DNA from: Longispora albida DSM 44784
Lineage (GTDB): Bacteria; Actinomycetota; Actinomycetes; Mycobacteriales; Micromonosporaceae
Direction: 5' to 3'
Assembly: GCF_000379825.1 (NCBI RefSeq)
Contig: NZ_KB903815.1
Coordinates: forward strand, 90,810 to 154,809
Length of the DNA: 64,000 nt
Within the stretch, counting starts at the first letter, position 1, and every line of letters begins with the position of its first letter. Both the position numbers and the translations under genes were made by a program. Below the pieces are notes generated by a model. It searched no databases. It saw nothing but the letters and a program-made list of their open reading frames with translations, and had not been told where the DNA came from. This document shows, one piece after another, positions 1 to 64,000 of this stretch.

Positions 1-115
1 GCCCCTCGACAGTGTCGGCCGGAAGCGGCTGGTCGTTGCGCCGGGCGATGTCGAGCAGGGTCTGCGCCCTGATCGTGCCCTCGAGGTGGACGTGCAGCTC
101 AATCTTCGGGGTCAT
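1..115 (-). CDS. add: adenosine deaminase, N-terminus (cut by window edge)
   Basis: The minus strand reads in from an ATG at 115 and runs off the left edge. The first residues are MTPKIELHVHLEGTIRAQ, the classic opening of adenosine/AMP deaminases: the HVHLEG segment holds the two histidines (HxH) that bind the catalytic metal. By family knowledge the enzyme converts adenosine to inosine in purine salvage. Only 38 codons are present, so substrate specificity (adenosine, adenine or another purine) cannot be judged. The start overlaps the stop of the upstream minus-strand ORF as ATGA, suggesting translational coupling. Confidence 0.85.
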   Translation of the reverse strand, partial: MTPKIELHVHLEGTIRAQTLLDIARRNDQPLPADTVEG

Positions 116-555
116 GCACCCATCTTGTACGAGCCCTGGCTGTACAGCAGTTCGAGGATGGACCTGGTCGCCTCGAACCACCGGTCGAGCCATTCCACGC
201 TCGGCGGCTGCCCGCCCCGTGGCGGCAGCTCCATCAGGAGCCCGCGCAGCAGCGGGTGGTCGGCGAGCGCCTCGGCGGAGAACTCCAGCACAGCCGGGTC
301 GTAGACCGGTTCGATGAGCGGCGGCAGTTCCCGTGGTGGCGGCTCGGCCTGCCTGGCCGGGCCGGGCCCGAGTGATGCCTGTTGCTGGGCGAGGTCGCTG
401 CGCTGCTGGACGAGTTCGCTGCGGAGGCCGAGGGAACGGTCCCCGTCCGGCGCGCCCTGCTGCGGGCCGGGGAGCTGACGTGCCTGGCCGCGGAACTGCT
501 GGACCTCGTCAGCGCCGCCCCGGGGGCCAGCGAAACTCTCCGTGGGATGATTCAT
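112..555 (-). CDS. hypothetical protein upstream of add
   Basis: An open frame of 147 codons that ends in an ATGA overlap with the adenosine deaminase start, the main argument that it is real. The C-terminal half (from about residue 75, PLIEPVYDPAVLEFSAEA onward) looks like a folded, acidic/aromatic helical protein; the first 70 residues are Gln/Gly/Pro-rich and look less natural. ATG at 555 is the only start seen in this frame upstream of the credible part. No family is recognised. A plus-strand frame at 382-582 crosses the Gln-rich part and also looks protein-like, so the true N-terminus is uncertain. Confidence 0.5.
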   Translation of the reverse strand: MNHPTESFAGPRGGADEVQQFRGQARQLPGPQQGAPDGDRSLGLRSELVQQRSDLAQQQASLGPGPARQAEPPPRELPPLIEPVYDPAVLEFSAEALADHPLLRGLLMELPPRGGQPPSVEWLDRWFEATRSILELLYSQGSYKMGA

Positions 556-603
556 TCGATTATGCCTAACTTGTACGATTAGCGATGGCTCCTGGCTCCC
601 CGG

Positions 604-1404
604 GTGTCACCCGTACAACGAATGGCGCCGTGCCGGGCGACGGTTCGCCCGCGCTTCGCCCGATTGGTCTTAAGAGGCTCCGTGCTCGACTCAGGCGCAG
701 CACCCGCCCGCCCGTTCACCGTGCTTCCCGGCGGATCGGCCCTCACGCACAGTTCCGGCAGCTCCGGTACGACGGGCGACGACGACCGTCTCCTGTGGCG
801 GCAGGTCACGGCGGGGGAAACCGTCACGGCCCGCGCGCCGGGCGCACCGGACTCCGGGCGGCTCGCCGTCGCCAGAGCCGAGGCCGCGGCCGCCGTGGCC
901 GCGGAGGAACGGCTCGCCGGGCATGTCGATGATCTGACAGCGCAGCTCGCCTCGCCCGCCGCGTGGTTCCAGCCGGCCCGGCGGCACGCGCTGGCCCGTC
1001 AGCTCCGGCTCGACCGGGGCCACCTCGGCGTCCTGCGGGCCAGGGCAGCCAAGGCGATCTCCGCGCGCGACCAGCTGGAGGACCAGCTGAGCAGGCATCG
1101 CGCGTACCTCGACGACCACCGGCCGACCCTCGACACCGCGAAGCTCGCGAAGGCAGAACTCGACCGGCGGATCGACGACGTGATCACCGCGCACGCGGCG
1201 TCCACTGTGCAGCCGCCCTGGTTCAGGTACGGGCTCGGTTTCCCGCCGGAGGCCGCGAGCTATCCGGCCTGGCTACGGCGGGCCAGGGCCGCCGTCGGGT
1301 ACCGGCTGCGCTTCCGCGTGGACCACCAGCTCGAACCGCTCGGTACCGAGCCGCCCGAGCACAGTAAGCAGCGGCAGCACTGGCTCGCGGCCCGGGAGGC
1401 GTGA
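604..1404 (+). pseudogene. C-terminal remnant of a MobF/TraA-type conjugative relaxase (probable)
   Basis: The frame is open for 266 codons from GTG 604, but only residues from about 60 onward look like a conserved protein. That part is Ala/Arg/Glu-rich and helical, and ends in ...WFRYGLGFPPEAASYPAWLR and RFRVDHQLEPLGTEPPE. Ends of this type (long helical arm, a P-P-W motif, a short 'PLGPEP' segment, then a W-x-A-A-R terminus) recall actinobacterial TrwC/TraA (MobF) relaxases, which exceed 1000 residues. The nicking and helicase domains are absent, so this is called a fragment. It lies about 300 bp from tRNA-Leu, a common integration target. The assignment is from pattern memory; a stand-alone small protein is the alternative. 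Confidence 0.45.
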
Positions 1405-1497
1405 ACCAGGACGCGGGAACACGCCCGGGATCGCCGGCCAGTTTGGCGATTCGGCAAATGTGGCAAACCGGACTCAAGATCTCGATAGGGTACGGGA

Positions 1498-1665
1498 ATG
1501 CTGGAATCATCCCGGGCGCGGATCGAGTCGGTACGCCAGTCGCTGCTGAACCGGATCGACGGTGCGGACACGAAAGACCCGGCGGAGATCAGAGTGCTGG
1601 CCGAGGCCTTCCACCTCGTGGCCGGCGGGATCGCGCCGCCGAGCGACCACACGCTGCGCAGGTAA
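1498..1665 (+). CDS. small hypothetical protein, 55 aa
   Basis: A short frame from ATG 1498 to TAA 1665 encoding 55 residues, starting MLESSRARIESVRQSLL and ending SDHTLRR. It is charged and probably helical; codon third positions are G/C-rich, as in real genes here. A weak purine-rich stretch (GGGTACGG) precedes the start. It stops six bases before a strong hairpin that could terminate it. No family is recognised. It could be a remnant of the same mobile segment as the upstream relaxase piece. Confidence 0.45.
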   Translation: MLESSRARIESVRQSLLNRIDGADTKDPAEIRVLAEAFHLVAGGIAPPSDHTLRR

Positions 1666-1670
1666 CAGAA

Positions 1671-1700
1671 AAGGCCCCCGGAGTCTCCTCCGAGGGCCTT
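1671..1700. terminator. bidirectional hairpin terminator between the 55-aa ORF and tRNA-Leu
   Basis: Arms 1671-1683 and 1688-1700 pair over 13 positions with one mismatch around a TCTC loop. Read on the minus strand it follows the tRNA 3' end and is trailed by TTTTCTGTT, a good intrinsic terminator. On the plus strand it follows the 55-aa ORF. Confidence 0.75.
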
Positions 1701-1706
1701 CCTCTG

Positions 1707-1792
1707 TGGTGGGGATGGAGGGAGTTGAACCCTCACACCCTTTCGAGTACACGGACCTGAACCGTGCGCGTCTGCCATTCCGCCACATCCCC
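1707..1792 (-). tRNA. tRNA-Leu (anticodon CAG)
   Basis: The minus strand folds as a class II tRNA: acceptor GGGGATG (1792-1786) pairs with CATCCCC, there is a D-arm with GGCAGACGC, anticodon stem-loop ACGG-TTCAGGT-CCGT giving anticodon CAG, a long variable arm, and T-arm GAGGG-TTCAACT-CCCTC. The discriminator base is A (1710) and CCA is encoded at 1709-1707. It reads CUG, the dominant Leu codon in this genome. Confidence 0.96.
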
Positions 1793-1898
1793 TAGTTGCT
1801 TGCGACTGGGATCAGAGATCCAGCCCCAAGAACAACGCGTCCGGGCGGCAAACCCCCTCAGCGACCCGAGAAGCTTACCCCACCAGGGGGTATTGCTT

Positions 1899-1924
1899 GT
1901 CGTGCTGGGGAACTCTAGCACGAC
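1899..1924. promoter_or_regulatory. small inverted repeat upstream of fhaA
   Basis: GTCGTGCT (1899-1906) and AGCACGAC (1917-1924) form an 8-bp perfect inverted repeat with a 10-nt spacer, 75 bp before the fhaA start, in the region that must hold the promoters of tRNA-Leu (minus) and the fhaA operon (plus). An operator or a 5'UTR hairpin is possible; no regulator is indicated. Confidence 0.3.
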
Positions 1925-1998
1925 CTTGGGACGCGACTCGTCCGCAGGTGGCCCGCTCCGGATACCATCATCTGCGTCGGGTACCCGAGGAGGAGCCG

Positions 1999-2793
1999 GT
2001 GAGCGTTCTGCAACGCTTCGAGAAGAGGTTGGAAGGCCTGGTGGAAGGGGCCTTCGCGAAGGTCTTCAAGGGGGTAGTGCACCCCGTGGAGATCCTCAAC
2101 GCCATGCAACGCGAGGCGGAGGCCCACAAGGCGATCTTGGCTGGGGGCCGGACCCTCGTGCCGAACAGGTATGTGATTGACCTCTCCCAGTACGACCACG
2201 GGCGGCTGGCGCCATACGCTGCCGCCCTGGCTCAGGAGCTGGCCCAGTCACAGGCCGAGTTCATCGGCGAGCAGGGCTGGACCGTGTACGGCGACGTGAT
2301 CGTCGAGGTCGAGCGCGGCGAGGGCCTGGACACCGGGATGTTCCGGGTCACTGCCGAGGTCTACACGGGCGGAGAGGTCGCGCCGCAGCCGGCGTACGCC
2401 CCGCCGCCGCAGCAGCCCGGCTACGACCAGGGTGGCTACCCGCCGCCCCCCGGCCCGGGGTTCGGCCAGGACCAGGGTGGTGGCTACCCGCCGCCGCCGG
2501 GGCCCGGCGCGCGCACCCCGAGGCTGGTGTCCAGCGACGGCAGGCAGTACGCGGTGGCGATCGGCTCGACGGTCATCGGCCGCGGCGAGCAGGCCCAGCT
2601 CCGGCTGCCGGACGTCGGCATCTCCCGCCGGCACGCCCGGCTCGACTTCGACGGCGCCCAGGTGGTCCTCACCGACCTCGGCTCGACGAACGGGACCCTG
2701 GTCAACAGCCAGCGGGTCTCGGCCGTCGCGCTGAATCCCGGCGACGTCATCCAGATCGGTACCACGTCACTGACCTTCCGCGTGGACGGCTAG
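1999..2793 (+). CDS. fhaA: FHA domain protein FhaA (DUF3662 + FHA)
   Basis: 264 residues from GTG 1999, chosen for the GAGGAGG ribosome site five bases upstream and the typical N-terminus VSVLQRFEKRLEGLVEGAF. Residues 1-115 match the DUF3662 domain; about 125-175 form a Pro/Gly/Tyr-rich low-complexity linker; about 180-262 are an FHA domain with the phosphothreonine-binding pattern GR, S-R-R-H and STNG. In mycobacteria FhaA binds phosphorylated partners of PknB, including the flippase MviN, and tunes peptidoglycan synthesis. Here it is the first gene of the operon to pknB, with five bases between its stop and fhaB. The fit of length and order is very good. Confidence 0.95.
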   Translation: MSVLQRFEKRLEGLVEGAFAKVFKGVVHPVEILNAMQREAEAHKAILAGGRTLVPNRYVIDLSQYDHGRLAPYAAALAQELAQSQAEFIGEQGWTVYGDVIVEVERGEGLDTGMFRVTAEVYTGGEVAPQPAYAPPPQQPGYDQGGYPPPPGPGFGQDQGGGYPPPPGPGARTPRLVSSDGRQYAVAIGSTVIGRGEQAQLRLPDVGISRRHARLDFDGAQVVLTDLGSTNGTLVNSQRVSAVALNPGDVIQIGTTSLTFRVDG

Positions 2794-2798
2794 TTCCC

Positions 2799-3272
2799 TT
2801 GCCGGACGTCGTCCTCGCCGTCGCACGGTTCGGCTTCCTCGTGCTGCTGTGGATCTTCGTGTTCGCAGTGGCCGGGGTGGTCCGGCGCGACCTTTTCATC
2901 GGGGCACGGTCCTCGGGGCTCGTCGCGGCCCCGCGCGGGCTCGGGCCGGCCGCAGCCGGTCCGAAGGTGAAACGGGGCAAGGCGGCCCACCTGCTGTCGG
3001 TCAAGGAGGACGGCAGGCCGGAGCGGACCATCACGCTCGCGGACACGCCGATCACGATTGGCCGGGCCGAGGACTGCACGGTGGTGATCACCGACGATTT
3101 CGCCTCGGCGCACCATGCCCAGCTCGTCCCCCGCGACGGGCAGTGGTTCCTGCAGGATCAGGGTTCCACTAACGGTACCTACCTCAATAACGCTAAGGTC
3201 TCCGGATTGACCCCTGTCCCCCTGCGCGTGCCGATTCGCATCGGGCGCACGTCACTAGAGCTACGGTCATGA
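2799..3272 (+). CDS. fhaB: FHA domain protein FhaB (FipA)
   Basis: 157 residues from TTG 2799. An N-terminal membrane segment (about residues 5-27) is followed by a basic linker and a C-terminal FHA domain (about 65-155) with ITIGRAEDC, S-A-H-H and GSTNGTYLN. In mycobacteria FhaB/FipA is a PknA/PknB substrate acting with FtsZ/FtsQ in division. The stop overlaps the pstP start (ATGA, 3269-3272), implying translational coupling. The TTG start lacks a strong ribosome site but directly follows the fhaA stop and begins with the expected hydrophobic anchor. Confidence 0.93.
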   Translation: MPDVVLAVARFGFLVLLWIFVFAVAGVVRRDLFIGARSSGLVAAPRGLGPAAAGPKVKRGKAAHLLSVKEDGRPERTITLADTPITIGRAEDCTVVITDDFASAHHAQLVPRDGQWFLQDQGSTNGTYLNNAKVSGLTPVPLRVPIRIGRTSLELRS

Positions 3273-4705
3273 CTCTGACATTGCGTTACGCGGCTCGCAG
3301 TGACCGCGGTCTGATCCGGGACGGTAACCAGGACTCCGTCTACGCCGGCCCGCGCCTGCTGGCTGTCGCCGACGGCATGGGCGGCATGGCCGCCGGTGAC
3401 GTGGCGAGCAACATCGTGATCGGCGTGCTCGCGCCGCTCGACGAGGACGTTCCTGGCAACGATCTCGTGGAGCCGCTGCGCCGGGCGGTCGAGGCGGCCA
3501 ACCAGCGCCTCCGGGCCACTGTGGAGGCCAATCCCCAGCTTGAGGGGATGGGTACCACGCTGACCGGGATGCTGTTCTCCGGCAGCCGGTTCGGCATGGT
3601 CCACATCGGAGACTCCCGCGCGTACCTGCTGCGCGACGGCGAGTTCGCCCAGATCACCAAGGACGACACGTACGTCCAGATGCTGGTGGACGAGGGCCGG
3701 ATCACCGCAGAGGAGGCCGGCAGCCACCCGCAGCGTTCCCTGCTGACCAGGGCGCTGGACGGGCGGGATGTCGACCCCGAGTTCTCCGTGCGGCAGGCCA
3801 GGCCGGGCGACCGGTACCTGATCTGCTCGGACGGGCTGTCCGGTGTGGTGAGTGCCGAGACGATCGGCGACACCCTCCGGGAGATGGCCGATCCGGCGCA
3901 GTGCATGGAACGGCTCATCCAGCTCGCCCTGCGCGGCGGGGGCCCGGACAACATCACCGTGATCATCGCGGACCTGACCGACAGCGACATCGTCGAGGGC
4001 ACGCCGATCGTTGGCGGTGCCGCGGCGCGCGACCGGGGCGACGTCACCCAGCAGATCGACCTGACCAGCTCGGCCGGGCGGGCCGCCGCGCTCGCCCTGC
4101 CGCCGCCGAGGCCGGCCGCTCCCGAGGAGCCGCTGGCGGCCGTGGCCGGTGACGAGGACGAGGGGCCGAAGCGGCACCCGGTCCGTAACACGCTGCTGAT
4201 CCTGCTGGCCGTGGTCGTGCTGGCCGGTGCCGGGCTGGGCACGTGGTTCTTCACCCAGGCGCAGTACTACGTCGGGGTCACCGACTCCGGTCAGGTCGCC
4301 ATCTTCAAGGGCGTGCCGGGCTCGTTCGCCGGGCTCAAGCTGTCCCGGGTGGACGTGGTGAGCGAGCGGCGGGTGGAGGACCTGACCCCGCAGGTACAGG
4401 AAAAGGTTCGTAAGGGTGTGCAGTTCGAGGACCTGAAGAACGCGCAGGCCCTCCTCGCCGAGCTGAGCAACGACGACGCGACCAACGACAAGCTGATCCC
4501 GGTCTGCCCGTCGCCGGTCACGCCGACTCCCACGCCGGTCCCGAGTTCGCCGGCGCCGGTGCCCTCGGGTACTCCGTCGGTTGTTCCGACCCCGGGCACG
4601 ACCGGGAGCCCGGCACCTGCCGTCAGCGCCACGGCCTCGGCCTCCGCGTCGGCGACCGCCGAGACCCCGCGGGACATTCCGAACCCGTGCCGGACCCGGA
4701 AGTAG
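3269..4705 (+). CDS. pstP: Ser/Thr protein phosphatase PstP (PP2C family)
   Basis: 478 residues. Residues 1-235 carry the PP2C motifs in order: DGNQDS, ADGMGGMAAGD, GMGTTLTGM, HIGDSRAYLLRDG, SDGLSGVV and GGPDNITVI, with the aspartates that bind Mn/Mg. An acidic/Ala-Pro linker leads to one membrane span (about 308-330), then an extracellular part ending in a Pro/Thr/Ser-rich tail. This is the usual PstP architecture: a membrane phosphatase that removes phosphates from PknA, PknB and their substrates. It lies between fhaB (overlap) and rodA (7 bp), as in other actinobacteria. The tail is long and low-complexity. Confidence 0.96.
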   Translation: MTLTLRYAARSDRGLIRDGNQDSVYAGPRLLAVADGMGGMAAGDVASNIVIGVLAPLDEDVPGNDLVEPLRRAVEAANQRLRATVEANPQLEGMGTTLTGMLFSGSRFGMVHIGDSRAYLLRDGEFAQITKDDTYVQMLVDEGRITAEEAGSHPQRSLLTRALDGRDVDPEFSVRQARPGDRYLICSDGLSGVVSAETIGDTLREMADPAQCMERLIQLALRGGGPDNITVIIADLTDSDIVEGTPIVGGAAARDRGDVTQQIDLTSSAGRAAALALPPPRPAAPEEPLAAVAGDEDEGPKRHPVRNTLLILLAVVVLAGAGLGTWFFTQAQYYVGVTDSGQVAIFKGVPGSFAGLKLSRVDVVSERRVEDLTPQVQEKVRKGVQFEDLKNAQALLAELSNDDATNDKLIPVCPSPVTPTPTPVPSSPAPVPSGTPSVVPTPGTTGSPAPAVSATASASASATAETPRDIPNPCRTRK

Positions 4706-4712
4706 CGCTCGG

Positions 4713-6149
4713 ATGAGCGCACCGGTCATTCCGCCAGCCCCCGCAGCACCTGCGGGGGCGATGCCGCGTACGCCGACCAGGCGTAACACGGAGCTTCTGC
4801 TGCTGCTCGGCGCGATAGGCATCGTGCTGATCTTCAGCGCGGCCGCGGAGGCCGGTTCGGCTGGCGAGGTGACCGCCGACTTCTGGGTGCTGCCCGTGAT
4901 GCTCGGGCTGGTGCTGCTGGCCGCGCACGTGGTGGTGCGGTTCGTCGCGCCGTACGCCGATCCGGTGATCCTTCCGGCGGTGGCGCTCCTCAACGGGCTC
5001 GGCGTGGTGTTCCTGCGCCGCCTCGACCTGGGCGAGCTGAATCTCAAGGACCGCGCTGGCCTGTCGGTGTTCTCCGGCCTCGGTTTCAAGCAGCTGATCT
5101 GGACGCTGGTCGCGATCGGCCTGTTCAGCGCGCTGCTGATCGTGGTCCGCGACCACAAGTCGATCTCGCGGTACGCCTACAGCCTCGGCCTGGCCGGCGT
5201 GGTGCTGGTCGCGATCCCCGCCGTGCTGCCGTCCAGCCTGTCCGAGGTGAACGGCGCGAAGCTGTGGGTCAGGCTCGGCCCGGTGTCGTTCCAGCCCGGC
5301 GAGTTCGCCAAGGTCGCGCTGCTGTGCTTCTTCGCCTACTACCTGGTCCGCAAGCGCGAGGTGCTCTCGCTGGCCAGCAAGCGGATCGCCGGTATCGACT
5401 TCCCGCGCGGCCGTGACCTCGGCCCGGTGCTGGCCGTCTGGCTGTTCTCGATGCTGGTGCTCGTGTTCGAGCAGGACCTCGGCACCGCGCTGATGTACTT
5501 CGGCATGTTCGTGGTGATGCTGTACATCGCCACGGAGCGGGTGAGCTGGATCCTGATCGGCCTCGGTACGTTCGCCGGTGGCGCGGTCCTCGCCCACTCG
5601 ATGGTGTCCCGGCTCCAGCTCCGCGTGTCGATCTGGTGGGACCCGTTCAGCGACGCGCGGGGCAAGGGTTACCAGCTCGTGCAGTCGCTCCTCGGCTTCG
5701 GTACCGGCGGCCTGTTCGGCACCGGCCCCGGCGCCGGGCAGCCGACGATCATCCCGGAGGCGGAGAACGACTTCATCACCGCCGGCTTCGGCGAGGAGAT
5801 CGGCCTGTTCGGGCTGACCGCGCTGCTCTGCCTGTACATGGTGGTCGTGATGCGCGGGCTGCGCACGGCGGTCGGCGTCCGGGACTCCTTCGGCAAACTG
5901 CTGGCCGGCGGGCTCTCGTTCACACTGGGCTTGCAGGTGTTTGTCATCGTCGGTGGTGTGACCAAGCTGATCCCGCTGACCGGCCAGACCACGCCGTTCC
6001 TGTCGGCCGGCGGGTCCTCACTGATGGCCAACTGGCTGCTGATCGCCCTGCTGATCAGGATCTCCGACGCCGCGCGCCGCCCCGTGCTGGCCACGCCGAA
6101 GGAGCCGCTGAAGCTGCAGGACGCGCATACGGAGGTCATCCGCACGTGA
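4713..6149 (+). CDS. rodA: peptidoglycan polymerase RodA (SEDS family)
   Basis: 478 residues from ATG 4713, seven bases after the pstP stop; earlier in-frame starts would run back into pstP. About ten hydrophobic spans are visible. SEDS signatures include QPGEFAKVALLCFF, QDLGTALMYFGMFVVMLY, AENDFITAGFGEEIGLFG and TPFLSAGGSSLMANW. SEDS proteins polymerise lipid II glycan strands together with a class B PBP, here the next gene. The stop overlaps the pbpA start as GTGA, so the pair is likely made in equal amounts. The N-terminal 25 residues are Pro/Ala-rich and cytosolic. FtsW is the paralogue, but context favours RodA. Confidence 0.95.
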   Translation: MSAPVIPPAPAAPAGAMPRTPTRRNTELLLLLGAIGIVLIFSAAAEAGSAGEVTADFWVLPVMLGLVLLAAHVVVRFVAPYADPVILPAVALLNGLGVVFLRRLDLGELNLKDRAGLSVFSGLGFKQLIWTLVAIGLFSALLIVVRDHKSISRYAYSLGLAGVVLVAIPAVLPSSLSEVNGAKLWVRLGPVSFQPGEFAKVALLCFFAYYLVRKREVLSLASKRIAGIDFPRGRDLGPVLAVWLFSMLVLVFEQDLGTALMYFGMFVVMLYIATERVSWILIGLGTFAGGAVLAHSMVSRLQLRVSIWWDPFSDARGKGYQLVQSLLGFGTGGLFGTGPGAGQPTIIPEAENDFITAGFGEEIGLFGLTALLCLYMVVVMRGLRTAVGVRDSFGKLLAGGLSFTLGLQVFVIVGGVTKLIPLTGQTTPFLSAGGSSLMANWLLIALLIRISDAARRPVLATPKEPLKLQDAHTEVIRT

Positions 6150-7597
6150 ACGCGCCACTGCGCCGGGTCGGCATCGTCGCCTTGGTCCTGTTCGGTCTGC
6201 TGTTCGTGAACCTCAACTACGTGCAGTTCTACAAGGGCACGATCACCGAGGAGTACCGCAACAGCCCGTACAACGGCCGGGTCCGGCTGGACGAGTACAA
6301 GAACGAGCGGGGCGAGATCCTGCTCGGCGGCGGGGTCATCGTCGCCAAGAGTGTCGACACGGGCGGCGAGCTGCGCTACCAGCGGGAGTACCCGTTCGGG
6401 CCGGCCTTCGCCCACATCGTCGGCTACAAGTCCATCCACTACGGCAACGCCGGCATCGAGTACGCGGAGAACGACCTGCTGTCCGGCAAGTCCGGTGACC
6501 TCTTCGTGAACCGGCTGACCGGCATGCTGACCGGCAAGAACGCGGCCGGCGGCTCGGTGCAGCTCACGATCAACCAGAAGGCGCAGGAGGCGGCGTTCTC
6601 CGGCCTGGGCAACCGCAAGGGTGCCGTGGTCGCCATCGACGCCACGACGGGCGCGATCCTGGCGACCGCGTCGACGCCGAGCTTCGACCCGGGCCCGCTG
6701 AGCAGTAACAGCGGGGCGACGGCGCAGGAGGCGTGGACGAAGTACAACAACGATCCGGCGCAGCCCATGCTGAACCGGGCGTTCGCGAACCGGTATCCGC
6801 CGGGCTCCACCTTCAAGATCATTGACTCGGCCGTGGCGCTGTCGAAGGGCCTGACGCCGGACAGCATGGTGAAGGCCGGCTCGGAGTACCGCCCGCCGCA
6901 GACCACGCACGTGATCCGCAACGCGCACCCGTCGATCTGCCCGCAGGCCGAGGTGACGCTGAAGACCGCGCTCACGTTCTCGTGCAACACCGCGTTCTCC
7001 CGGATGGCCGTCGAGGACCTGAAGGCCGGACCGCTCAGCAACCAGGCCAAGGCCTTCGGGTTCGGGACGAAGTTCGAGACGCCGATGGTCAGCGTGGCCA
7101 GCGAGACCGGCCCGCTCGACGACAAGGACCCGGCCGTGCTGGCCGGTTCGGCGATCGGCCAGCAGAACGTGACGATGAGCCCGCTCCAGGGCGCGCTGAT
7201 CGGCGCAGCCGTGGCCAACGGCGGCACCCTGATGAAGCCGTACCTGGTCGCGGAGACCCAGGGCCCCGACCTGAGCGTCATCGACAAGGCCAACCCGGGT
7301 GTGTTCAGCCGTCCGGTCACCCCTGACGTGGCCAGTGGGCTCCAGGAGATGATGGTGTCGGTCGTCGAGAACGGCACCGGCACGGCGGCGAAGATCCCTG
7401 GCGTGAAGGTCGGCGGGAAGACCGGTACCGCGGAGACCGGCGCGGCTGCCGACGAGCACGGCTGGTTTGTCGGGTTCGCGATCAAGGGGAACCAGAAGAT
7501 CGCGGTAGCCGTCTTCCTGGAACGGGCTGGAGAAGGTGGCAGCCGCGAGGCCACCAAGCTGGCCGGCACCGTGATGAACGCGGCACTCGCGAAGTAA
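6146..7597 (+). CDS. pbpA: penicillin-binding protein PbpA (class B transpeptidase)
   Basis: 483 residues from GTG 6146, overlapping the rodA stop. One N-terminal signal anchor (about 8-26, VGIVALVLFGLLFVNLNYVQ) is followed by an extracytoplasmic domain and the transpeptidase domain. Catalytic motifs: PPGSTFKII (nucleophile Ser and Lys), SCN in TFSCNTAF, and KTGTAE. Class B PBPs cross-link peptidoglycan stems and partner a SEDS polymerase, here RodA. It is followed 13 bp later by pknA. Length and order match the mycobacterial and streptomycete homologues. Confidence 0.95.
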   Translation: MNAPLRRVGIVALVLFGLLFVNLNYVQFYKGTITEEYRNSPYNGRVRLDEYKNERGEILLGGGVIVAKSVDTGGELRYQREYPFGPAFAHIVGYKSIHYGNAGIEYAENDLLSGKSGDLFVNRLTGMLTGKNAAGGSVQLTINQKAQEAAFSGLGNRKGAVVAIDATTGAILATASTPSFDPGPLSSNSGATAQEAWTKYNNDPAQPMLNRAFANRYPPGSTFKIIDSAVALSKGLTPDSMVKAGSEYRPPQTTHVIRNAHPSICPQAEVTLKTALTFSCNTAFSRMAVEDLKAGPLSNQAKAFGFGTKFETPMVSVASETGPLDDKDPAVLAGSAIGQQNVTMSPLQGALIGAAVANGGTLMKPYLVAETQGPDLSVIDKANPGVFSRPVTPDVASGLQEMMVSVVENGTGTAAKIPGVKVGGKTGTAETGAAADEHGWFVGFAIKGNQKIAVAVFLERAGEGGSREATKLAGTVMNAALAK

Positions 7598-7610
7598 GGG
7601 AGTTCGAGGA

Positions 7611-9110
7611 ATGCTCACGCCAGGCAGCACGCTGGGCGAACGCGGCAGGTACACCCTGACCGAACGGATCGCCAGCGGCGGCATGGGGGACGTGTGGAAG
7701 GCCGAGGACACCGTCCTGGGCCGGACGGTCGCTGTCAAGGTGCTCCTGCCAGCCCTGCTGGAGGAGCCCGGCTTCGTGGAGCGGTTCCGCGACGAGGCCA
7801 GGACGATGGCGACGATCAACCACCCAGGCGTGGTGGACGTCTACGACTTCGGCGAGAGCGAGCTGCCGGGCGGCAGCCGGGCCTCGTACCTGGTCATGGA
7901 GTACGTGCAGAGCGAGCCGCTCAGCGCCGTGCTGGCCAGGGTCGGCAGGCTCACCCCGCAGCGGGCGATGGCCCTGATCGCCCAGGCTGCCGACGCGCTC
8001 CAGGCCGCCCACGACGCCGGCATCATCCACCGGGACGTCAAGCCGGGTAACCTGCTGGTCCGCCCGAACGGCTCGCTGGTGCTCACCGACTTCGGGATCT
8101 CCCGGGCCGGGGCCGGCAGCAACCTGACGGCCGTGGGCTCGACGCTGGGCACCGCGGCGTACATGTCGCCGGAGCAGGCGGCCGGGCAGCCGGCCGGGCC
8201 ACTGTCCGATGTGTACTCGCTGGGCGTTGTCGCCTACCAGTGCGTCGCCGGCCGCCGCCCGTTCGAGGGCGACAACCCGCTCGGCGTCGCGATGATGCAC
8301 ATCCGGGACACGCCGCCGGCGCTCCCGGGCGACGTGCCGCCGCAGATCCGCCAGTTCGTGGAGCGGGCGATGGCGAAGGACGGTGCCGCGCGGTGGCCGA
8401 GCGCCGCCGCGATGGGTGCCGCTGCCCGGGCGCTGTCGGCTGGCCAGCCGCTGCCACACACCGCCGCGCAGCCGGCCGCACCTGCCCGCACCTCGGTCAT
8501 GCCGGCCGTGCCGCCTGCCGACCGGACGCAGGGGGCGATGCGGGGCGCTGCCGCCGTGCCGCCGCCTCCGCAGCCGAAGCAGACCTACGAGCCGGTCAAG
8601 CCGCCGAAGAAGGGCAACGGGCTGCTCATCGCCGGCATCGCTGGCGTGGTCGCGGTGCTGCTGGTGTTCGGCGGGATCGCGTGGGCGCTGATCGCGAGCA
8701 GCGACAAGAACAATAAAAAGAACAACAGCTCGGATAATGTACCTATCGTGACGACCACGCCGACGCCGACGGCAACCAAGTCCTCGCCACGGCAGCCGGA
8801 GACGCCGCAGGGCCGGACGATCCTGGTCGTCAACTGCGAGCAGCTCAAGGGCAAGCAGTACAACAAGGTCGAGGAAGAGCTGCGCAAGCAGAACCTGAAG
8901 CCGAAGCGCAACGACGTGGACGACAACGCCAAGAAGGGTACCGTCGTCGATCTCCAGTGCGAGGTCGACCGGAACACCCGGGAAGTGAACGTGAACGTCT
9001 CCAAGGGCGAAGACGACGACAAGCCCTCGACGCCGTCGAGCCCCTCGGCCACGCCGAGCGGCCGGCCGTCCGGCGGTACCACGCTTCCCCCCATCGGCGG
9101 CGGTTTCTGA
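7611..9110 (+). CDS. pknA: Ser/Thr protein kinase PknA with a single PASTA-like extracellular domain
   Basis: 499 residues with AGGGAGTT-type ribosome sequence upstream. The kinase domain (about 10-275) has the Gly loop GGMGDVWKAE, VAVKVL (ATP lysine), HRDVKPGNLL (catalytic loop), DFGISRAG (Mg loop) and an activation segment with GTAAYMSPEQA. After a Pro/Ala linker comes one membrane span (about 340-362). The C-terminal part (about 400-465) resembles one PASTA repeat (LKGKQYNKVEEELRKQNL ... VNVSKGE), then a Ser/Pro tail. PknA phosphorylates division and wall proteins. M. tuberculosis PknA lacks a PASTA domain, so this is a lineage difference. It overlaps pknB at TGATG. Confidence 0.93.
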   Translation: MLTPGSTLGERGRYTLTERIASGGMGDVWKAEDTVLGRTVAVKVLLPALLEEPGFVERFRDEARTMATINHPGVVDVYDFGESELPGGSRASYLVMEYVQSEPLSAVLARVGRLTPQRAMALIAQAADALQAAHDAGIIHRDVKPGNLLVRPNGSLVLTDFGISRAGAGSNLTAVGSTLGTAAYMSPEQAAGQPAGPLSDVYSLGVVAYQCVAGRRPFEGDNPLGVAMMHIRDTPPALPGDVPPQIRQFVERAMAKDGAARWPSAAAMGAAARALSAGQPLPHTAAQPAAPARTSVMPAVPPADRTQGAMRGAAAVPPPPQPKQTYEPVKPPKKGNGLLIAGIAGVVAVLLVFGGIAWALIASSDKNNKKNNSSDNVPIVTTTPTPTATKSSPRQPETPQGRTILVVNCEQLKGKQYNKVEEELRKQNLKPKRNDVDDNAKKGTVVDLQCEVDRNTREVNVNVSKGEDDDKPSTPSSPSATPSGRPSGGTTLPPIGGGF

Positions 9111-10840
9111 TGACCGAGCATCGCCTGCTGGGGGGCAGGTACCAGGTCGGTGACCTGCTCGGGTACGGCGGCATGGCCGAGGTGCACCGGGGCAGGGACC
9201 TGCGCCTGGGCCGGGACGTCGCGATCAAGATGCTCCGGACCGACCTGGCCAGGGACGCCACGTTCCAGGCCAGGTTCCGCAGGGAGGCGCAGAACGCCGC
9301 CTCGCTGAACCATCCGGCGATCGTCGCGGTGTACGACACCGGCGAGGAGCGCGGCGCCAACGGCGAGTCGCTGCCGTACATCGTCATGGAGTTCGTCAAC
9401 GGCCGCACCCTGAAAGAGGTGCTGGCCGTCGAGGAACGGCTCCAGCCGCGCCGGGCCCTCGAGGTGACGGCCGACATCTGCGCCGCGCTCGAGTTCAGCC
9501 ACCGGCACCAGATCATCCACCGGGACATCAAGCCCGGGAACGTGATGCTCACCCAGGCCGGCCAGGTCAAGGTGATGGACTTCGGTATCGCGCGGGCGCT
9601 GTCCGGCGGCACGTCGACCATGACGCAGACCAGCGCCGTGATCGGCACAGCCCAGTACCTGTCGCCGGAGCAGGCGCGCGGCGAGACCGTCGACGCCCGC
9701 TCCGACGTGTACGCGACCGGCTGCGTCCTCTACGAGCTGCTCACCGGGCACCCGCCGTTCACCGGCGACAACCCGGTGTCCGTCGCGTACCAGCACGTCC
9801 GGGAGAACCCGCGCACGCCGAGCCAGCTCAGCCGGGACATCATGCCGGACGTCGACGCCGTGGTGCTCAAGGCGCTCGCGAAGAACCCGGCCAACCGGTA
9901 CCAGTCGGCTGGCGAGATGCGTGCCGACCTGCTCCGGGCCGCCGCCGGCCGTCCGGTGCTGGCCACGCCCGTGCTGTCCGACGACGACCGCACGGCGGTG
10001 TTCGAGGCTCAGCCTGGTAGCGGATCACCGGCCAGGGTGGCAGATCCGGCCCGCCGCAAGGCGTCGACCTGGATGATCGTCATGCTGGTCGTCCTCGGCC
10101 TGGTCGCGGCCGGTGCCCTGGGCACGGGGATCTACCTGGCCAACCGGGAGACCACGGTGACAGTGCCGAACCTGGTCGGCAAGACCAGGGAGCAGGCGCT
10201 CGCCGACGCTGAGAAGCTCGGCATCAAGCTGACCTTCGGCGATCCTGTCTTCGACAAGACCTGCGTCAAGGACCAGATCGTCCGGCAGAACCCCTCGCCG
10301 CAGTCCAAGGTCGACAAGGACGACGCCAGGGCCACGGCGAACGTCTGCGGCGGCCGGAGCGCCGAGAAGGTGCCCGGCGTGGTCGGCCTGGACCGGGCGA
10401 CAGCGGAGAAGAACCTGAAGGCACTCGGGTTCGCGGTCGCGGTGACCGAGGTCGACAACGACGCCAAGGCCGGCAACGTGGTGAGTTCCGAGCCCGCCGC
10501 CGACAAGGAAGCGGAGTACGGCAGCACGGTCACGCTGACGGTGTCGAAGGGCAACCTCAAGATCATCCCGCCGGTGGACGGCCTGACCGGTGACCAGGCG
10601 GCCCAGCGGCTGCGGGATCTCGGGTTCACGAACGTCAACCAGGTCCCGCGTTCGTCGCCGGTGGCTGGCAAGCAGCCCGGCGCGGCGATCGAGACCCAGC
10701 CGGGTTCCGGTAAGTCGGCCAAGGCCGGTGACCTGATCACGATCATCGTCCAGCCCACGCCGCCGCCGACGAGCAGCCCGCCGACGCCCACGCCGACGCC
10801 GTCCACCTCGGGTACCCCGACAGGTACGGCGACGCCGTAG
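9110..10840 (+). CDS. pknB: Ser/Thr protein kinase PknB with three PASTA repeats
   Basis: 576 residues from ATG 9110, overlapping the pknA stop by one base; longer in-frame starts would lie inside pknA. The kinase domain (about 9-275) shows GGMAEVHRGRD, VAIKML, HRDIKPGNVM, DFGIARALSG and GTAQYLSPEQARGE. A single membrane span (about 322-345) leads to three PASTA repeats (about 348-412, 413-480 and 481-545) and a Pro/Thr-rich tail. PASTA domains bind muropeptides or lipid II, so the kinase senses wall precursors. Mycobacterial PknB has four repeats. It is the last gene of the operon and converges on the TrpG-type gene with an 18-bp gap and no visible terminator. Confidence 0.95.
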   Translation: MTEHRLLGGRYQVGDLLGYGGMAEVHRGRDLRLGRDVAIKMLRTDLARDATFQARFRREAQNAASLNHPAIVAVYDTGEERGANGESLPYIVMEFVNGRTLKEVLAVEERLQPRRALEVTADICAALEFSHRHQIIHRDIKPGNVMLTQAGQVKVMDFGIARALSGGTSTMTQTSAVIGTAQYLSPEQARGETVDARSDVYATGCVLYELLTGHPPFTGDNPVSVAYQHVRENPRTPSQLSRDIMPDVDAVVLKALAKNPANRYQSAGEMRADLLRAAAGRPVLATPVLSDDDRTAVFEAQPGSGSPARVADPARRKASTWMIVMLVVLGLVAAGALGTGIYLANRETTVTVPNLVGKTREQALADAEKLGIKLTFGDPVFDKTCVKDQIVRQNPSPQSKVDKDDARATANVCGGRSAEKVPGVVGLDRATAEKNLKALGFAVAVTEVDNDAKAGNVVSSEPAADKEAEYGSTVTLTVSKGNLKIIPPVDGLTGDQAAQRLRDLGFTNVNQVPRSSPVAGKQPGAAIETQPGSGKSAKAGDLITIIVQPTPPPTSSPPTPTPTPSTSGTPTGTATP

Positions 10841-10858
10841 GACATGCCCAGGCAGGTG

Positions 10859-11515
10859 TCAGGGAGACGGGTCCGGTTCAGCCCACGCGGCGAGCCGGAC
10901 CCGTTCCACGTCGGCGGCCAGTTCCGGTACGCGGGCGAGGGCCGCCGGGTAGCCGCACACCGCCAGCCAGTTGGCGAGGATCTGGTGGCCGCCCTGGCTC
11001 AGCACCGACTCCGGGTGGAACTGGACGCCTTCGAGGGGTAGTTCCCGGTGCCGGAGCGCCATGATCACGCCGGACGTGGTGTGCCCGGTGACCTCCAGCT
11101 CCTCCGGGAGCGTGCCGGGCCGGACACTCAGCGAGTGGTACCGGGTCGCCGTGAACGGATCAGGCAGCCCGGCGAGCACGCCGGTACCGGAGTGGTGGAC
11201 CTCGCTGGTCATGCCGTGCAGGAGTTCGGGTGCGCGTTCCACCACGCCGCCGTAGGCGGCCGCGATGGCCTGGTGCCCGAGGCAGACGCCGAGGATGGGC
11301 AGCTGGCCGGCGTACCGCCGAACGAGCGGCACGCAGATGCCAGCGTGATCGGGCGTCCCAGGCCCGGGGGACAGCAGGACGCCGGCCATCCCCTCGACCT
11401 CGGCGAGGGAGACCTGGTCGTTGTGCCGCACCACGCACTCGGCACCGAGCTGGCCGAGGTACTGCACGATGTTGTGGACGAACGAGTCGTAGTTGTCCAC
11501 AACCAGGATCTTCAC
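10859..11515 (-). CDS. class I glutamine amidotransferase, TrpG/PabA type
   Basis: 218 residues from GTG 11515 (MKILVVDNYDSFVHNIVQYL), chosen because the frame before it is shadow sequence and the start overlaps the preceding stop as GTGA. Motifs: LSPGPGTP (oxyanion region), GVCLGHQAIA (nucleophile Cys) and GVQFHPES (catalytic His-Glu). It releases ammonia from glutamine for anthranilate synthase and/or aminodeoxychorismate synthase; no partner TrpE/PabB is nearby, so the route is open and it may serve both. The same gene occupies this place next to pknB in M. tuberculosis (Rv0013). Confidence 0.93.
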   Translation of the reverse strand: MKILVVDNYDSFVHNIVQYLGQLGAECVVRHNDQVSLAEVEGMAGVLLSPGPGTPDHAGICVPLVRRYAGQLPILGVCLGHQAIAAAYGGVVERAPELLHGMTSEVHHSGTGVLAGLPDPFTATRYHSLSVRPGTLPEELEVTGHTTSGVIMALRHRELPLEGVQFHPESVLSQGGHQILANWLAVCGYPAALARVPELAADVERVRLAAWAEPDPSP

Positions 11516-11670
11516 TCCGTGATCTGCCCGTCGTTCATCGGCAGCAGCGGGTCGACGGCCGGGAAGACCACCCACCACAGCAGCGCGGCGATCCCCGCGA
11601 GGAGCAGCAGCGAGCCGGCCAGCTTGCCGGGCACGCCGAAGGGCAGCTTGCGCCAGATCCACGCGTACAT
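11512..11670 (-). CDS. small single-span membrane protein between sortase and amidotransferase
   Basis: 52 residues from ATG 11670 to a TGA that overlaps the amidotransferase start. It begins MYAWIWRKLPFGVPGKLAG, has one hydrophobic span (about 18-38, with a Trp-Trp pair) and ends LLPMNDGQITE. A purine-rich site (GGGAAGGAGC) sits ahead of the ATG. Tight coupling on both sides supports a real gene. Small proteins of this kind occur in the actinobacterial sortase/trpG interval; the role is unknown. Confidence 0.8.
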   Translation of the reverse strand: MYAWIWRKLPFGVPGKLAGSLLLLAGIAALLWWVVFPAVDPLLPMNDGQITE

Positions 11671-11694
11671 CAGCTCAGCTCCTTCCCAGGTTCA

Positions 11695-12603
11695 TCAGGC
11701 CAGCTCCGCCGGGCGGCCAGCGGTCTTCGGCTGGGTTCTGGTGAGCTCGGCGTGCACGATCATGCGCTCGTAGTTGTCGAGCTTCGGGTTGCACGTGGTC
11801 AGGGTCAGCACGGCCTTCTTCGGCTGCTCGCCCGGCTTGCTCGGGACGGGGGCCACGACCTCGATCGCGTTCGGCTTGACGATCCGGTTCTGGTAGACCC
11901 GGTAGACGTACCAGGTGTCCTTGGTCTCCACGACCACGATGTCGCCGGCGCCGACCTTGTCCATGTCCCACCAGATACCCGGGGCGCGGTGCCCGGCGAC
12001 CGCGAAGTTGCCGACGGCGCCCGGCTTGGCCGACTGCGGGTAGTGGCCGGGGGCGAACTCGATGTCCGCCGGCTTCACGCCCTCCACCACGACCCACGGG
12101 TCCTTGCGCATCTTCTGGACGTAGAGCCTGGCCAGGGCGCTGCCCGGGTACGCGGCGGGCGCCTTCGACGGGGTCGCTCCCGGCGAGGCCGGCGGGGCGG
12201 TCGTCGGGGCGACCGGCTGGTTCCACTCCTTGTCGAGCTGCTGCGTCAGGGTGTCCTGGTGGCCGTTGATCTCGGCCGTCTTGCCCCAGATCTCGTACGC
12301 GGCGAAGAACAGCACGACCAGGCCCATCGTGATCAGGACCTCGCCGGTACCCCGGACGACGCCCCGGAAGATGCTGGCCGGCGTCGGCCGGGTCAGCTCG
12401 GCGTACACACTCTTGTACCCGCCGTCCTCCTGCTGCACCGGCCGCAGCTTGATGACCTGCGGCCCGCCGGACTTGTGCCTGGGCACGACCCGGGTCCCCT
12501 CGGGCGCGGTGTCCAGGATGGGCAGCATCGCGGTCAGGTCGGAGCGGGGGCTGTCGTCGTCGTGCTCGTGGGGCGCCGGGCCGTGTTCTGGTTCGTGGGT
12601 CAC
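11695..12603 (-). CDS. srtE: class E sortase
   Basis: 302 residues from GTG 12603, overlapping the DUF881 stop (GTGA); earlier frame positions are shadows. The N-terminal 75 residues are cytosolic and charged, one membrane span follows (about 80-102), then a Pro/Ala linker and the sortase fold. Visible catalytic residues: His in AVAGHRAPG, Cys in TLTTCNP, and Arg in HAELTRTQP. Class E sortases join LAXTG-type proteins to the wall and support aerial growth in streptomycetes. The gene sits between DUF881 and the small membrane protein in one minus-strand operon. Confidence 0.92.
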   Translation of the reverse strand: MTHEPEHGPAPHEHDDDSPRSDLTAMLPILDTAPEGTRVVPRHKSGGPQVIKLRPVQQEDGGYKSVYAELTRPTPASIFRGVVRGTGEVLITMGLVVLFFAAYEIWGKTAEINGHQDTLTQQLDKEWNQPVAPTTAPPASPGATPSKAPAAYPGSALARLYVQKMRKDPWVVVEGVKPADIEFAPGHYPQSAKPGAVGNFAVAGHRAPGIWWDMDKVGAGDIVVVETKDTWYVYRVYQNRIVKPNAIEVVAPVPSKPGEQPKKAVLTLTTCNPKLDNYERMIVHAELTRTQPKTAGRPAELA

Positions 12604-13436
12604 TGGGCCACCTGGGCCGAGGTCACGCCGGTCGAGCCGGTGTAGGCGGGCATGGTGACCTCTCCACTGGTACGGGCCTCGTACCCGAGCCCGAAGGCGC
12701 GGACGGCCGCCCGGAATTCCTGGACCCCCGGCGCGTTGTCGAGGGCGGCCATCATCCTGGCCGGGTCGCCGATCGCGACGATCCTGAACGGCGGCGAGTA
12801 CACCCGGCCGTGCAGCAGCAGGGTGTTGCCGACACACCGTACAGCGCTGGTGGAGATCACGCGGACATCCATGATCGTCATGGCTTCGGCCCCGCCGGCC
12901 CACAGCGCGTTCACGACGGCCTGTACGTCCTGCTGGTGGACCACCACATCGTCCGGCCGGGCGCCATTGGGCAGATCACCGCCGGCCTGGCGCGGCGCGT
13001 CGTCGAGCTGCACGGTGATCGAGGGCCCGCGCACGGCCGTCATCCCGGCGGACTCGCGGGAAGCCGCCGCGCGGCGCTGCTGTTCGGCGATCCGGGGATC
13101 GAGCCCTGATAACGCTTCGGTATCACCGTCGACCTCCCGCCGGAGCCGGGCGGCCTTGTCCTCCTGCTCGGAAACCTGCTTCCGGCGGACCTCGATGATC
13201 TGCTTCAGCTCGCCGCTGCCGTCGTTGCGCAGGGCCGTGCCCTTCGCGGTGAGCGCGCTCGACGCGAACAGGACACCAGCTCCGAGCATGATCACAGGCA
13301 CCAGGTACGACCACGGGCCCCGCCACTTGCCGGGGCGGCGGCGCAGGGCGGCCCGGGCTCGGTGCAAGGTGCGCCGCCAGGGCAGCCGGCGCCCCGGGCC
13401 AATGCTTTCTGCCCGGACTTCCGTGGACTTCGACAC
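12600..13436 (-). CDS. DUF881 family membrane-anchored protein
   Basis: 278 residues. An Arg-rich cytosolic N-terminus (about 1-42) is followed by one membrane span (about 43-64), a coiled coil (about 75-130: EVRRKQVSEQEDKAARLRRE) and the DUF881 domain with GPSITVQLDDAP and GAEAMTIMDVRV. DUF881 proteins occur beside crgA and sortase in actinobacteria (Rv0012 position) and in division-gene clusters; the biochemical role is unresolved. First gene of the minus-strand operon running to the amidotransferase, divergent from crgA with a 67-bp promoter region. Confidence 0.9.
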   Translation of the reverse strand: MSKSTEVRAESIGPGRRLPWRRTLHRARAALRRRPGKWRGPWSYLVPVIMLGAGVLFASSALTAKGTALRNDGSGELKQIIEVRRKQVSEQEDKAARLRREVDGDTEALSGLDPRIAEQQRRAAASRESAGMTAVRGPSITVQLDDAPRQAGGDLPNGARPDDVVVHQQDVQAVVNALWAGGAEAMTIMDVRVISTSAVRCVGNTLLLHGRVYSPPFRIVAIGDPARMMAALDNAPGVQEFRAAVRAFGLGYEARTSGEVTMPAYTGSTGVTSAQVAQ

Positions 13437-13503
13437 TCCTGCTCCTTGTGCTGCGCGTCTTCTTGACTACGCTAGCTGGTGACGCCCGTATCAGGAGAGC
13501 ACC

Positions 13504-13770
13504 GTGCCCAAGTCACAGATTCGCAAGAAAAAGGTCTACACGCCCCCGGCGGACCTGACCCCTGGCCGCACCACCGCGGCTGCCAACCGGCCCAGCCCTG
13601 TCTGGGTTCCGGCCCTGGCCATCGCGTTCTTCGTGATCGGCGTTGCCTGGCTGGTGGTTTTCTACCTGTCCGGCGGGCTCTGGCCGGTCGAGTCCCTGCG
13701 GTACTGGAACCTGGGGATCGGCTTCGGCTCCCTAATCGCCTGCCTCCTAGTCTTCTCCAAATGGCGGTAG
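13504..13770 (+). CDS. crgA: cell division protein CrgA
   Basis: 88 residues from GTG 13504 with AGGAGAGC upstream. The sequence MPKSQIRKKKVYTPP, then two membrane spans (about 33-54 and 65-84) with WPVESLRYWNLGIGFG between them and a short basic C-terminus, is the CrgA signature. CrgA binds FtsZ, FtsQ and PBPs and coordinates septation; in streptomycetes it delays FtsZ rings. It is monocistronic: the structured element described at 13774-13922 begins four bases after its stop. Confidence 0.96.
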   Translation: MPKSQIRKKKVYTPPADLTPGRTTAAANRPSPVWVPALAIAFFVIGVAWLVVFYLSGGLWPVESLRYWNLGIGFGSLIACLLVFSKWR

Positions 13771-13773
13771 AGA

Positions 13774-13922
13774 CCCGCTGAGGACGAATCTGGACTGCGC
13801 GTAAGGACTTCCCACGTACAACACCGGTACGAGGGAAGTCCTTACGCTTGCCAGATCCGCCCTCAGCGGGCCACTTCGCCTTAGATCAAGATCAAAAGCT
13901 TGAAGATCTAGATCAAGGGCCA
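13774..13922 (+). repeat. structured intergenic element, copy 1 (triple-stem, AACACCG loop)
   Basis: Outer stem 13774-13783 with 13861-13870 (CCCGCTGAGG/CCTCAGCGGG). Middle stem 13788-13793 with 13851-13856 (ATCTGG/CCAGAT). Inner hairpin with 21-nt arms 13799-13819 and 13827-13847, one 2x2 internal loop, and loop AACACCG (13820-13826). A 3' tail follows with GCCACTTCGC, TTAGATCAAGATCAA and GATCAAGGGC. A second copy is at 33551-33698. It could act as the crgA terminator, but conservation of loop and flanks goes beyond a terminator. It may be an RNA element or a miniature repeat; orientation is taken from crgA. Confidence 0.8.
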
Positions 13923-14044
13923 AGGTCAAGAGCCTTGCCGGGTGTACTTGGGCCGACAGGGCCTTCTTGCGTCGGGTGCCCGGATCGTCGGGTGTCCGGT
14001 GCGCAGGTGTGCCCTCGGGGCTGATCACACGGGTGTAGTTTTCC

Positions 14045-14079
14045 CCAGCGGTTATCCACAGGCTGTGGATAACCGCTGG
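14045..14079. promoter_or_regulatory. palindrome of two inverted DnaA boxes
   Basis: CCAGCGGTTATCCACA (14045-14060), a GGC spacer, then its exact reverse complement (14064-14079). Each arm contains the consensus DnaA box TTATCCACA. In sequence terms this is a perfect DnaA-box pair; it could bind DnaA or act as a hairpin. It lies 40 bp before the PH-domain gene. Only two boxes are seen, too few for oriC. Confidence 0.6.
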
Positions 14080-14118
14080 CTTCTCGTTTCCGGGAGCCGG
14101 GGATGCCATCCTGGGCTG

Positions 14119-14589
14119 GTGCATGAGGAACCAGCGATCCGGCCGGCCAGTCCCACGCCCGCAGGGCAGGACCCGGGTGGTGATCACTTCGTCTGGCGGG
14201 TCCGGGCGGCGGTGATCGGGTGGAAGGTCACCGGTGCCGTGCTGCTGCTGGTGCTCGCCGCCGCCAATCTCGGCGATCCGGTCAAGCTGTCCCTGGCCCT
14301 GCTGGCCGCCCTGGCGATCGCCGGGCTGGCGGCCAGGGATCTGGTGTTCCGTGAGCGGGTGGCTGCCGACGTCACCGGCCTGACCCTCGTGGCCGGCCTC
14401 CGCAGGGAGCACGTGCCGTGGGCGGCGGTCGAGAAGATCCGGGTGGACAACCGGCCACGGTTCGGCCTGCGCACGGAGCTGCTGGAGGTCGACGCCGGCG
14501 AGCAGCTGTACCTGTTCGGCGCGGCCGAGCTCAGCGCCCAGCCCTCCGACGTCGCCGACACCCTCCGCCACCTGTGGACGGGCCGCTAG
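14119..14589 (+). CDS. PH domain-containing membrane protein
   Basis: 156 residues from GTG 14119, taken because credible protein sequence begins here (VHEEPAIRPASPTPAG). Two adjacent hydrophobic spans (about 33-70) are followed by a PH-like beta-rich domain (RVAADVTGLTLVAGLRREHV, VPWAAVEKIRVD). This is the bacterial PH family pattern found in many actinobacterial membrane proteins of unknown function. It is flanked by hairpins and monocistronic. The DnaA-box palindrome lies immediately upstream. Confidence 0.75.
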   Translation: MHEEPAIRPASPTPAGQDPGGDHFVWRVRAAVIGWKVTGAVLLLVLAAANLGDPVKLSLALLAALAIAGLAARDLVFRERVAADVTGLTLVAGLRREHVPWAAVEKIRVDNRPRFGLRTELLEVDAGEQLYLFGAAELSAQPSDVADTLRHLWTGR

Positions 14590-14600
14590 CCAGTGGTGTT

Positions 14601-14638
14601 GGGGCCCCTCATGTCGCTATGACGACATGAGGGGCCCC
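14601..14638. repeat. GTGGGACCCCT-type palindrome, copy 1
   Basis: Perfect 16-bp stem, GGGGCCCCTCATGTCG (14601-14616) with its complement (14623-14638), around CTATGA. It sits between the convergent PH-domain and rhomboid genes, so it can terminate both. It shares the CTCATG...GCTAT...CGACATGAGGGG core with copies at 40102-40143 and 60204-60245. Confidence 0.75.
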
Positions 14639-14646
14639 ACATGCCG

Positions 14647-15561
14647 TCAGTGGGTGACGATCGCGAAGGCGGTCAGCGCCAGCAGGAACAGCGTCATGCC
14701 GGCCACGACCGCGACCTGGACTGCCGTGCGCTGCTTGGCCGGCGCGTAGACGAGGCCAGCCGCGACAGCTGCGCCGATCACGAGCCCGCCCATGTGCCCG
14801 GCCACGGAGATGTACCGCGCGCCGACGAACGTGATCACGACGTTGACGATCAGCACCGGCAGGATGGCCGAGGTGCTCCGGCCGAGCTTGCGCAGGACCA
14901 GGAAGATCGCGCCGAACAGGCCGAAGATCGCGGTGGAGGCGCCGGCCGTGGGCGCGTTGGGCTGGAAGAGCAGGGCAGCCACGTTGCCGCCCATGCCGGC
15001 CAGCAGGTAGAGCGCGGCGAACCGCAGCGGGCCGAGCGCGTACTCGAGGTTGCGGCCCAGTACCCAGACCGCCCACATGTTCAGCAGCAGGTGCAGCGGT
15101 CCATAGTGGAGGAACATCGGGGTGACCAGCCGCCACAGGCCGCCGTTGTACATCCCCGGCGCGGTCTCGCCCGTGTAGCACATCTCGTCGCCGCACGGTG
15201 CGGTCAGCGCGACGTTCGGCCCGGCCATGCCGCCCCACTCGTGGAGCACCGTGGAGCCGCCGAACAGGCTGCCGCCGATCGCCTGGCCCTTGCTGACCAG
15301 GATGCTGATCAGGAACACCGCGACGTTGAGCCCGATGATGGCCATCGTGACGTAGCCCTGCTGCCCGGACAGGCCGCCGCCGAACCAGCCCCTGGCCTGC
15401 CGCTGGGTGGACCGGCCCTCGGCGACGCACGAGGGGCACTGGTAGCCGACCGATGCCTCGCTCATGCAGTCAGGGCAGATCGGCCGGTCACACCGGGTAC
15501 ACCGGACGTAGGTCTCGCGGTCCGGGTGCCGGTAACAGGTGGGGACTGGGCTGGCCTCCAT
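14647..15561 (-). CDS. rhomboid family intramembrane serine protease with N-terminal zinc-binding domain
   Basis: 304 residues from ATG 15561 (MEASPVPTCYRHPDRETYVR). Residues 8-50 hold a Cys/His cluster (C-H-C-C-C-C-C-C pattern, B-box-like). About six spans follow. Rhomboid marks: HLLLNMWAVWVLG in the second span, GASTAIFGLFG with the catalytic Ser, and GHMGGLVIG with the catalytic His. Rhomboids cut membrane proteins within the bilayer. The loop after span 1 contains a Cys pair (PCGDEMCYTGE) that could form a disulfide outside. Convergent with the PH-domain gene across a palindrome, and divergent from the gene at 15655. Confidence 0.9.
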   Translation of the reverse strand: MEASPVPTCYRHPDRETYVRCTRCDRPICPDCMSEASVGYQCPSCVAEGRSTQRQARGWFGGGLSGQQGYVTMAIIGLNVAVFLISILVSKGQAIGGSLFGGSTVLHEWGGMAGPNVALTAPCGDEMCYTGETAPGMYNGGLWRLVTPMFLHYGPLHLLLNMWAVWVLGRNLEYALGPLRFAALYLLAGMGGNVAALLFQPNAPTAGASTAIFGLFGAIFLVLRKLGRSTSAILPVLIVNVVITFVGARYISVAGHMGGLVIGAAVAAGLVYAPAKQRTAVQVAVVAGMTLFLLALTAFAIVTH

Positions 15562-15654
15562 GTCGGGCAACGATACGCGAATCCGTGGCCGAACCGCCGA
15601 TCCTGCCTCTGCGGCGGGCGGTGCGCGGTCGCCATCGGCCACTAGGCTCTGCTG

Positions 15655-16644
15655 ATGTTCAAGCGGATCTTCGGCCGTGGCACCCCCGTGCCGCCTCTCG
15701 ACACCGACATGGCTCAGGACGACCTGGACGTACGGGCAGCACGGCAGAAGGCGCTCGCCGGCGACTGGACGGCAGCCAGGGACGTGGTGCACGCGGCCCG
15801 GGGCGACTGGGAACTGTGGGGACGCCGCATCTCCGTCCTCAGCACGGTGGCCAGCCAGGGTTCGTGGCTGGCCGACTGGACGGCAGCCGCACCGGACGAC
15901 CAGGTGGCCGCCGTCATCACCGCCAACCTGCTGCTCGACCAGGCTGGAGAGGTGCGAGGAGCCGCCTCGGCCAAGCACACGTCACGCGAGCAGTTCGCCG
16001 GCTTCGACTACTTCTCTGAGCGGGCGGCGGAGGCTGCGAGGCGCGCCGTCGAACTCGGGCCGGACGATCCGTCCCCGTGGGCCGCTGCTGCCAACGCCTG
16101 CTTCGCGCGTGGCCGTGGCCTGCGCGACGAGTTCCAGCACGCCTGCGACGAGGGGCTCGAACGCGACCCGGCCAACTTCGACCTGTGGCTGACGGCGCTG
16201 AGCTTCTACTGCGAGAAATGGTACGGATCGCATCACGAGATGTTCGCGATCGCGCGGGCGGCCGGCAGCGAGGCCCCGGCCGGCTCGACGGTGCCGATGC
16301 TCGTTCACCTGGCTCATTTCGAGTACGCGATGCGGGAGTTCGGCTGGGACAAGCGCTCCGACGCCTCCCGTGAGGCCTGTGGCGCGTACTTCCGGCAGCC
16401 CGAGGTCCAGCGGGAACTCGACGCCGCCGTCGCCAAGTGGCGTTCGGGTGGCCCGCGCCCGCTGGGCCGCTCGATGACCTGCCGCCACTGGGAGACTCTC
16501 GGCTACGTCCTCGGCGGGCGGAAGGCCGACGCCCGCCGGGTGCTCGACGAGATCGGCCCGTACCTCGGATCGGTGCCGGCCTGGGGCTACTTCTGGCTCC
16601 GTCAGGCCGAGGGCTACGAGGCCGCGTGGAAGTGGGCCGGCTGA
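15655..16644 (+). CDS. TPR-like hypothetical protein
   Basis: 329 residues from ATG 15655 (MFKRIFGRGTPVPPLDTD). No catalytic motif is recognised. The body is Ala/Trp-rich and helical with TPR-like spacing (AAEAARRAVELGPDDPSPWA at about 124-143, LERDPANFDLWLTAL at about 170). It has no signal peptide, so it is probably cytosolic. Similar Trp-rich proteins are scattered in actinobacteria. Divergent from the rhomboid gene and convergent with the cyclophilin gene across a hairpin. Confidence 0.8.
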   Translation: MFKRIFGRGTPVPPLDTDMAQDDLDVRAARQKALAGDWTAARDVVHAARGDWELWGRRISVLSTVASQGSWLADWTAAAPDDQVAAVITANLLLDQAGEVRGAASAKHTSREQFAGFDYFSERAAEAARRAVELGPDDPSPWAAAANACFARGRGLRDEFQHACDEGLERDPANFDLWLTALSFYCEKWYGSHHEMFAIARAAGSEAPAGSTVPMLVHLAHFEYAMREFGWDKRSDASREACGAYFRQPEVQRELDAAVAKWRSGGPRPLGRSMTCRHWETLGYVLGGRKADARRVLDEIGPYLGSVPAWGYFWLRQAEGYEAAWKWAG

Positions 16645-16657
16645 GCTGGCGAACGCG

Positions 16658-16689
16658 AGGGCCCGGGAACCAGCTGGTCCCCGGGCCCT
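16658..16689. terminator. bidirectional terminator hairpin
   Basis: AGGGCCCGGG (16658-16667) and CCCGGGCCCT (16680-16689) pair, and ACCAG/CTGGT pair inside, giving an almost continuous hairpin between the convergent TPR-like and cyclophilin genes. There is no U-tract, as is common in high-GC actinobacteria. Confidence 0.75.
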
Positions 16690-16702
16690 GAAAGCGGTGT
16701 GA

Positions 16703-17227
16703 CTAGCGCTCGATCGTGACCGACTCGATCCGGATCTCGCTGACCGGCCGGTCGCCCGGCAGGGTCTGGGTGGTGGCGATCGCGTCGACGACCTTCTTCG
16801 AGTCGTCGTCGGCGACCTTGCCGAAGATGGTGTGCTTGCCGTTCAGCCAGTCCGGCGTGGTGACCGTGATGAAGAACTGCGAGCCGTTGGTGCCCTGGTT
16901 CTGGTAGCCCGGCCCGGCGTTGGCCATCGCCAGCAGGTACTTCTCGCTGAACTGGAGGTCCGGGTGGATCTCGTCCTTGAAGGTGAAGCCCGGGCCGCCG
17001 CGGCCGGTACCGGTCGGGTCGCCGCCCTGGATCATGAAGCCGTCGATCACCCGGTGGAAGATCGTGCCGTCGTAGTACGGGCCACTGCCCGGCTGGCCGG
17101 TCCGCGGGTCGGTGTACTCGCGCGTGCCCTCGGCGAGCTCGACGAAGTTGGCGACCGTCTTCGGCGCGTGGTTCGGGAACAGCTCGACGCGGATCGAGCC
17201 GACATTCGTGTGCAGCGTGGCGAACAC
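16703..17227 (-). CDS. peptidyl-prolyl cis-trans isomerase, cyclophilin type
   Basis: 174 residues from GTG 17227, chosen over upstream in-frame starts because AAGGAG lies five bases before it and family members begin (M)FATLHTN. Cyclophilin motifs: VANFVELAEG, FHRVIDGFMIQGGDPTGTGR (active-site Arg, Phe, Gln), NGSQFFITV, and HTIFGKV. It has no signal peptide, so it is cytosolic, catalysing proline isomerisation during folding. M. tuberculosis PpiA (Rv0009) lies in the same neighbourhood. The N-terminus before the GTG carries a 10-bp direct repeat (GTTGCAYTGC) in its upstream DNA. Confidence 0.93.
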   Translation of the reverse strand: MFATLHTNVGSIRVELFPNHAPKTVANFVELAEGTREYTDPRTGQPGSGPYYDGTIFHRVIDGFMIQGGDPTGTGRGGPGFTFKDEIHPDLQFSEKYLLAMANAGPGYQNQGTNGSQFFITVTTPDWLNGKHTIFGKVADDDSKKVVDAIATTQTLPGDRPVSEIRIESVTIER

Positions 17228-17387
17228 GGTAACTCCTTGGGTTGCATTGCGTTGCACTGCCAAATCTCGGGTTCATCCTGTCATGGCCGGTGTGACGCGC
17301 CCGGCGGATGGGTAACTCCGTTTCGGTGGCAGTGGCCACCCTGAGCGTGCAGGATGAGACCTAATCGACGTGAGGAGGCGGGGCACA

Positions 17388-17924
17388 GTGCTGGGATTAG
17401 GACGGAAAACCCCGACCCGGGCGGAGCAGATCTCCAGTGAGCTCGGCGAGGCGGGTAGCCACCTCAAGGAGGTCGCGGCCCTGATCGCCGGCGGCGCGGC
17501 CGAGCGGCTGAATCCGCGGGTTGAGCAGGCACGGGAGATGGTGAGTCCCCGGATGGACAAAGCACGGGGCGCGGCCCTCCACGGGCTGGAGAACGTGACG
17601 GTGGCCCTCGGCGGGCGCAAGCGCCGCCCGGCGTGGCCGATGCTGGCGGGAGCCCTTGGGATTGGAGTGCTGGCCGGGCTGGCCGTCGCGCTCGTGATGC
17701 AGCGGCGTAACGCCCGCTGGGACGAGTACGAGCCGGTGCACGTGCTCGACTTCGAGGAGCCGCCGTCGGAGCGGTTCCGGGAGAAGGCCCGTGAGGTCAA
17801 GGACCAGGCTCGTGAGGTCGCCGACCAGGTGAAGGAGACGGCTGGCGAGGTCAAGGACACCGTGCGTGGCGCGGCTTCCGACGTCGCCGACTCGGTCGCC
17901 ACCGGGGTGAAGAAACTGAAGTAA
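17388..17924 (+). CDS. membrane-associated coiled-coil protein (apolipoprotein/YtxH-like)
   Basis: 178 residues from GTG 17388, preferred to GTG 17370 because GAGGAGGCGGGG ends eight bases upstream. Residues 1-80 are amphipathic helix, a single span lies at about 84-104 (WPMLAGALGIGVLAGLAVAL), then a charged helical tail with heptad-like KAREVKDQAREVADQVKETA repeats. This is typical of YtxH or apolipoprotein-like actinobacterial stress/envelope proteins; the exact role is unknown. It is convergent with corA across a strong hairpin. Confidence 0.8.
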   Translation: MLGLGRKTPTRAEQISSELGEAGSHLKEVAALIAGGAAERLNPRVEQAREMVSPRMDKARGAALHGLENVTVALGGRKRRPAWPMLAGALGIGVLAGLAVALVMQRRNARWDEYEPVHVLDFEEPPSERFREKAREVKDQAREVADQVKETAGEVKDTVRGAASDVADSVATGVKKLK

Positions 17925-17939
17925 GCAGGCAGGCACTGT

Positions 17940-17970
17940 CCACAGGGGACCCCGCCGGGGTCCCCTGTGG
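17940..17970. terminator. bidirectional terminator hairpin
   Basis: A 14-bp perfect stem, CCACAGGGGACCCC with its complement, around a GCC loop, between the convergent coiled-coil gene and corA. Confidence 0.8.
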
Positions 17971-17975
17971 CGTGC

Positions 17976-19088
17976 TCAGAGCCAGCCGGAGCGGCGGAGG
18001 AAGCGGTAGAGGCTGCCGCAGATCACGATGATCAGGGTCAGCACCATCGGGTAGCCGTAGCGCCATTCCAGCTCCGGCATGAACTTGAAGTTCATCCCGT
18101 AGATGCCGGCCAGCGCGGTCGGTACCGCGGCGATGGCCGCCCAGGACGCGATCTTGCGCATGTCGTTGTTCTGGTCGACGGTCACCTGGGCCAGCCGGGC
18201 CTGGAGCACCGAGTTCAGCAGGTCGTCGTAGGACAGCAGCTGCTCGATCACCCGCTGGAGGTGGTCGTTGACGTCGCGGATGTAGCGCCGCGGCTCCTTC
18301 GGTACCCCGCCGATCTGGCCGCTGACCAGCAGCTGCAACGGGCGCTGCAGCGGCATCACCGCGCGCTTGAACTCGACCAGTTCCCGCTTGAGCTGGTAGA
18401 TCTCCTGGATGTTCGAGCGGCGTTCCCGGCTGAAGACGCTGGCCTCCAGCATCTCCAGGTCGTCCTCGACCGCGGCCGCCACGTCGAGGTAGATGTCGAC
18501 GATCCGGTCGACGACCCCGTGGAACACCGCCCACGGGCCCTGTGCGAGCAGCTCGTGACGGCGCTCCAGCTCCTCGCGGACCGGGCGGAGCCGACAGGCG
18601 GCACCGTGCCGGACGGTGATCACGTAGTGCTCGCCGATGAAGAGCATCACCGAACCGGTCTCGATGACCTCACTGGTCTCGGTGAGCTGCGCGTGCGGCA
18701 TGTACCTGGCGGTGCGGACGACGGCGAACGTCATGTCCTCGTACTGCTCCAGCTTCGGCCGCTGGAACGCCTTGACGGCATCCTCCACGGCCAGCTCGTG
18801 CAGGTTGAACGCCTCGGCGATGCCGGAGAACTCCTCCGGGGTCGGCTCGTGCAGTCCGATCCAGACGAAGGCGTGCTTGGTGGAGCGGGCGGAGGCGTAC
18901 GCGCTCTGGTACGTCCACTCGCCGTCCTGGCGTACGCCGTCGACGTACAGGGCGAAGTCGACGAGGCCGGTGCCGTGTTCCGGCAGGGCCGGTCTGGCGG
19001 TGACGGCGGGAGCTGGTGCGAGGATGCGGCTGACCGCCCGCGCCGGGGCGGACAGTGCGCGGCTGAGGCCGCGTTCCTGTTCTGCCAT
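17976..19088 (-). CDS. corA: magnesium/cobalt transporter CorA
   Basis: 370 residues from ATG 19088 (MAEQERGLSRALSAPA). A large cytosolic alpha/beta and long-helix domain (about 45-300) is followed by two C-terminal spans; the first ends with the signature YGMNF, and the loop after it has the acidic MPELEW. CorA pentamers import Mg2+ (and Co2+/Ni2+), gated by cytosolic Mg. The C-terminus is basic (RRSGWL). The 5' region holds a perfect 21-bp hairpin (19141-19193) that could be a regulatory leader or the terminator of the upstream aminotransferase gene. Confidence 0.94.
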   Translation of the reverse strand: MAEQERGLSRALSAPARAVSRILAPAPAVTARPALPEHGTGLVDFALYVDGVRQDGEWTYQSAYASARSTKHAFVWIGLHEPTPEEFSGIAEAFNLHELAVEDAVKAFQRPKLEQYEDMTFAVVRTARYMPHAQLTETSEVIETGSVMLFIGEHYVITVRHGAACRLRPVREELERRHELLAQGPWAVFHGVVDRIVDIYLDVAAAVEDDLEMLEASVFSRERRSNIQEIYQLKRELVEFKRAVMPLQRPLQLLVSGQIGGVPKEPRRYIRDVNDHLQRVIEQLLSYDDLLNSVLQARLAQVTVDQNNDMRKIASWAAIAAVPTALAGIYGMNFKFMPELEWRYGYPMVLTLIIVICGSLYRFLRRSGWL

Positions 19089-19140
19089 ACCTGAAAGCCT
19101 CCCACGTCCCGCACGGCACATCGAAAACCCCCGGCAAACA

Positions 19141-19193
19141 GCACCGGGCAGTTTCGGTCGCTACGGGGGGATGCGACCGAAACTGCCCGGTGC
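19141..19193. terminator. perfect 21-bp stem hairpin between aminotransferase and corA
   Basis: Arms 19141-19161 (GCACCGGGCAGTTTCGGTCG...) and 19173-19193 are exact complements with loop TACGGGGGGAT. Both flanking genes read leftward: the hairpin is 165 bp after the aminotransferase stop and 53 bp before the corA start. A second inverted repeat, GCACCGCA/TGCGGTGC, lies near 19218-19256. It may be a terminator or part of a corA leader. Confidence 0.6.
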
Positions 19194-19357
19194 CCTTGGG
19201 GGCATGGTGCCCTTGCGCACCGCACTGTCCTGGGGAGGGCTTTTTTGCGGTGCTGGCACGCATTGTTAGTCACCGCGATGCGGAAAAGAAACACATTCGC
19301 GATGGCGACATTGCGCCAAGGGCTGCTGACGCTTTTACGACAGGGGTTACCGGAAGG

Positions 19358-20449
19358 TCAGGAGATCTCGCGAACCGCTGCCGCGATCCGCCGGACACCC
19401 TCGTCGACCTCGCCGGCGGTGACGGCGGAGAACGCCAGGCGCAGCGAACTCTTACCGCCCTCCAGCAGGAAGTCGCTGCCCTTGACCACGGCCACGTTGT
19501 GCTTGGCCGTCGCGGGGAGCAGCTTGTCCACGTCGACGCCCTCGCCGAGGTCGACCCAGAGGAAGTACCCGCCGTCGGGCTCGGTGAAGCTTGCCTCGGG
19601 CAGGTGTCGCCTAATTGACTCAGCGAGCAGCCGGGCCCGCTCGCCCAGCGCGGCGCACACGGTCTTGATCGAGTTCTCCAGGGCGCCGGAGAGGCAGAAC
19701 TGGTACACGGTCGCCTGGGCCAGCATGTTCGGCGAGATGTACAGGTTCGTCGCGTTGGCCGCGATGTCGCCGATCAGCTCGGGCTTGCCGACCAGGTAGC
19801 CGACCCGGACGCCAGGGCACACCGTCTTGGTGAACGAGGACGCGTGTACGACCACGCCCTGGGTGTCCAGGGAGAGCATGCTCGGCAGGGCCTCGCCCCG
19901 GAACCGGATGTCGGCGTACGGGTCGTCCTCGAAGATCGTGAAGCCGTACTCGGCCGCCAGGGCCAGCAGCGCGTGCCGCCGTTCGAGGGACAGCGTGACG
20001 CCGGCCGGGTTCTGGAAGTTCGGGATGATGTGCGCGAGGACCGGCCGGACGCCGGACTCCAGCAGCGCCCGCAGCTCGTCGGTGTCGATGCCGTCGGCGT
20101 CCACAGTGACCTGCCGGACGTCGGCGCCCCGGTTACGCAGGTTGAGCAGGGTGCGGTCGTAGGTCGGCCGCTCGACGATCACCACGTCGCCCTCGGACAC
20201 CAGGTGCTCGAAAAGGAACGCGTCCGCCTGGAGCGATCCGTTGGTGACCAGGACGCTCGGCGGCTCCACGCCGTGCTTGTCGGCGATCCACTTCCGGAGG
20301 GGAAGGTAGCCGACCGACGTGCCGTAGGCCGTGACCCCTGCCGGGTCGGCGTCGAAGGCGCGGACGGCCGCCGCCTTCAGACCCTCGATGTCGACGATGT
20401 CCAGGGACGGCGCGCCCCTGGCGAAGGAAATGAGCTGCTCGGCGGTCAT
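19358..20449 (-). CDS. PLP-dependent aminotransferase, class I/II (LysN/2-aminoadipate type)
   Basis: 363 residues from ATG 20449. Fold-type I marks: ISFARGAPSLDIVDI at the N-terminus, VTNGSLQADAF, PNFQNPAGVTLSLERR, EDDPYADIRF (PLP-contacting Asp/Tyr), SSFTKTVCPGVRVGY (Schiff-base Lys) and DGGYFLWVDL. This set matches the MocR/AAT-I subgroup that includes 2-aminoadipate and aromatic aminotransferases. There is no N-terminal winged helix, so it is an enzyme and not a MocR regulator. Substrate is unknown. Its start lies 238 bp from the CBS gene stop, with a terminator-like hairpin between. Confidence 0.9.
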   Translation of the reverse strand: MTAEQLISFARGAPSLDIVDIEGLKAAAVRAFDADPAGVTAYGTSVGYLPLRKWIADKHGVEPPSVLVTNGSLQADAFLFEHLVSEGDVVIVERPTYDRTLLNLRNRGADVRQVTVDADGIDTDELRALLESGVRPVLAHIIPNFQNPAGVTLSLERRHALLALAAEYGFTIFEDDPYADIRFRGEALPSMLSLDTQGVVVHASSFTKTVCPGVRVGYLVGKPELIGDIAANATNLYISPNMLAQATVYQFCLSGALENSIKTVCAALGERARLLAESIRRHLPEASFTEPDGGYFLWVDLGEGVDVDKLLPATAKHNVAVVKGSDFLLEGGKSSLRLAFSAVTAGEVDEGVRRIAAAVREIS

Positions 20450-20619
20450 GTGACCGAGTCTAGGCCGGGCCGGAGACGATCTTCACGCGCGTGTAGCGCC
20501 TCCCACAGGCTGGTGGAAACCTTCCGCCGCTGGTCGCGGTGGCCGCCGAAGTTGCCGCGCCCGGCCGCGCGGAACGTGGATCATGCGGACGGCACCCGCG
20601 CGGGAACGCGCAGGCGAGC

Positions 20620-20645
20620 CGGCCGGGGCACCACGTCCCCGGCCG
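20620..20645 (-). terminator. terminator hairpin after the CBS-domain gene
   Basis: CGGCCGGGG (20620-20628) pairs perfectly with CCCCGGCCG (20637-20645) around an 8-nt loop, about 40 bp beyond the CBS gene stop in its reading direction. The rest of 20450-20686 shows no gene. Confidence 0.6.
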
Positions 20646-20686
20646 CGCGGCGGGCGCCGGGCCCGTGTGGCCCCGGACCCGGACGC

Positions 20687-21073
20687 TCAGACCTTGGCGG
20701 TGGCCTGTACCCGGGCGCGGACGATGTCCCGCACCGAGATCATGCCGATCACCTCGTCGCCCTCGATGACGATCAGGTGCCGGAAGCCGCCCCGGATCAT
20801 CGTCGCGGCCGCCTGGTCGAGATCCCAGTCGGGCCCGGCCGTGACCGCGTCTGGGGTGCGGTGGTCGGATGCTTCCTCGATGTCCGGATCGAGCCCGGAG
20901 CTGATCGCGTTGAGGACGTCCCGCTCGGTGAGGATGCCGATGCCGGGGGAGTCGGGGTCGATGACGACGGCGGCACCGAACCGCCGGGCGGACATCAGCC
21001 GGGCCACCTGACGCAGCTTGTGCTGTGGTCCGACTGTGAGAATCTCGGTACTCATCGCATCACGTACACGCAT
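20687..21073 (-). CDS. CBS domain pair protein
   Basis: 128 residues from ATG 21073, with GGGAGGTAGTC just upstream. Two CBS motifs: residues 1-58 (MRVRDAMSTEILTVGPQHKL ... GILTERDVL) and 70-122 (DQAAATMIRGGFRHLIVIEG ... GMISVRDIV). CBS pairs bind adenine nucleotides and act as energy or redox sensors; no catalytic domain is attached, so it probably regulates another protein or acts as a stress protein. Divergent from the nucleotidyltransferase gene with an 80-bp interval. Confidence 0.92.
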   Translation of the reverse strand: MRVRDAMSTEILTVGPQHKLRQVARLMSARRFGAAVVIDPDSPGIGILTERDVLNAISSGLDPDIEEASDHRTPDAVTAGPDWDLDQAAATMIRGGFRHLIVIEGDEVIGMISVRDIVRARVQATAKV

Positions 21074-21153
21074 GACTACCTCCCGTGTAACCGTACGGCT
21101 ATCTTCGCGCACCGTACGGCGGGTGGCCAGGAAATTGGCGCTATCCTTCGGCA

Positions 21154-21843
21154 GTGCGCAATGTCGTGATCCTGGCCGCAGGGATGGGTACCCGCCTCGG
21201 CCGACCGCATCCGAAGCCACTGACCCCGCTCCGCGACGGCCGGAGCATCCTCCGCCAGCAGCTCGAGAACCTGCGGGGGGCGTACGGGGCGAGCGCGTAC
21301 ATCTCCATCGTCGTCGGGTTCAAGAAGGACCTGGTCATGGAGGCGGCCGCCGGGGACGCGAGCTTCGTCTACAACGAGTTCTACGACCAGACCAACACCT
21401 CCAAGAGCCTGCTCAAGGCGCTGCGGCTGGCCCCGCCCGGCGGGGTGCTGTGGATGAACGGCGACGTGGTCTTCGACCCGGCGCTGCTCGGCACGTTCGC
21501 CGAGGCGCTGAGCGCCGAGCAGAGCTTCGTCGCCGTCAACACCGCCAGCGTGTCCGACGAGGAAGTGAAGTACACGCTGGACGGCGCCGGCTACATCAAG
21601 GAGCTGTCCAAGCAGGTGACCGGCGGGCTCGGCGAGGCCGTCGGGATCAACTACGTGTCGGCAGCCGACCGCCCGGCCCTGGTCGAGCACCTGGCACTGG
21701 TCGACGAGCAGGACTACTTCGAGCGCGGCATCGAGAACGCGATCGGCGCCGAGGGCCTGCGCTTCCGCGCGATCGACATCTCGCGGTTCGGCTGTGTCGA
21801 AGTGGACTTCGACGAGGACCTGGAACGGGCCAACACCCTGTGA
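21154..21843 (+). CDS. nucleotidyltransferase of the LicC / inositol-1-phosphate cytidylyltransferase type
   Basis: 229 residues from GTG 21154 (MRNVVILAAGMGTRLG). The GxGxRL...KP loop binds the NTP; WMNGDVVFD carries the metal-binding Asp, FVYNEFYDQTNTSKSLLKAL matches the N-x-Y...N-x-x-S-L segment of choline- and inositol-phosphate cytidylyltransferases, and CVEVDFDEDLERA is the typical C-terminal metal/sugar contact. It likely makes CDP-polyol or CDP-choline-like donors. The stop overlaps the start of the CDP-alcohol phosphotransferase gene (GTGA), which would use such a donor. The exact alcohol is not readable from sequence. Confidence 0.85.
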   Translation: MRNVVILAAGMGTRLGRPHPKPLTPLRDGRSILRQQLENLRGAYGASAYISIVVGFKKDLVMEAAAGDASFVYNEFYDQTNTSKSLLKALRLAPPGGVLWMNGDVVFDPALLGTFAEALSAEQSFVAVNTASVSDEEVKYTLDGAGYIKELSKQVTGGLGEAVGINYVSAADRPALVEHLALVDEQDYFERGIENAIGAEGLRFRAIDISRFGCVEVDFDEDLERANTL

Positions 21844-22538
21844 ACCTCTCCACCTTCTACGCCGCCAACCGTGGCGGCGGGCTCGGCACCGTGCTGGTCA
21901 GCCAGCGGATCGGCGCCGTGACGGCGCTCGCGGCGTACAGGGCGCGGCTGTCGCCGACGATGATGAGCATGGCCAACCTGGTCCTCGGGCTCGGCGCGAG
22001 CGCGATGGTCCTGCTGGCCGCGCCGTCGCGTACGGCGCCGATGGCTGTCGGGCTCGGCGCGCTGCTGCTGTGGCACGTCGCGTACGGCATCGACTGCGGG
22101 GACGGCCAGCTCGCCCGGGTCACGAAGACCGGCAGCGCGGCCGGGGCGCGGATCGACGTGCTGTGTGACGTGGCGTTGCAGATCGCGCTGTGCGCGGCGA
22201 CGAGCGCGGTGGCCGCCGAGTACTCGCCGGACGCCCCGGCCTGGATCTACGCGCTGTTCGCCGGCACGTGGATGGTCAACCTGGTCACCTCCGTGATGGC
22301 GCAGGACGACGCCGGGGTGAGCATGGTGACCTCCCAGTCGCTCCCGGTACGCCTGGTGAAGCTGATCCGGGACTACGCCTTCGTCGTCACGGTGATCGGC
22401 CTCGTGCTCGCCTTCGCGCCTCAGTGGACGATCTGGGTGGTCGTGGCCTTCACCGCGGTCAACGGGCTGTTCCTGCTGGCCAGCATCGCGTTCACCGCAC
22501 GGGCCGCCCAGCGTGCCTGGCGGGAGAAGATCGGCTGA
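21840..22538 (+). CDS. CDP-alcohol phosphatidyltransferase family membrane enzyme
   Basis: 232 residues from GTG 21840, overlapping the nucleotidyltransferase stop. Several membrane spans flank the complete family signature DG-x2-AR-x8-G-x3-D-x3-D, seen as DGQLARVTKTGSAAGARIDV followed by LCD at about residues 84-107. The aspartates bind Mg2+ and transfer the phospho-alcohol from a CDP-linked donor to a hydroxyl. With the upstream cytidylyltransferase it resembles the IPCT/DIPPS pair of inositol phosphodiester synthesis, but the acceptor could be a lipid or a glycan. The stop overlaps the flippase start (TGATG). Confidence 0.88.
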   Translation: MNLSTFYAANRGGGLGTVLVSQRIGAVTALAAYRARLSPTMMSMANLVLGLGASAMVLLAAPSRTAPMAVGLGALLLWHVAYGIDCGDGQLARVTKTGSAAGARIDVLCDVALQIALCAATSAVAAEYSPDAPAWIYALFAGTWMVNLVTSVMAQDDAGVSMVTSQSLPVRLVKLIRDYAFVVTVIGLVLAFAPQWTIWVVVAFTAVNGLFLLASIAFTARAAQRAWREKIG

Positions 22539-23797
22539 TGACCGTGGCGGCACCGGCGACCGGCCGCAGGCGCATCCTGCTCGGGTTCACCGACCAGGCG
22601 GTGTTCGGGCTGGCCAGCGCGGGCAACGCGCTGCTGGCGACCGCCGTGCTCGACCCGGACCGCGCTGGTGCCGTGCTCATCTCGATCACCACGGTCTACT
22701 TCGTGATGGGGATCAGCCGGGCCTTCGTCGGTGAGGTGGTGCTGGCGCACGTGTCCCGGTACGACGGGGCGGAGCGGCGGCAGCGCGAGGAGGACGCCCT
22801 CGCGAGCACGCTCACGCTCTCGGTCGCGGGTGCTGTCATCTGCCTGGGGCTGTGGTTGTTTGGCCCTTCGGAGTGGTTCGGTGACCTGATCTGGGCGATC
22901 CCGTTCCTGCCGGCCCTGATGACGCACGACACCGGCCGGCACACGTACCTGGCGGCCCGCGAGCAGGCGGGGGCGCTCACCGTCGACCTGACCTGGGTGC
23001 TCACCCAGGCCGCTGCGGTGACGGCGTTCCTGCTGGCCGGCTGGCGGGAGGGCGGGACGCTGCTCGTCGCCTGGGGGCTGGGCGCGACCGCTGGCAGCCT
23101 CCTCTTCCTGTTCCGCAGCCGCCTCAACCCGCTCCGTGGCCACATCCGGAACTGGTTCGCCGAGACCAGGCACCTGTCCGGCTGGTTCACCGGCAGCGCC
23201 GTGATCGGGCAGAGCCAGACGATGCTGATCGCGGTGATCGTTGCCGAGTTCCTGACCGAGGCCGCGTACGCCGGTCTGCGGCTCGCCCAGCTCGTCGTGC
23301 TCCAGCCGCTCCAGAACTTCATCACGGCGATGAACGCGCTGATGGTCCCGCGTTTCTCCCGGTTCGCCAGCGCCGGTGACCTGCCGGCCCTGCGCCGGCT
23401 CACGTTCAGGGTCGCGGCCTTCGGTCTTGTCGTCGGGCTTGCCGCGATCGCCGTGGTGGTGGCTGTGACTGGGCCGGTGCTCGGCTGGTACAAAAATGGC
23501 GATTATGCTTTTGTCGAACCGATCGCCCTGCCAGTGGCCATCCAGGCGGCGATCTATCTGATGCAGATTCCTTTCACGGCGGCGCTGCGCGGCATGCAGC
23601 AGGGGAAGTTCCTCTTCATGCAGTACGCGGTCTTCACCGCGACCAGCCTCACCGGTGTCGTTCTTGGTGCGCGAGACGGCTCACTGACGGGTGCGGCCTG
23701 GGGCCTCACCACCGGCGCCGCCGTGGGTTTCATCGCCATGATCATTTTGTACTGGTTCGCAGCCCACGGGCCCCGGCGGCCGGAGCCTCAGCGCTGA
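22538..23797 (+). CDS. polysaccharide/lipid flippase-like membrane protein (MOP/Wzx type)
   Basis: 419 residues from ATG 22538. About 12 hydrophobic spans and short Arg-rich loops (SRYDGAERRQREED, RSRLNPLRGHIRNW), with repeated helix pairs like Wzx/MATE exporters. No catalytic motifs. Wzx proteins flip undecaprenyl-linked oligosaccharides. Tight coupling to the CDP-alcohol enzyme suggests it exports the product of that pair or a glycan decorated by it. The assignment to the MOP superfamily is from topology and context, not from a strict motif. Confidence 0.75.
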   Translation: MTVAAPATGRRRILLGFTDQAVFGLASAGNALLATAVLDPDRAGAVLISITTVYFVMGISRAFVGEVVLAHVSRYDGAERRQREEDALASTLTLSVAGAVICLGLWLFGPSEWFGDLIWAIPFLPALMTHDTGRHTYLAAREQAGALTVDLTWVLTQAAAVTAFLLAGWREGGTLLVAWGLGATAGSLLFLFRSRLNPLRGHIRNWFAETRHLSGWFTGSAVIGQSQTMLIAVIVAEFLTEAAYAGLRLAQLVVLQPLQNFITAMNALMVPRFSRFASAGDLPALRRLTFRVAAFGLVVGLAAIAVVVAVTGPVLGWYKNGDYAFVEPIALPVAIQAAIYLMQIPFTAALRGMQQGKFLFMQYAVFTATSLTGVVLGARDGSLTGAAWGLTTGAAVGFIAMIILYWFAAHGPRRPEPQR

Positions 23798-23844
23798 CCA
23801 CTGTGTAGCCTCCCCAAGAAGTTGATCATGGGGAGGGTGAAACC

Positions 23845-25734
23845 TTGTTCTCGAAGAGAACGAAGCTGGCCGCCGTCGCGACAGCATGCGCGGTGGTCCT
23901 GAGTGGACAGAGCACGGCGTCGGCGGCCACGCCGTCGAACGACATGTTCATGAACGTCGTCGCGCACGAGGACGACGACCTGCTGTTCATGAACCCGGAC
24001 ATCAGCTCGACCCTGACCGCCGGATACGACACGCTCACGGTCTTCATGACCGCAGGCCAGCTCACCGGGGTCGGCAGCAGCCAGGAACAGAAGGCCAGGA
24101 ACCGGCAGCGCGGCATCATGAACGCCTACGCCGCCATGACCGGCCTGGAGGACGGCGACCTCGACACGCAGAACGAGTGGATCGGCGACGCCTGGTCCGT
24201 CGGCGGGCGCAAGGTCGAGCGGTACGCGCTCAGCGCCCGGACCGGCGTCCAGGTCATCTTCGTCGGGCTCCGCGACGGGCTCCTCGACGACCTGTACAAC
24301 GGCGCGACGCACAACACGGTCAACACCGAGGGTGGCCTGGTCGGCTACGAGCAGGCGTACACGAAGGCCGTCGCGCTGGACGTCCTGGCCGGCATCATGA
24401 ACGCCTACAAGCCCAGCGTGATCCGGGCGCTCGACAACCACCCGGAAGACGCGCGCTACGCCACCGACGACCACGGTGACCACGTCGCCTCGGCGCACTT
24501 CACCGACAACGCCGACGACCGGTACACCGGGCTGCACGTCCGGGTGAACTACCGGACGTACAACATCAAGTACAGCGTCCACAACCTGACGGCCACCGAG
24601 GCGGCGAAGAAGAAGGCGATCTTCGACGCGTACGCGGGGCCCGGCGACAAGCACGACACCTTCGTGCCGGACACCAACTGGCTGCACACCATGCAGTACC
24701 GCTGGTCGCGCGGCACGGCCTGGGCCGGGCGGAACGCCGACGGCCGCCCGCAGGCCTTCGTCGTGCGCAACGGCAAGGTGGACACGCACTACGTGACGAT
24801 GGACGGGCAGTGGGCCACGGCCACGCTCGCCGACCCGGGCGGCCTGATCGCACCCGGCCTGGCCGTCGGCACCAACAAGGACGGCCGGCTGGAGATCATC
24901 GCCCGGCGGCTGTCCGACGACCACCTCATCTCGCTCCCGCAGATCGCGGTGAACGGGGCGTGGCGCACCTACTGGGCCGACATGGGCAGCCCGAACGCCG
25001 GCAGCAGCACGGCATCCCAGGTCGGAACCCCCACCGTCGTGTCCAACGAGGACGGGCGCATGCAGGTCTTCGTCCAGAACGGTGGCGGCGGCGTCAGCAC
25101 GATCTACCAGAACTCCCCCAACAGCGGCTGGTCGTCCTGGGTCGACCTCGGCGGCACGGCTGTCCTCGACGGGCTGTCGGCCGTGCGCGGCCCCGGCGGC
25201 CGGATCGAGGTGTTCGGCAGCACCCCGGCGAAGATCCTGCACTGGTACCAGTCGTCGCCGAACGGTGGCTTCGTCCGGAACGAGAACCTGCCGTCCGTCC
25301 GCCCGGCCAGCGCGCCGCAGGCGACCCTCAACAGCGACGGGCGCACGCAGATCGCCTACCGCGAAGAGGCCACCGGCAACATGGTGACGGCGTTCCAGAC
25401 CGTGGCCGGCGGCACGTGGAGCACGAACGTGGTGGACATCGGCGGGCACGGCGGCGTCGGCCAGCCCGCATCGGTCCTGGCCAGCGGCCGGATCTTCTAC
25501 TTCGAGCGCAACCGGGGTACCGGGGTCAGCATGACCAAGCAGAGCTCGGCCAACGGCGGGTTCACGAGCTGGACCGACATCAAGGGCACTGTTCTCGACT
25601 ATCCGGCGGCTGTGACGGCCTACGACGGGCAGGCCTTCGTGTTCACGATCGGCACGGACGCCCGCGTGTACGCCCGCTGGCAGCAGTCTCCGGGTGCCGA
25701 CGTCCCGTTCGGCCCCTGGACTCCGCTGTCCTGA
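23845..25734 (+). CDS. secreted PIG-L family deacetylase fused to a beta-propeller (PLL-like) domain
   Basis: 629 residues from TTG 23845, with GGGGAGGG upstream; ATG/GTG in the region are out of frame. A signal peptide (about 1-28, ending STASAA) precedes a PIG-L/LmbE domain (about 30-250). The first zinc motif reads AHEDDDLLF where the family has AHPDD; the second reads DDHGDHVASAHF (family H-x-D-H). The C-terminal 360 residues are six or seven similar repeats (e.g. GWSSWVDLGG, GFTSWTDIKG, GTWSTNVVDIGG), a tectonin/PLL-like propeller that binds sugars. It probably deacetylates an N-acetyl sugar outside the cell. Confidence 0.85.
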   Translation: MFSKRTKLAAVATACAVVLSGQSTASAATPSNDMFMNVVAHEDDDLLFMNPDISSTLTAGYDTLTVFMTAGQLTGVGSSQEQKARNRQRGIMNAYAAMTGLEDGDLDTQNEWIGDAWSVGGRKVERYALSARTGVQVIFVGLRDGLLDDLYNGATHNTVNTEGGLVGYEQAYTKAVALDVLAGIMNAYKPSVIRALDNHPEDARYATDDHGDHVASAHFTDNADDRYTGLHVRVNYRTYNIKYSVHNLTATEAAKKKAIFDAYAGPGDKHDTFVPDTNWLHTMQYRWSRGTAWAGRNADGRPQAFVVRNGKVDTHYVTMDGQWATATLADPGGLIAPGLAVGTNKDGRLEIIARRLSDDHLISLPQIAVNGAWRTYWADMGSPNAGSSTASQVGTPTVVSNEDGRMQVFVQNGGGGVSTIYQNSPNSGWSSWVDLGGTAVLDGLSAVRGPGGRIEVFGSTPAKILHWYQSSPNGGFVRNENLPSVRPASAPQATLNSDGRTQIAYREEATGNMVTAFQTVAGGTWSTNVVDIGGHGGVGQPASVLASGRIFYFERNRGTGVSMTKQSSANGGFTSWTDIKGTVLDYPAAVTAYDGQAFVFTIGTDARVYARWQQSPGADVPFGPWTPLS

Positions 25735-25783
25735 CCCAGGTCACGAGCGTGGATGGCATCGGGCTGCCCGGTAAGGTGGCCCG

Positions 25784-27169
25784 ATGCCGTTCCTGACGTC
25801 TCAGCGCTACAAGCCGTTCGCCCTGGCCGGGCTGGTGGTGGCTGGCGCCGCTGGCCTGATCGAGGCCGCCCAGGAGAACTCGGCCAACGGCCTGCGCGCG
25901 TTCCTCGCCGCCGCCATCGGCTGGGCGATCATCGGCCTGGCCCTCAGCCTGCCGGGCCTGACGGTGCGGGGGCTGGTGATCGGCGGGTTCTTCGTCGGGG
26001 CGGGCATCCTGAGCTGGTCTTTCAGCGAGCAGCCAGCCGTGGTGTGGGGCCTGCTGGCCGCCGAGGGCGCGGTGTTCGCGGCGTGGACGTTCCCCTGGCT
26101 GCGTGACCTGGCGAAACTCCCGAAGCTCGGCGCGGCGTGGCTCGGCCTCGCCTACTGGATCCTCGGCACGTTCGGCGCGCTGTTCGGCCTGGCGTGGAAG
26201 GTCAGCGCCCAGCGCGTCGTGTACGGGGGCCTGTTCGTCCTCGGCGCCCTCGCGGTCCTCGCCGTGATCAGGAAGACGCGCAAGGACCCGACGCCGGCCA
26301 TCGCGGCGGCGTTCCTGATCGCGCTCGGGCTGCTGCTGCTGGCCGGCTCCGGCAACGCCCTCGATGACCTGCACGCCGTCCCCGAGACGGCCTGGGGCCG
26401 GAAGATGGAACTGCGCTTCTGGGGCGGGCCAGGGTTCCTGTACCACCCGAACTCGATCGCGCTCATCTCCGTGCTCGTCGCGCTGCGGATCGCGCCAGAC
26501 AAGGCTTTCGCGGCCTGGCAGCGGTACGGGGCCCTCGCGACGTCGTTCCTGATGCTCCTGCTCGTCACGTCCCGTACGGCGTGGGGCTTCGCGCTCGCTG
26601 CGGCACTGGTGCACGCGTTCTTCGAGTTCCGGAAGTCGCTGCTGCGAACCCTCGTGCCGTTCGTGCTGCTCGCCGCGCTGATGATGGGCTCCGGCGGCCC
26701 GCAGTGGCTCGTCTACAACCGGTACCCGAACGCGACCGGCGGCTCCGACCTCACCAGCGGCCGCACGGAGACCTGGAAGCAGGTCGTCCGGGACTTCAAG
26801 GCCGACTCGCTCGGCGAGAAGCTCTTCGGTAACTCCCACGACGCGCGCGGCACGGTCACCCGCAAGAACGCCGTCGAGGACCCCAACGTCAAGCCGCCCA
26901 AGCTCACCACGGACAACGCGTTCTTCGGGGCGCTCCGCCGTGGCGGCATCCTCGGCGTCCTCGCCTTCCTCGGCGGCCTGGGCCTGCTCCTCTGGCACGC
27001 CACACGCCGCCGGGCCGCCCGCTGGTTCACGATCACCGCCATCGCCGCCGTCCCGACGATCGCCACGTCCGACTGGCTCCTCGGCGGCACGGGCGGCACG
27101 CTCTGGATCCTCCTCCTCGCGGCGGAGTCCTGGCAGCAGTACGGAACGCCGGCCGAGACGGATAACTGA
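25784..27169 (+). CDS. O-antigen ligase/polymerase-like membrane protein (Wzy/WaaL type)
   Basis: 461 residues from ATG 25784. About 11-12 hydrophobic spans with one larger outside loop (about 310-385) that contains GGSDLTSGRTETWKQVV, the 'SGR-x-x-x-W' pattern of the Wzy_C/O-antigen ligase family, and the preceding TSRTAWGFAL. Such proteins polymerise or ligate undecaprenyl-linked glycans at the outer face. It follows the flippase and the PIG-L protein on the same strand, supporting a polysaccharide pathway. Polymerase versus ligase cannot be told from sequence. Confidence 0.82.
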   Translation: MPFLTSQRYKPFALAGLVVAGAAGLIEAAQENSANGLRAFLAAAIGWAIIGLALSLPGLTVRGLVIGGFFVGAGILSWSFSEQPAVVWGLLAAEGAVFAAWTFPWLRDLAKLPKLGAAWLGLAYWILGTFGALFGLAWKVSAQRVVYGGLFVLGALAVLAVIRKTRKDPTPAIAAAFLIALGLLLLAGSGNALDDLHAVPETAWGRKMELRFWGGPGFLYHPNSIALISVLVALRIAPDKAFAAWQRYGALATSFLMLLLVTSRTAWGFALAAALVHAFFEFRKSLLRTLVPFVLLAALMMGSGGPQWLVYNRYPNATGGSDLTSGRTETWKQVVRDFKADSLGEKLFGNSHDARGTVTRKNAVEDPNVKPPKLTTDNAFFGALRRGGILGVLAFLGGLGLLLWHATRRRAARWFTITAIAAVPTIATSDWLLGGTGGTLWILLLAAESWQQYGTPAETDN

Positions 27170-27198
27170 AACAAACGAAAGCTGCTTGCGTTTGTTTC
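27168..27198. promoter_or_regulatory. inverted repeat overlapping the Wzy stop, upstream of the HTH gene
   Basis: GAAACAAACG (27168-27177) and CGTTTGTTTC (27189-27198) are exact complements with an 11-nt loop. It begins inside the Wzy stop codon and ends 23 bp before the HTH gene. It may be the Wzy terminator or an autoregulatory operator for the HTH protein; the A/T-rich composition is unusual here. Confidence 0.5.
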
Positions 27199-27220
27199 GT
27201 TTGAGTGTGACCCTTGGGGC

Positions 27221-27688
27221 ATGGCGATGACGCTGAAGCAGACTGCTGAAGAGCTGTCCCGGGCCGCCGCCGACCCGGACAGTACTGCCCGAGCGGCACT
27301 GGCCGGACTAGTCGGGCTCGCAGAGATCGCGCCGTCCGACGGCGCGCAGCTGGTCTTTCGCGATGGCCGGTCCGTCGAACTCCTGCCCGACATGGTGGAC
27401 CTGCTTCACCACGCGGCCCGGGCGCTGACACGTGGCGAAGGCTTGTACTTCGGGGTGCTCGCCCGTGAGCTCACGACGAGTGCCGCGGCCGAAATCCTCG
27501 ACGTCTCCCGCCCCACCCTGGTAGGGCTTCTCGACGACGGCAAGATCCCGTCTCGCAAAGTCGGTACACATCGGAGAGTGATGCTGAAGGACGTCCTCGA
27601 CTACAAGGCGCGGCAGCACAAGGAGCGCGTGGAAGCCTACGTGGAATTCATGACCTACATGGATGACCACGGCTTCGACGAGGACTGA
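27221..27688 (+). CDS. excisionase-type helix-turn-helix protein (antitoxin-like)
   Basis: 155 residues from ATG 27221. An N-terminal helical and beta region (about 1-75) precedes a MerR/excisionase-type HTH: LTTSAAAEILDVSRPTLVGL ... GKIPSRKVGTHRRVML (about 84-125), then KDVLDYKARQHKERVEAYVE. This is the layout of antitoxins that pair with PIN toxins in actinobacteria, where the toxin follows directly. Here the next ORF (27736) is only 57 residues and is not PIN-like, so the antitoxin may be an orphan or the partner may be new. Confidence 0.8.
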   Translation: MAMTLKQTAEELSRAAADPDSTARAALAGLVGLAEIAPSDGAQLVFRDGRSVELLPDMVDLLHHAARALTRGEGLYFGVLARELTTSAAAEILDVSRPTLVGLLDDGKIPSRKVGTHRRVMLKDVLDYKARQHKERVEAYVEFMTYMDDHGFDED

Positions 27689-27735
27689 ACGGTAGACAGT
27701 TTCTCTGCTGGGCTGCTGACCAAGCGCCGGAGGCG

Positions 27736-27909
27736 GTGAAAACGGTCTTTGGCCAGCAGGTCGAGTATTGGGCCAAGCGCGGCCAGCTGTCTGATGAGGA
27801 CGCGGCCGATCGGGTGATCGAGGCTGTGGAGAAGGCCGGGGCTGGCCGGTTCGGGTTCCTGCTCCGGACCGACCAGCGTTTCCGGGTCTGGTCACTCGGC
27901 GGCGAGTGA
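27736..27909 (+). CDS. small protein after the HTH gene, 57 aa
   Basis: GTG 27736 to TGA 27909, preceded by GGAGG at a short spacing. It starts MKTVFGQQVEYWAKRGQLSD and ends RFGFLLRTDQRFRVWSLGGE. It has a helical first half and a short beta-rich end, acidic and with several aromatics; no signal peptide or span. It lies 47 bp after the antitoxin-like gene on the same strand, so the two may be an operon. No known toxin family is recognised. It could also be the tail of a decayed gene. Confidence 0.5.
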   Translation: MKTVFGQQVEYWAKRGQLSDEDAADRVIEAVEKAGAGRFGFLLRTDQRFRVWSLGGE

Positions 27910-27914
27910 GCCGG

Positions 27915-28382
27915 TCAGTTCACCGGGGTGAGCTGCCAGCGGGAGGTTGAGCTGCCGTTGCAGGGGGTGGCGGTGACCGTGCCGCCGATGGTGGTGGCGA
28001 GGCACTGGGTCGTCAGGTCGTTCTGGAGCATGTAGTGGCCGCTCTCGTCCACGATGGCCGTCCAGGTCTGGCCGTCGCGGTTGTCGCACTTGTGGGTGCC
28101 GATCCGGTTCTCGCCGTCGTAGCCGGTGACGCAGATGTTGCGCGTCGCGCCGGCGAGAGCCACGGAGTCGCCCTGCTCGACGAGCTGCCAGAGCTGGCGG
28201 CGGTTGCCCTGTTCGCAGGGCGTGAGGACGGTGGCCTTCTGGTCGGGCGCGTACTCGAGGCACAGCGCGCTGTCCATGTTGCGCACCGTGAACGAGTTGT
28301 CGGGGATCGCCGCAGCGGCGGGTACTGCGAAGCCGGCGGCGGAGACACCGCACACGACGGCCAGGGCACGATAGGCAAACAT
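27915..28382 (-). CDS. secreted ricin-type beta-trefoil lectin
   Basis: 155 residues from ATG 28382. A signal peptide (about 1-25, ending AVPAAAA) precedes a trefoil of about 125 residues with QxW-type repeats: RRQLWQLVEQGD, GQTWTAIVDESG and SSTSRWQLTPVN, and four to six cysteines likely in disulfides (LCLEYAP, TPCEQG, ICVTGYDG, QCLATTI). Such domains bind galactose- or xylose-type sugars. No catalytic domain is attached. It lies in the surface-glycan region, next to the GT4 gene (5 bp after its stop, same strand). Confidence 0.88.
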   Translation of the reverse strand: MFAYRALAVVCGVSAAGFAVPAAAAIPDNSFTVRNMDSALCLEYAPDQKATVLTPCEQGNRRQLWQLVEQGDSVALAGATRNICVTGYDGENRIGTHKCDNRDGQTWTAIVDESGHYMLQNDLTTQCLATTIGGTVTATPCNGSSTSRWQLTPVN

Positions 28383-28387
28383 GCCAG

Positions 28388-29524
28388 CTAACGTACCATT
28401 TGCACCTTTTCGTAGATGTTCAGCAGCTGGCTGAGCACGACCTCCGGGGTGAAGGTGCGCAGGTACCGGTCGCGGGCGCGTTCCGTGAGGGCCGGAGCCT
28501 CGGCTGCCGCCTGCTGGAGGCCGGCGGCGAGGGCCTGCGGGGTGGGTTCGACGACCCAGCCGGCGTCGCCGATCAGGTACGGGATGCCGCCCATCGCGGT
28601 ACCGAGGACGGGCCGGCCGACGGCGAGGGACTCGATGATCACGGTCGGGAGCGGGTCGAGCCAGGTGGACGGGACGATCAGGGCTGCCGTGGCGCGCCTC
28701 GCCTCGCGTACAGAATCCTGGTCCTGCTGGCCGAGGTACTCCACGCCCGGAGCCGAAGCGACGCGGTCACGGAGCGGGCCATCCCCGATGACCGTGAGTG
28801 TCCCGGCCGGCTGCTTGGCCCAGGCGTCGAGCAGCAGCCCGATGCCCTTCTCCTCCGTGAGCCTGCCGACGAACAGGAAGCCCTGACCAGGATCGGCAGA
28901 CATGCCCGGGTCGGCGATCGAGTTGGGCTTGACCGTGATCTGGTCCTCGCGGATGCCCAGGGTCAGCAGGTGCTCGGCGATCGCCGGGGTCAGCGCGATG
29001 AACTGGTCGAGGCTCCGCCACGTGCCACGGTGCGCGGCGATCGTGCTGGCCATGACGATGCTCTGCGCCTTCGAGCCGCGGTAGCAGGAGTGCTGGATCG
29101 CCGGGTACGGGAAAGCCTTGCCCAGGCAGTCCTTGCAGATGTGCCCGTCGCGGAAGTAGAGGCCGTTCGCGCAGCTCTGCCGGTAGTTGTGGACGGTCTG
29201 CACGACCGGAACGCCGTACTTGTGCGCCGTCCGCACCACCCACGGCGACAGCAGCGGGTAGGGGTTGTGCAGGTGCAGCACGTCCGGGCGCTCGCGCTCG
29301 ATCAGGGCGGCCAGCTCGCGCTGCGCCCGGGGCGCGTACAGCGGGGAGACCGGCAGCAGCACCTTCTCGCTCTTCGGCAGCGTCGGGATCTCGTCCGAGC
29401 TGCGCTGGAACGGGACGACCTCGACACCGGCCGCGGTGAGCTGGCGGATGTCGCTGTCCACGATCGTGTTCTCGCCGGACGGCTGCGCTGACGAGTACCG
29501 GTTGTGCGCGATGACGACCTTCAC
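28388..29524 (-). CDS. glycosyltransferase family 4 protein
   Basis: 378 residues from GTG 29524 (VKVVIAHNRYSSAQPSGENT); a TTG three codons earlier is also possible. GT-B fold: N-terminal VDSDIRQLTAAGVEVVPF and DVLHLHNPYPLLSPWVV, a Cys pair region (CKDCLGKAFPYPAIQHSC), then the C-terminal donor domain with FLFVGRLTEEKGIGLLLDAW, VIGDGPL and the E-x7-E motif in PSTWLDPLPTVIIESLAVGR. It would transfer a sugar from a nucleotide donor in glycan assembly. The donor is unknown. It is divergent from nothing; the upstream neighbour is the glycosylase gene on the same strand, 14 bp away. Confidence 0.9.
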   Translation of the reverse strand: MKVVIAHNRYSSAQPSGENTIVDSDIRQLTAAGVEVVPFQRSSDEIPTLPKSEKVLLPVSPLYAPRAQRELAALIERERPDVLHLHNPYPLLSPWVVRTAHKYGVPVVQTVHNYRQSCANGLYFRDGHICKDCLGKAFPYPAIQHSCYRGSKAQSIVMASTIAAHRGTWRSLDQFIALTPAIAEHLLTLGIREDQITVKPNSIADPGMSADPGQGFLFVGRLTEEKGIGLLLDAWAKQPAGTLTVIGDGPLRDRVASAPGVEYLGQQDQDSVREARRATAALIVPSTWLDPLPTVIIESLAVGRPVLGTAMGGIPYLIGDAGWVVEPTPQALAAGLQQAAAEAPALTERARDRYLRTFTPEVVLSQLLNIYEKVQMVR

Positions 29525-29537
29525 GCGGTTCAACGTA

Positions 29538-30389
29538 TCAACGCACGAGTTTCGACAGGCGGCGGTCCGCCAGCGGTTTGCCTTTCGTCTGGCACGTCGG
29601 GCAGTACTGGAGGTTCGACGTCGCGAACGACACCTCGCGGATCGTGTCCCCGCACACCGGGCACGGCAGCCCGGTCCGGCCGTGGACGCGCAGCCCGGCC
29701 CGCTTCTCGGCCTTCAGCGTCGCCGCCTGCTGGCCGGTCGTCTTCTCGACGGCGTGCCGGAGGATGTCCTGCGTCGCCTCGTACAGCGCGTGCAGCTGGT
29801 CGCCGGTCAGCTTGCCAGCGATCGCGAACGGCGACAGCTTCGCCAGGTGCAGGATCTCGTCCGAGTAGGCGTTGCCGATGCCCGCGATGACTCTCTGATC
29901 GGTCAGTACCCCTTTGACCTGGGCGTTCTTCTTGATCAGTTCGGTGAAGCCCGCCTCGTCGATGGTCAGGGCATCCGGGCCGAGGGTGCGGACGAACTCG
30001 ATCTCCTGCGGGTCGGAGACGACATAGAAAGCCAACCGCTTCTGTGTACCGGCCTCAGTCAGGTCGAACCCCGACCCGTCACTCAGCCGCACCCGCACAG
30101 CGATCGGCCCCCGGCCCGGCTTCAGCGGCGCCGGGCTGAGCTCCTCGCGATAGTGCAGCCAGCCGGCCCGGGACAGGTGCGTGACAGCGTGCAGCCCGCC
30201 GATCGTCATGTCGAGGTACTTGCCGACCTGGCCAGCCGTCACCAGCGGCTGCCCCTCCAGCGCCGTCACAGGCGGGGAGTAGGTCTTCAGCGCGCTCAGC
30301 GCGACGATCTCGACCCGGGTCACGGTCAGCCCGGCCGCGCGCTCCCGCAGGTACGCGGCGAGCGCCGCCACCTCCGGCAACTCGGGCAC
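29538..30389 (-). CDS. Fpg/Nei family DNA glycosylase
   Basis: 283 residues from ATG 30389. It begins MPELPEVAALAAYLRERAAG: after Met removal the N-terminal Pro and Glu3 are the catalytic residues. The H2TH region GVLTDQRVIAGIGNAYSDEI is present, and a zinc finger (C-P-V-C ... C-P-T-C) closes the C-terminus. These enzymes remove oxidised bases with AP-lyase activity. It is the odd member in the glycan region, with no clear link to it. It starts 29 bp from the divergent DUF2142 gene. Confidence 0.94.
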   Translation of the reverse strand: MPELPEVAALAAYLRERAAGLTVTRVEIVALSALKTYSPPVTALEGQPLVTAGQVGKYLDMTIGGLHAVTHLSRAGWLHYREELSPAPLKPGRGPIAVRVRLSDGSGFDLTEAGTQKRLAFYVVSDPQEIEFVRTLGPDALTIDEAGFTELIKKNAQVKGVLTDQRVIAGIGNAYSDEILHLAKLSPFAIAGKLTGDQLHALYEATQDILRHAVEKTTGQQAATLKAEKRAGLRVHGRTGLPCPVCGDTIREVSFATSNLQYCPTCQTKGKPLADRRLSKLVR

Positions 30390-30418
30390 TCCCCGAGCGT
30401 ATCGGTACGCTGCTCCCC

Positions 30419-31924
30419 ATGCGTCGGGTCTGGCTGCTCGCCTTCCTCGGATATCTGCTGCTCGGCTCGGCCTGGGCGGCGGGTGTTCCCGTCAACGGCA
30501 CGTACGACGAGATCCAGCACATTCCCCGGGCGTACTCCGTGGTCACCGGCCAGCTCGTCCTCGACGGGTACCACGTCGAGGCCCCGGCCAGCCTGCTGCC
30601 GCACAACGACTACCTCACCTGCCTGGATCAGAAGAGGCTCGCGGCGAGCTGCCAGACCCCGCCGCCCGCCGCCGGTACCGCCGCTGGTGACGCCACGGTC
30701 AAGGTGTACAGCGCCGCGGCACGGTACAGCCCGGTCTACTACGCGGTCGTGGGCCTGCCGCTGCTCGTCAGCCCGGATCTGGACGGCATCATCGCCGCGC
30801 GGGTCCTGTCGGCAGCGTTGTCGGCGGCGCTGCTCGCGACGGCGCTGGCGATCGCGTGGCGGCTCCGCAACAGGTACCTGGTCGGCGGCCTGCTGCTCGT
30901 CTCGACGCCGATGATGATGAACCTGGCCGGCTCGGTGAACCCGAACGGCCTGGAGATCGCGGCCGGCGTCCTGGCCTGGGTGAGCCTCCTGGCCATCGTG
31001 CGCGGCGAAGGAGCCCCGGGACGGCTGCTGCTCTGGTCGGCCGGGGTCAGCGGCGCCCTGCTGCTCACCGTCCGGCACCTGGGCCCGGTGCTGCTCGGCA
31101 TCATCGTGCTCGCCTGCCTGGTCTTCGCGAAGCGCGGCCGGATCCGTGAACTCCTGAGGAACAACGGGTTCCGCTGGCTGCTCGGCGGCCTGGCCATCGC
31201 GGCACTGCTCGGTGCACTGTGGATGGTTGTCTCCTCGGTCAACACGCTGCCCGACGACACGAAACGCGCCGCGCATCTTTCGCTCTCGCAAACCGTTGAG
31301 CAGATCGTGCGGATCCGCACCCCGTTCTACCTGAACCAGGTGGTCGGCCAGTTCAGCTACGGCGAGCTGACCCTGCCGGGCTGGGCGATCCTGGGCTGGT
31401 ACGCGTTCGTGGCGGCGCTGGCCATCCCGGCGTTCCTGTACGCGGGCCGCCGATACCAGCTCGCCTGGCTGGGCACCGCCGCCGCCTGCTTCGCCGTCCT
31501 CGCCGCGCTGGAGCTGTACTTCGTGCCGAAGGTCGGCTGGTACTCCCACGGCAGGTACGCGATGCCGGCCGGCCTCGGCCTGGTGATACTGGCCGCGTTC
31601 ACCAAGGGACTCCCCGGTGACCTAGCTGTACGGTTCACCCGGATGGTTGCCCTTGTTACCGGATTGCTGCACATCTACGCCGTGATGGAGGTGACCCTCC
31701 GTTATCGTGAGCAGGTTACGTCGATGCCGTCACCGGCGTACGCTTTCTGCGCCGGGACAGCGGGAGTGCTGCTTCTCGGCGCGGTCGCGTGGATCGGCGT
31801 CACAGGAACGGGCGTCGCGAGGATCGGCGGAAGTTCGCAACCGACCCCGACTCGACGCGACCCGGACACACCGAATAATGTCGGCCGGTCGTCAGAAGAC
31901 GAGGCGGGGGCCGTGGCACACTAG
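30419..31924 (+). CDS. DUF2142 family polytopic membrane protein
   Basis: 501 residues from ATG 30419. An N-terminal span is followed by an outside loop with NGTYDEIQHIPRAYSVVTGQ (the conserved 'DE-x-x-H' pattern) and a Cys pair, then about ten more spans and a Ser/Pro/Asp-rich cytosolic tail. DUF2142 proteins resemble GT-C glycosyltransferases and occur in actinobacterial surface-polysaccharide clusters; the acidic loop would be catalytic. Followed 39 bp later by the sugar transferase gene. Confidence 0.85.
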   Translation: MRRVWLLAFLGYLLLGSAWAAGVPVNGTYDEIQHIPRAYSVVTGQLVLDGYHVEAPASLLPHNDYLTCLDQKRLAASCQTPPPAAGTAAGDATVKVYSAAARYSPVYYAVVGLPLLVSPDLDGIIAARVLSAALSAALLATALAIAWRLRNRYLVGGLLLVSTPMMMNLAGSVNPNGLEIAAGVLAWVSLLAIVRGEGAPGRLLLWSAGVSGALLLTVRHLGPVLLGIIVLACLVFAKRGRIRELLRNNGFRWLLGGLAIAALLGALWMVVSSVNTLPDDTKRAAHLSLSQTVEQIVRIRTPFYLNQVVGQFSYGELTLPGWAILGWYAFVAALAIPAFLYAGRRYQLAWLGTAAACFAVLAALELYFVPKVGWYSHGRYAMPAGLGLVILAAFTKGLPGDLAVRFTRMVALVTGLLHIYAVMEVTLRYREQVTSMPSPAYAFCAGTAGVLLLGAVAWIGVTGTGVARIGGSSQPTPTRRDPDTPNNVGRSSEDEAGAVAH

Positions 31925-31963
31925 GGGAGCCGTGAGCAGCAGACTGCCGGAGGGCCTGTTGAG

Positions 31964-33541
31964 GTGACGACGAGCCTCCAGCGACCGGCCGGGAAAGAAG
32001 GCCGGACAGCCGGTGCAACCGGCGACAGACAGGCGGTTGGCGATGACACCGAGACCGTGCCGGTGACCAACGGCGTACCACGCTCGGCGTTCTTCCGCGG
32101 CAACCGGACCGGGACGAGCGCGACCTGGGCATGGTGGTACTCGGCCGCTCTCGTCTTCGGCGACTTCGCGGCCATCGCGCTCGCCAGCTTCGCCACGATC
32201 TCGTGGATCCCGCAGGCGGCCTCCGGTTTCGTGGTCGACCCGGAAGCTCCGACCCCGGCATGGTTCTACATCGTGGCGTACCTGTTCCTGCCGCTCGGCT
32301 GGGTGCTGGTGCTGTGGGGCCACGGAGCATACGACCGCAGGTACCTGGGTGTCGGCTCCGACGAGAGCAAGCGCGTGCTGCGCGCCTTCTGGACGGCCGT
32401 CGCGGTCGTCTCCTTCACCGTCATGAGCACGAAGACCGACGCCTCGCGTATGTCCGTGGGCGTTGTCCTGCTGCTCGGCCTGATCCTGCTGCTGATCGCC
32501 AGGGTGCTCGCCCGCCGGGTGCTGTACAGCCTGCGCGCGCGCGGCCGCTGCGTCCAGCGCGTGCTGCTGGTCGGAGCGCTGCCCGAGGCGCTTGAGGTCC
32601 ACACCGTCATCAGCCGCAACGTCGAGGCTGGCATGGCCCCCGTCGGCCTGTACCTGACCGAGGGCTACGGCGCGGCGCGTGGCGTGGAGACCCCGGTCCC
32701 CGTGTACGCCAACCGCGACCTGGTCGAGCTGGTCCGGGAGCTGGGCGCCGACACGATCGCGGTGTGCGGTGCGGCAGGGGCCGACTCGGCCGACCTGCGG
32801 CGGCTCGCGTGGCAGCTCGAAGGCACCGGCATCGACCTGGTGGTCGCCCCGCAGCTCACCGACATCGCAGGCCCCCGGGTGCACATCCGCCCGGTCGAGG
32901 GCCTGCCGCTCCTCCACGTCGAGGAGCCGACCCTGTCCGGCATCGGCTGGGTCGCGAAGAACCTGATGGACCGGGTCGCCGCGGCACTCGGCCTGATCAT
33001 CCTCTCCCCGGTGCTGCTCGCGATCGGCATCGCGATCAAGATCAATGACCCGAAGGGGCCGGTGATCTTCCGGCAGCGCCGCCTGGGCCTCCAGTCGCGC
33101 AACTTCAAGGTGTGGAAGTTCCGCACCATGTACGTCGACGCCGAGGCGCGGCTGGCGACCCTCGTCGACCAGAACGAGTCCGACGGCCTGCTGTTCAAGA
33201 TCAAGGACGATCCCCGGGTCACCCCGATCGGCCGCTGGCTCCGCAAGACGTCCATGGACGAGCTGCCCCAGCTCGTGAACATCCTCAAGGGCGAGATGTC
33301 ACTCGTCGGACCCCGGCCGCTTCCGGCGGAGGACGGCGACTTCCTCGGCGACGTCCGCCGCCGCATGCTCGTCCGCCCCGGCCTGACCGGCCTGTGGCAG
33401 GTCTCCGGCCGCTCGGACATGTCCTGGGACGACGCGGTCCGCCTGGATCTGTACTACGTGGACAACTGGTCGTTGCTGCTGGACCTGCGAACCCTGTGGA
33501 GAACCGTAGGCGTGGTAGTAGCCCGCCGCGGCGCTTACTGA
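31964..33541 (+). CDS. undecaprenyl-phosphate sugar phosphotransferase (WbaP/WcaJ type)
   Basis: 525 residues from GTG 31964, with GGAGGGCCTG upstream. Four N-terminal spans (about 45-190), a Rossmann-like CoA-binding-type middle domain (RVLLVGALPEALEVHTVISR), a fifth hydrophobic helix (GLIILSPVLLAIGIAIKIN) and the C-terminal bacterial sugar transferase domain: GPVIFRQRRLGLQSRNFKVW, KFRTMYVDAE, KTSMDELPQLVNILKGEMS, GPRP and RPGLTGLWQVSGRSDMSW. It loads the first sugar-1-phosphate on undecaprenyl phosphate and so starts glycan synthesis. Structured element copy 2 begins 10 bp after its stop. Confidence 0.94.
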   Translation: MTTSLQRPAGKEGRTAGATGDRQAVGDDTETVPVTNGVPRSAFFRGNRTGTSATWAWWYSAALVFGDFAAIALASFATISWIPQAASGFVVDPEAPTPAWFYIVAYLFLPLGWVLVLWGHGAYDRRYLGVGSDESKRVLRAFWTAVAVVSFTVMSTKTDASRMSVGVVLLLGLILLLIARVLARRVLYSLRARGRCVQRVLLVGALPEALEVHTVISRNVEAGMAPVGLYLTEGYGAARGVETPVPVYANRDLVELVRELGADTIAVCGAAGADSADLRRLAWQLEGTGIDLVVAPQLTDIAGPRVHIRPVEGLPLLHVEEPTLSGIGWVAKNLMDRVAAALGLIILSPVLLAIGIAIKINDPKGPVIFRQRRLGLQSRNFKVWKFRTMYVDAEARLATLVDQNESDGLLFKIKDDPRVTPIGRWLRKTSMDELPQLVNILKGEMSLVGPRPLPAEDGDFLGDVRRRMLVRPGLTGLWQVSGRSDMSWDDAVRLDLYYVDNWSLLLDLRTLWRTVGVVVARRGAY

Positions 33542-33550
33542 CCGTTTGGA

Positions 33551-33698
33551 CCCGCTGAGCGCGACGCTGGACTGCGCATTGAGCCCGTCTAGATACAACA
33601 CCGGTATCTAGACGGGCTCAATGCTTGCCAGCCCCGCGCTCAGCGGGCCACTTCGCGTTAGATCAAGATCAAGAGATGAAAGTGCAGATCAAGGGCTG
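33551..33698 (+). repeat. structured intergenic element, copy 2 (triple-stem, AACACCG loop)
   Basis: Outer stem 33551-33562 with 33636-33647 (CCCGCTGAGCGC/GCGCTCAGCGGG). Middle stem around 33566-33570 (GCTGG) with CCAGC at 33628-33632. Inner hairpin with fully paired 21-nt arms 33576-33596 and 33604-33624 and loop AACACCG (33597-33603). The 3' tail has GCCACTTCGC, TTAGATCAAGATCAA and GATCAAGGGC; its last bases overlap the stop of the minus-strand gene at 33689. Frame, loop and tail match copy 1 at 13774-13922, but the 21-nt arms are unrelated in sequence and keep pairing. Confidence 0.8.
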
Positions 33699-34132
33699 TT
33701 TGGGGGTACTGGGGCCAGGGCGCTGAACTGGGCGTCGGTGAGGACCATGGCTGGAATGGTCGTCCGGTTCTCCAGGGCGGCCTTGAGGAGGCGGTGGAAG
33801 CCGTCGAGGATCACGGGGCGGCCGTGGTGCGTGACGATGTGCACCGGGTAGGCGAGGTCGGCGGCCTGTACGCGGGCCAGGTGGTGCGGGAAGGCTTCCG
33901 GTGAGCGTTGTACCTGCCGGGGCGTGACCTGGAACCGCCGGCCGTTGTCCTGCCACAGCGGCAGGTCCAGCAGGTAGTCCAGCTCGGTGAGCGGGAACTC
34001 GTGTACCGGCAGGTCCAGTGCCCAGAGCCGGTCGAGTTTCCAGCGGACGTGCTGGGGCAGGGCGTCCAGGATCACCTGTGGCGTCTGGGCGATCAGCTCG
34101 CCGAACGTCAGGTTCGGTGCGACGCGGTCCAC
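33689..34132 (-). CDS. hypothetical protein coupled to rmlD (ParB/Srx-like segment)
   Basis: 147 residues from GTG 34132, one base after the rmlD stop. It begins VDRVAPNLTFGELIAQTPQV. The C-terminal half has AYPVHIVTHHGRPVILDGFH followed by RLLKAALENRTTIPAMVLTD, similar in pattern to the ParB/sulfiredoxin-like fold (G-x-x-x-x-x-D-G-x-H/N-R-L-x-A). No HTH or catalytic partner is visible. It may be a small nucleotide-binding or regulatory protein of the rml operon. Its stop lies in the tail of structured element copy 2. Confidence 0.7.
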   Translation of the reverse strand: MDRVAPNLTFGELIAQTPQVILDALPQHVRWKLDRLWALDLPVHEFPLTELDYLLDLPLWQDNGRRFQVTPRQVQRSPEAFPHHLARVQAADLAYPVHIVTHHGRPVILDGFHRLLKAALENRTTIPAMVLTDAQFSALAPVPPNSP

Positions 34133-34133
34133 G

Positions 34134-35015
34134 TCAGCCCCCGGCTGCCGTGCGCAGGGCGAGGAAGCCGGGCCGGGCCAGTTCTGCGGCCAGGGCCTCG
34201 CGCCACGGGGCCATCGGGGTGAGCCCGGCCTCGGCCCAGCGGGCGTGGCCCAGGACGCTGTACGCGGGCCGGCGGGCCGGGCGCGGGAACTTGTCCGTCG
34301 TGGTGGGCCGGATGCGGCGGCTGTCCAGGCCGGACAGTTCGAAGATGGCCCTGGCGAAGCCGTGCCAGGTCGTGGAGCCGCTCGCCGTGCCGTGGTAGAT
34401 CCCGGGCTGCGCCTGGCCGGCCTGGGCCGCTCCGGCGAGCGCGGTGAGCTGCTTCGCGAGGGCTGAGGCGGAGGTGGGCTGGCCGTGCTGGTCGTCGACC
34501 ACGTCGAGCGTGTCGCGGTCGGCGGCGAGCCGGAGCATGGTGGCTGCGAAGTTCGGCCCGTTGTCGCCGTAGAGCCACGCGGTGCGGACGACGTGGCCGC
34601 CGGCTGCGAGGACGGCGCGTTCGCCGATCAGCTTGCTGCGGCCGTAGGCGTTGATCGGGCTGGTTCCGGCGTCCTCGGCGTAGGGGGTGGCCGAGTCGCC
34701 GGGGAGTACGTAGTCGGTGGAGACGTGGATGAGGAGCGCGCCGGCTTTGGCAGCCGCGCCGGCCACGATGGCGGCACCCGTGCCGTTGATCAGCACTGCG
34801 GCGGCCTCGTCGGACTCCGCACCGTCCACATTGGTATACGCGGCGGCGTTGAAAACGATGTCGTGGCCGGCCACAGCGCGCCGGACAGCCTCGGCGTCGG
34901 TGATGTCGAGGGCGGAGCGGTCAGCGCCCGTCACGTCGTATCCGCTGGCCGTCAGTGTCGCCACCAGGTCGGTGCCGAGCATTCCGGCGGCCCCGGTCAC
35001 CAGGCAGCTGGTCAC
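34134..35015 (-). CDS. rmlD: dTDP-4-dehydrorhamnose reductase
   Basis: 293 residues from GTG 35015 (MTSCLVTGAAGMLGTDLVAT), overlapping the rmlB stop as GTGA; the 10 codons before it belong to the rmlB end. The GxxGxxG NAD(P)H loop, STDYVLPGDSATPYAEDAGT, YGRSK (catalytic Tyr and Lys) and VVRTAWLYG are present. It makes dTDP-L-rhamnose, the last step of the pathway. It lies directly after rmlB on the minus strand. Confidence 0.94.
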   Translation of the reverse strand: MTSCLVTGAAGMLGTDLVATLTASGYDVTGADRSALDITDAEAVRRAVAGHDIVFNAAAYTNVDGAESDEAAAVLINGTGAAIVAGAAAKAGALLIHVSTDYVLPGDSATPYAEDAGTSPINAYGRSKLIGERAVLAAGGHVVRTAWLYGDNGPNFAATMLRLAADRDTLDVVDDQHGQPTSASALAKQLTALAGAAQAGQAQPGIYHGTASGSTTWHGFARAIFELSGLDSRRIRPTTTDKFPRPARRPAYSVLGHARWAEAGLTPMAPWREALAAELARPGFLALRTAAGG

Positions 35016-35998
35016 GACATCCGGTCCTTCAGCGGCTGCCACCACGCCTGGTTACCCGCGTACCACTGGACGGTCTCGGCCAGCCCGGCGGCGAACTCGA
35101 CCCGCGGCGCGTACCCGAGCTCGGTGGAGATCTTGGTGATGTCGACCGAGTACCGCCGGTCGTGCCCGAGCCGGTCGCTCACCTGCTCGACGCGGTCCCA
35201 GCCGGTGCCGGTGGCTTCGAGCAGCAGGCTGGTGAGGTCCTTGTTGGTCAGCTCGGTACCGCCGCCGATGTTGTAGACCTCGCCCGGCCGCCCGCCTGCG
35301 AGGACGAGCCCGATGCCCTGGCAGTGGTCGTCGACGTGCAGCCAGTCGCGGACGTTGCCGCCGTCGCCGTACAGCGGGACGGTCAGCCCGGCCATCAGGT
35401 TCGTGGCGAACAGCGGGATGACCTTCTCGGGGAACTGGTACGGGCCGTAGTTGTTCGAGCAGCGGGTCACCGAGACGTGCAGCTTGTGCGTGCGGTGGTA
35501 GGCGAGAGCGAGCAGGTCGGAGGACGCCTTGGACGCCGAGTACGGCGAGTTGGGGGCCAGCGGCCAGTCCTCTGTCCACGAGCCGGTCTCGATCGAGCCG
35601 TAGACCTCGTCGGTGGACACGTGCACGAAGCGCTTCACGCCGTGCTGGAGGGCCGCGTCGAGCAGGACCTGGGTGCCGACCACGTTCGTGGTCACGAAGG
35701 GCGCTGCGCCGGCGATGGACCGGTCGACGTGGGTCTCCGCCGCGAAGTGCACGATCGCGTCGTGGGTGGCGGCCAGCGGGCCGACGGCGGCCGCGTCGCA
35801 GATGTCACCGTGCACGAAGGTCAGCCGGGAATCGTCGGCCACCGGGTCGAGATTCGCCCTGTTTCCGGAATACGTCAGCTTGTCCAGCACTGTAAGGGAA
35901 TCGACCTCGACACCGGCCAGCCGCCCGTTCAGCGCGGTACGCACAAAATGCGAACCAATAAAGCCGGCCCCGCCGGTAACCAGGATTCTCATGCCCAT
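35012..35998 (-). CDS. rmlB: dTDP-glucose 4,6-dehydratase
   Basis: 328 residues from ATG 35998; ATG 35992 (MRILVTGGAGFIGSH) is equally possible. Short-chain dehydrogenase marks: TGGAGFIGSHFVR, FAAETHVDRSI, STDEVYGS and YSASKASSDLL with catalytic Tyr-x-x-x-Lys, then RCSNNYGPYQFPEKVIPLF, typical of RmlB. It forms dTDP-4-keto-6-deoxyglucose. Divergent from rmlA with a 101-bp shared promoter region. Confidence 0.95.
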   Translation of the reverse strand: MGMRILVTGGAGFIGSHFVRTALNGRLAGVEVDSLTVLDKLTYSGNRANLDPVADDSRLTFVHGDICDAAAVGPLAATHDAIVHFAAETHVDRSIAGAAPFVTTNVVGTQVLLDAALQHGVKRFVHVSTDEVYGSIETGSWTEDWPLAPNSPYSASKASSDLLALAYHRTHKLHVSVTRCSNNYGPYQFPEKVIPLFATNLMAGLTVPLYGDGGNVRDWLHVDDHCQGIGLVLAGGRPGEVYNIGGGTELTNKDLTSLLLEATGTGWDRVEQVSDRLGHDRRYSVDITKISTELGYAPRVEFAAGLAETVQWYAGNQAWWQPLKDRMS

Positions 35999-36099
35999 GA
36001 ACAGAGGATCGTAGCCTGCTTCCGTGACTGTTCACTGACCGTCAAACTGTCAAATTTGTGAATCGCCGGACTGGCGGCATGCTGCTCTAAACTGCCCCG

Positions 36100-36966
36100 G
36101 TGCGCGGAATCCTGCTGGCCGGTGGCACCGGCTCCCGGCTGTGGCCGATCACGAAGGCCGTGTCCAAGCAACTGATGCCGGTCTTCGACAAGCCGATGGT
36201 CTACTACCCGCTGTCCACCCTGATCATGGCCGGGATCTCCGAGATCCTGGTGATCACCACCCCCGAGGACCAGCAGCAGTTCCAGCGGCTGCTCGGGGAC
36301 GGCTCGCAGTGGGGGCTGCGGCTGGAGTACACCGTCCAGGCCAGGCCGGAGGGGATCGCCCAGGCGTTCGTCCTCGGCGAGGAGTTCATCGCCGGCGAAC
36401 CGGTCGGCCTCATTCTCGGCGACAACATTTTCCACGGCGCTGGCCTCGGCCGGCGTCTGTCGGAGCACACCGATCTGCACGGCGGGCGAATTTTCGCGTA
36501 CCAGGTGGCAAATCCCCAGGATTACGGCGTTGTCGAATTCGGCGCCGACGGCCGTGCGGCCGCGATCGAGGAGAAGCCGGCCAAGCCGAAGTCGCGGTAT
36601 GCCGTCCCCGGTCTCTATTTCTACGACAGCCGTGTCGTGGAGATCGCGAAGAACCTGAAGCCGAGCGCCCGTGGCGAGCTGGAGATCACGGCCGTCAACG
36701 ACACGTACCTGCAGGCTGGCGAGCTCCAGGTCAGCATCCTCGACCGGGGCACGGCCTGGCTCGACACCGGCACGTTCGCCTCGCTCGTCCAGGCTGCCGA
36801 GTTCGTCCGGGTGATCGAGGAGCGCCAGAGTCTCAAGATCGGCTGTGTGGAGGAGGTCGCCTGGCGGGCCGGGCTGATCGACGACGCGCAGCTCGCGGCC
36901 CTCGCCGAGCCGTTGCTGAAGAGCGGCTACGGCACCTACCTGCTCGACATCCTGGACAACGCATGA
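36100..36966 (+). CDS. rmlA: glucose-1-phosphate thymidylyltransferase
   Basis: 288 residues from GTG 36100 ([20 protein letters not shown]). The NTP loop [38 protein letters not shown] (metal Asp) and EEKPAKPKS are the RmlA hallmarks, as is GLYFYD. It makes dTDP-glucose, the first step to dTDP-rhamnose. The length is the usual 288-290. The stop overlaps the rmlC start (ATGA). Confidence 0.96.
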
Positions 36967-37559
36967 AGATCAGCCCCCTGAGCATCGGCGGCGCGTTCGC
37001 CGTCGAGCCGGTCCAGCACGCCGACCAGCGCGGCCTGTTCCTGGAGACGTACCGCCACGACCTGCTCGCCGAGGCCGCCGGCCACCCGCTCCGCCTCGCC
37101 CAGGCCAACCTTTCGGTCTCGGCGAAGGGCGTGGTCCGCGCGATCCACTTCGCTGACGTGCCGCCGGGCCAGGCCAAGTACGTCCACTGTGTCCGGGGTG
37201 CTGTGCTCGACCTGGTCGTGGATCTGCGGGTCGGGTCGCCGACGTTCGGTCAGCACGAGTTCGTCCGGCTCGACGACGTTTCCCGGCGCGCGGTGTACGT
37301 GGCGGAGGGCCTTGGCCACGGTTTCTGCGCGCTGACCGACGACGCGACCGTCTCCTACCTCTGCTCGGAGAACTACGCGCCGCAGCGCGAGCGCACGCTG
37401 CACGCCTTCGACGAGGAGCTGGGCATCGAGTGGCCGGTGGACGATCCGCAGCTCTCACCGCGTGACGCCGAGGCTCCCCGGCTGGCGGAGCTCCGCGAGG
37501 CCGGACTTCTCCCCGATTACGCCGCCTGCCAGGAGTTCTACGCGACGTTGCGCGGGTAG
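36963..37559 (+). CDS. rmlC: dTDP-4-dehydrorhamnose 3,5-epimerase
   Basis: 198 residues from ATG 36963. Cupin-fold RmlC motifs: [37 protein letters not shown] (catalytic His), [32 protein letters not shown] (second His) and YLCSENYAP (Tyr). It epimerises the 4-keto sugar at C3 and C5. Together with rmlA, rmlB and rmlD the dTDP-L-rhamnose pathway is complete in this window. Confidence 0.94.
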
Positions 37560-37636
37560 TTGCCTGGCTTGTCGTTAGGTTCACCATCTGCATCGTCACG
37601 TTCTGTGGGCCAGACGGGTGCCGTGGGTGGCTCATA

Positions 37637-37673
37637 GGGTCAGGCTTTCTGCCCCTCCCCTGGAGCCTGACCC
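37637..37673 (+). terminator. inverted repeat between rmlC and the Excalibur gene
   Basis: GGGTCAGGC (37637-37645) pairs exactly with GCCTGACCC (37665-37673). It overlaps two imperfect direct copies of CCCCTCCCTGGAGC, the second of which supplies the GGAG ribosome site for the gene at 37692. It can be the rmlC terminator or a leader hairpin near that ribosome site. Confidence 0.5.
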
Positions 37674-37691
37674 CTCCCTGGAGCGAAGACC

Positions 37692-38321
37692 ATGAACCCC
37701 GGCAAGACCCCCGGCAAGCAGTCCTGGCAGGCCCTCCCGGGCGGTGCCAAGGCCGCGATCATCGTGGCGGCCGCCCTGGCCGTCATCCTGTTCCTCTGCT
37801 GCGGCCTGGCGGCCTGCGGTGCGATCCTCGTCGACCCGCAGCCGAAGACCGACAACAAGGGCAACCACCAGGAGGCTCCGCAGCCTGCCCAGGTCACCAC
37901 CCCTCCTCCGGTACCGGCGACCACACAGCCCGCGCCGCCGCCCCCGACCACCGCCGCACCCGTCCCCACCACGGCACCGCCCGCCCCGCCGGTACCGACG
38001 CCGGCCGCCCCGAAGACGACAGCACCCGCCCCGGTCTACTACGCGAACTGTGACGCCGTCCGCGCCGCCGGCAAGGCCCCGCTGTACCGCAACTCGCCCG
38101 GCTACCGAGCAGCCCTCGACGCCGACAACGACGGCATCGCCTGCGAGACCGACACCAACACGGGCGGCGGCGGTACCGGAGGTGGCGGAGGCGGCAGCGC
38201 GCCCGTCTACTACGCCAACTGTGACGCCGTCCGCGCGGCGGGCAAAGCCCCGCTGTACCGGGGTCAGCCCGGCTACCGTGACGCCCTCGACCGGGACAAG
38301 GACGGCATCGCTTGCGAGTAG
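37692..38321 (+). CDS. membrane-anchored protein with two Excalibur calcium-binding domains
   Basis: 209 residues from ATG 37692, with CTGGAGCG upstream. One span (about 19-44) is followed by a Pro/Thr/Ala-rich stalk (about 50-115) and two nearly identical Excalibur motifs separated by a Gly-rich linker: YYANCDAVRAAGKAPLYRNS ... DADNDGIACE and YYANCDAVRAAGKAPLYRGQ ... DRDKDGIACE. The Asp-x-Asp-x-Asp-Gly loops bind Ca2+, and the two Cys of each motif likely form a disulfide. It probably projects from the cell surface. Function beyond Ca2+ binding is unknown. The two motifs look like a recent duplication. Confidence 0.9.
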   Translation: MNPGKTPGKQSWQALPGGAKAAIIVAAALAVILFLCCGLAACGAILVDPQPKTDNKGNHQEAPQPAQVTTPPPVPATTQPAPPPPTTAAPVPTTAPPAPPVPTPAAPKTTAPAPVYYANCDAVRAAGKAPLYRNSPGYRAALDADNDGIACETDTNTGGGGTGGGGGGSAPVYYANCDAVRAAGKAPLYRGQPGYRDALDRDKDGIACE

Positions 38322-38390
38322 TGACACCACTTTGACGCCAATAAAAGCCCAGCTCACAACGGGTACAACTGAATAGGCTGACGCCAACGC

Positions 38391-38440
38391 TTGACATGGC
38401 GCCGCATCATGACGTCATAATGATGTCGTCATGATGCGGC
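38391..38440 (+). promoter_or_regulatory. sigma-A-like promoter embedded in a 40-bp palindrome
   Basis: TTGACA (38391-38396) and CATAAT (38416-38421) form a near-consensus promoter with a long 19-bp spacer. The -10 lies in the centre of an exact inverted repeat: GCCGCATCATGACG (38401-38414) and CGTCATGATGCGGC (38427-38440). A repressor bound there would block the polymerase. It is upstream of the 39-aa gene at 38486. Confidence 0.6.
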
Positions 38441-38485
38441 AGCGCCACCCGTGGCAGCGCCCAGCAGATCAAGCGAGGAGTCGTC

Positions 38486-38605
38486 ATGCGCAAGCTGTTC
38501 TTCGGCCGTCCCCGGTCCCGCACCACCCGCCCGGTGACCAGCCGCCCCGACCGCGTGGTCGCCGTCTACGGCACGGTCGTCCGTGTGCAGTCCACGGCCT
38601 ACTAG
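38486..38605 (+). CDS. 39-aa basic peptide
   Basis: ATG 38486 to TAG 38605, with a GAGGAG ribosome site six bases upstream and the promoter/palindrome of 38391-38440 about 50 bp ahead. It begins MRKLFFGRPRSRTTRPVTSR and ends VVAVYGTVVRVQSTAY: an Arg-rich first half, then a beta-prone Val-rich end. There is no signal peptide or span, and no family recognised. The strong expression signals and G/C third positions argue for a translated gene. It converges on the symporter gene five bases later. Confidence 0.65.
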   Translation: MRKLFFGRPRSRTTRPVTSRPDRVVAVYGTVVRVQSTAY

Positions 38606-38609
38606 GCCC

Positions 38610-40097
38610 TCAGACGAGCGACTCGGGGGCGTGCAGCCGGAGCAGCATGCGGCCCACAGCCGCTGGCACCCGCCGCCGGGTCGCAAGCGACACGAGCACC
38701 ATTACTGCAAATGCCATCGGTACCGTCCACGCCGCAGGCTGGGTAACCAGGACCGCTAGCCAGCCGTGGCCCGGATCGCCGAACACCGTGAAGACCACGG
38801 CACCCGCAGCGGCCCCGCCCCCGGCGATCATGCCGGCCGCAGCGCCTGCGTCGGTGAGGCCGCGCCACCAGATCCCGAGCAGCAGCAGCGGGCAGAAGGT
38901 CGCCGCAGCCACCGCGAAGGCCAGGCCGACCACTCTGGACACGTCCACCCCGTCGACGCTGAGCGCGAGCACGGCGGGCACCAGGCCAGCGATCACCGCC
39001 GACCAGCGGAAGTCCCGCACAGAGCCCCGGCCGAGCACGTCGGTCGACAGCACGCCAGCCACCGAGGTCAGGAGACCCGATGACGTGGAGAGGAAGGCAG
39101 CGAAGGCCCCTGCGGCCACCAGCGCACCGAGGGCCTGCCCGAGCGGCCCGTCCCCGAGCACCACCCCCGGCAGCACCAGCACCACGGCATCCGGTGTGGC
39201 CAGCCCCGGCGTGTAGATCCTGCCGAGCAGGCCATAGATGGTGGGGAAGAGATAGAACACCCCCACCAACCCCAAGACCCCCAATGTCGTACGCCGGGCG
39301 GCGCGCCCATCCGGATTCGTGTAGAACCGGACGAGCACGTGTGGCAGGCCCATCGTGCCGAGGAAAGTCGCGATGAGCAGCGAGTACGTGCCGAAGAGCC
39401 CCTGAGCTGGCGTGCCGCCCCCGAGCAGCCACTCCGTGCCGACCGGTGACTCCGGAGTCACCAGCGCGCCGGAGCCGCTCGACCGCCAGCGCAGCAGCAG
39501 GAACACGACGGGTACGGCGAGCGCCGTGAGCTTCAGCCAGTACTGGAAGGCCTGCACGAACGTGATCGACCGCATCCCGCCCAGCGCCACCGACCCGGTG
39601 ACCACGGCGGCGACCAGCACGACGCCGGCCCAGTAGGGCGCGCCGGTGACCGTCCGCAGGGTCAGGCCGGCTCCCTGGAGCTGCGGCAGCAGGTACAGCC
39701 AGCCGATGAACACGACGAAGGCCGTCACGAGCCGCCGCAGTTTCCGCGACCCGAGCCGCAGCTCGCAGAAGTCCGGCAACGTGAAGGCACCCGACCGGCG
39801 CAACGGCCCGGCCACGAACAACAGCAACGCCAGGTACCCGGCCGCGAACCCGATCGGGTACCAGAGCACGTCCAGCCCGTAGCTGAGCACCAGCCCGGCG
39901 ATGCCCAGGAACGATGCGGCCGACAGGTACTCGCCACCGATCGCGGCGGCGTTCCACCGCGGGCTGACCGAGCGCGAGGCGACGAGCAGGTCACTCGTCG
40001 TCCGGGCCACCCGCAGCCCGTAGAAGCCGATCACCAGGGTCACGAGCGTGACGAGCACGATCCCGGCCAGCGCCCAGCTCACCCGAGCACCCCCCAT
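38610..40097 (-). CDS. sodium:solute symporter (SSS family, ActP-like)
   Basis: 495 residues from ATG 40097. About 13 spans. SSS marks: SPRWNAAAIGGEYLSAASFL, GFYGLRVARTTSDLLVASRS, FLGTMGLPHVLVRFYTNPDG and AAFLSTSSGLLTSVAGVLST. These resemble the acetate/monocarboxylate branch (ActP/MctC). It imports a small carboxylate with Na+ or H+. It is the last gene of a minus-strand set starting with the LytS/LytTR pair, separated from the DUF485-like gene by a palindrome (40102-40143). Confidence 0.9.
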   Translation of the reverse strand: MGGARVSWALAGIVLVTLVTLVIGFYGLRVARTTSDLLVASRSVSPRWNAAAIGGEYLSAASFLGIAGLVLSYGLDVLWYPIGFAAGYLALLLFVAGPLRRSGAFTLPDFCELRLGSRKLRRLVTAFVVFIGWLYLLPQLQGAGLTLRTVTGAPYWAGVVLVAAVVTGSVALGGMRSITFVQAFQYWLKLTALAVPVVFLLLRWRSSGSGALVTPESPVGTEWLLGGGTPAQGLFGTYSLLIATFLGTMGLPHVLVRFYTNPDGRAARRTTLGVLGLVGVFYLFPTIYGLLGRIYTPGLATPDAVVLVLPGVVLGDGPLGQALGALVAAGAFAAFLSTSSGLLTSVAGVLSTDVLGRGSVRDFRWSAVIAGLVPAVLALSVDGVDVSRVVGLAFAVAAATFCPLLLLGIWWRGLTDAGAAAGMIAGGGAAAGAVVFTVFGDPGHGWLAVLVTQPAAWTVPMAFAVMVLVSLATRRRVPAAVGRMLLRLHAPESLV

Positions 40098-40101
40098 GAT
40101 C

Positions 40102-40143
40102 GTGGGACCCCTGAAGTCGCTATAGCGACTTCAGGGGTCCCAC
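40102..40143. repeat. GTGGGACCCCT-type palindrome, copy 2
   Basis: 19-bp perfect stem: GTGGGACCCCTGAAGTCGC (40102-40120) with its complement (40125-40143), loop TATA. It lies between the stop of the 124-aa gene and the start of the symporter gene, both leftward, so it may reduce read-through inside the operon. It is related to the copies at 14601 and 60204. Confidence 0.75.
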
Positions 40144-40152
40144 ACTCTGCCG

Positions 40153-40527
40153 TCACTTCTCCACCAGTTCTGTGAAGTCGCGTTCGTTGCGCTCGCTCAT
40201 CCGCACGTACACCCAGCCGGCGGCGACCAGGAACGGATAGGGCAGCAGGCCGAGAAGCAGCCAGGGCAGGGATATCTCCCAGATCTTGACCCTGGCCAGC
40301 GCCGGAGCGGCGCTGAACAGCAGCGGCAGCGTGCCGAGCCCCAGCCCGACGATCAGCGCGAGCCGCAGGGCGAGGGCGAGCTGCGCCCGGACCAGGCCAC
40401 GGATCAGCGCGTCGCCGATCTCGGTCTGCTCGGCCAGCTCCCGCCGGGCCTGGCTGACCTTGCGCGCCCGGGCCACCTCCCCGAGCACCACGCGCGTCCG
40501 CTTCGGGCGGTTGCTCAGCGGTGCCAT
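40153..40527 (-). CDS. DUF485-like small membrane protein
   Basis: 124 residues from ATG 40527, overlapping the response-regulator stop by 13 bp. The N-terminus is basic (NRPKRTRVVLGEVARARKVS), then two spans (about 46-68 and 83-106) and an acidic tail (ERNERDFTELVEK). The topology and place before a symporter match DUF485 partners of ActP-type transporters, though the sequence is divergent. It is probably a small symporter subunit. Confidence 0.75.
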   Translation of the reverse strand: MAPLSNRPKRTRVVLGEVARARKVSQARRELAEQTEIGDALIRGLVRAQLALALRLALIVGLGLGTLPLLFSAAPALARVKIWEISLPWLLLGLLPYPFLVAAGWVYVRMSERNERDFTELVEK

Positions 40528-41249
40528 TCTTCCCTCGCCGACCGCAGCAGCAGATCCTTGAGTTCCCGGGTGTGCCTGCGGGCCACCGGCAGCGTCCGGC
40601 CGCCGACGACCACGACATAGCCCGAGTTGGTCATCCGCAGCTCACTGATCTGGTCGAGCCGGACCAGGAAAGACCGGTGGATCCTGGCGAACCCGGCCTC
40701 GGCCCACCGCTCGGCCAGCACCGCCAGCGGGATCCGCACGAGGTGCGAGCCCTCCTCCGTGTGCAGCCGGGCATAGTCGCCCTGCGCCTCGACCCAGTGC
40801 ACAGTGGACCTGGGCAGCAGCTTGATCGTGCCGGCCAGCTCGACGGGGATGACGGCCGGCTCGGGTACCGGTGCCTTCGTGCCGCGTGCCGACAGGATCC
40901 GCCGCAGCGACTCGGCCAGCCGCTCCGGCTCGACCGGCTTGCGGATGTAGTCGAGAACGCCCAGGTCGAAGGCGTCGGCTGCCCGGTCGTCGTACGCGGT
41001 CACGAACACCACGGCCGGCGGCGCCGCGAACCGGTGCAGTACCCGGGCCAGCTCCATCCCGTCCAGCCCCGGCATCCGGATGTCCAGGAAGGCCGCGTCC
41101 ACGTCCGCCGAGCGCAGTACCCGCAGCGCCTCGGTCGCGTCGCTGGCCGTCGCCACGCTGCCGACCCGGGGATCGGCGCGCAGCAGGTACGCCAGCTCGT
41201 CCAGAGCCGGCAGCTCGTCGTCGACGGCGAGAATCCGCAGCGGCCTCAT
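40515..41249 (-). CDS. LytTR-family response regulator
   Basis: 244 residues from ATG 41249. A receiver domain (about 4-120) has the acidic pocket DDE, the phospho-acceptor in DAAFLDIRMPGLDG, and VTAYDD and RKPVE. A LytTR DNA-binding domain (about 140-240) has VHWVEAQGDYARLHTEEGSH, FARIHRSFLVRLDQI and LPVARRHTRELKDLL. It pairs with the sensor kinase immediately upstream, and by genomic association likely controls the symporter genes. Its start follows two mini-ORFs created by a 17-bp tandem repeat. Confidence 0.93.
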   Translation of the reverse strand: MRPLRILAVDDELPALDELAYLLRADPRVGSVATASDATEALRVLRSADVDAAFLDIRMPGLDGMELARVLHRFAAPPAVVFVTAYDDRAADAFDLGVLDYIRKPVEPERLAESLRRILSARGTKAPVPEPAVIPVELAGTIKLLPRSTVHWVEAQGDYARLHTEEGSHLVRIPLAVLAERWAEAGFARIHRSFLVRLDQISELRMTNSGYVVVVGGRTLPVARRHTRELKDLLLRSAREEWHR

Positions 41250-41296
41250 GACCGCGCCGCTCTCATGACCGCGCCGCTCTCATGACCGCACCGCCG
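41246..41296 (-). repeat. 17-bp tandem repeat with two six-codon mini-ORFs at the kinase/regulator junction
   Basis: TCATGACCGCGCCGCTC occurs at 41246-41262 and 41263-41279, and a diverged third unit at 41280-41296 includes the kinase stop. On the minus strand each unit carries an ATGA overlap. From the kinase stop, ATG at 41283 opens MRAARS then TGA, ATG at 41266 opens MRAARS then TGA, and ATG at 41249 opens the response regulator. Every step is a stop-start overlap, so coupling could be relayed. Confidence 0.85.
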
Positions 41297-42428
41297 GGTG
41301 GAACTTGGGAATCCGGAGCATGATCCGCGTACCCGCGCCGACGCCAGTCTCGACCACCAAGCCGTACTCCTCCCCGAACACCGCCCGCAAACGTTCGTCC
41401 ACATTCGACAATCCGACGTGCTGCCCGTCGCCCGACTCTTCCTCGGTCAGCAGCTCCGGATCCATGCCCACCCCGTCGTCGTCCACGCTCAGGTGACACT
41501 CGGCTCCGGCATCCCGCGCCACGATCGTCACCGTTCCGACGCCGGGCTTGCGGGACAGCCCGTGCCGGACGGCGTTCTCCACGAGCGGCTGCAAGCACAG
41601 GAACGGCAGCGACACCGGCAGTACCTCCGGCGCGATCTGCAGCCGCACCTGCAACCGCTCACCGAACCGCGCCCTCTCGATCGTCAGATATCGATCAATG
41701 GATCGCAACTCCTCCGCCAGCGTCGTGTACTCACCATGCGACCGCAGGCTGTACCGCGTGAACTCCGCGAACTCCAGGATCAGCTCCCTGGCCCGCTGCG
41801 GGTCCGTCCGCACGAACGAGGCGATGGCCGACAGCGCGTTGTAGATGAAGTGCGGGCTGATCTGGGCCCGGAGCGCGCGCAGCTCGGCGCGCGCCAGCCT
41901 GTCCCGCGACGAGTCCAGCTCGGCGAGCGCCAGCTGCGTCGCCGCCCACCGCCCCGTCTCGATCGCCGCCTGTACCAGGCCAGGGGCCACCGGCTCGTCG
42001 GCCAGCGCGACCAGCGTCCCGACCCGCCCGGCGTCCGTCTCCAGCGGGACGAGCACCGCGCCACGGATCAGGCAGTCGAGCCGGTCGCACGGCAGGTCCC
42101 CGGCGGCCAGCACGGCCTTCGTCGCCCGGAGTACCTGCTCGGCGTGGTGCTCACCCGTGCCGTCCCACGCGAGTACCTGCTCGGTGTCCAGGAGCGCCAG
42201 GCCGCTCGCGCCGATCAGCCGCCTCAGGTGCCGGACGGACTTCGCCGCCGCAGCCTCGGTGAGCCCGGCCCGCAGCGGCTCGGCGGCCAGGCCAGCCGTC
42301 CGCAGTACCTCGTAGGTCGCCCGCTGGTGCTGGGTCGCTATGCCGCGGCGCTGGCGCAGTCTCAGCAGCGCGACCAGCCCGGCCGCGAAGGCTGCGGCCA
42401 GGGCCGCCACCGCCCAGACAGCGTTCAT
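41280..42428 (-). CDS. LytS-type sensor histidine kinase
   Basis: 382 residues from ATG 42428 (MNAVWAVAALAAAFAAGLVA); TTG 42437 is an alternative closer to the GGAGG at its upstream side. One N-terminal span, a GAF-like sensor region (about 80-190: CDRLDCLIRGAVLVPLETDA), then the His_kinase family block LRALRAQISPHFIYNALSAI (phospho-acceptor His) and an ATPase domain with PLVENAVRHGLSRKPG (N box) and DDDGVGMD (G1). It signals to the LytTR regulator downstream. With one span only, the ligand is probably sensed in the membrane or cytosol. Confidence 0.92.
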   Translation of the reverse strand: MNAVWAVAALAAAFAAGLVALLRLRQRRGIATQHQRATYEVLRTAGLAAEPLRAGLTEAAAAKSVRHLRRLIGASGLALLDTEQVLAWDGTGEHHAEQVLRATKAVLAAGDLPCDRLDCLIRGAVLVPLETDAGRVGTLVALADEPVAPGLVQAAIETGRWAATQLALAELDSSRDRLARAELRALRAQISPHFIYNALSAIASFVRTDPQRARELILEFAEFTRYSLRSHGEYTTLAEELRSIDRYLTIERARFGERLQVRLQIAPEVLPVSLPFLCLQPLVENAVRHGLSRKPGVGTVTIVARDAGAECHLSVDDDGVGMDPELLTEEESGDGQHVGLSNVDERLRAVFGEEYGLVVETGVGAGTRIMLRIPKFHPAVRS

Positions 42429-42714
42429 CGCTGCCAATATCCTCCGTCACACCAGGTAAAAAAAGCCTTGCGCGATGCCGGTGTCCCATGCAGACTTGCC
42501 TGCGACGCGCTCACGGCGAGCGCGAGTCACGCTCCGGTGTGAGCGGACGAGTCCCGGGAAGGGGGCGGAACCAATGTCAACGACTGTCATGCGGTTTGCG
42601 CTGTCCAGCCAGACCGTCCCCAGCCTCACCGTCTGAGCGCACCTACTTTTCTCTAGTACTGCCAAGGCAGTACTGCGCCCCGGTGAGGCACTCCCAAGGA
42701 GAACCTCACACATC
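42429..42714. other. 286-bp intergenic region upstream of the RIO kinase gene
   Basis: Divergent promoter region between the sensor kinase and the RIO-type kinase. It contains the exact 20-bp palindrome AGTACTGCCAAGGCAGTACT (42655-42674) 40 bp before the RIO start, a possible operator, and CCAAGGAGAACC as ribosome site near 42697. No further gene is supported. Confidence 0.6.
42655..42674. promoter_or_regulatory. 20-bp perfect palindrome upstream of the RIO kinase gene
   Basis: AGTACTGCC-AA-GGCAGTACT is a perfect dyad with a 2-bp centre, the size of a dimeric repressor site. It is preceded by the pyrimidine-rich TACTTTTCTCT. No regulator gene is adjacent. Confidence 0.5.
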
Positions 42715-43635
42715 ATGCGCGACACGTACCACGTTAATTTCAGCGCCCGCTCCCGTGGCAAGAAGCGTCTCGACGAGGACGACGTCCAGTACGAGAAGTT
42801 CTTCGAGTCGCACGAGGACTGGGACATCTCCGACGACACCGACGGCCGCCCCGACGGCGACCGCTGGTCCACCTGGGACACCTCCCCGCCCACCGAGCGC
42901 GGCCCCCTGCCGTACCCGGAGTGGCTGGTCACCGACCTGGGTGCCGTCGACACCGAGATGGGCATCCTGAAGACCGGCAAGGAAGGCGACGTCTTCCTGG
43001 TCCGGCGCTGGGTACCCGACACGGACAGGAGCGTCGTGATGGCGGCCAAGCGCTATCGCAGCTCCGACCACAAGATGTTCACCCGCGACACCGGGTACAC
43101 CGAGGGCCGCAGGGTGAAGGAGTCCCGCACGATGCGGGCCATCCAGAACAAGACGTCGTTCGGCAAGGAAGTTCTGGCCGGACAGTGGGCGATCGCCGAG
43201 TTCAACGCGCTGAAGACCTGCTACCAGTGGGGCCTTCCCGTGCCGTACCCGGTCCAGATCACCGGCACCGAGATCCTGATGGAGTTCATCGGGGAACCGG
43301 ACGGCACCGGCGCGCCACGCCTGGCCAACGCCCGGCTCGAGGGCGACGATCTCACCGACGTGTGGGAGCAGCTCGTCGAGGCGTTGGTGACGCTGGCCCA
43401 GAAGGGGTACGCGCACGGCGACCTCTCGCCGTACAACACCCTCGTCAAGGACGGGCAGCTCTACATCATCGACCTGCCGCAGATCGTCGACGTGGTGGCC
43501 AACCCGCGCGGCGGGGAGTTCCTGGAGCGCGACGCGAAGAACGTCGGCACCTGGTTCACCCAGAAGGGCCTGCGGAACGCGAGCGTCGCCCCGGAGGACC
43601 TGGGCGCGCTGCTCCGCAGGGAAGCCGGCCGTTGA
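42715..43635 (+). CDS. RIO1-family atypical protein kinase
   Basis: 306 residues from ATG 42715, with AAGGAGAACC upstream. The acidic N-terminus (about 20-60) precedes a RIO domain: GILKTGKEGDVFLVRRW (flexible P-loop), VVMAAKRYRS (ATP Lys), ILMEFIGE (hinge), YAHGDLSPYNTLV (catalytic Asp and Asn) and LYIIDLPQIVDV (metal Asp). RIO enzymes are kinases/ATPases best known from ribosome maturation in archaea and eukaryotes; actinobacterial copies are uncharacterised. Ends in a nested terminator hairpin. Confidence 0.93.
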   Translation: MRDTYHVNFSARSRGKKRLDEDDVQYEKFFESHEDWDISDDTDGRPDGDRWSTWDTSPPTERGPLPYPEWLVTDLGAVDTEMGILKTGKEGDVFLVRRWVPDTDRSVVMAAKRYRSSDHKMFTRDTGYTEGRRVKESRTMRAIQNKTSFGKEVLAGQWAIAEFNALKTCYQWGLPVPYPVQITGTEILMEFIGEPDGTGAPRLANARLEGDDLTDVWEQLVEALVTLAQKGYAHGDLSPYNTLVKDGQLYIIDLPQIVDVVANPRGGEFLERDAKNVGTWFTQKGLRNASVAPEDLGALLRREAGR

Positions 43636-43637
43636 GA

Positions 43638-43696
43638 GTACGCACGAAGCCGATCCTGGGCCGACGGGTCCGGGATCGGCTTTTGCATGTGCGTAC
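43638..43696 (+). terminator. nested intrinsic terminator after the RIO kinase gene
   Basis: The inner stem AGCCGATCC (43648-43656) with GGATCGGCT (43673-43681) is followed by TTTT, a classical intrinsic terminator. An outer repeat, GTACGCAC (43638-43645) with GTGCGTAC (43689-43696), encloses it. Confidence 0.85.
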
Positions 43697-43805
43697 CGTG
43701 ACTGTCGCGCCGAGTCGGCGACAGGACACCCCGATCCGGATGACCTGCCGGTAGCATCTCCCCCGGCGCAGCCCATGACCTGCGTCAATAGCCTTGGGGG
43801 GAACA

Positions 43806-44840
43806 TTGCGCTTCGAGATCAGCAAGGTACTGGACGCGATCGAGCACCGGCTCAGCATGGATCCGGTCCTGGCCGGCGCGATCCTGGACATCGGGGAACT
43901 CCTCCGTGCCCAGGAGCTCGACGGCGGCCGCCCGCTGTACCTGCCGCGCGTCGGCACGGTGATCGACGCCCTGGCGGTGAAGCTCGACGACGCGGCCGTA
44001 CCGGTCTACGCGGTCGCCGAGCGCGGACTGCTGTCCAGCCTCGAACTCACCTCCAACGAGAAGATGGTGCTCCGCCGCTGGGCAGACGACGGGCTCATCG
44101 AGGTCCTGTCCGACGTCGAACCGGGCCGCCGCCTCATCGAGCTGCACGCGATCACGGGCCTCCCGGTCGTCAGCCGGAACCCGCTGCCCGTCGCGATGGC
44201 CTACGCGCCAGTACCGGGCATCGGCGGTGTCGCGCTCATCGACCGGCAGGGCGCCGCGCCTGTCCGCGCCGACCGCCCCGGAGTCGTCCCGCCCCAGGCG
44301 GTGCTCGCCCGGCGGTGGCGCTGCCCGGAGGGTGAGCCCGTACCGGTGCCGCTGCTGCTCACCACCGGCCATCCGACCTGCCCCCGGCACGGCCAGCCCC
44401 TCGGCGACGACGGGGCCCGGCCGCAGGCGATGGCGGTGACGGTGTGGGTGAAGGGTGCGGCGAAGACCAGGTTCCCCGTCGATCCGCTGCGGCCCGTGGT
44501 GGTCGGGCGGGCGCCGGCCCAGGGCGTGATGCTCGGGCCGTGGCTGGACGAGGAAGCGCTCCAGTGGGTCAGCCGGGCGCACGTCGAGCTGTCGGCCGGG
44601 CCGGACGGGCTCGTGGTGCGTGACCTGAGCACGAACGGCACCGTCGTACAGAAGAGCAACGGGCAGAAAGCCGAACTGAGCAGGGACCAGACAGCGGTCG
44701 TCGGCGAGCAGGACGTCGTGGAACTCCACCAGGGCGTCGAGCTGGCCAGGGCCGGGCGGCGTCCGGCGAAGGCCGCCCCGGCATCCTCCGGCATCATGGC
44801 GGAGGCGCCGACCATCGCTCTCCGCCTTCCACGCCCCTGA
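43806..44840 (+). CDS. FHA domain protein with PIN-like N-terminal domain (uncertain)
   Basis: 344 residues from TTG 43806, preceded by GGGGGGAACA at good spacing; the earlier TTG 43794 lacks one. The N-terminal 130 residues (RFEISKVLDAIEHRLSMDPV ... RLIELHAITGLPVVSRN) have scattered Asp/Glu and an 'x-G-x-P-V-V-S-x-N' end reminiscent of PIN/NYN-like folds. A middle region (about 140-220) has a CP-x-H-G motif. The C-terminal FHA domain (about 225-315) shows VVVGRAPAQG, S-R-A-H and STNGTVV. It probably binds phosphothreonine proteins, for instance kinase substrates. The PIN suggestion is a guess. Confidence 0.8.
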   Translation: MRFEISKVLDAIEHRLSMDPVLAGAILDIGELLRAQELDGGRPLYLPRVGTVIDALAVKLDDAAVPVYAVAERGLLSSLELTSNEKMVLRRWADDGLIEVLSDVEPGRRLIELHAITGLPVVSRNPLPVAMAYAPVPGIGGVALIDRQGAAPVRADRPGVVPPQAVLARRWRCPEGEPVPVPLLLTTGHPTCPRHGQPLGDDGARPQAMAVTVWVKGAAKTRFPVDPLRPVVVGRAPAQGVMLGPWLDEEALQWVSRAHVELSAGPDGLVVRDLSTNGTVVQKSNGQKAELSRDQTAVVGEQDVVELHQGVELARAGRRPAKAAPASSGIMAEAPTIALRLPRP

Positions 44841-44917
44841 CGATCCTCCCGCTGAGGGATGGTCCGCTGGTTCCCGAGGATGACGAAGCGGCCGGTCAGG
44901 CCCCGTACGCTGGGCCC

Positions 44918-45673
44918 ATGATCGAGAATGCCTTCGAGCTACGGGGCTTGGTGAAGAAGTTCGGAGACAAGACAGCCGTGGCCGGCGTGGACCTCGCCGT
45001 CCCGGCCGGCTCCTTCTTCGGGTTGCTCGGCCCGAACGGAGCCGGCAAGACCACGTCGCTGTCGATGGCCGTCGGCCTGCTCCGGCCGGACGCCGGCACC
45101 GCGTACGTGCTCGGGCACGACGTGTGGCAGGACCCGACGGCCGCCAAGAAGCTCCTGGGCGTCCTGCCCGACGCCGTCCGGATGTTCGACCGGCTCACCG
45201 GGCTGGAGCTGCTGACATACACCGGCCTGCTGCGCGGCATGCCGAACGACGAGATTTCCGCCCGGGCGACCGAGCTGCTCGCCGTGCTCGGCCTGTCCGA
45301 CGCGCGCGGCACGCTCGTCGTCGACTACTCGGCCGGCATGAAGAAGAAGATCGGCCTGGCCTGCGCGCTGCTGCACGCCCCGAAGCTGCTGGTGCTCGAC
45401 GAGCCCTTCGAGGCGGTTGACCCGGTGTCGGCTGCGACGATCCGGGACATTCTCAACAAGTACGTCCGCTCCGGCGGCACGGTCATCTTCTCCTCGCACG
45501 TCATGGAGGTCGTGGAGCGGCTGTGCAGTCACGTCGCGATCCTCGCCGACGGCGTGATCAAGGTGGTCGGCACGCTGGACGAGGTCCGGGGCGGCCGCCC
45601 GCTCGAGGAGATCTTCGTCGAGCAGGCCGGCGGCCGGACAGCCCTCGGTGAAGAACTGGCGTGGCTGGCATGA
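44918..45673 (+). CDS. ABC transporter ATP-binding protein
   Basis: 251 residues from ATG 44918. Walker A GPNGAGKTTS, Q-loop region VLPDAVRMF, signature VVDYSAGMKKKIGLACALLH (atypical YSAGM where LSGGQ is usual, common in ABC-2 exporters), Walker B LLVLDEPFEAVD and switch His in SSHVMEVV. It powers the permease encoded next, whose start overlaps its stop (ATGA). The substrate is unknown; drug or lipid export is typical for this class. Confidence 0.93.
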   Translation: MIENAFELRGLVKKFGDKTAVAGVDLAVPAGSFFGLLGPNGAGKTTSLSMAVGLLRPDAGTAYVLGHDVWQDPTAAKKLLGVLPDAVRMFDRLTGLELLTYTGLLRGMPNDEISARATELLAVLGLSDARGTLVVDYSAGMKKKIGLACALLHAPKLLVLDEPFEAVDPVSAATIRDILNKYVRSGGTVIFSSHVMEVVERLCSHVAILADGVIKVVGTLDEVRGGRPLEEIFVEQAGGRTALGEELAWLA

Positions 45674-47244
45674 TCCGCGTTTTCCTCGGCCTGAAGCTGC
45701 GCATCCTGCGCAACGGCTTCAAGGGCAAGACCGGCCGGGTCGTCGCGTTCGTGTTCAGCGCGATCATGGGCCTGCTGCTCGCGGCGGCCGGCTTCGCGAT
45801 GTTCGCGGCGACCAGCCAGCTCTCGCACGGCGTGGGCAAGGGCGTCGTCGCGATGCTCGGCACGTTCATCGTCATCGGCTGGATCGTCATGCCCGTCGCG
45901 ATGTTCGGCGTGGACGAGACCGTTGACCCGGCCAGGTTCGCGCTGCTCCCGATCCCCAAGCGCTCGCTGCTGTCCGGCCTGCTGGCTGCGGCTTTCCTGG
46001 GTGTACCCGCCATCGCGACCTTCCTCGCCACGGCGGGCCTGATCCTGGCGGGCGCCCTGGTCGACGGGGTCGTCGGCGCGCTCACCGCCGCGATCGGCGT
46101 CGTGCTCGGCACCCTGCTCTGCGTGGTCGGCAGCCGGGCCGTGACCAGTGGGTTCGCCGCAGCGCTCCGGTCGCGCCGTTCCCGTGACCTGGCCCTGATC
46201 GGCGTCACCCTGCTGTTCACCATGATCGGCCCGATGATCTCGCTTGGCAGCAACTCGATGGCCGCTGGCAACGTCGAGGCGGTACGAGAGGCGCTGCGCG
46301 CGGCCGGCTGGTCGCCGCTGGCGGCCCCGTACACGGCCTTCTACGACTTCGCCGACGGCCGCCCGCTGCTGGGCGTCCTGAAGCTGGCCGGCTCGCTCGT
46401 CGTGCTGGTACTCATGCTGGTCTGGTGGGACCGGTCGATCGAGTCCGCCATGATCGGAGCTGTCGGCGGGGTGCAGGCAGGCAAGCAGGACAACGGCAAG
46501 GTGCTCGCCGTCCTCGGCCGGACCCCGAAGACCGTGTACGGCGCGATCGTCGCCGCCGACATGCGCGGCTGGTGGCGTGACCCCCGCCGTCGTGCGACCC
46601 TGCTGTCGATGGTGGCGGCGAGCGCCGCGATGCCCATCGCGCTCGGCGTCGGCCCGGCCAAGTCCCCGATCGCGTTCGGCGCGACCTGGGTCGGCGTGTT
46701 CCTCGCCCTGTCGGCCGGCAACCAGTTCGGCTTCGGCGGCGCGTCCTACTCCCAGCACATCTTCGCCGGCGTACCCGGCCGGACCGAGCTGCGCGGCCGG
46801 GCCGCAGGGCTCGCCCTGATCGCGGTCCCTGCGCTGACCGTGATCGTCCCGGCGCTCGGCGCGCTCACCGGGCAGTACGGCAACATCGCCGGCGCGCTCG
46901 GCACGGCATACGCCTCGTTCGGCGTCGCGGCCGGCATGATGTCCATCCTCTCGGTGTACGCCGCCTACGCCCTGCCCGAGTCGAGCAACCCGTTCGCGAT
47001 GAACAGCGGTGGCGGGTGCATGAAGGGCCTGGTCAACATCGCGGCGATGCTCGCGACCCTGGTACTCGCCGCCCCGATGGCCCTCCTCGCCTGGTGGGCT
47101 GGCAGCTCGGCCTGGTCGGTCGTGGTGATCCCGGTCAGCGTCGCGTACGGCGTGGGCGCCGTCCTCATCGGCACCCTCATCGGCGGCGACGCCCTCAACC
47201 GCCGCGCCCCGGAACTCCTCGCAGCCGTGACGCCGTCACGGTAG
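45670..47244 (+). CDS. ABC-2 type exporter permease
   Basis: 524 residues from ATG 45670, overlapping the ATPase stop; GTG 45661 is in frame but inside the ATPase gene. About 12 spans, with cytosolic loops such as RNGFKGKTGRVV and DMRGWWRDPRRRATLLS, the coupling-type segments of large single-gene ABC-2 permeases. It works with the ATPase as an exporter. Followed by a 10-bp stem terminator. Confidence 0.9.
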   Translation: MIRVFLGLKLRILRNGFKGKTGRVVAFVFSAIMGLLLAAAGFAMFAATSQLSHGVGKGVVAMLGTFIVIGWIVMPVAMFGVDETVDPARFALLPIPKRSLLSGLLAAAFLGVPAIATFLATAGLILAGALVDGVVGALTAAIGVVLGTLLCVVGSRAVTSGFAAALRSRRSRDLALIGVTLLFTMIGPMISLGSNSMAAGNVEAVREALRAAGWSPLAAPYTAFYDFADGRPLLGVLKLAGSLVVLVLMLVWWDRSIESAMIGAVGGVQAGKQDNGKVLAVLGRTPKTVYGAIVAADMRGWWRDPRRRATLLSMVAASAAMPIALGVGPAKSPIAFGATWVGVFLALSAGNQFGFGGASYSQHIFAGVPGRTELRGRAAGLALIAVPALTVIVPALGALTGQYGNIAGALGTAYASFGVAAGMMSILSVYAAYALPESSNPFAMNSGGGCMKGLVNIAAMLATLVLAAPMALLAWWAGSSAWSVVVIPVSVAYGVGAVLIGTLIGGDALNRRAPELLAAVTPSR

Positions 47245-47260
47245 TAACCCCGCAGCACCC

Positions 47261-47292
47261 GAGGCCGGCCACGCGACAGCGCGGCCGGCCTC
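47261..47292 (+). terminator. terminator hairpin after the ABC permease gene
   Basis: GAGGCCGGCC (47261-47270) pairs exactly with GGCCGGCCTC (47283-47292) around a 12-nt loop, 17 bp after the permease stop, followed by AGTTGGTT. The 100 bp to the next gene otherwise hold only its AAAGGAG ribosome site. Confidence 0.8.
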
Positions 47293-47392
47293 AGTTGGTT
47301 GTGCGCACGCCTGGCATGGAGAATCCACAATTTTTTCACAGTGGACGGGCCAGGCCCCGGCCATCCTGATCAGCTCACGAAAGGAGTGGCTG

Positions 47393-47929
47393 ATGAGGGA
47401 TGGGCAGGATAATGGGCGGATGGGGATTCATCCTGAGCATCCGTTCGCCACGCCCGAGCCGGAGCGCGGGCCCGTACGGCGGCTTCGCGGGCGGCTGGCC
47501 TCGACCGTCACGCTGTGGACGGCCGGGGCCGAGCCGGGGCGGGCCGGGCTGCCGGTCGCTTCGACGCTGATCGCCGACGGCGAGCCGGGCCGGGTGCTGG
47601 GCCTGCTCGACCCGGAGTCGGAGGTGTTCGACGCGCTGACCGCCAGCGGTACGTTCGCCGTGATGGTGCTCGACGGCAGCCAGCAACGGATCTCCGATGA
47701 GTTCGCCGGTCTCGTACCCGTCCCCGGCGGCGCCTTCCGTAACCACGGCTGGACCGAGACCGAGTGGGGCCCGGTTCTCGTCGGCGCCACGACCTGGGCC
47801 GGGTGCACCGTGGAGAACACCCGGCCGTGCGGCTACGGCGAGCTGGTCGAGGGCGTCATCCGCTACGTCGAACTGGGCGAGGCCGAACCGCTGGTGTACC
47901 ACCGGGGCCGGTACCGCACTCTCGGCTGA
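47393..47929 (+). CDS. flavin reductase-like FMN-binding split-barrel protein
   Basis: 178 residues from ATG 47393, with AAAGGAG seven bases upstream. After 30 residues, ASTVTLWTAGAEPGRAGLPV, STLIADGEPGRVLGLLDPES and FAVMVLDGSQQRISDEFAGL match the flavin reductase domain, in which FMN is bound in the barrel. Near the end, HRGRYRTLG is typical of the family C-terminus. It probably reduces or binds flavin with unknown partners. Convergent with the membrane gene at 47930, with no gap. Confidence 0.85.
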   Translation: MRDGQDNGRMGIHPEHPFATPEPERGPVRRLRGRLASTVTLWTAGAEPGRAGLPVASTLIADGEPGRVLGLLDPESEVFDALTASGTFAVMVLDGSQQRISDEFAGLVPVPGGAFRNHGWTETEWGPVLVGATTWAGCTVENTRPCGYGELVEGVIRYVELGEAEPLVYHRGRYRTLG

Positions 47930-48835
47930 TCACTTCTTCACGAGGTCCTTGAGGTCTTCTACTGCCTTCTTGGCCGCGTCCTTGGCGCCGTCGGCTGTCT
48001 TCTTGGTGACCAGGTCGGTGACCCAGGCCTCGTTGAAGCCGCCGAGGAAGCCGAGGGCCCCCCAGTAGAACCAGACGGCGAGCGGGGCGTCCGGGACCTT
48101 GAAGATGTTGACCAGCTCGCCCTTGACCAGGAACAGGATCGCGCCTGCGAAGAACCAGCCGAGCATGATCCGGATGGCGGCAGCCCGGATGCCGGACGCC
48201 TGGTGGTTCTCGACCTCCTGCTTGCGGAGCCGGATCAGTGAGCTGAGCGTCGCGCCGCCGGCCCCGCCGCCGATCGCGACCAGCGCGTGCTCGACAAGGA
48301 TCTTGTTGTTGCCGCGCAGGCCGTCGGCGAACAGCTCGAAGCAGGCGGCGATCAGGAGGTACAGGATCGCGAGCAGCAGGAGGCTGGCGAAGACGCCGAA
48401 GATCGTGCCCTTGAAGTACTCGCGCTGGACGCGGCGCTGCGCGAGGGCCTTCAGCTCGGCCCCGACCTCGGCGGCCCGGGTGCTGAGGAACGCCTCGACC
48501 GGGTCCGGTGCGCCGACGCGCGGCTCGGGGAGCGTCAGCGCCGTGCGGACACCCTCCTCGATGCGCTCGCGGATGAGGCGCCAGTCGTCGGGTACGAGAT
48601 AGCGCTGTCCTTCCAGATACTGACCCTTGAGGAGCGCGAGCGGGACGAGCGCCCTGGCGGAGAACGAGCCGTCGAAGGGGCCGAGCACGCTGTCGAGCGG
48701 GACGACGGGGCGACCCTCGATCCGGCGGGTCTGGACGTAGAGCCAGCGTTCGCCGAGCCGGCGCCGGATGCGGTGCTGCTCCACTGTGGCCGGTGGCGGC
48801 GCTGGTGGCGGGGCGGTCTGCTGATCGGTGGACAT
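47930..48835 (-). CDS. hypothetical membrane protein, 301 aa
   Basis: 301 residues from ATG 48835, chosen for AGGAGG eight bases upstream. The N-terminus is a Pro/Ala stretch followed by an ordered region (RRLGERWLYVQTRRIEGRPV, SVLGPFDGSFSARALVPL). About four spans (about 150-175, 190-215, 235-258 and 265-285) and a basic C-terminal helix (DGAKDAAKKAVEDLKDLVKK) follow. The family is not recognised; the GGGAGGATLSSLIRL segment suggests a re-entrant or pore-like helix. Confidence 0.75.
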   Translation of the reverse strand: MSTDQQTAPPPAPPPATVEQHRIRRRLGERWLYVQTRRIEGRPVVPLDSVLGPFDGSFSARALVPLALLKGQYLEGQRYLVPDDWRLIRERIEEGVRTALTLPEPRVGAPDPVEAFLSTRAAEVGAELKALAQRRVQREYFKGTIFGVFASLLLLAILYLLIAACFELFADGLRGNNKILVEHALVAIGGGAGGATLSSLIRLRKQEVENHQASGIRAAAIRIMLGWFFAGAILFLVKGELVNIFKVPDAPLAVWFYWGALGFLGGFNEAWVTDLVTKKTADGAKDAAKKAVEDLKDLVKK

Positions 48836-49045
48836 CGCGACCTCCTGAGGGGCTGGGCCGGATCGAGCCAGATCATTATCGGCCGGTCCACTGTGTCCGG
48901 CCAAGCCGGCGAACGGACGTCCGGTGGCCGTTCGGCGCACCGGGGGCGCCGTTCGCCGGTCGCGGGCCGGGGATCACCGCCCGGCCCTGATGATCGTTTC
49001 TACGGTGTGCCACGTCACATGCATCCGACCTTCATGGCGGTAGAG

Positions 49046-49387
49046 ATGTCAGAAGAACAAAGTCAGGGCCGTTACGAGGAGGTGCAGGCCAGCCCGGAAT
49101 TCGCCGGGTTGAGGCGTGCGCTGCGCCGGTTCGTGTTCCCGGTGACCGTGGCCTTCCTGTCCTGGTACGGGCTGTACGTCGTCCTGTCGGCCTTCGCCCG
49201 TGACTTCATGGGCACGAAGGTGTTCGCCGAGGTGAACGTGGCGCTGGTCTTCGGGCTGCTCCAGTTCGCCTCGACGTTCCTGATCGCCTGGTGGTACGCC
49301 AGCTACGCCGGCCGGCGGCTCGATCCGGCCGCCGGGCGGATCCGGGCCGAGCTGGAGGAAGAGGAGTCCGCCGATGCTCGCGCGTAA
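49046..49387 (+). CDS. DUF485 family membrane protein
   Basis: 113 residues from ATG 49046 (MSEEQSQGRYEEVQASPEFA); ATG 49034 is possible too. The DUF485 signature is seen: SPEFAGLRRALRRFVFPVTV at the first span, LSAFARDFMGTKVF in the loop, then the second span with LIAWWYASYAGRRLDP and an acidic tail. DUF485 proteins are the small partners of ActP-type symporters. It overlaps the symporter gene by 14 bp, indicating coupled expression. Confidence 0.92.
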   Translation: MSEEQSQGRYEEVQASPEFAGLRRALRRFVFPVTVAFLSWYGLYVVLSAFARDFMGTKVFAEVNVALVFGLLQFASTFLIAWWYASYAGRRLDPAAGRIRAELEEEESADARA

Positions 49388-51098
49388 CCTGACGCTGGTC
49401 CTGTTCGTCGTGCTGGTCGCCGTCACGCTGGCCATCACGGTGTGGGCGAGCCGGCAGAACAAGACGGCCGCGGACTTCTACGACGGTGGCCGGTCGTTCT
49501 CCGGCTTCCAGAACGGCATGGCGATCGGCGGGGACTACATGTCGGCCGCCTCGTTCCTGGGCATCGCCGGGATGATCGCGCTGTCGGGGTACGACGGGTT
49601 TCTGTACTCGATCGGGTTCCTCGTCGCGTGGCTGGTGGCGTTGCTGCTGGTCGCGGAGCTGATGCGCAACTCCGGCCGGTACACGATGGGTGATGTCCTG
49701 GCCTTCCGGATGCGGCAGCGTCCGGTGCGGACGGCGGCCTCGGTGTCCACCATCGTGGTCTCGATCTTCTACCTGCTCGCGCAGATGGTCGGGGCAGGCT
49801 CGCTCGTCGCGCTGCTGCTGGGGATCAAGGAGGGGCAGACCTTCCTCGGGATGGGGCCGGAGACGGCGAAGGTCGTCACCATCGTGATCATCGGCGTCCT
49901 GATGATCGCGTACGTGGTGATCGGCGGGATGAAGGGCACCACCTACGTCCAGATCGTCAAGGCGTTCATGCTGATGCTGGGCGCGCTGCTGATGACGCTG
50001 CTCGTCTTCGCCGCCTTCAAGTTCAACCTGTCGGACCTGCTGTCCTCGGCCGCGCAGAAGTCGGGCAAGGGCCAGGCCTTCCTCGAACCAGGTCTGAAAT
50101 ACGGCCGCGAGCTGGACAGTCCACTACGGACGATGGTCAGCAAGCTGGACCTGATCTCGCTGGGCATGGCGCTGGTGCTGGGCACGGCCGGGCTCCCGCA
50201 CATCCTGATCCGCTTCTACACCGTGCCGAACTCGAAAGCCGCCCGCAAGAGCGTGGTGTGGGCGATCGGCATCATCGGCACCTTCTACCTGATGACCCTG
50301 GCCCTCGGCTTCGGCGCGGCGGCCCTGGTCGGCGGCAAGGCGATCACCAGCCAGGACCCGAGCGGGAACACCGCGGCACCGCAGTTGGCCGCCGAGCTGG
50401 GCAAGAGGTACTTCGGCGGCGAGTTCGGCGGGGCGCTGATGCTGGCGATCATCGCGGCGGTGGCGTTCGCGACGATCCTGGCCGTCGTCGCCGGGCTGAC
50501 CCTCGCCTCCTCGTCCTCCCTCGCCCACGACCTCTACGCCAACGTGATCAAGCGCGGGAAGTCCGACGAGCGGCAGGAGGTGAGGGTCGCCAGGGTGGCG
50601 GCCTTCGCGATCGGGGCGGTGGCGATCGTCCTGGCGGTCTTCGCCCGCAGCCTCAACGTGGCGTTCCTGGTCGCGCTGGCCTTCGCCATCGCGGCGTCCG
50701 CCAACCTGCCGGCCATCCTCTTCTCCCTGTTCTGGAAGAGGTTCAACACCCGTGGCGCGCTGTGGGGGATCTACGGCGGGCTCGTCGCGGCAGTTCTGCT
50801 GGTACTGCTGAGCCCGGTCATGTGGGGCGGCGCGTCGGACACGCAGCCGCCGGCCGCGCTGAACGAGAAGTCGGCCGCCGCCTGCGGGGTACCCGTGACC
50901 TCGAAGGCTGTCGCCAATCCGACCGCGCTGATCAGCTGCACGGCTGTCGCGCCGGTGCCGTTCCAGAACCCGGGGCTGTTGTCGATCCCGATCGGGTTCC
51001 TGTGCGCGGCTGTGGGGGCTCTCACGTCCCGTGAGCAGGACAAAGGCAAGTTCGCCGAGCTGGAGGTCCGGGCACTGACCGGGGCCAACGCTCACTGA
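49374..51098 (+). CDS. actP: cation/acetate symporter ActP-like (SSS family)
   Basis: 574 residues from ATG 49374. About 13 spans. Motifs: KTAADFYDGGRSFSGFQNGM, AIGGDYMSAASFLGIAGMIA, AGLPHILIRFYTVPNSKAAR and AGLTLASSSSLAHDLYANVI, typical of acetate/pyruvate permeases coupled to cations. It lies directly after its DUF485 partner. It is a paralogue of the symporter at 38610. The gene name is by analogy; the substrate is untested. Confidence 0.9.
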   Translation: MLARNLTLVLFVVLVAVTLAITVWASRQNKTAADFYDGGRSFSGFQNGMAIGGDYMSAASFLGIAGMIALSGYDGFLYSIGFLVAWLVALLLVAELMRNSGRYTMGDVLAFRMRQRPVRTAASVSTIVVSIFYLLAQMVGAGSLVALLLGIKEGQTFLGMGPETAKVVTIVIIGVLMIAYVVIGGMKGTTYVQIVKAFMLMLGALLMTLLVFAAFKFNLSDLLSSAAQKSGKGQAFLEPGLKYGRELDSPLRTMVSKLDLISLGMALVLGTAGLPHILIRFYTVPNSKAARKSVVWAIGIIGTFYLMTLALGFGAAALVGGKAITSQDPSGNTAAPQLAAELGKRYFGGEFGGALMLAIIAAVAFATILAVVAGLTLASSSSLAHDLYANVIKRGKSDERQEVRVARVAAFAIGAVAIVLAVFARSLNVAFLVALAFAIAASANLPAILFSLFWKRFNTRGALWGIYGGLVAAVLLVLLSPVMWGGASDTQPPAALNEKSAAACGVPVTSKAVANPTALISCTAVAPVPFQNPGLLSIPIGFLCAAVGALTSREQDKGKFAELEVRALTGANAH

Positions 51099-51108
51099 GT
51101 ACCGCAAT

Positions 51109-51153
51109 ACCGGGCAGTTGGGGATCTATTCACCATTTCTCCGGCTGCCCGGT
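51109..51153 (+). terminator. inverted repeat after actP
   Basis: ACCGGGCAG (51109-51117) and CTGCCCGGT (51145-51153) are exact complements, 27 nt apart, ten bases after the symporter stop. A weak terminator or the promoter-proximal structure of the next gene. Confidence 0.45.
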
Positions 51154-51211
51154 CCATGTTGCACACAGTGTCGGCTCGGTTACCCTGGCGGGCCGCACGT
51201 ACCCTGGGGAC

Positions 51212-52411
51212 ATGACCGAGCCCCGACCAACCGGCCGCGCGTCAGTCCCCTCCGGCCGGGCAGCCCGCCCGCAGCAGCAGCCCCCGGCCGACCCGTGGGA
51301 CGACGTCGCGCCCGCCGCGCCGCACCGCCCTTCCGGCCGGGCAGCCGTGGGTTCCGGACGCCCGCCAGTCCAGCCGCCGCGCGGGACCGCGTACGGCAAG
51401 GGTGCTGGCAAGGGCCCGGGTAAGCGCAGGCCGCGCTGGGGCCGGATCGCCCTCGTCGTGTCCGGGGTGCTCGTGATCGCGCTGATCGCGGCAGGCTTCG
51501 GCGCCTGGTCGTACCTCAGCGGGCTCAACGACGACGTCAAGCGCACCGACGCCTTCGAGGGCCTGGTCGGCAACCGGCCGGCCAAGACGGTCGACGGCGC
51601 TTTCAACATCCTGCTGCTCGGCAGCGACTCGCGGAACCCGGACAACATCGAGGCCGACGCGCGGGCCGACACCATGATGCTGCTGCACGTGACGGCGAAG
51701 CACGACCAGGCGTACGTGATCTCGCTGCCCCGTGACCTCTGGGTGCACGTCCCGAAGAATCCGAAGGGCGGCCCGGGCAACCAGATGGCCAAGCTCAACG
51801 CGGCCTTCGCATGGGGTGGGGCGCCGCTGACGGTGGCCACTGTGGAGGGATACACCGGGGTACGTGTCGACCACGTCGCCCTGATCGACTTCGACGGGCT
51901 GCGCGCGGTGACCGACGCGCTCGGCGGCGTCGACATGTACGTCGAGCAGGACGTGACGTCGATCCACGGCTACACCAGCCACCGGAGCTGGAAGAAGGGT
52001 ATGAACCACTTCTCCGGCGACGCGGCTCTCGACTACATCCGGCAGCGCAAGCAGTTCCCGGACGGGGACTTCGCCCGGATGCGGCACCAGCAGCAGTTCA
52101 TCAAGGCGATGCTGGACAAGGCGGCCGACACCGGCACGCTGACCAACCCGGTGAAGCTCAAGGCCTTCCTCGACTCGGCGATCAAGGCGCTCGTCGTCGA
52201 CAAGGACTTCCAGCTCATCGACATGGCCATCCAGTTCAGGGGGCTGCGGTCGAACAACCTGACCTTCATGACTAGCCCCAACGCCGGCACGGACACCGTC
52301 GATGGAGAGAGCGTCATCCTCTCGGACAAGGTCAAGGCCAAGGCTCTGTACGAAGCGGTCAACAAGGACAAAATCGCCGAGTGGGTCCAGGCTAACCCGC
52401 CCCAGAAGTGA
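51212..52411 (+). CDS. LytR-CpsA-Psr (LCP) family glycopolymer transferase 1
   Basis: 399 residues from ATG 51212. A long Pro/Arg/Gly-rich cytosolic N-terminus (about 1-75), one span (about 79-101) and the LCP domain: FNILLLGSDSRNPDNIEADA, RADTMMLLHVT, VISLPRDLWVHVP, KLNAAFAWGG, ALDYIRQR and ARMRHQQQFI. The conserved Asp and Arg residues bind pyrophosphate and Mg2+. LCP enzymes attach undecaprenyl-linked glycopolymers to peptidoglycan (arabinogalactan-like or teichoic acids). First of four in a row; the 139 bp after it hold no further gene. Confidence 0.93.
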   Translation: MTEPRPTGRASVPSGRAARPQQQPPADPWDDVAPAAPHRPSGRAAVGSGRPPVQPPRGTAYGKGAGKGPGKRRPRWGRIALVVSGVLVIALIAAGFGAWSYLSGLNDDVKRTDAFEGLVGNRPAKTVDGAFNILLLGSDSRNPDNIEADARADTMMLLHVTAKHDQAYVISLPRDLWVHVPKNPKGGPGNQMAKLNAAFAWGGAPLTVATVEGYTGVRVDHVALIDFDGLRAVTDALGGVDMYVEQDVTSIHGYTSHRSWKKGMNHFSGDAALDYIRQRKQFPDGDFARMRHQQQFIKAMLDKAADTGTLTNPVKLKAFLDSAIKALVVDKDFQLIDMAIQFRGLRSNNLTFMTSPNAGTDTVDGESVILSDKVKAKALYEAVNKDKIAEWVQANPPQK

Positions 52412-52550
52412 TGAAGGTCCGGTTCGTGCGGGTGGCGGGTGGGCCACGGTTGGCATAGGGTCCGAACTCGGCGCCGTTCGCGGTCCGTGACCATCAGCCC
52501 CCGCCCACAGCAGCGCGAGCCTGTGGCCAGAGCACCGAGCAGAGGAGACC

Positions 52551-53621
52551 GTGACGTCCGGCAAGCCAGACCTGCCCGGGGTGCACCGCCAGCGGCGCAG
52601 CCCCCTGTGGGCTCGGCTCTGCCTGGTCTTCGGCCTCGTGCTCAGCCTGGGAGCCGGCGGCACCCTTGTCGCCTTCGAGCTGGTGAAGAACAAGGTCGAG
52701 GGCTCGATCACCCAGCGTGACCTGCTCGGCCGTGGCGAACCGGAGAACCAGGCCCGCCGCGAGGTCGACGGCCCGCTCAACATCTTGCTGGCCGGCCTGG
52801 ACTACCGCAAGGACGATCCCGAGAGCCAGAAGTTCCAGCGCGCCGACTCGATCATGTGGGTGCACATCCCCCGCGATCACAAGAGCGCCTACATCCTGTC
52901 CATCCCGCGCGACCTGCGGGTGGAGATCCCGGCCTTCGCCCCGTCCAAGTTCGGCGGCCGGACGGAGAAGATCAACGAGGCCTTCGGCGACGGGATGGGC
53001 AACGGCAAGGGTCGTGAGGGCGGGATGCAGCTCCTGGTCAAGACCGTCGAGCAGGTGACGGGGGCCAGGTTCGACATGGCGGGGATCATCGACTGGTACG
53101 GCTTCACCGGCATCACCGGAGAGCTGGGCGGCGTGACCATGTGCCTCGACACGCCGATCAAGTCCCACCACTCGGACTACACGTTCCCCAAGGGCTGCCA
53201 GCACTACAACGGGCACCGGGGCCTGGAGCTGGTCCGCCAGCGCTACGACGTGCCCGGCGGCGACTACGGCAGGCAGAAGCTCCAGCAGCAGTTCGTGAAG
53301 CAGATCCTGAAGCAGGCGATGGGCAAGGACGTGCTGACCAACCCTGTGAAGCTGAACGCGCTGGTCAAGACGGTCGGCGACTCGCTGGTCCTCGACAAGG
53401 GCGGCTACGAGCTCTCGGATCTGGTCTGGTCGCTGAAGGGCATCACCCCGGAGAACATCATCCCGATGCAGGTGCCGCACAAGTCGCTCAAGATCAACGG
53501 TACGGACTACGAGAGCCTGGAGCAGCCCCGGGCCAGCGAGCTGTTCAAGGCGATGGCCGACGAGCGGATCGACAGCTTCCTGGTGGCCAACACCGACCTC
53601 ACGTCGAAGCTGCCCGGCTGA
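52551..53621 (+). CDS. LCP family glycopolymer transferase 2
   Basis: 356 residues from GTG 52551, with AGAGGAGACC upstream. It begins MTSGKPDLPGVHRQRRSPLW, one span (about 22-45), then the LCP core: LNILLAGLDYRKDDPE, RADSIMWVHIP, LSIPRDLRVEIP, INEAFGDGMG, ELVRQRYDVPGGDYGRQKLQ. The YGF segment (IIDWYGFTGITGELGGVTMC) and paired Cys are shared with the next protein, with which it looks like a tandem duplicate. The stop overlaps the next start (TGATG). Confidence 0.93.
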   Translation: MTSGKPDLPGVHRQRRSPLWARLCLVFGLVLSLGAGGTLVAFELVKNKVEGSITQRDLLGRGEPENQARREVDGPLNILLAGLDYRKDDPESQKFQRADSIMWVHIPRDHKSAYILSIPRDLRVEIPAFAPSKFGGRTEKINEAFGDGMGNGKGREGGMQLLVKTVEQVTGARFDMAGIIDWYGFTGITGELGGVTMCLDTPIKSHHSDYTFPKGCQHYNGHRGLELVRQRYDVPGGDYGRQKLQQQFVKQILKQAMGKDVLTNPVKLNALVKTVGDSLVLDKGGYELSDLVWSLKGITPENIIPMQVPHKSLKINGTDYESLEQPRASELFKAMADERIDSFLVANTDLTSKLPG

Positions 53622-54682
53622 TGGCCACCACGGACAAGGCGGGCGTGCACCGCAAGCGTAAGAGTCCACTGTGGGCCAGGATCTGCCTGATCTTCGGCAT
53701 GGTGCTCACCATCGCCTCCGTCGGCACCCTGATCACCGGCCAGGTCCTGATCGACAGGTACACCGGCTCGATCGCCAGCGTCAGCGTGCTCGACGACAGC
53801 GGCAAGGAGAAGCCGAAGCGGTCGGTCAAGGGGCCGATCAACATCCTGCTGGCCGGCATCGACGCCCGTAAGGACGACACCAACCTGGTCCGCTCCGACA
53901 CGGTGATGTGGGCGCACATCCCGGCCAGCCTCGACCGGGTGTACCTGCTCGCGCTGCCCCGCGACCTCCAGGTCAGCATCTCCAAGTGCTACGGCGGCAA
54001 CAACCCGTGCCAGGCCAAGCTGAACGCGGCTTTCGCCTTCGGCTCCGGCGACAAGCGCGACCTGCCGGGCGGGCTCCGGCTGCTCCGGCAGACCGTGGAG
54101 TCCTTCACCGGGGTGAAGTTCGACATGGCCGGCATGATCGACTGGTACGGCTTCACCGAGATCACCGGTGAGCTCGGCGGCGTGACGATGTGCCTGGACC
54201 AGGGCTTCAAGTCCACCCAGCCCGGCCTGAAGGGTTACCAGTTCCAGGCGGGCTGCAACCACTACAACGGTCACTCGGCGCTGGCCCTCGTCCGGCAGCG
54301 CTACGACCTGCCCGGCGGCGACAACGACCGGCAGAAGCTCCAGCAGCAGTTCATCGGCCAGATCATCAAGCAGGCCACCAGCAAGGACATGCTGAAGGAC
54401 CCGAAGAAGCTCGACGCGGTGATCCGCAAGGCCGGCCGGTCGCTCCAGATGGACCTCGGCGGCTTCGACTTCATTGATCTCGTCCTCGCGCTGCGCGGGA
54501 TCAAGGCGACCGACATCGTGCCGCTGTCCGTGCCGCACACGCCGAAGATGATCAACGGCGAGTCCTTCGAGATCCTGACCCAGCCGCTCGGCGGGCAGAT
54601 GTTCCAGGCGCTGATCGGCGGGCAGATCGACGCGTTCATCGCCGGCCACCCCGAACTGGCCTCGAAGCTGAAGGGCGTGTAG
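53621..54682 (+). CDS. LCP family glycopolymer transferase 3
   Basis: 353 residues from ATG 53621. It begins MATTDKAGVHRKRKSPLWAR, then one span (about 21-43) and INILLAGIDARKDDTN, RSDTVMWAHIP, LALPRDLQVSIS, KLNAAFAFGSG, IDWYGFTEITGELGGVTMCL and ALVRQRYDLPGGDNDRQKLQ. It is very similar to protein 2 along its length, including the 'VHR-K/Q-R-R/K-SPLWAR' N-terminus, so the two arose by duplication. Extra Cys pair (KCYGGNNPC) suggests a disulfide. Confidence 0.93.
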   Translation: MATTDKAGVHRKRKSPLWARICLIFGMVLTIASVGTLITGQVLIDRYTGSIASVSVLDDSGKEKPKRSVKGPINILLAGIDARKDDTNLVRSDTVMWAHIPASLDRVYLLALPRDLQVSISKCYGGNNPCQAKLNAAFAFGSGDKRDLPGGLRLLRQTVESFTGVKFDMAGMIDWYGFTEITGELGGVTMCLDQGFKSTQPGLKGYQFQAGCNHYNGHSALALVRQRYDLPGGDNDRQKLQQQFIGQIIKQATSKDMLKDPKKLDAVIRKAGRSLQMDLGGFDFIDLVLALRGIKATDIVPLSVPHTPKMINGESFEILTQPLGGQMFQALIGGQIDAFIAGHPELASKLKGV

Positions 54683-54738
54683 GCCCGTCCTCGGCGTTCG
54701 CCCCCGTCTGACCCTTTTCCCCGCCTAGCCTGGTACGC

Positions 54739-55770
54739 ATGGGCAGGGTGCGTATCCCGAGGCTGAGCAGCGTGCACGCCCCGGCGTGGACCCTGTGGTG
54801 CATCGGCATCGGGGCACTGCTGATGCTGGCCAGCGCCGGCGGGCTCGTGACCGGCGGCGTGCTCCTGGAGCGGTACACCAGCAGCCTGCACCGGGCCGAT
54901 CTGCTGCCAGAAGGCGTGACCCGCACCGGCGGCCAGGTCACCGGCCCGTTGAACATCCTGCTCGTCGGCTCCGACTACCGGCGCGGCCTGGAGAACGAGG
55001 CCTGGCGCTCCGACACGATCATGATCCTGCACGTGGCGCCAACCCTGGACCAGGCGTTCGTGCTGTCGATCCCGCGCGACCTCCAGGTGCAGATCCCGCG
55101 CTGCCCCGATTCGGAGAGCGGCTGCCTCGACAAGGTCAACGCTGCTTTCGCGTACGGCGGGGCCGGCCCGCCCTTCGACCAGGCCAAGGGTTACCGGCTG
55201 CTCGCGGCCACCCTGCACGACCTGACCGGCCTGCGGTTCGACGCCGCGGCCGTGATCGACTTCAGCGGCTTCGCCAAGCTGGTCGAGGCGATCGGCGGGG
55301 TCCGGCTGTGCGTGGACGTGGAGACGACCTCCATCCACACAGGAATGACGTGGCAGCCCGGCTGCCAGGTGTTCCAGGGCCACCAGGCGCTGGACTACGT
55401 GCGCCAGCGCGACTTCCCCGACGGGGACGTGACCCGGCAGCGGCACCAGCAGCAGTTCATCAAGGCGGTACTGGAGCAGGGCTTCGACTCCGGCACGCTC
55501 ACCGACCCGCGCAAGCTCGACAAGGTGCTGCGCGCCGCCGGGGACTCGCTGACGGTCGACACCGCCTACGCCCCGGCCGACCTGCTCTTCGCCCTCCGGG
55601 ACCTCCGCCCGTCCGGCCTGGTGATGCTCCAGCTCCCGGTCGCCTGGGACTGGATCGGCGGCGTCTCCTACGCCCTGCCCACCGAGCGGACCACCGCCAT
55701 GCTGGCCGCCCTCCGGGACGGCGACCTGGCCAGTTTCACGGTGCGGAACCCCGACCTCGTCAACAGGTGA
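54739..55770 (+). CDS. LCP family glycopolymer transferase 4
   Basis: 343 residues from ATG 54739 (MGRVRIPRLSSVHAPAWTLW). One span (about 20-42), then LNILLVGSDYRRGLENEAWR, RSDTIMILHVA, LSIPRDLQVQIP, KVNAAFAYGGAG, ALDYVRQRDFPDGDVTRQRH. All catalytic Asp/Arg positions seen in proteins 1-3 are kept. Sequence is nearest to protein 1 in the DYVRQR region and nearest to 2/3 at the PRDLQV region. It lies 56 bp after protein 3 on the same strand, possibly with its own promoter. Confidence 0.92.
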   Translation: MGRVRIPRLSSVHAPAWTLWCIGIGALLMLASAGGLVTGGVLLERYTSSLHRADLLPEGVTRTGGQVTGPLNILLVGSDYRRGLENEAWRSDTIMILHVAPTLDQAFVLSIPRDLQVQIPRCPDSESGCLDKVNAAFAYGGAGPPFDQAKGYRLLAATLHDLTGLRFDAAAVIDFSGFAKLVEAIGGVRLCVDVETTSIHTGMTWQPGCQVFQGHQALDYVRQRDFPDGDVTRQRHQQQFIKAVLEQGFDSGTLTDPRKLDKVLRAAGDSLTVDTAYAPADLLFALRDLRPSGLVMLQLPVAWDWIGGVSYALPTERTTAMLAALRDGDLASFTVRNPDLVNR

Positions 55771-55859
55771 GCACCGAGTCCCTCGCGGTTTCCGGGGCGC
55801 ACCGGAAACCGCGCTCCGCACCGCGCGGGACGTGCCGAGGCTGGAATAAGCTCATAGGC

Positions 55860-56195
55860 ATGTTTGGTACCCAGATTCCCCAGGTCACCCCGGCCGAGCT
55901 CCCCGAGGGCGCGCTGCTGCTCGACGTGCGCGAGGACGACGAGTGGGCCGCCGGCCACGCCCCGGACGCCGTGCACCTGCCGATGATGGAGATCCCGGCC
56001 CGGCTCGCCGAGGTACCGAAGGAGGACCCGGTCGTGGTCATCTGCCGGGTCGGCGGCCGCTCGGCACGCGTCGTCGCGTACCTCCAGGGCCAGGGCTGGG
56101 ACAACGTCGTGAACCTCGACGGCGGCATGCAGGCCTGGGCCTCGGCCGGGCGCCCGGTCGTCGACGGGAACGCCCAGCCGGGCACGGTCATCTAG
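55860..56195 (+). CDS. rhodanese-like domain protein
   Basis: 111 residues from ATG 55860 (MFGTQIPQVTPAELPEGALL). One rhodanese domain: LLDVREDDEWAAGHAPDAVH, PVVVICRVGGRSARVVAYLQ with the active-site Cys, and VVNLDGGMQAWASAGRPVV. It would transfer sulfur or bind it in cytosolic trafficking. Convergent with the 2H-phosphoesterase gene with 16 bp between stops. Confidence 0.93.
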   Translation: MFGTQIPQVTPAELPEGALLLDVREDDEWAAGHAPDAVHLPMMEIPARLAEVPKEDPVVVICRVGGRSARVVAYLQGQGWDNVVNLDGGMQAWASAGRPVVDGNAQPGTVI

Positions 56196-56211
56196 TAACC
56201 GGAAAAACTGG

Positions 56212-56838
56212 TCACCCGCCGAGCGGGACCGGGACTTCCCTCGTCCACGACCACTTGTGGTCGTCCTTGGTCAGCGCGATCAGCGAGGCCTCGGTGATCC
56301 GCAGCTCGACCGGCTCGATCTCCAGCGCGGCCAGCCGGGTCCGGAAGGGCTCGGCCGGTCCGTCGGCGTTGACGTAGGCGACGGAGACGTGCGGCTCGAA
56401 CTCCCCGGTCTCCTGGCCCGGCAGCGCGTAGAGCCGGGATTCGTCCACAACGGAGAACACGCCGGCTCTGATGGCCTCGCGGAGCTGCGTCAGAGGTTCG
56501 ATCGGGCCGACGGGAATATAGACCGAATCGCTTGCGAGGATTTCCGGCTCCGTCCACACTGTCAGCGGCGGGACGTGGCTGAGTTCCTTGCGGACCGCCG
56601 CCTCGATGGCGGACATCTCCTTCTCGGTCAGCTCGTCGGTGAAGGTGATCCCCTGGATGGTCATGTGCCGCCACTGGGGCAGGATGAGGTCCAGATTGGG
56701 CAGATCCGCCAGCGCGGTCTGATAGGTGTCAATGAGCTGGTGCAGAGCCGGATGACCGGCGAAAGTGAGATAACACGAGTACAGAGCCCGGCCCGGGGAC
56801 CAGCGCGGGAGTTCGGTCCAGTGATTCACCACGGTCAT
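56212..56838 (-). CDS. 2'-5' RNA ligase/2H phosphoesterase family protein
   Basis: 208 residues from ATG 56838 (MTVVNHWTELPRWSPGRALY). The two family motifs HxTx and HxSx are present: LPQWRHMTIQGITF (about 57-70) and EFEPHVSVAYVN (about 142-153), each providing a catalytic His. The 2H superfamily includes LigT RNA ligases and cyclic phosphodiesterases. The substrate is unknown. Divergent from the HATPase gene. Confidence 0.85.
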   Translation of the reverse strand: MTVVNHWTELPRWSPGRALYSCYLTFAGHPALHQLIDTYQTALADLPNLDLILPQWRHMTIQGITFTDELTEKEMSAIEAAVRKELSHVPPLTVWTEPEILASDSVYIPVGPIEPLTQLREAIRAGVFSVVDESRLYALPGQETGEFEPHVSVAYVNADGPAEPFRTRLAALEIEPVELRITEASLIALTKDDHKWSWTREVPVPLGG

Positions 56839-56978
56839 AACAGGCACACTAGGCCACACCCCGCGGCGTCACCGGCGGAACAGGAGGCGGAAGTTCCGCC
56901 GGGGGCCTGTTTCACTGCCCGGTATCGGGGTATTTTGTCGGAAGGTCGCCGGAGAGTACCTGGGCGGATGGGGGAGGC

Positions 56979-57389
56979 GTGAGCGGCTGCGTGGAGCTGG
57001 GCGAACGGGCGTCCGTCGTGGTCGTGCCGCACCATGCCCAGGCAGCTGGGATGGCCCGCCGCCGCCTGGCCGTCGAGCTCACCGGCCGGGTCGATCCCGA
57101 GACCCTGGCCGACATCACGGCGATCGTCTCCGAGCTGGTCGGCAACGCCGTCCGCCATGCCCGGCCGCTGCCGGACGGCGGCGTGCGGGTGGCCTGGCAG
57201 CTCGGGCGGGACGAGATCGAGCTGAGGGTCACCGACGGCGGCGCCGTCGAGGTGCCGCACGTCCGCCGGGTCGGCCCCGAGTCGCTGAACGGCCGGGGGC
57301 TGGGCATCGTTGCCGCCCTCGCGGACCGCTGGGGCGTGATCCGTGACGGCCTCGGCCAGTGCGTCTGGGCGCAGCTGAGGCGGGCGTAG
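56979..57389 (+). CDS. HATPase-domain protein (RsbW/SpoIIAB-like anti-sigma kinase)
   Basis: 136 residues from GTG 56979. It consists of a single GHKL ATPase domain: DITAIVSELVGNAVRHARPL (N box), LRVTDGGAVEVPHVRR (G1-like, partly degenerate) and GRGLGIVAALADRWGV (G2). Actinomycetes carry many stand-alone proteins like this that act as anti-sigma or signalling ATPases. No anti-anti-sigma partner is adjacent, so its target is open. Confidence 0.88.
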   Translation: MSGCVELGERASVVVVPHHAQAAGMARRRLAVELTGRVDPETLADITAIVSELVGNAVRHARPLPDGGVRVAWQLGRDEIELRVTDGGAVEVPHVRRVGPESLNGRGLGIVAALADRWGVIRDGLGQCVWAQLRRA

Positions 57390-57457
57390 CGGGGCTCAGG
57401 CGGCCCCGTGAGCTGCCCGGTTGGTACAACTCGGACAGCAGGACGTACCCTCTCAGG

Positions 57458-58318
57458 GTGAGCAAGCGTGCAAAGAAGTCCGGCGAGAAGCGCCAGAAGA
57501 TCCGCGACGTCTTCGTGCCCCGGCCATTCGAGGGTCTGCCCGGCGAGGTGCAGTGGGTGGCGCTGCGGGAGCTGGTGCCCGCCGCCAGCGCCCCGCTGAA
57601 GCTCAAGCCCGAGTTCGCCGTCGAGGGCCGTGAGGTCATCCTGGCGACCGTGCTGCCGATGGCGTGGCCCGCCATGACCAAGCCCGACGGCCGGGTGTTC
57701 GTCGCGCTCCAGCGGCACGTGCAGTCCGGCGACATCAGCCGTGACATCGCCGTGGCGATCCTGCGCGGCCTCGAGACCCAGCCCGGCCAGCCCGTGTCGG
57801 TTCCCGCCCTGCCGGGTGAGGGCCCCAGGCTCCAGGACATCCTCGAAGAGGTGCCGCTGGAGGTCACGGTGCACGAAGGCTTCGAGTTCTGGCTGGATTC
57901 CGATGTGGACGACCCGGGCGTGACCGCCGGTGTCGAGCGAGCCAACGAGGCGATCTACCCGACGAAGGCGCTCGCCGCCGCCGAGGGCGCCTACTGGTGC
58001 CAGGTCGTCGAGAAGTCCCACATCCGCTGGGTGCTGGGCGGCGACGAGGACCGCGGGCTGAACGCGCTGGCCCGGCTGGCCGCCCGGCAGGAGATCCTGC
58101 TCGGCGAGGGCACGAAGTTCGCGGGCATGTTCCGCGCGCACGGCCTGCTGGTGCCGGTCTGGGACGTGCCGCTGGAGCCGCAGGCAGCCGAGTGGGAGCA
58201 GCCGCTGGCCGACTTCGTGAAGCGTTTCACGGAGGCGTACGGGTCGGATGCCGAGCTGAGCCCGGCGGAGCGCCAGGCCAAGCAGGGTCTGACCGCGCGA
58301 CAGCTCACCTTGCGATAG
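57458..58318 (+). CDS. DUF5926 family protein
   Basis: 286 residues from GTG 57458, with CTCAGG upstream. It begins MSKRAKKSGEKRQKIRDVFV, then ordered sequence with no span: PFEGLPGEVQWVALRELVPA, VFVALQRHVQSGDISRDIAV, VEKSHIRWVLGGDEDRGLNA, FRAHGLLVPVWDVPLEPQA. This pattern is the actinobacterial DUF5926 family, cytosolic and of unknown function. The N-terminal Lys/Arg stretch may bind nucleic acid. Followed by a 101-bp interval with two copies of GATAGTTCC. Confidence 0.85.
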   Translation: MSKRAKKSGEKRQKIRDVFVPRPFEGLPGEVQWVALRELVPAASAPLKLKPEFAVEGREVILATVLPMAWPAMTKPDGRVFVALQRHVQSGDISRDIAVAILRGLETQPGQPVSVPALPGEGPRLQDILEEVPLEVTVHEGFEFWLDSDVDDPGVTAGVERANEAIYPTKALAAAEGAYWCQVVEKSHIRWVLGGDEDRGLNALARLAARQEILLGEGTKFAGMFRAHGLLVPVWDVPLEPQAAEWEQPLADFVKRFTEAYGSDAELSPAERQAKQGLTARQLTLR

Positions 58319-58419
58319 TTCCACTTGAGATAGTTCCCATTCACTCACGTACCAAACCTCGCAACGTAAGGGTTGGATCACCTAACGTAGTGTCAAGTCC
58401 CGAACTGGCGAGGTGCGTG

Positions 58420-59019
58420 ATGAGTGCGGTACCGATGACTGATGCCAACCTTCCCGGCCCAGGAATGTCCCTCGGCTGGCTGGAGCGTCGTCGGGCAGTC
58501 AAGGCCGAAAGGCAGTCAGCTGCTGCCCGCCAGCGCGTGATCGACCGGATCAACCGGCTCGGCCCCGACTGGCGGGTGCTGGACGCCAGGTCCTTCGGCC
58601 TGCCCGGCAGTCTCGACTTCCTGCTGTTCGGCCCGGGCGGCATCTTCACCGTGCAGGTGAAGGCGCAGGGCCGGACGCGGGTGATGGTGGCCGGGGACGT
58701 GGTGCAGATCGACGGCAAGCGGCCGCCGTTCATCGCCTCGGCCCGGAGGGACGCGAAGCTGGCGTCCACCGCCCTGACGAAGGCCACCGGCCGGCAGATC
58801 CCGGTGATCCCCATCGTGGTGTTCGTCGGCTCTGGCCAGCTGTCGATGCAGGGTCTGCCGAAGGGCTGCCTGATCGCGCACTACCGCGAGATCGACCGGA
58901 TCCTGCTCTCCCGGGGCAGCTTCCTCTCGTCACGCTCCGTCGACACCCTGTACGAGGTGGCTGCCCGGCCCTCCACCTGGGCGCCACCCGCTGACGCACC
59001 CACCCTGAAGGCCGCGTAA
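58420..59019 (+). CDS. NERD domain protein
   Basis: 199 residues from ATG 58420, with GGCGAGG upstream; GTG 58417 is equally possible. The N-terminal helix (WLERRRAVKAERQSAAARQR) leads to a NERD domain with LGPDWRVLDARSFGLPGSLD, FLLFGPGGIFTVQVKAQGRT and IPIVVFVGSGQLSMQGL. NERD is a nuclease-related fold (Asp and the E/Q-x-K motif, here QVK) found in DNA-processing proteins. No other domain is attached. The 3' end has a bidirectional terminator. Confidence 0.9.
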   Translation: MSAVPMTDANLPGPGMSLGWLERRRAVKAERQSAAARQRVIDRINRLGPDWRVLDARSFGLPGSLDFLLFGPGGIFTVQVKAQGRTRVMVAGDVVQIDGKRPPFIASARRDAKLASTALTKATGRQIPVIPIVVFVGSGQLSMQGLPKGCLIAHYREIDRILLSRGSFLSSRSVDTLYEVAARPSTWAPPADAPTLKAA

Positions 59020-59053
59020 GGCAAGGCTGCGCGCCTGCTCACCGCACCACCCA

Positions 59054-59091
59054 AGGCAGCAAACCCTTTCGTTGTACCGGGTTTGCTGCCT
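59054..59091. terminator. bidirectional terminator hairpin
   Basis: AGGCAGCAAACCC (59054-59066) pairs perfectly with GGGTTTGCTGCCT (59079-59091), 13 bp, loop TTTCGTTGTACC. Between the convergent NERD and GDT1 genes. Confidence 0.85.
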
Positions 59092-59101
59092 GCCTCTTTC
59101 T

Positions 59102-59698
59102 CTACAGCGCCTTGACCAGCTCGTAGACGGCGAAGAGCGCGAAGCCGGCGAAGAGCACGGCAGCCCCCCGCTGGATCCACTTGAGAGGGACGTAGCGGAG
59201 CACGGCGCGCCCGAGCAGTACGGCGACGGTCGCGACCCCGACGAGCGCCAGGAACGCGCCGAGGAAAACCGAGAACGGTGACTGGTACTTGGCGGCCAGC
59301 CCGGCCGTGGCCAGCTGCGAGGCGTCGCCCCACTCGGCGGCGAAGAGCACGCCGAAACTCGTGAGCACGATCCGCCACCAGGGCGCCTCGACGTGCCCGC
59401 CGTTCTCTGCCTCGTCCTCCTTCTGCATGCTCTCCCGGAACAGCAGGAACGAGCCCAGGCCGAAGAGCAGCGCGACGACGGCGAGCACGACAGCCGCAGG
59501 CAGCAGCGTGAGTACGGAGCCGGCGGTGACCGCGATGGCGCACTGCACGGCGAAGGCCGCCGACACGCCGGCCAGCACGGGGCCCGGCCGGTACCGGCTG
59601 GACAGCACGAGCGTGGCCATCAGGGTCTTGTCGGGCAGCTCGACCAGGAAGATCAGGCCAAACGTCGCCAGTAGTGCTGCATACTCCACGGCCATCAC
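59102..59698 (-). CDS. TMEM165/GDT1 family cation transporter
   Basis: 198 residues from ATG 59698 (MMAVEYAALLATFGLIFLVE). Six spans in two halves, each starting with the acidic motif of the UPF0016 family: FLVELPDKTLMATL and FAAEWGDASQLATAG. A charged loop (RESMQKEDEAENGGHVEAPW) joins them. Bacterial members export Mn2+ (MneA). The second motif has Ala where Lys/Arg is often found. Confidence 0.92.
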   Translation of the reverse strand: MMAVEYAALLATFGLIFLVELPDKTLMATLVLSSRYRPGPVLAGVSAAFAVQCAIAVTAGSVLTLLPAAVVLAVVALLFGLGSFLLFRESMQKEDEAENGGHVEAPWWRIVLTSFGVLFAAEWGDASQLATAGLAAKYQSPFSVFLGAFLALVGVATVAVLLGRAVLRYVPLKWIQRGAAVLFAGFALFAVYELVKAL

Positions 59699-59787
59699 CC
59701 TAAGTGAGGAACCAGCCCAGCCGGTGCGATCGGGGTCACCGAGCGGCGGTCGCCACTGTACGGCCGTGAATCTGTACGCTTCGTTGC

Positions 59788-60201
59788 GTGCTGGACCTTG
59801 ATCTCTTCCCGGGTGAATACGCCATCTGCCGCCTGCCCGCCGGTTCCGGTGTGCCGCAGCCCCTCGTCGACGCTGCCGCCTCCGGCAAGCCGGGCCAGGC
59901 GGTGTCGGTGACGTGGACGCCGTACGAGACGAGTGTCATGTGCCCGGCCGAGCTGGCCCCGGCAGAGGCGACCGTCGAGCCCGGCTGGCGCTGCTTCCGG
60001 GTGGTCGGCCCGGTGAACCTGACGCTGACCGGCATCGTGGCAGCCTTCTCCGTCCCGCTGGCCGAGGCCCGGGTCAACATCTTCTGCTTCTCGACCTACG
60101 ACACCGACTACCTCCTGGTGAACTCGGTGCGCCTGGGCGAGGCCATCGCCGCCCTCTCGGAGGCCGGCCACCGCCTGTCGGGCGACCTGCCGTCGGAGTG
60201 A
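59788..60201 (+). CDS. ACT domain protein
   Basis: 137 residues from GTG 59788 (MLDLDLFPGEYAICRLPAGS). Two ACT-like halves: TVEPGWRCFRVVGPVNLTLT and GIVAAFSVPLAEARVNIFCF ... STYDTDYLLVNSVRLGEAI. Stand-alone ACT pairs of this type (CASTOR-like) bind amino acids. It precedes the prephenate dehydratase gene, whose own C-terminal ACT domain binds phenylalanine, so a link to amino-acid control is possible but unproven. Confidence 0.9.
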   Translation: MLDLDLFPGEYAICRLPAGSGVPQPLVDAAASGKPGQAVSVTWTPYETSVMCPAELAPAEATVEPGWRCFRVVGPVNLTLTGIVAAFSVPLAEARVNIFCFSTYDTDYLLVNSVRLGEAIAALSEAGHRLSGDLPSE

Positions 60202-60203
60202 CC

Positions 60204-60245
60204 GTGGGACCCCTCATGCTGCTATGGCGACATGAGGGGTCCCAC
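60204..60245. repeat. GTGGGACCCCT-type palindrome, copy 3
   Basis: GTGGGACCCCTCATG (60204-60218) pairs with CATGAGGGGTCCCAC (60231-60245); the centre CTGCTATGGCGA keeps the GCTAT core. It starts two bases after the ACT gene stop and ends 33 bp before the pheA start. Confidence 0.75.
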
Positions 60246-60277
60246 GATCTCGGGTGGGCAGGGCGCAGAATGGGGCC

Positions 60278-61087
60278 GTGAAGTACGCATACCTGGGACC
60301 TGCCGGAACGTTCACCGAGGCGGCTCTGAGGACCTTTGCCGGTGACGGTGACGAGCTGGTGCCCTGCCGGAGTGTGCCGGAGGCGCTGGAGGTCGTCCGG
60401 CTCGGTACGGCGGACGCCGCGCTGGTGCCAGTGGAGAACTCGGTCGGCGGCGGCGTCGACGTGACGCTCGACGAGCTGGTGGCCGGCAGCCCGCTGGAGA
60501 TCATCCGCGAGGTGCTGATCCCGGTCACGTTCGTCTTCGTCGGCGACGAGGCTCCCGACCGGGTCGGCGCGCACCCGCAGGCGAGCGCGCAGTGCCGCCG
60601 CTGGCTGGCCAAGCACCACCCGGACGCCGTTGTCGTGGACATGCTCTCGAACGCCGCCGCGGCGCTGTCCGTCCGAAGTGGAGAGATCCCGGCGGCGATC
60701 ACGTCACCGATCGCGGCACAGCAGCTCGGGCTGACACCGGTGCACTCCGACATCGGGGACCAGGCGGCCACGACGCGGTTCGTGCTCGTCGCGCCGCCGG
60801 GTACCGGGCCGGGGGCCACGGGGAACGATCTGACGACGCTGGCCGTCTACATCGCGCACGACCAGGTGGGCGCGCTGCTCCAGGTGCTCACGGAGCTGGC
60901 CAGCCGTGGCGTGAACCTGACCAGGATCGAGTCGCGGCCGACGGGTGAGGCGCTGGGCCGGTACGTCTTCTTCCTGGACTGCGAGGGGCACATCAGTGAC
61001 CGGCCAATCGCCGAGGCCTTCGGCGCGCTGGAACGGTTCTGTGCCAAGGTGACGTTCCTCGGCAGCTACGTGAGTGGGGGAAGATAG
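60278..61087 (+). CDS. pheA: prephenate dehydratase
   Basis: 269 residues from GTG 60278 (MKYAYLGPAGTFTEAALRTF); an in-frame GTG at 60254 would add 8 unlikely residues. Catalytic domain: GPAGTF, VPVENSVGGGVDVTLDEL, SNAAAALSV and DQAATTRFVLV (TRF motif). C-terminal ACT domain: VGALLQVLTELASRGVNLTR and IESRPTG (ESRP phenylalanine site). It converts prephenate to phenylpyruvate, with feedback inhibition by phenylalanine. The metallopeptidase gene follows 4 bp later. Confidence 0.95.
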   Translation: MKYAYLGPAGTFTEAALRTFAGDGDELVPCRSVPEALEVVRLGTADAALVPVENSVGGGVDVTLDELVAGSPLEIIREVLIPVTFVFVGDEAPDRVGAHPQASAQCRRWLAKHHPDAVVVDMLSNAAAALSVRSGEIPAAITSPIAAQQLGLTPVHSDIGDQAATTRFVLVAPPGTGPGATGNDLTTLAVYIAHDQVGALLQVLTELASRGVNLTRIESRPTGEALGRYVFFLDCEGHISDRPIAEAFGALERFCAKVTFLGSYVSGGR

Positions 61088-61091
61088 GCAC

Positions 61092-61445
61092 GTGCCTGTC
61101 GAGATGAGCCGGGAACGGTTCGAGGAGCTGGTCGGTGACGCGCTGGACGCGGTGCCCGCCGAGCTCCTCAAGCTGATGAGCAACGTCGTCGTGCTGGTCG
61201 AGGACTCCGCCCCGCCCGAGGACCCGGAGCTGCTGGGCCTCTACGAGGGCCATGCGCTGACCGAGCGCGGCTGGGACTACTCCGGCGTGCTCCCCGACAC
61301 CATCACGATCTACCGGCTGCCGACGCTGGCGATCTGTGAGTCCGAAGAGGACGTTGTCGAGGAAGTCTCGATCACCGTCGTGCACGAGATAGCCCACCAT
61401 TTCGGGATTGACGACGAGCATCTGCACGAGTTGGGCTGGGGGTAA
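61092..61445 (+). CDS. small zincin-like metallopeptidase family protein
   Basis: 117 residues from GTG 61092; ATG 61104 (MSRERFEELVGDALDAVPAE) is an alternative. The C-terminal VHEIAHHFGIDDEHLHELGW carries HExxH followed by more His and Glu, the motif of the DUF1025/metallopeptidase group in actinobacteria. Other conserved parts: PEDPELLGLYEGHALTERGW and LPDTITIYRLPTLAICESEE. It binds one zinc and may be a protease; its target is unknown. Often near pheA/serS in actinomycetes. Confidence 0.9.
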   Translation: MPVEMSRERFEELVGDALDAVPAELLKLMSNVVVLVEDSAPPEDPELLGLYEGHALTERGWDYSGVLPDTITIYRLPTLAICESEEDVVEEVSITVVHEIAHHFGIDDEHLHELGWG

Positions 61446-61496
61446 AGGGCCGAACGGCTGTTGTGTTGGAGTCATCGCTCAGCGTCAATTAGACGT

Positions 61497-61886
61497 ATGT
61501 GGCGTGTGGGGCTCCTGTTGGTCGCCATCGGCAGTGTCGCCGAGCTTGCGGGCCTCCTGCTGCCCTGGGGACGGGACATGTCCCTGGCGACCCTGCTGAC
61601 CTGGCCGGCCGAGGAGGCTGGCCGGGTACCCCTCGGCCTGGTCGGCGCGGTTGGCACGCTCTGCGCCGCGCTGTGGGTGCTCAGCGGACGCGGGAGCATG
61701 CCGCTGCGGCGGATGCTGGTGGGCTGCACTGGCACGGTACAACTGAGTGGTTTATTTGCGGTTTTGACCTGGCCTGATGCGCCTGGTGCCTGGACGTTCA
61801 CCGCTGGGGCGGTCTGTGTGCTCGTTGGCGGGCTGTCCGCATATCGGCACGGTATCCCCAGTGCGGCTGGCAGAGCGGCCCGATAA
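61497..61886 (+). CDS. hypothetical four-span membrane protein
   Basis: 129 residues from ATG 61497 ([20 protein letters not shown]). Four hydrophobic spans (about 1-22, 40-62, 74-95 and 98-118) with a Trp-rich loop and a basic C-terminus. No family recognised. It sits between the metallopeptidase and serS on the same strand. Its frame has lower G/C at third positions near 61740-61770 than its neighbours. Confidence 0.65.
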
Positions 61887-61897
61887 ACTCGGGCAGC

Positions 61898-63142
61898 ATG
61901 ATTGACCTGCGCCTGTTGCGCGATAACCCGGATATTGTCCGCGCGAGCCAGCGACTCCGTGGTGAGTCGGAAACGGCTGTTGACACCCTGCTCGCCGCCG
62001 ACGAGTCCCGCCGCAAGGCCGTCGCGCACTTCGAGGGGCTGCGGGCCGAGCAGAAGACGCTCGGCAAGCAGGTAGCACAGGCCAAGGGCGAGGAGAAGAC
62101 CGCGCTGCTGGCCCGGACCAAGGGCCTCTCGGCCGAGGTCAAGGAGGCCGACGCGGCCGTCACCGCCGCAGAGGAAGCCATGCGCGCCGCGCACCTGGCT
62201 GTGCCGAATGTCGTGGATGCCGCGCCTCCGGGTGGGGAAGACGACTATCTGGTACTCAAGGAGATCGGCGAGCTGGCCGCGGCCGGCCGCGACCACCTCG
62301 AACTGGCCGAGCTGCACCGCGCCATCGACATGGAACGGGGCGCGAAGGTCTCGGGCTCGCGGTTCTACTTCCTGACCGGCGTCGGCGCGCTCATGCAGCT
62401 CGCGCTGCTCCAGCTGGGCATGGCGCAGGCCGTGCAGTACGGCTTCACCGCCATGATCACGCCCAGCCTGGTCAAGCCCGAGTCGATGGAGGGCACCGGC
62501 TACCTCGGCTCGCACGCCAGCGAGGTCTACCACCTGCCGGCCGACGACCTCTACCTGATTGGCACGAGCGAGGTGGCCCTCGCCGCGTACCACAAGGACG
62601 AGATCCTCGACCTGGCCGAGCCGAAGCGCTACGCGGGCTGGTCGTCGTGCTACCGGCGCGAGGCCGGCAGCTACGGCAAGGACACCCGGGGCATCATCCG
62701 GGTCCACCAGTTCGACAAGGTGGAGATGTTCTCGTTCTGCCACCCCGACCAGGCGATCGAGGAGCACCAGCGGATGCTCGCCTGGGAGGAGGAGCTGCTC
62801 GGCAAGCTCGAACTCGCCTACCGCGTGATCGACGTCGCTGCCGGTGACCTCGGGTCGAGCGCCACCCGGAAGTTCGACTGCGAGGCGTGGGTGCCTTCGC
62901 AGCAGCAGTACCGCGAGGTCACCTCGACGTCGAACTGCACGACCTTCCAGGCCCGCCGGCTCAACATCCGGTACCGGGACGCCGAGGCGAAGACCGCGCC
63001 GGTCGCCACGCTCAACGGCACCCTGGCCACCACCCGGATGCTCGTGCCGATCCTCGAGCAGCACCAGCAGCCCGACGGCTCGATCCGCGTGCCGAAGGCC
63101 CTCCAGCCCTTCCTGGGCAAGGAAGTTCTCGAGGTGGCATGA
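61898..63142 (+). CDS. serS: seryl-tRNA synthetase
   Basis: 414 residues from ATG 61898 ([20 protein letters not shown]). The N-terminal coiled-coil arm (about 30-105) binds the long variable arm of tRNA-Ser. Class II motifs: motif 1 around [34 protein letters not shown], motif 2 [35 protein letters not shown], and motif 3 [20 protein letters not shown]. The stop overlaps the HAD gene start (ATGA). All motifs are intact. Confidence 0.97.
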
Positions 63143-63954
63143 CACCGCGGCTGGTAGCGCTCGACCTCGACGGCACGGTGGTCCCCTACGCCCAGGACTT
63201 CGCCGTGCCGTCGGAGCGGGTGCGCAAGGCCATCGCCCGCGCGATCGACGGCGGCGCTGTCGTCACGGTCGCGACGGGCCGGGCCGTGTGGAACGCGCTG
63301 CCGACCGCGCGTGCCCTGGGGCTGGCCGGCATCGAGCTGGTCTGCTCCAACGGCGCGGTCGGCTACGACCTCGACACCGCCTCGGTGATCTTCCGGACGG
63401 TGTTCGACCCGGGACACGCCGCGCGGGTGCTGGCCGAGGCCGTGCCGGACGCCGGGTTCGCCGTCGAGTACGAGACGCAGGGTTACCTGTACACCTCGTC
63501 CTTCGTGCAGGAGTACCCGGTCGGTTTCCTGACCGAGGTCACGCTGGAGGAGATGACCGCGACGCCGACGAGCCGGATGATCTGCCGGCTGGCCGGGGAC
63601 GCCGGTGGTTCACTGGCGGGCATGGCTGGCCGGCGCGCGGAGGCCGCGAGGGTCGCCGGGCTGCTGAGCGAGGCCGAGTACGGGATCGAGCTGGGCTACT
63701 CCGGCTGGATCGACGTGACAGCGCCCGGGGTCTCGAAGGCCTCCGGGCTGGCCACGCTGGCCGGTCGGCTGGGGATCGCGGCGAGCGAGTGTGCCGTGAT
63801 CGGCGACGGCAGCAACGACCTGCCGATGTTCGCGTGGGCCGGGCATTCCGTGGCGATGGGCCAGGCCACCGAGACCGTGAAGGCCGCGGCGCACGAGGTC
63901 ACGGGGACCGTGGCCGAGGACGGGGTCGCGATGGCGCTGGAACGCTGGTTCTAG
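63139..63954 (+). CDS. HAD superfamily hydrolase (Cof type)
   Basis: 271 residues from ATG 63139 ([20 protein letters not shown]), overlapping the serS stop. Motif I DLDGT (nucleophile Asp and general acid Asp), motif II VATGR, Cof-type cap (about 85-190), Lys in [16 protein letters not shown], and motif [22 protein letters not shown]. Cof phosphatases act on sugar phosphates or flavin/PLP-type phosphates. It converges on a second HAD gene; the stop codons share the bases CTAG. Confidence 0.94.
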
Positions 63955-64000
63955 AGGAAGCGCTGCTCCAGGTAGCTGGCCACGCCGTCGGCGTCGTTGC
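63951..64000 (-). CDS. HAD-family hydrolase, C-terminus (cut by window edge)
   Basis: The minus strand enters at the right edge and stops at 63951. The visible residues are [15 protein letters not shown], the usual end of Cof-type HAD phosphatases (N-D/E-x-D-G-V-A-x-x-L-E). Only 15 residues are seen, so this rests on a short match and on the common pairing of two HAD genes after serS. Confidence 0.6.
   Translation of the reverse strand, partial: NDADGVASYLEQRFL

Follow-up and report, generated by a model that had tools for sequence, protein, structure and literature searches.

A long hairpin and a candidate small gene in a convergent intergenic region of Longispora albida

In Streptomyces, terminators mapped by Term-seq have few Us, form the hairpins of greatest length and stability and lie at median distances of 66-76 nt beyond the CDS (PMC12207403). 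For mycobacteria, PMC8355165 cites hairpins that lack a U trail. Here, we followed up a 40-bp palindrome and an adjacent 39-codon frame in a window of 64,000 nt (69% GC) from the 6.8-Mb, high-GC genome of the actinobacterium Longispora albida. We consider it narrowly probable that the palindrome is a terminator hairpin shared by two genes, beside a small gene that is specific to the lineage and has a promoter possibly overlapping the hairpin. The confidences attached to this and to the competing readings overlap: two separate questions are involved, namely the role of the palindrome and the gene status of the frame.

Setting and structure of the palindrome

Both elements lie inside a 288-nt gap with convergent genes on either side. 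Upstream, on the plus strand (37692..38321), a gene encodes a protein of 209 aa that carries two Excalibur calcium-binding domains (two stretches matching Pfam PF05901, E 6e-33). Downstream, on the minus strand (38610..40097), lies an ActP/MctC-like sodium:solute symporter gene (Pfam PF00474, E 3.3e-44; NCBIfam relatives below cut-off), whose stop is located 4 nt past that of the 39-codon frame. A preliminary description of this DNA had overlooked the convergent pair. The elements it listed (TTGACA, CATAAT, GAGGAG and a frame of 39 codons) were all found in place. The closest named relatives of the symporter belong to Micromonosporaceae, e.g. Virgisporangium, Hamadaea and Micromonospora. On its 5' side, the same strand encodes a protein of 124 aa, a LytTR response regulator and a histidine kinase, which together with the symporter form a set (38610-42437) widely kept in relatives. 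The Excalibur-domain gene (37692-38321) adjoins nucleotide-sugar genes and is missing beside the symporter in every relative examined.

The palindrome occupies 38401..38440. It is built of 14 perfect outer pairs (arms 38401-38414 and 38427-38440), one T/T mismatch (38415/38426), three further pairs and a 4-nt centre or loop with an A/G mismatch (38419/38422). The ‘perfect 40-bp palindrome’ announced in the preliminary title thus contains two mismatched positions in its inner 12 bp and is symmetric in 36/40 bases, while the perfect 14-bp inverted repeat around the -10 was confirmed, as were the inner partial dyads: TGACGTCA and TCATAATGA are palindromic in themselves. An outer extension with TGGCG/CGCCA arms and a bulge (38397..38447; inverted repeat) is partly present in the fold.

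Pairing continues to the 4-nt loop, as an RNA stem requires, and the 40-mer folds at -29.1 kcal/mol on the plus strand and -27.2 kcal/mol on the minus strand, well below shuffles in both cases (z -4.4 and -4.0). The 288-nt gap contains no other strong hairpin (best 50-nt fold -32.7 vs -21.4 for the next), and its 17 pairs with 1 mismatch compare with at most 15 pairs in ten random sequences of 64 kb. The hairpin lies 80 nt past the Excalibur-gene stop on the plus strand and 170 nt past the symporter stop on the minus strand. No T-run flanks the stem on either strand (AGCGCCAC and GCCATGTC follow), so that it lacks the U-tract of a canonical intrinsic terminator, and a scan for such terminators returned none. 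Matches to animal microRNA models in Rfam were far below gathering scores, of a kind that any long hairpin triggers, and a REP/RAYT element was rejected, the palindrome being single-copy and the genome containing no Y1/RAYT transposase.

Long hairpins are common in this genome. We surveyed 20 stretches of 20 kb (~400 kb) for hairpins of at least 12 pairs and at most 1 mismatch, with genes called by a home-made codon-score caller, which makes the counts per intergenic class approximate: 18/30 convergent, 31/117 tandem and 0/51 divergent intergenic regions carried one. By their share of length, divergent gaps should have held ~1/5 of the hairpins (P 1.8e-6 for the observed 0). Every intergenic hairpin of the class adjoins a gene 3' end, at a median distance of 29 nt, and few of the class lie inside genes. 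Slightly looser hairpins number 63 in the ~400 kb, and 10 with 14 or more pairs occur in the window, where random sequence would give ~0.4. The prior chance of a hairpin in a convergent gap here is about 60%, and in this genome the class means a 3' end. Given the 18/30 convergent as against 0/51 divergent regions, a hairpin at the locus is expected as a U-poor two-way terminator rather than as an operator of the GntR/TetR type. In keeping with such a terminator, it is stable beyond shuffles, lies 3' of stop codons and belongs to a class absent from the 51 divergent regions. Its stem GC falls in about the lowest tenth of the class, and most members lie closer to a 3' end (median 29 nt vs 80 nt here; 24% are at 80 nt or more).

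Some other hairpins in the genome fall into groups. One family runs from TGGACTGC through a stem of ~21 positions, the loop ACAACACCG and the second arm to TTGCCAG; it gave 40 pattern matches in the genome (reversed control, 0), two of them in the window (13799-13847 and 33576-33624). Among 30 distinct 64-nt copies tabulated, most stem positions show 2-5 pair types with nearly all cells paired, and one internal position is mismatched in most copies. Stem variation is compensated, whereas ends and loop are fixed; the constancy of the ends is in part a product of the search pattern. In L. albida, all 6 copies viewed with their context are at gene 3' ends. Copies in the genus-mate share these ends and mostly have a different loop. 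This family is more unusual than the palindrome and peptide described here. A second group (14600-14639, 40102-40143 and 60200-60249), with arms like GGGACCCCT...GTCGCTAT.GCGAC...AGGGGTCCCA, likewise lies at gene 3' ends. In addition, a perfect 35-nt hairpin, CCAGCGGTTATCCACAGGCTGTGGATAACCGCTGG (14045-14079), consists of two inverted copies of TTATCCACA, the DnaA-box consensus; 0.03 such 9-mers are expected in the window.

The 39-codon frame and its promoter-like site

The frame MRKLFFGRPRSRTTRPVTSRPDRVVAVYGTVVRVQSTAY (38486..38605, plus strand) runs from ATG at 38486 to TAG at 38603-38605 and is preceded, 5 nt ahead of the ATG, by the Shine-Dalgarno-like GAGGAG (38475..38480, plus strand). 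Its GC content by codon position is 0.64/0.59/0.95, and it uses codons as the genome does, bearing out what had been said of it: the log-odds per codon of 0.20, against 0.28 (sd 0.14) for real genes, puts it at the 28th percentile of the genome's genes. Windows in wrong frames average -0.38, and 0.8% of them reach this score; it was matched in 0/20,000 base shuffles, and a simulation of 2 Mb of intergenic sequence yielded no ORF of 35 codons or more that equalled it. The frame is the top scorer of six over almost the whole ORF, but not ahead of it. The statistical evidence is good that this would be a gene or a very young remnant.

Upstream, a -35-like TTGACA (38391..38396) and a -10-like CATAAT (38416..38421), both on the plus strand, are separated by 19 nt and match the consensus in 11/12 positions. 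The latter hexamer is central to the palindrome, whose dyad (centre 38420.5) overlaps it. When the upstream region was shuffled 5000 times, such a match arose in 0.02% of trials (p 0.0002), with spacers of 15-19 nt allowed, a range picked after the site was seen. A standard sigma-70 scan with a spacer window of 16-18 nt reported no promoter at the site. Mapped transcription starts in S. avermitilis feature a -35 BTGACN, a -10 TANNNT, from which CATAAT differs in the first base, and spacer lengths that peak at 12 and 19 nt (PMC8780764). As 19 nt is one of the two peaks in that species, the spacing is not disqualifying. Only a handful of sites with at least 10/12 matches occur in ~400 kb, none within genes; one other such site also has a 19-nt spacer and is directed at a gene start. 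A small gene with its own promoter-like site is thus supported statistically, the promoter itself being predicted.

We found no homologue of the peptide in 301 genomes of the family, 40 relatives, 396 genomes of the phylum, or phages or plasmids, and no matching family in Pfam or NCBIfam. The best matches per genome (E 0.001 and 0.0022; frames of ~100-150 aa) are attributable to chance with hundreds of genomes searched. Symporter neighborhoods in 80 named relatives contain neither the peptide nor the Excalibur-domain gene. In the one genus-mate species compared, the symporter is 85% identical, the DNA past its stop is unrelated and there is no comparable intergenic region. The frame is hence not conserved, a finding the preliminary description would have taken as refuting its proposal, and one of little power with a single genus-mate: as the entire intergenic region is missing from the only genus-mate compared, a young gene is argued against only weakly by its absence elsewhere.

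The same absences, across the genomes searched, beside the symporter and of any comparable region in the genus-mate, would fit a frame that is not a gene but the remnant of an older one, or a chance frame in a shared 3' region where the terminator hairpin alone is functional. We judge this unlikely, albeit appreciably possible. The codon bias, the ATG, the ribosome site and the promoter match, each rare by chance, fall into line here, and one would not expect a remnant to have retained start signals. The frame is probably a genuine, lineage-specific small gene for a basic peptide of 39 residues.

Readings of the palindrome

If the palindrome is a shared terminator, it would act mainly at the RNA level, as a long hairpin free of a U-tract that halts transcription from both sides. 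The 39-codon frame would be read from TTGACA-N19-CATAAT, its -10 lying in the hairpin centre by coincidence. With an mRNA start near 38428, within the right arm, the mRNA for the peptide would not itself form the hairpin, and read-through from the Excalibur-domain gene would be halted ahead of the peptide frame. Termination, promoter activity and translation are all three what we infer. Against a terminator plus small gene count the long distance from a 3' end, the low stem GC and the absence of relatives of the peptide; the overlap of a rare promoter match with the palindrome centre would also have to be a coincidence. Because the promoter match sits inside the hairpin, an operator or a combined terminator-promoter retains some probability.

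An operator had been the original proposal, in the form of dense regulation by a GntR/TetR-type regulator. A dimeric or doubly dimeric repressor would bind the palindrome over the -10 and silence the peptide gene in the absence of a signal. The palindrome does have at its centre the -10 of a promoter matching in 11/12 positions, directly ahead of a frame with codon bias and a good ribosome site; small dyads are nested within it, its stem has less GC than most of the hairpin class and its distance from a 3' end is long. Regulators of this type, however, usually also control themselves, and no second site was found in the genome (at most 3 mismatches in the 28 arm bases, a threshold that looser sites could escape) or in 200 genomes of the family (at most 2 mismatches in 20). 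With one genomic copy, the palindrome does not point to a regulator in the way once envisaged. LytTR regulators use direct repeats. The regulator genes nearby are the LytTR pair, and a LytTR target was rejected, the direct-repeat layout being absent; a MerR layout, invited by the 19-nt spacer, was rejected as well, as the dyad is centred on the -10 and not in the spacer. Moreover, divergent intergenic regions carry long palindromes in none of 51 cases. The single copy, the convergent setting and the confinement of the class to gene 3' ends tell against the proposed dense regulation, and we regard an operator as unlikely. Operator and terminator are compatible, for the same DNA can be a promoter and the read-through RNA a terminator.

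In a combined version, one 40-bp palindrome would serve as RNA terminator and DNA promoter core alike: transcripts arriving from both sides would end at the hairpin, whereas a new mRNA, initiated at the central -10 and thus without the left arm, would escape it and yield the orphan basic peptide, plus an antisense RNA to the symporter 3' end. We assign this a low probability. A young mobile or phage-borne cassette that delivered peptide and palindrome together, consistent with the missing gap in the genus-mate, is highly improbable, since neither phages, viral contigs nor plasmids gave a match (beyond 32 bases inside a plasmid's aldehyde dehydrogenase gene) and neither a transposase nor a tRNA adjoins the two elements.

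Returning to a terminator hairpin beside a small gene, most of the locus is most likely ordinary, comprising a stop signal of a kind common in this genome and an unconserved small gene. If this is right, a striking intergenic palindrome in high-GC actinobacteria would more likely be a U-poor terminator than an operator, which calls for caution. Should the small gene be expressed, it would represent an orphan of recent origin between convergent genes, with a modest bearing on how small genes arise.

Comparison with known systems

The arms of the palindrome are longer and more perfect than those of usual TetR/GntR operators. Like such operators, it places a dyad over the (predicted) -10 upstream of a gene; unlike them, it has no second site, and no TetR/GntR regulator was seen adjacent to it.

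The frame resembles lineage-specific small proteins of actinobacteria, for example those of mycobacteria (PMC4633059), in being short, using genome-like codons, having its own ribosome site and being missed by family models. It differs from the mycobacterial proteins in that its product is a predicted one, with no relative among the genomes searched.

As a long, very stable hairpin with no T-run, 3' of a stop and between convergent genes, the palindrome resembles the U-poor intrinsic terminators of high-GC actinobacteria seen in the Streptomyces Term-seq data. It stands apart from most hairpins of its class in this genome in its lower stem GC, its greater distance from the stop and the promoter-like -10 at its centre.

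Follow-up and report, generated by a model that had tools for sequence, protein, structure and literature searches.

The locus lies on the minus strand of the window (the whole 64,000-nucleotide stretch of Longispora albida DSM 44784 DNA that was analysed) and comprises the genes of a LytS-type sensor kinase and a LytTR response regulator and, between them, two mini-ORFs made by a tandem pair of 17-bp units (Table 1). The TTG start of the kinase is taken from the ORF listing and is putative. Its ORF (42437..41280) has the C-terminus HPAVRS, followed by TGA, and the 3' end reads ...GCG GTG CGG TCA TGA. Both mini-ORFs read ATG AGA GCG GCG CGG TCA TGA, so that the path from the kinase stop through mini-ORF 1 and mini-ORF 2 to the regulator ATG at 41249 consists of three ATGA overlaps of −4 nt. 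This is exactly the relay that the original prediction had described, and the junction shows the stop–start overlap (ATGA or TGATG) of termination–reinitiation gene pairs.

Table 1. Features of the kinase–regulator locus (positions in the window)
Feature	Position	Strand	Description
Kinase gene, LytS-type sensor	41280..42437	minus	His_kinase PF06580 and HATPase_c PF02518
17-bp unit 1	41267..41283	minus	5' ATG overlaps the kinase stop
17-bp unit 2	41250..41266	minus	sequence identical to unit 1
Mini-ORF 1, MRAARS	41263..41283	minus	ATG at 41283; 4-nt overlap with the kinase stop
Mini-ORF 2, MRAARS	41246..41266	minus	ATG at 41266; 4-nt overlaps with the mini-ORF 1 stop and the regulator start
LytTR response regulator	40515..41249	minus	Response_reg PF00072 and LytTR PF04397
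124-aa small protein gene	40153..40527	minus	3' of the regulator gene
Sodium:solute symporter gene	38610..40097	minus	SSF, PF00474

A scan of the regulator frame from the kinase stop to 41249 yields no in-frame ATG, GTG or TTG, and the next in-frame start past 41249 is codon 32 of the regulator, within the receiver domain. The regulator start is therefore well fixed, and, as far as the reading frame can tell, the ATG at 41249 is very probably the sole usable one, which bears out the assignment of the start to the ATGA overlap. A simple scan covering only sigma-70-like sites gave no promoter in the repeat. Further downstream, the 124-aa protein, which may be DUF485-like, has no Pfam match at 1e-3; its ORF, if begun at the first ATG (40527), would overlap the end of the regulator by 13 nt (40515–40527). 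The symporter gene is likely part of the same operon as the kinase and the regulator.

Tandem Repeats Finder reports the repeat at 41245–41294 with a period of 17, 2.9 copies, 96% matches and a score of 93, the second highest among 64 rows. For periods of 12–100, the window contains no other exact full-copy tandem pair. No exact tandem pair with a period of at least 16 was present in any of five locally shuffled windows, and the 17-mer has two occurrences in the genome, both at this kinase–regulator junction.

A comparison of the units with their flanks and with the sister species points to their origin. The genus is represented by one further genome (G001, locus L004), in which the same kinase tail leads into one ATGA overlap with no 17-bp unit at the junction. 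The 13 bases of the kinase tail that precede the first ATG match the unit, in register, at 10 of 13 positions (shuffle p ~0.005), and the corresponding 13 bases of units 1 and 2 match at all 13. At the peptide level, each mini-ORF looks like a regulator-like head (MR) fused to a kinase tail in which V is changed to A (A[V to A]RS and stop), as a tandem duplication across the overlap would give. Given this resemblance to the kinase tail, a local duplication is the most likely source of the units.

The length of such a duplication decides its consequence by simple arithmetic. When the duplicated stretch spans the ATGA, a length of 2 mod 3 preserves a relay, one of 0 mod 3 preserves a direct overlap with a longer regulator, and one of 1 mod 3 breaks the coupling. 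The earlier claim that any number of 17-bp units preserves coupling follows from the first case. Two units also place the regulator in the kinase frame, 30 nt past the TGA, and this spacer contains no further in-frame stop, so readthrough of the TGA could in principle produce a fused kinase–regulator. The frames of the two genes differ, however, in the sister species and in nearly all relatives, which means that a fusion is not a conserved function, and we regard readthrough as extremely improbable.

We have surveyed the same junction in orthologous loci. From 230 loci, 193 distinct junctions were obtained after L020 and L066, which have no kinase in the locus, were dropped and 35 identical junctions were merged; L001, L002 and L113–L117, repeats or side hits of the study locus, had been excluded before counting. 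A junction was called direct when the kinase stop shares a 4-nt overlap with a start codon in the regulator frame, and relay when mini-ORFs are chained by −4 overlaps, the start codons being called by pattern only. On this basis 145 junctions are direct, 44 are relays (40 with one mini-ORF and 4 with two) and 4 are neither, i.e., a coupled path is present in 189 of 193. The four exceptions are L022, with a possible 8-nt overlap, and L038, L043 and L211, in which the kinase stop is TAA or TAG and coupling is wholly lost with the genes still present. In L043 the TAA is followed by degenerate repeats of 17–18 bp, each ending in TAA and lacking start overlaps, which amounts to a non-relaying array.

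Before 100 more junctions were fetched in listed order, it had been predicted that relays would make up at least 80% of the non-direct ones. The 73 previously unseen junctions divide into 54 direct, 18 relay and 1 neither, so that relays account for 18 of the 19 non-direct cases, in agreement with the prediction. Since the relay mini-ORFs split into 29 sequence clusters, it is the predicted coupling, and not the mini-ORF peptide, that is the conserved property. A functional mini-ORF peptide is disfavoured for the same reason, the sequences not being conserved.

Tandem relays of other sequence occupy the same junction in two relatives, namely L106, with a pair of 47-bp units (MSMRVPAADRGPGVRA and MSMRLPAAGRRPGVRA), and L196, with a 59-bp unit present twice. 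L156 has a single 17-bp unit whose kinase-tail copy agrees at 10 of 13 positions, and most of the remaining relays are without a clear kinase-tail copy. The mini-ORF of L015, 43 codons long (MIRVLAVDG...), starts like the N-terminus of the regulator itself and contains an internal repeat, KSFG/KSFD.

According to the original prediction, the array could be a slippage-prone switch whose copy number tunes the kinase:regulator ratio. Its two units are identical, relatives have relays of one or two mini-ORFs, different in sequence, at this junction, and variable tandem repeats upstream of Mtb-fpg1 are reported to correlate with the level of its mRNA (PMC2734929). We nevertheless consider such a switch quite unlikely, as the sister species lacks the unit. 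Moreover, hypermutable tracts do not typically consist of just two 17-bp copies.

How often a relay would appear by chance has been estimated by shuffling the spacers with both end contexts kept and the length varied by 0–2, in which case 55% are still coupled. A single locus thus proves little, because about half of random spacers with RTGA at both ends also couple. Across the survey, 44 of the 47 non-direct junctions with a spacer are coupled, compared to the 55% of the shuffled ones (binomial p ~1e-8 if independent), and allowing for related species by counting mini-ORF clusters gives 29 of 32 against 55% (p ~2e-5). When one base is deleted at every spacer position in turn, 10% remain coupled, and with two-base deletions 84% do.

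On a FastTree tree of the 193 rows, which is rough and may inflate the count, the direct and relay states interchange at least 30 times, compared to 35–43 times for shuffled labels (60 shuffles). Because the number of changes is close to that of shuffled labels, the architecture seems to turn over fast while the coupling persists. Same-operon control junctions are coupled less often than the kinase–regulator junction, as judged from the minority of loci that could be assessed: the regulator to 124-aa gene junction has 4 direct overlaps and no relay among 24 assessed (96 of 120 loci not assessable), and the 124-aa gene to symporter junction has 9 direct overlaps and 4 relays among 37 (83 of 120 not assessable).

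An alternative is de novo initiation of the regulator at the ATG at 41249, aided by the weak GAGAG Shine–Dalgarno sequence that each unit carries, with the mini-ORFs as by-products. The Shine–Dalgarno duplex before this ATG has a calculated energy of −6.0 kcal/mol, and relays generally pair more strongly before the regulator than direct overlaps do (median of −7.95 vs −6.2 kcal/mol, p = 0.0008), both of which would suit such initiation. On the other hand, the pairing at 41249 is weaker than the −8.6 of the sister species' direct junction. In addition, de novo initiation needs neither a particular frame nor RTGA at both ends, yet nearly all spaced non-direct junctions of the survey are relays. 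We therefore judge it unlikely. The stronger pairing of relays may instead offset ribosome losses, or it may reflect partly independent initiation.

A relay is also found in the family in the form of a dispersed element. Several Micromonospora kinase–regulator junctions carry a mini-ORF beginning VSERSERTG, and the element as a whole consists of a mini-ORF of the pattern [MV]SERSERT...A and stop, with RTGA at both ends (e.g., L246–L258 and L261–L300). Its core, GCGAGCGNAGCGAGCGAAC, occurs in 347 copies in 129 of 354 family genomes, belonging to 15 of 44 genera, and is directly preceded by RTGA in 338 of the 347. The frame opened by the RTG of the element ends on RTGA in all 13 distinct copies from five genomes and in all 49 copies from 40 further loci. 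The +1 frame is a trivial control, as it always begins on the TGA itself; the +2 frame, which is the informative one, ends on RTGA in 12 of 49. In 43 of the 49 copies, the element frame is an ORF no longer than 60 codons; at least 60 open codons precede the element in 41 of the 49 and follow it in 37. Chains of the element occur as well: in G132 (C1:4019734-4020064) five copies are spaced exactly 77 bp apart, and several genomes have pairs at 80 bp and a few at 69. The dispersed element offers another way of arriving at the relay architecture. It gives 0 matches in the study genome, either exact or with up to 1 mismatch, and it is for this reason not the source of the 17-bp unit.

The closest precedent is provided by the mycobacterial MIRUs, including those of senX3-regX3. 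MIRUs are described as short repeats with start codons as their insertion sites and with an ORF inside that is coupled to the next gene by a −4 nt overlap (PMC12548453, citing Supply 1997), and 77- and 53-bp units lie between senX3 and regX3 (PMC4213456). The likeness is threefold: repeat units are placed between kinase and response regulator genes, the overlap anatomy of the array is the same as that of the short MIRU ORF with its −4 nt step to the next gene, and the MIRU unit lengths (77 and 53 bp) leave a remainder of 2 on division by 3, as do the 17, 47 and 59 bp found here. Together with the abundance of the dispersed element in other family members, this description might suggest that the units represent a mobile element of the MIRU type that was inserted into the ATGA. 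MIRUs are dispersed and seemingly mobile, whereas the 17-bp unit is confined to this one locus of the genome and similar to the adjacent kinase tail, and the pair here is LytS/LytTR, a different kinase/regulator family. With the unit at only one locus and the dispersed element without a match in this genome, a mobile-element origin has been rejected as very improbable. The array would function in the manner of a MIRU relay; being undispersed, it is not itself a MIRU.

Coupling at −4 nt overlaps has been demonstrated experimentally for several native gene pairs (PMC6728339 and PMC12548453); the ATGA pairs share their overlap with the present junction, where a series of three has taken the place of one. 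Ribosomes can also be delivered to a coupled gene by a short upstream ORF (PMC12548453). Here the role of the mini-ORFs would likewise be delivery and not the peptide, with the difference that the mini-ORFs here are fed by an upstream gene and come in tandem copies. In the open-access literature we found no kinase–regulator mini-ORF relay, no tandem duplication at ATGA overlaps and no MIRU-like repeats in Micromonospora or other actinobacteria. The new result is the comparative survey, according to which the predicted coupling is kept across the family while the relay sequences differ, and the array is a local, probably recent example of this recurrent architecture.

The explanation that we favour, and consider probable, is that a 17-bp duplication spanning the ATGA created a relay by termination–reinitiation that has been tolerated since coupling survives. 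In this scenario, the 17-bp segment across the ancestral kinase-stop/regulator-start ATGA would have been duplicated in tandem twice, each copy, being 2 mod 3 in length, adding one stop–start step. Ribosomes leaving the kinase would traverse the two six-codon mini-ORFs by termination–reinitiation and then start the regulator, and the hexapeptides would be without a function of their own. The explanation builds on the anatomy of the junction, the state of the sister species, the likeness of the units to the kinase tail and the conservation of −4 overlaps, whether direct or relayed, throughout the family. Passage of ribosomes along the relay, and a selection for coupling that filters the insertions arising at the junction, are inferred from it. 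Coupling is described as efficient at −4 to +3 nt and as declining with larger spacing, with exceptions (extract of PMC12548453), and a plain spacer of 30 nt would accordingly be expected to weaken it, whereas the relay would keep −4 nt at each step.

A broader proposal, which we put forward tentatively and think rather doubtful, is that LytS/LytTR coupling in Micromonosporaceae is under such selection that insertions survive mainly as a relay or in frame, that relays recur both by duplication and through a MIRU-like element, and that the number of steps sets the kinase:regulator ratio. Natural versions with 0, 1 and 2 steps at one gene pair, together with the chain of 77-bp units elsewhere in the family, would make it measurable whether reinitiating ribosomes traverse successive short ORFs and what the cost per step is. 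The relay would explain how packed operons tolerate insertions, and it would widen the view of MIRU function.
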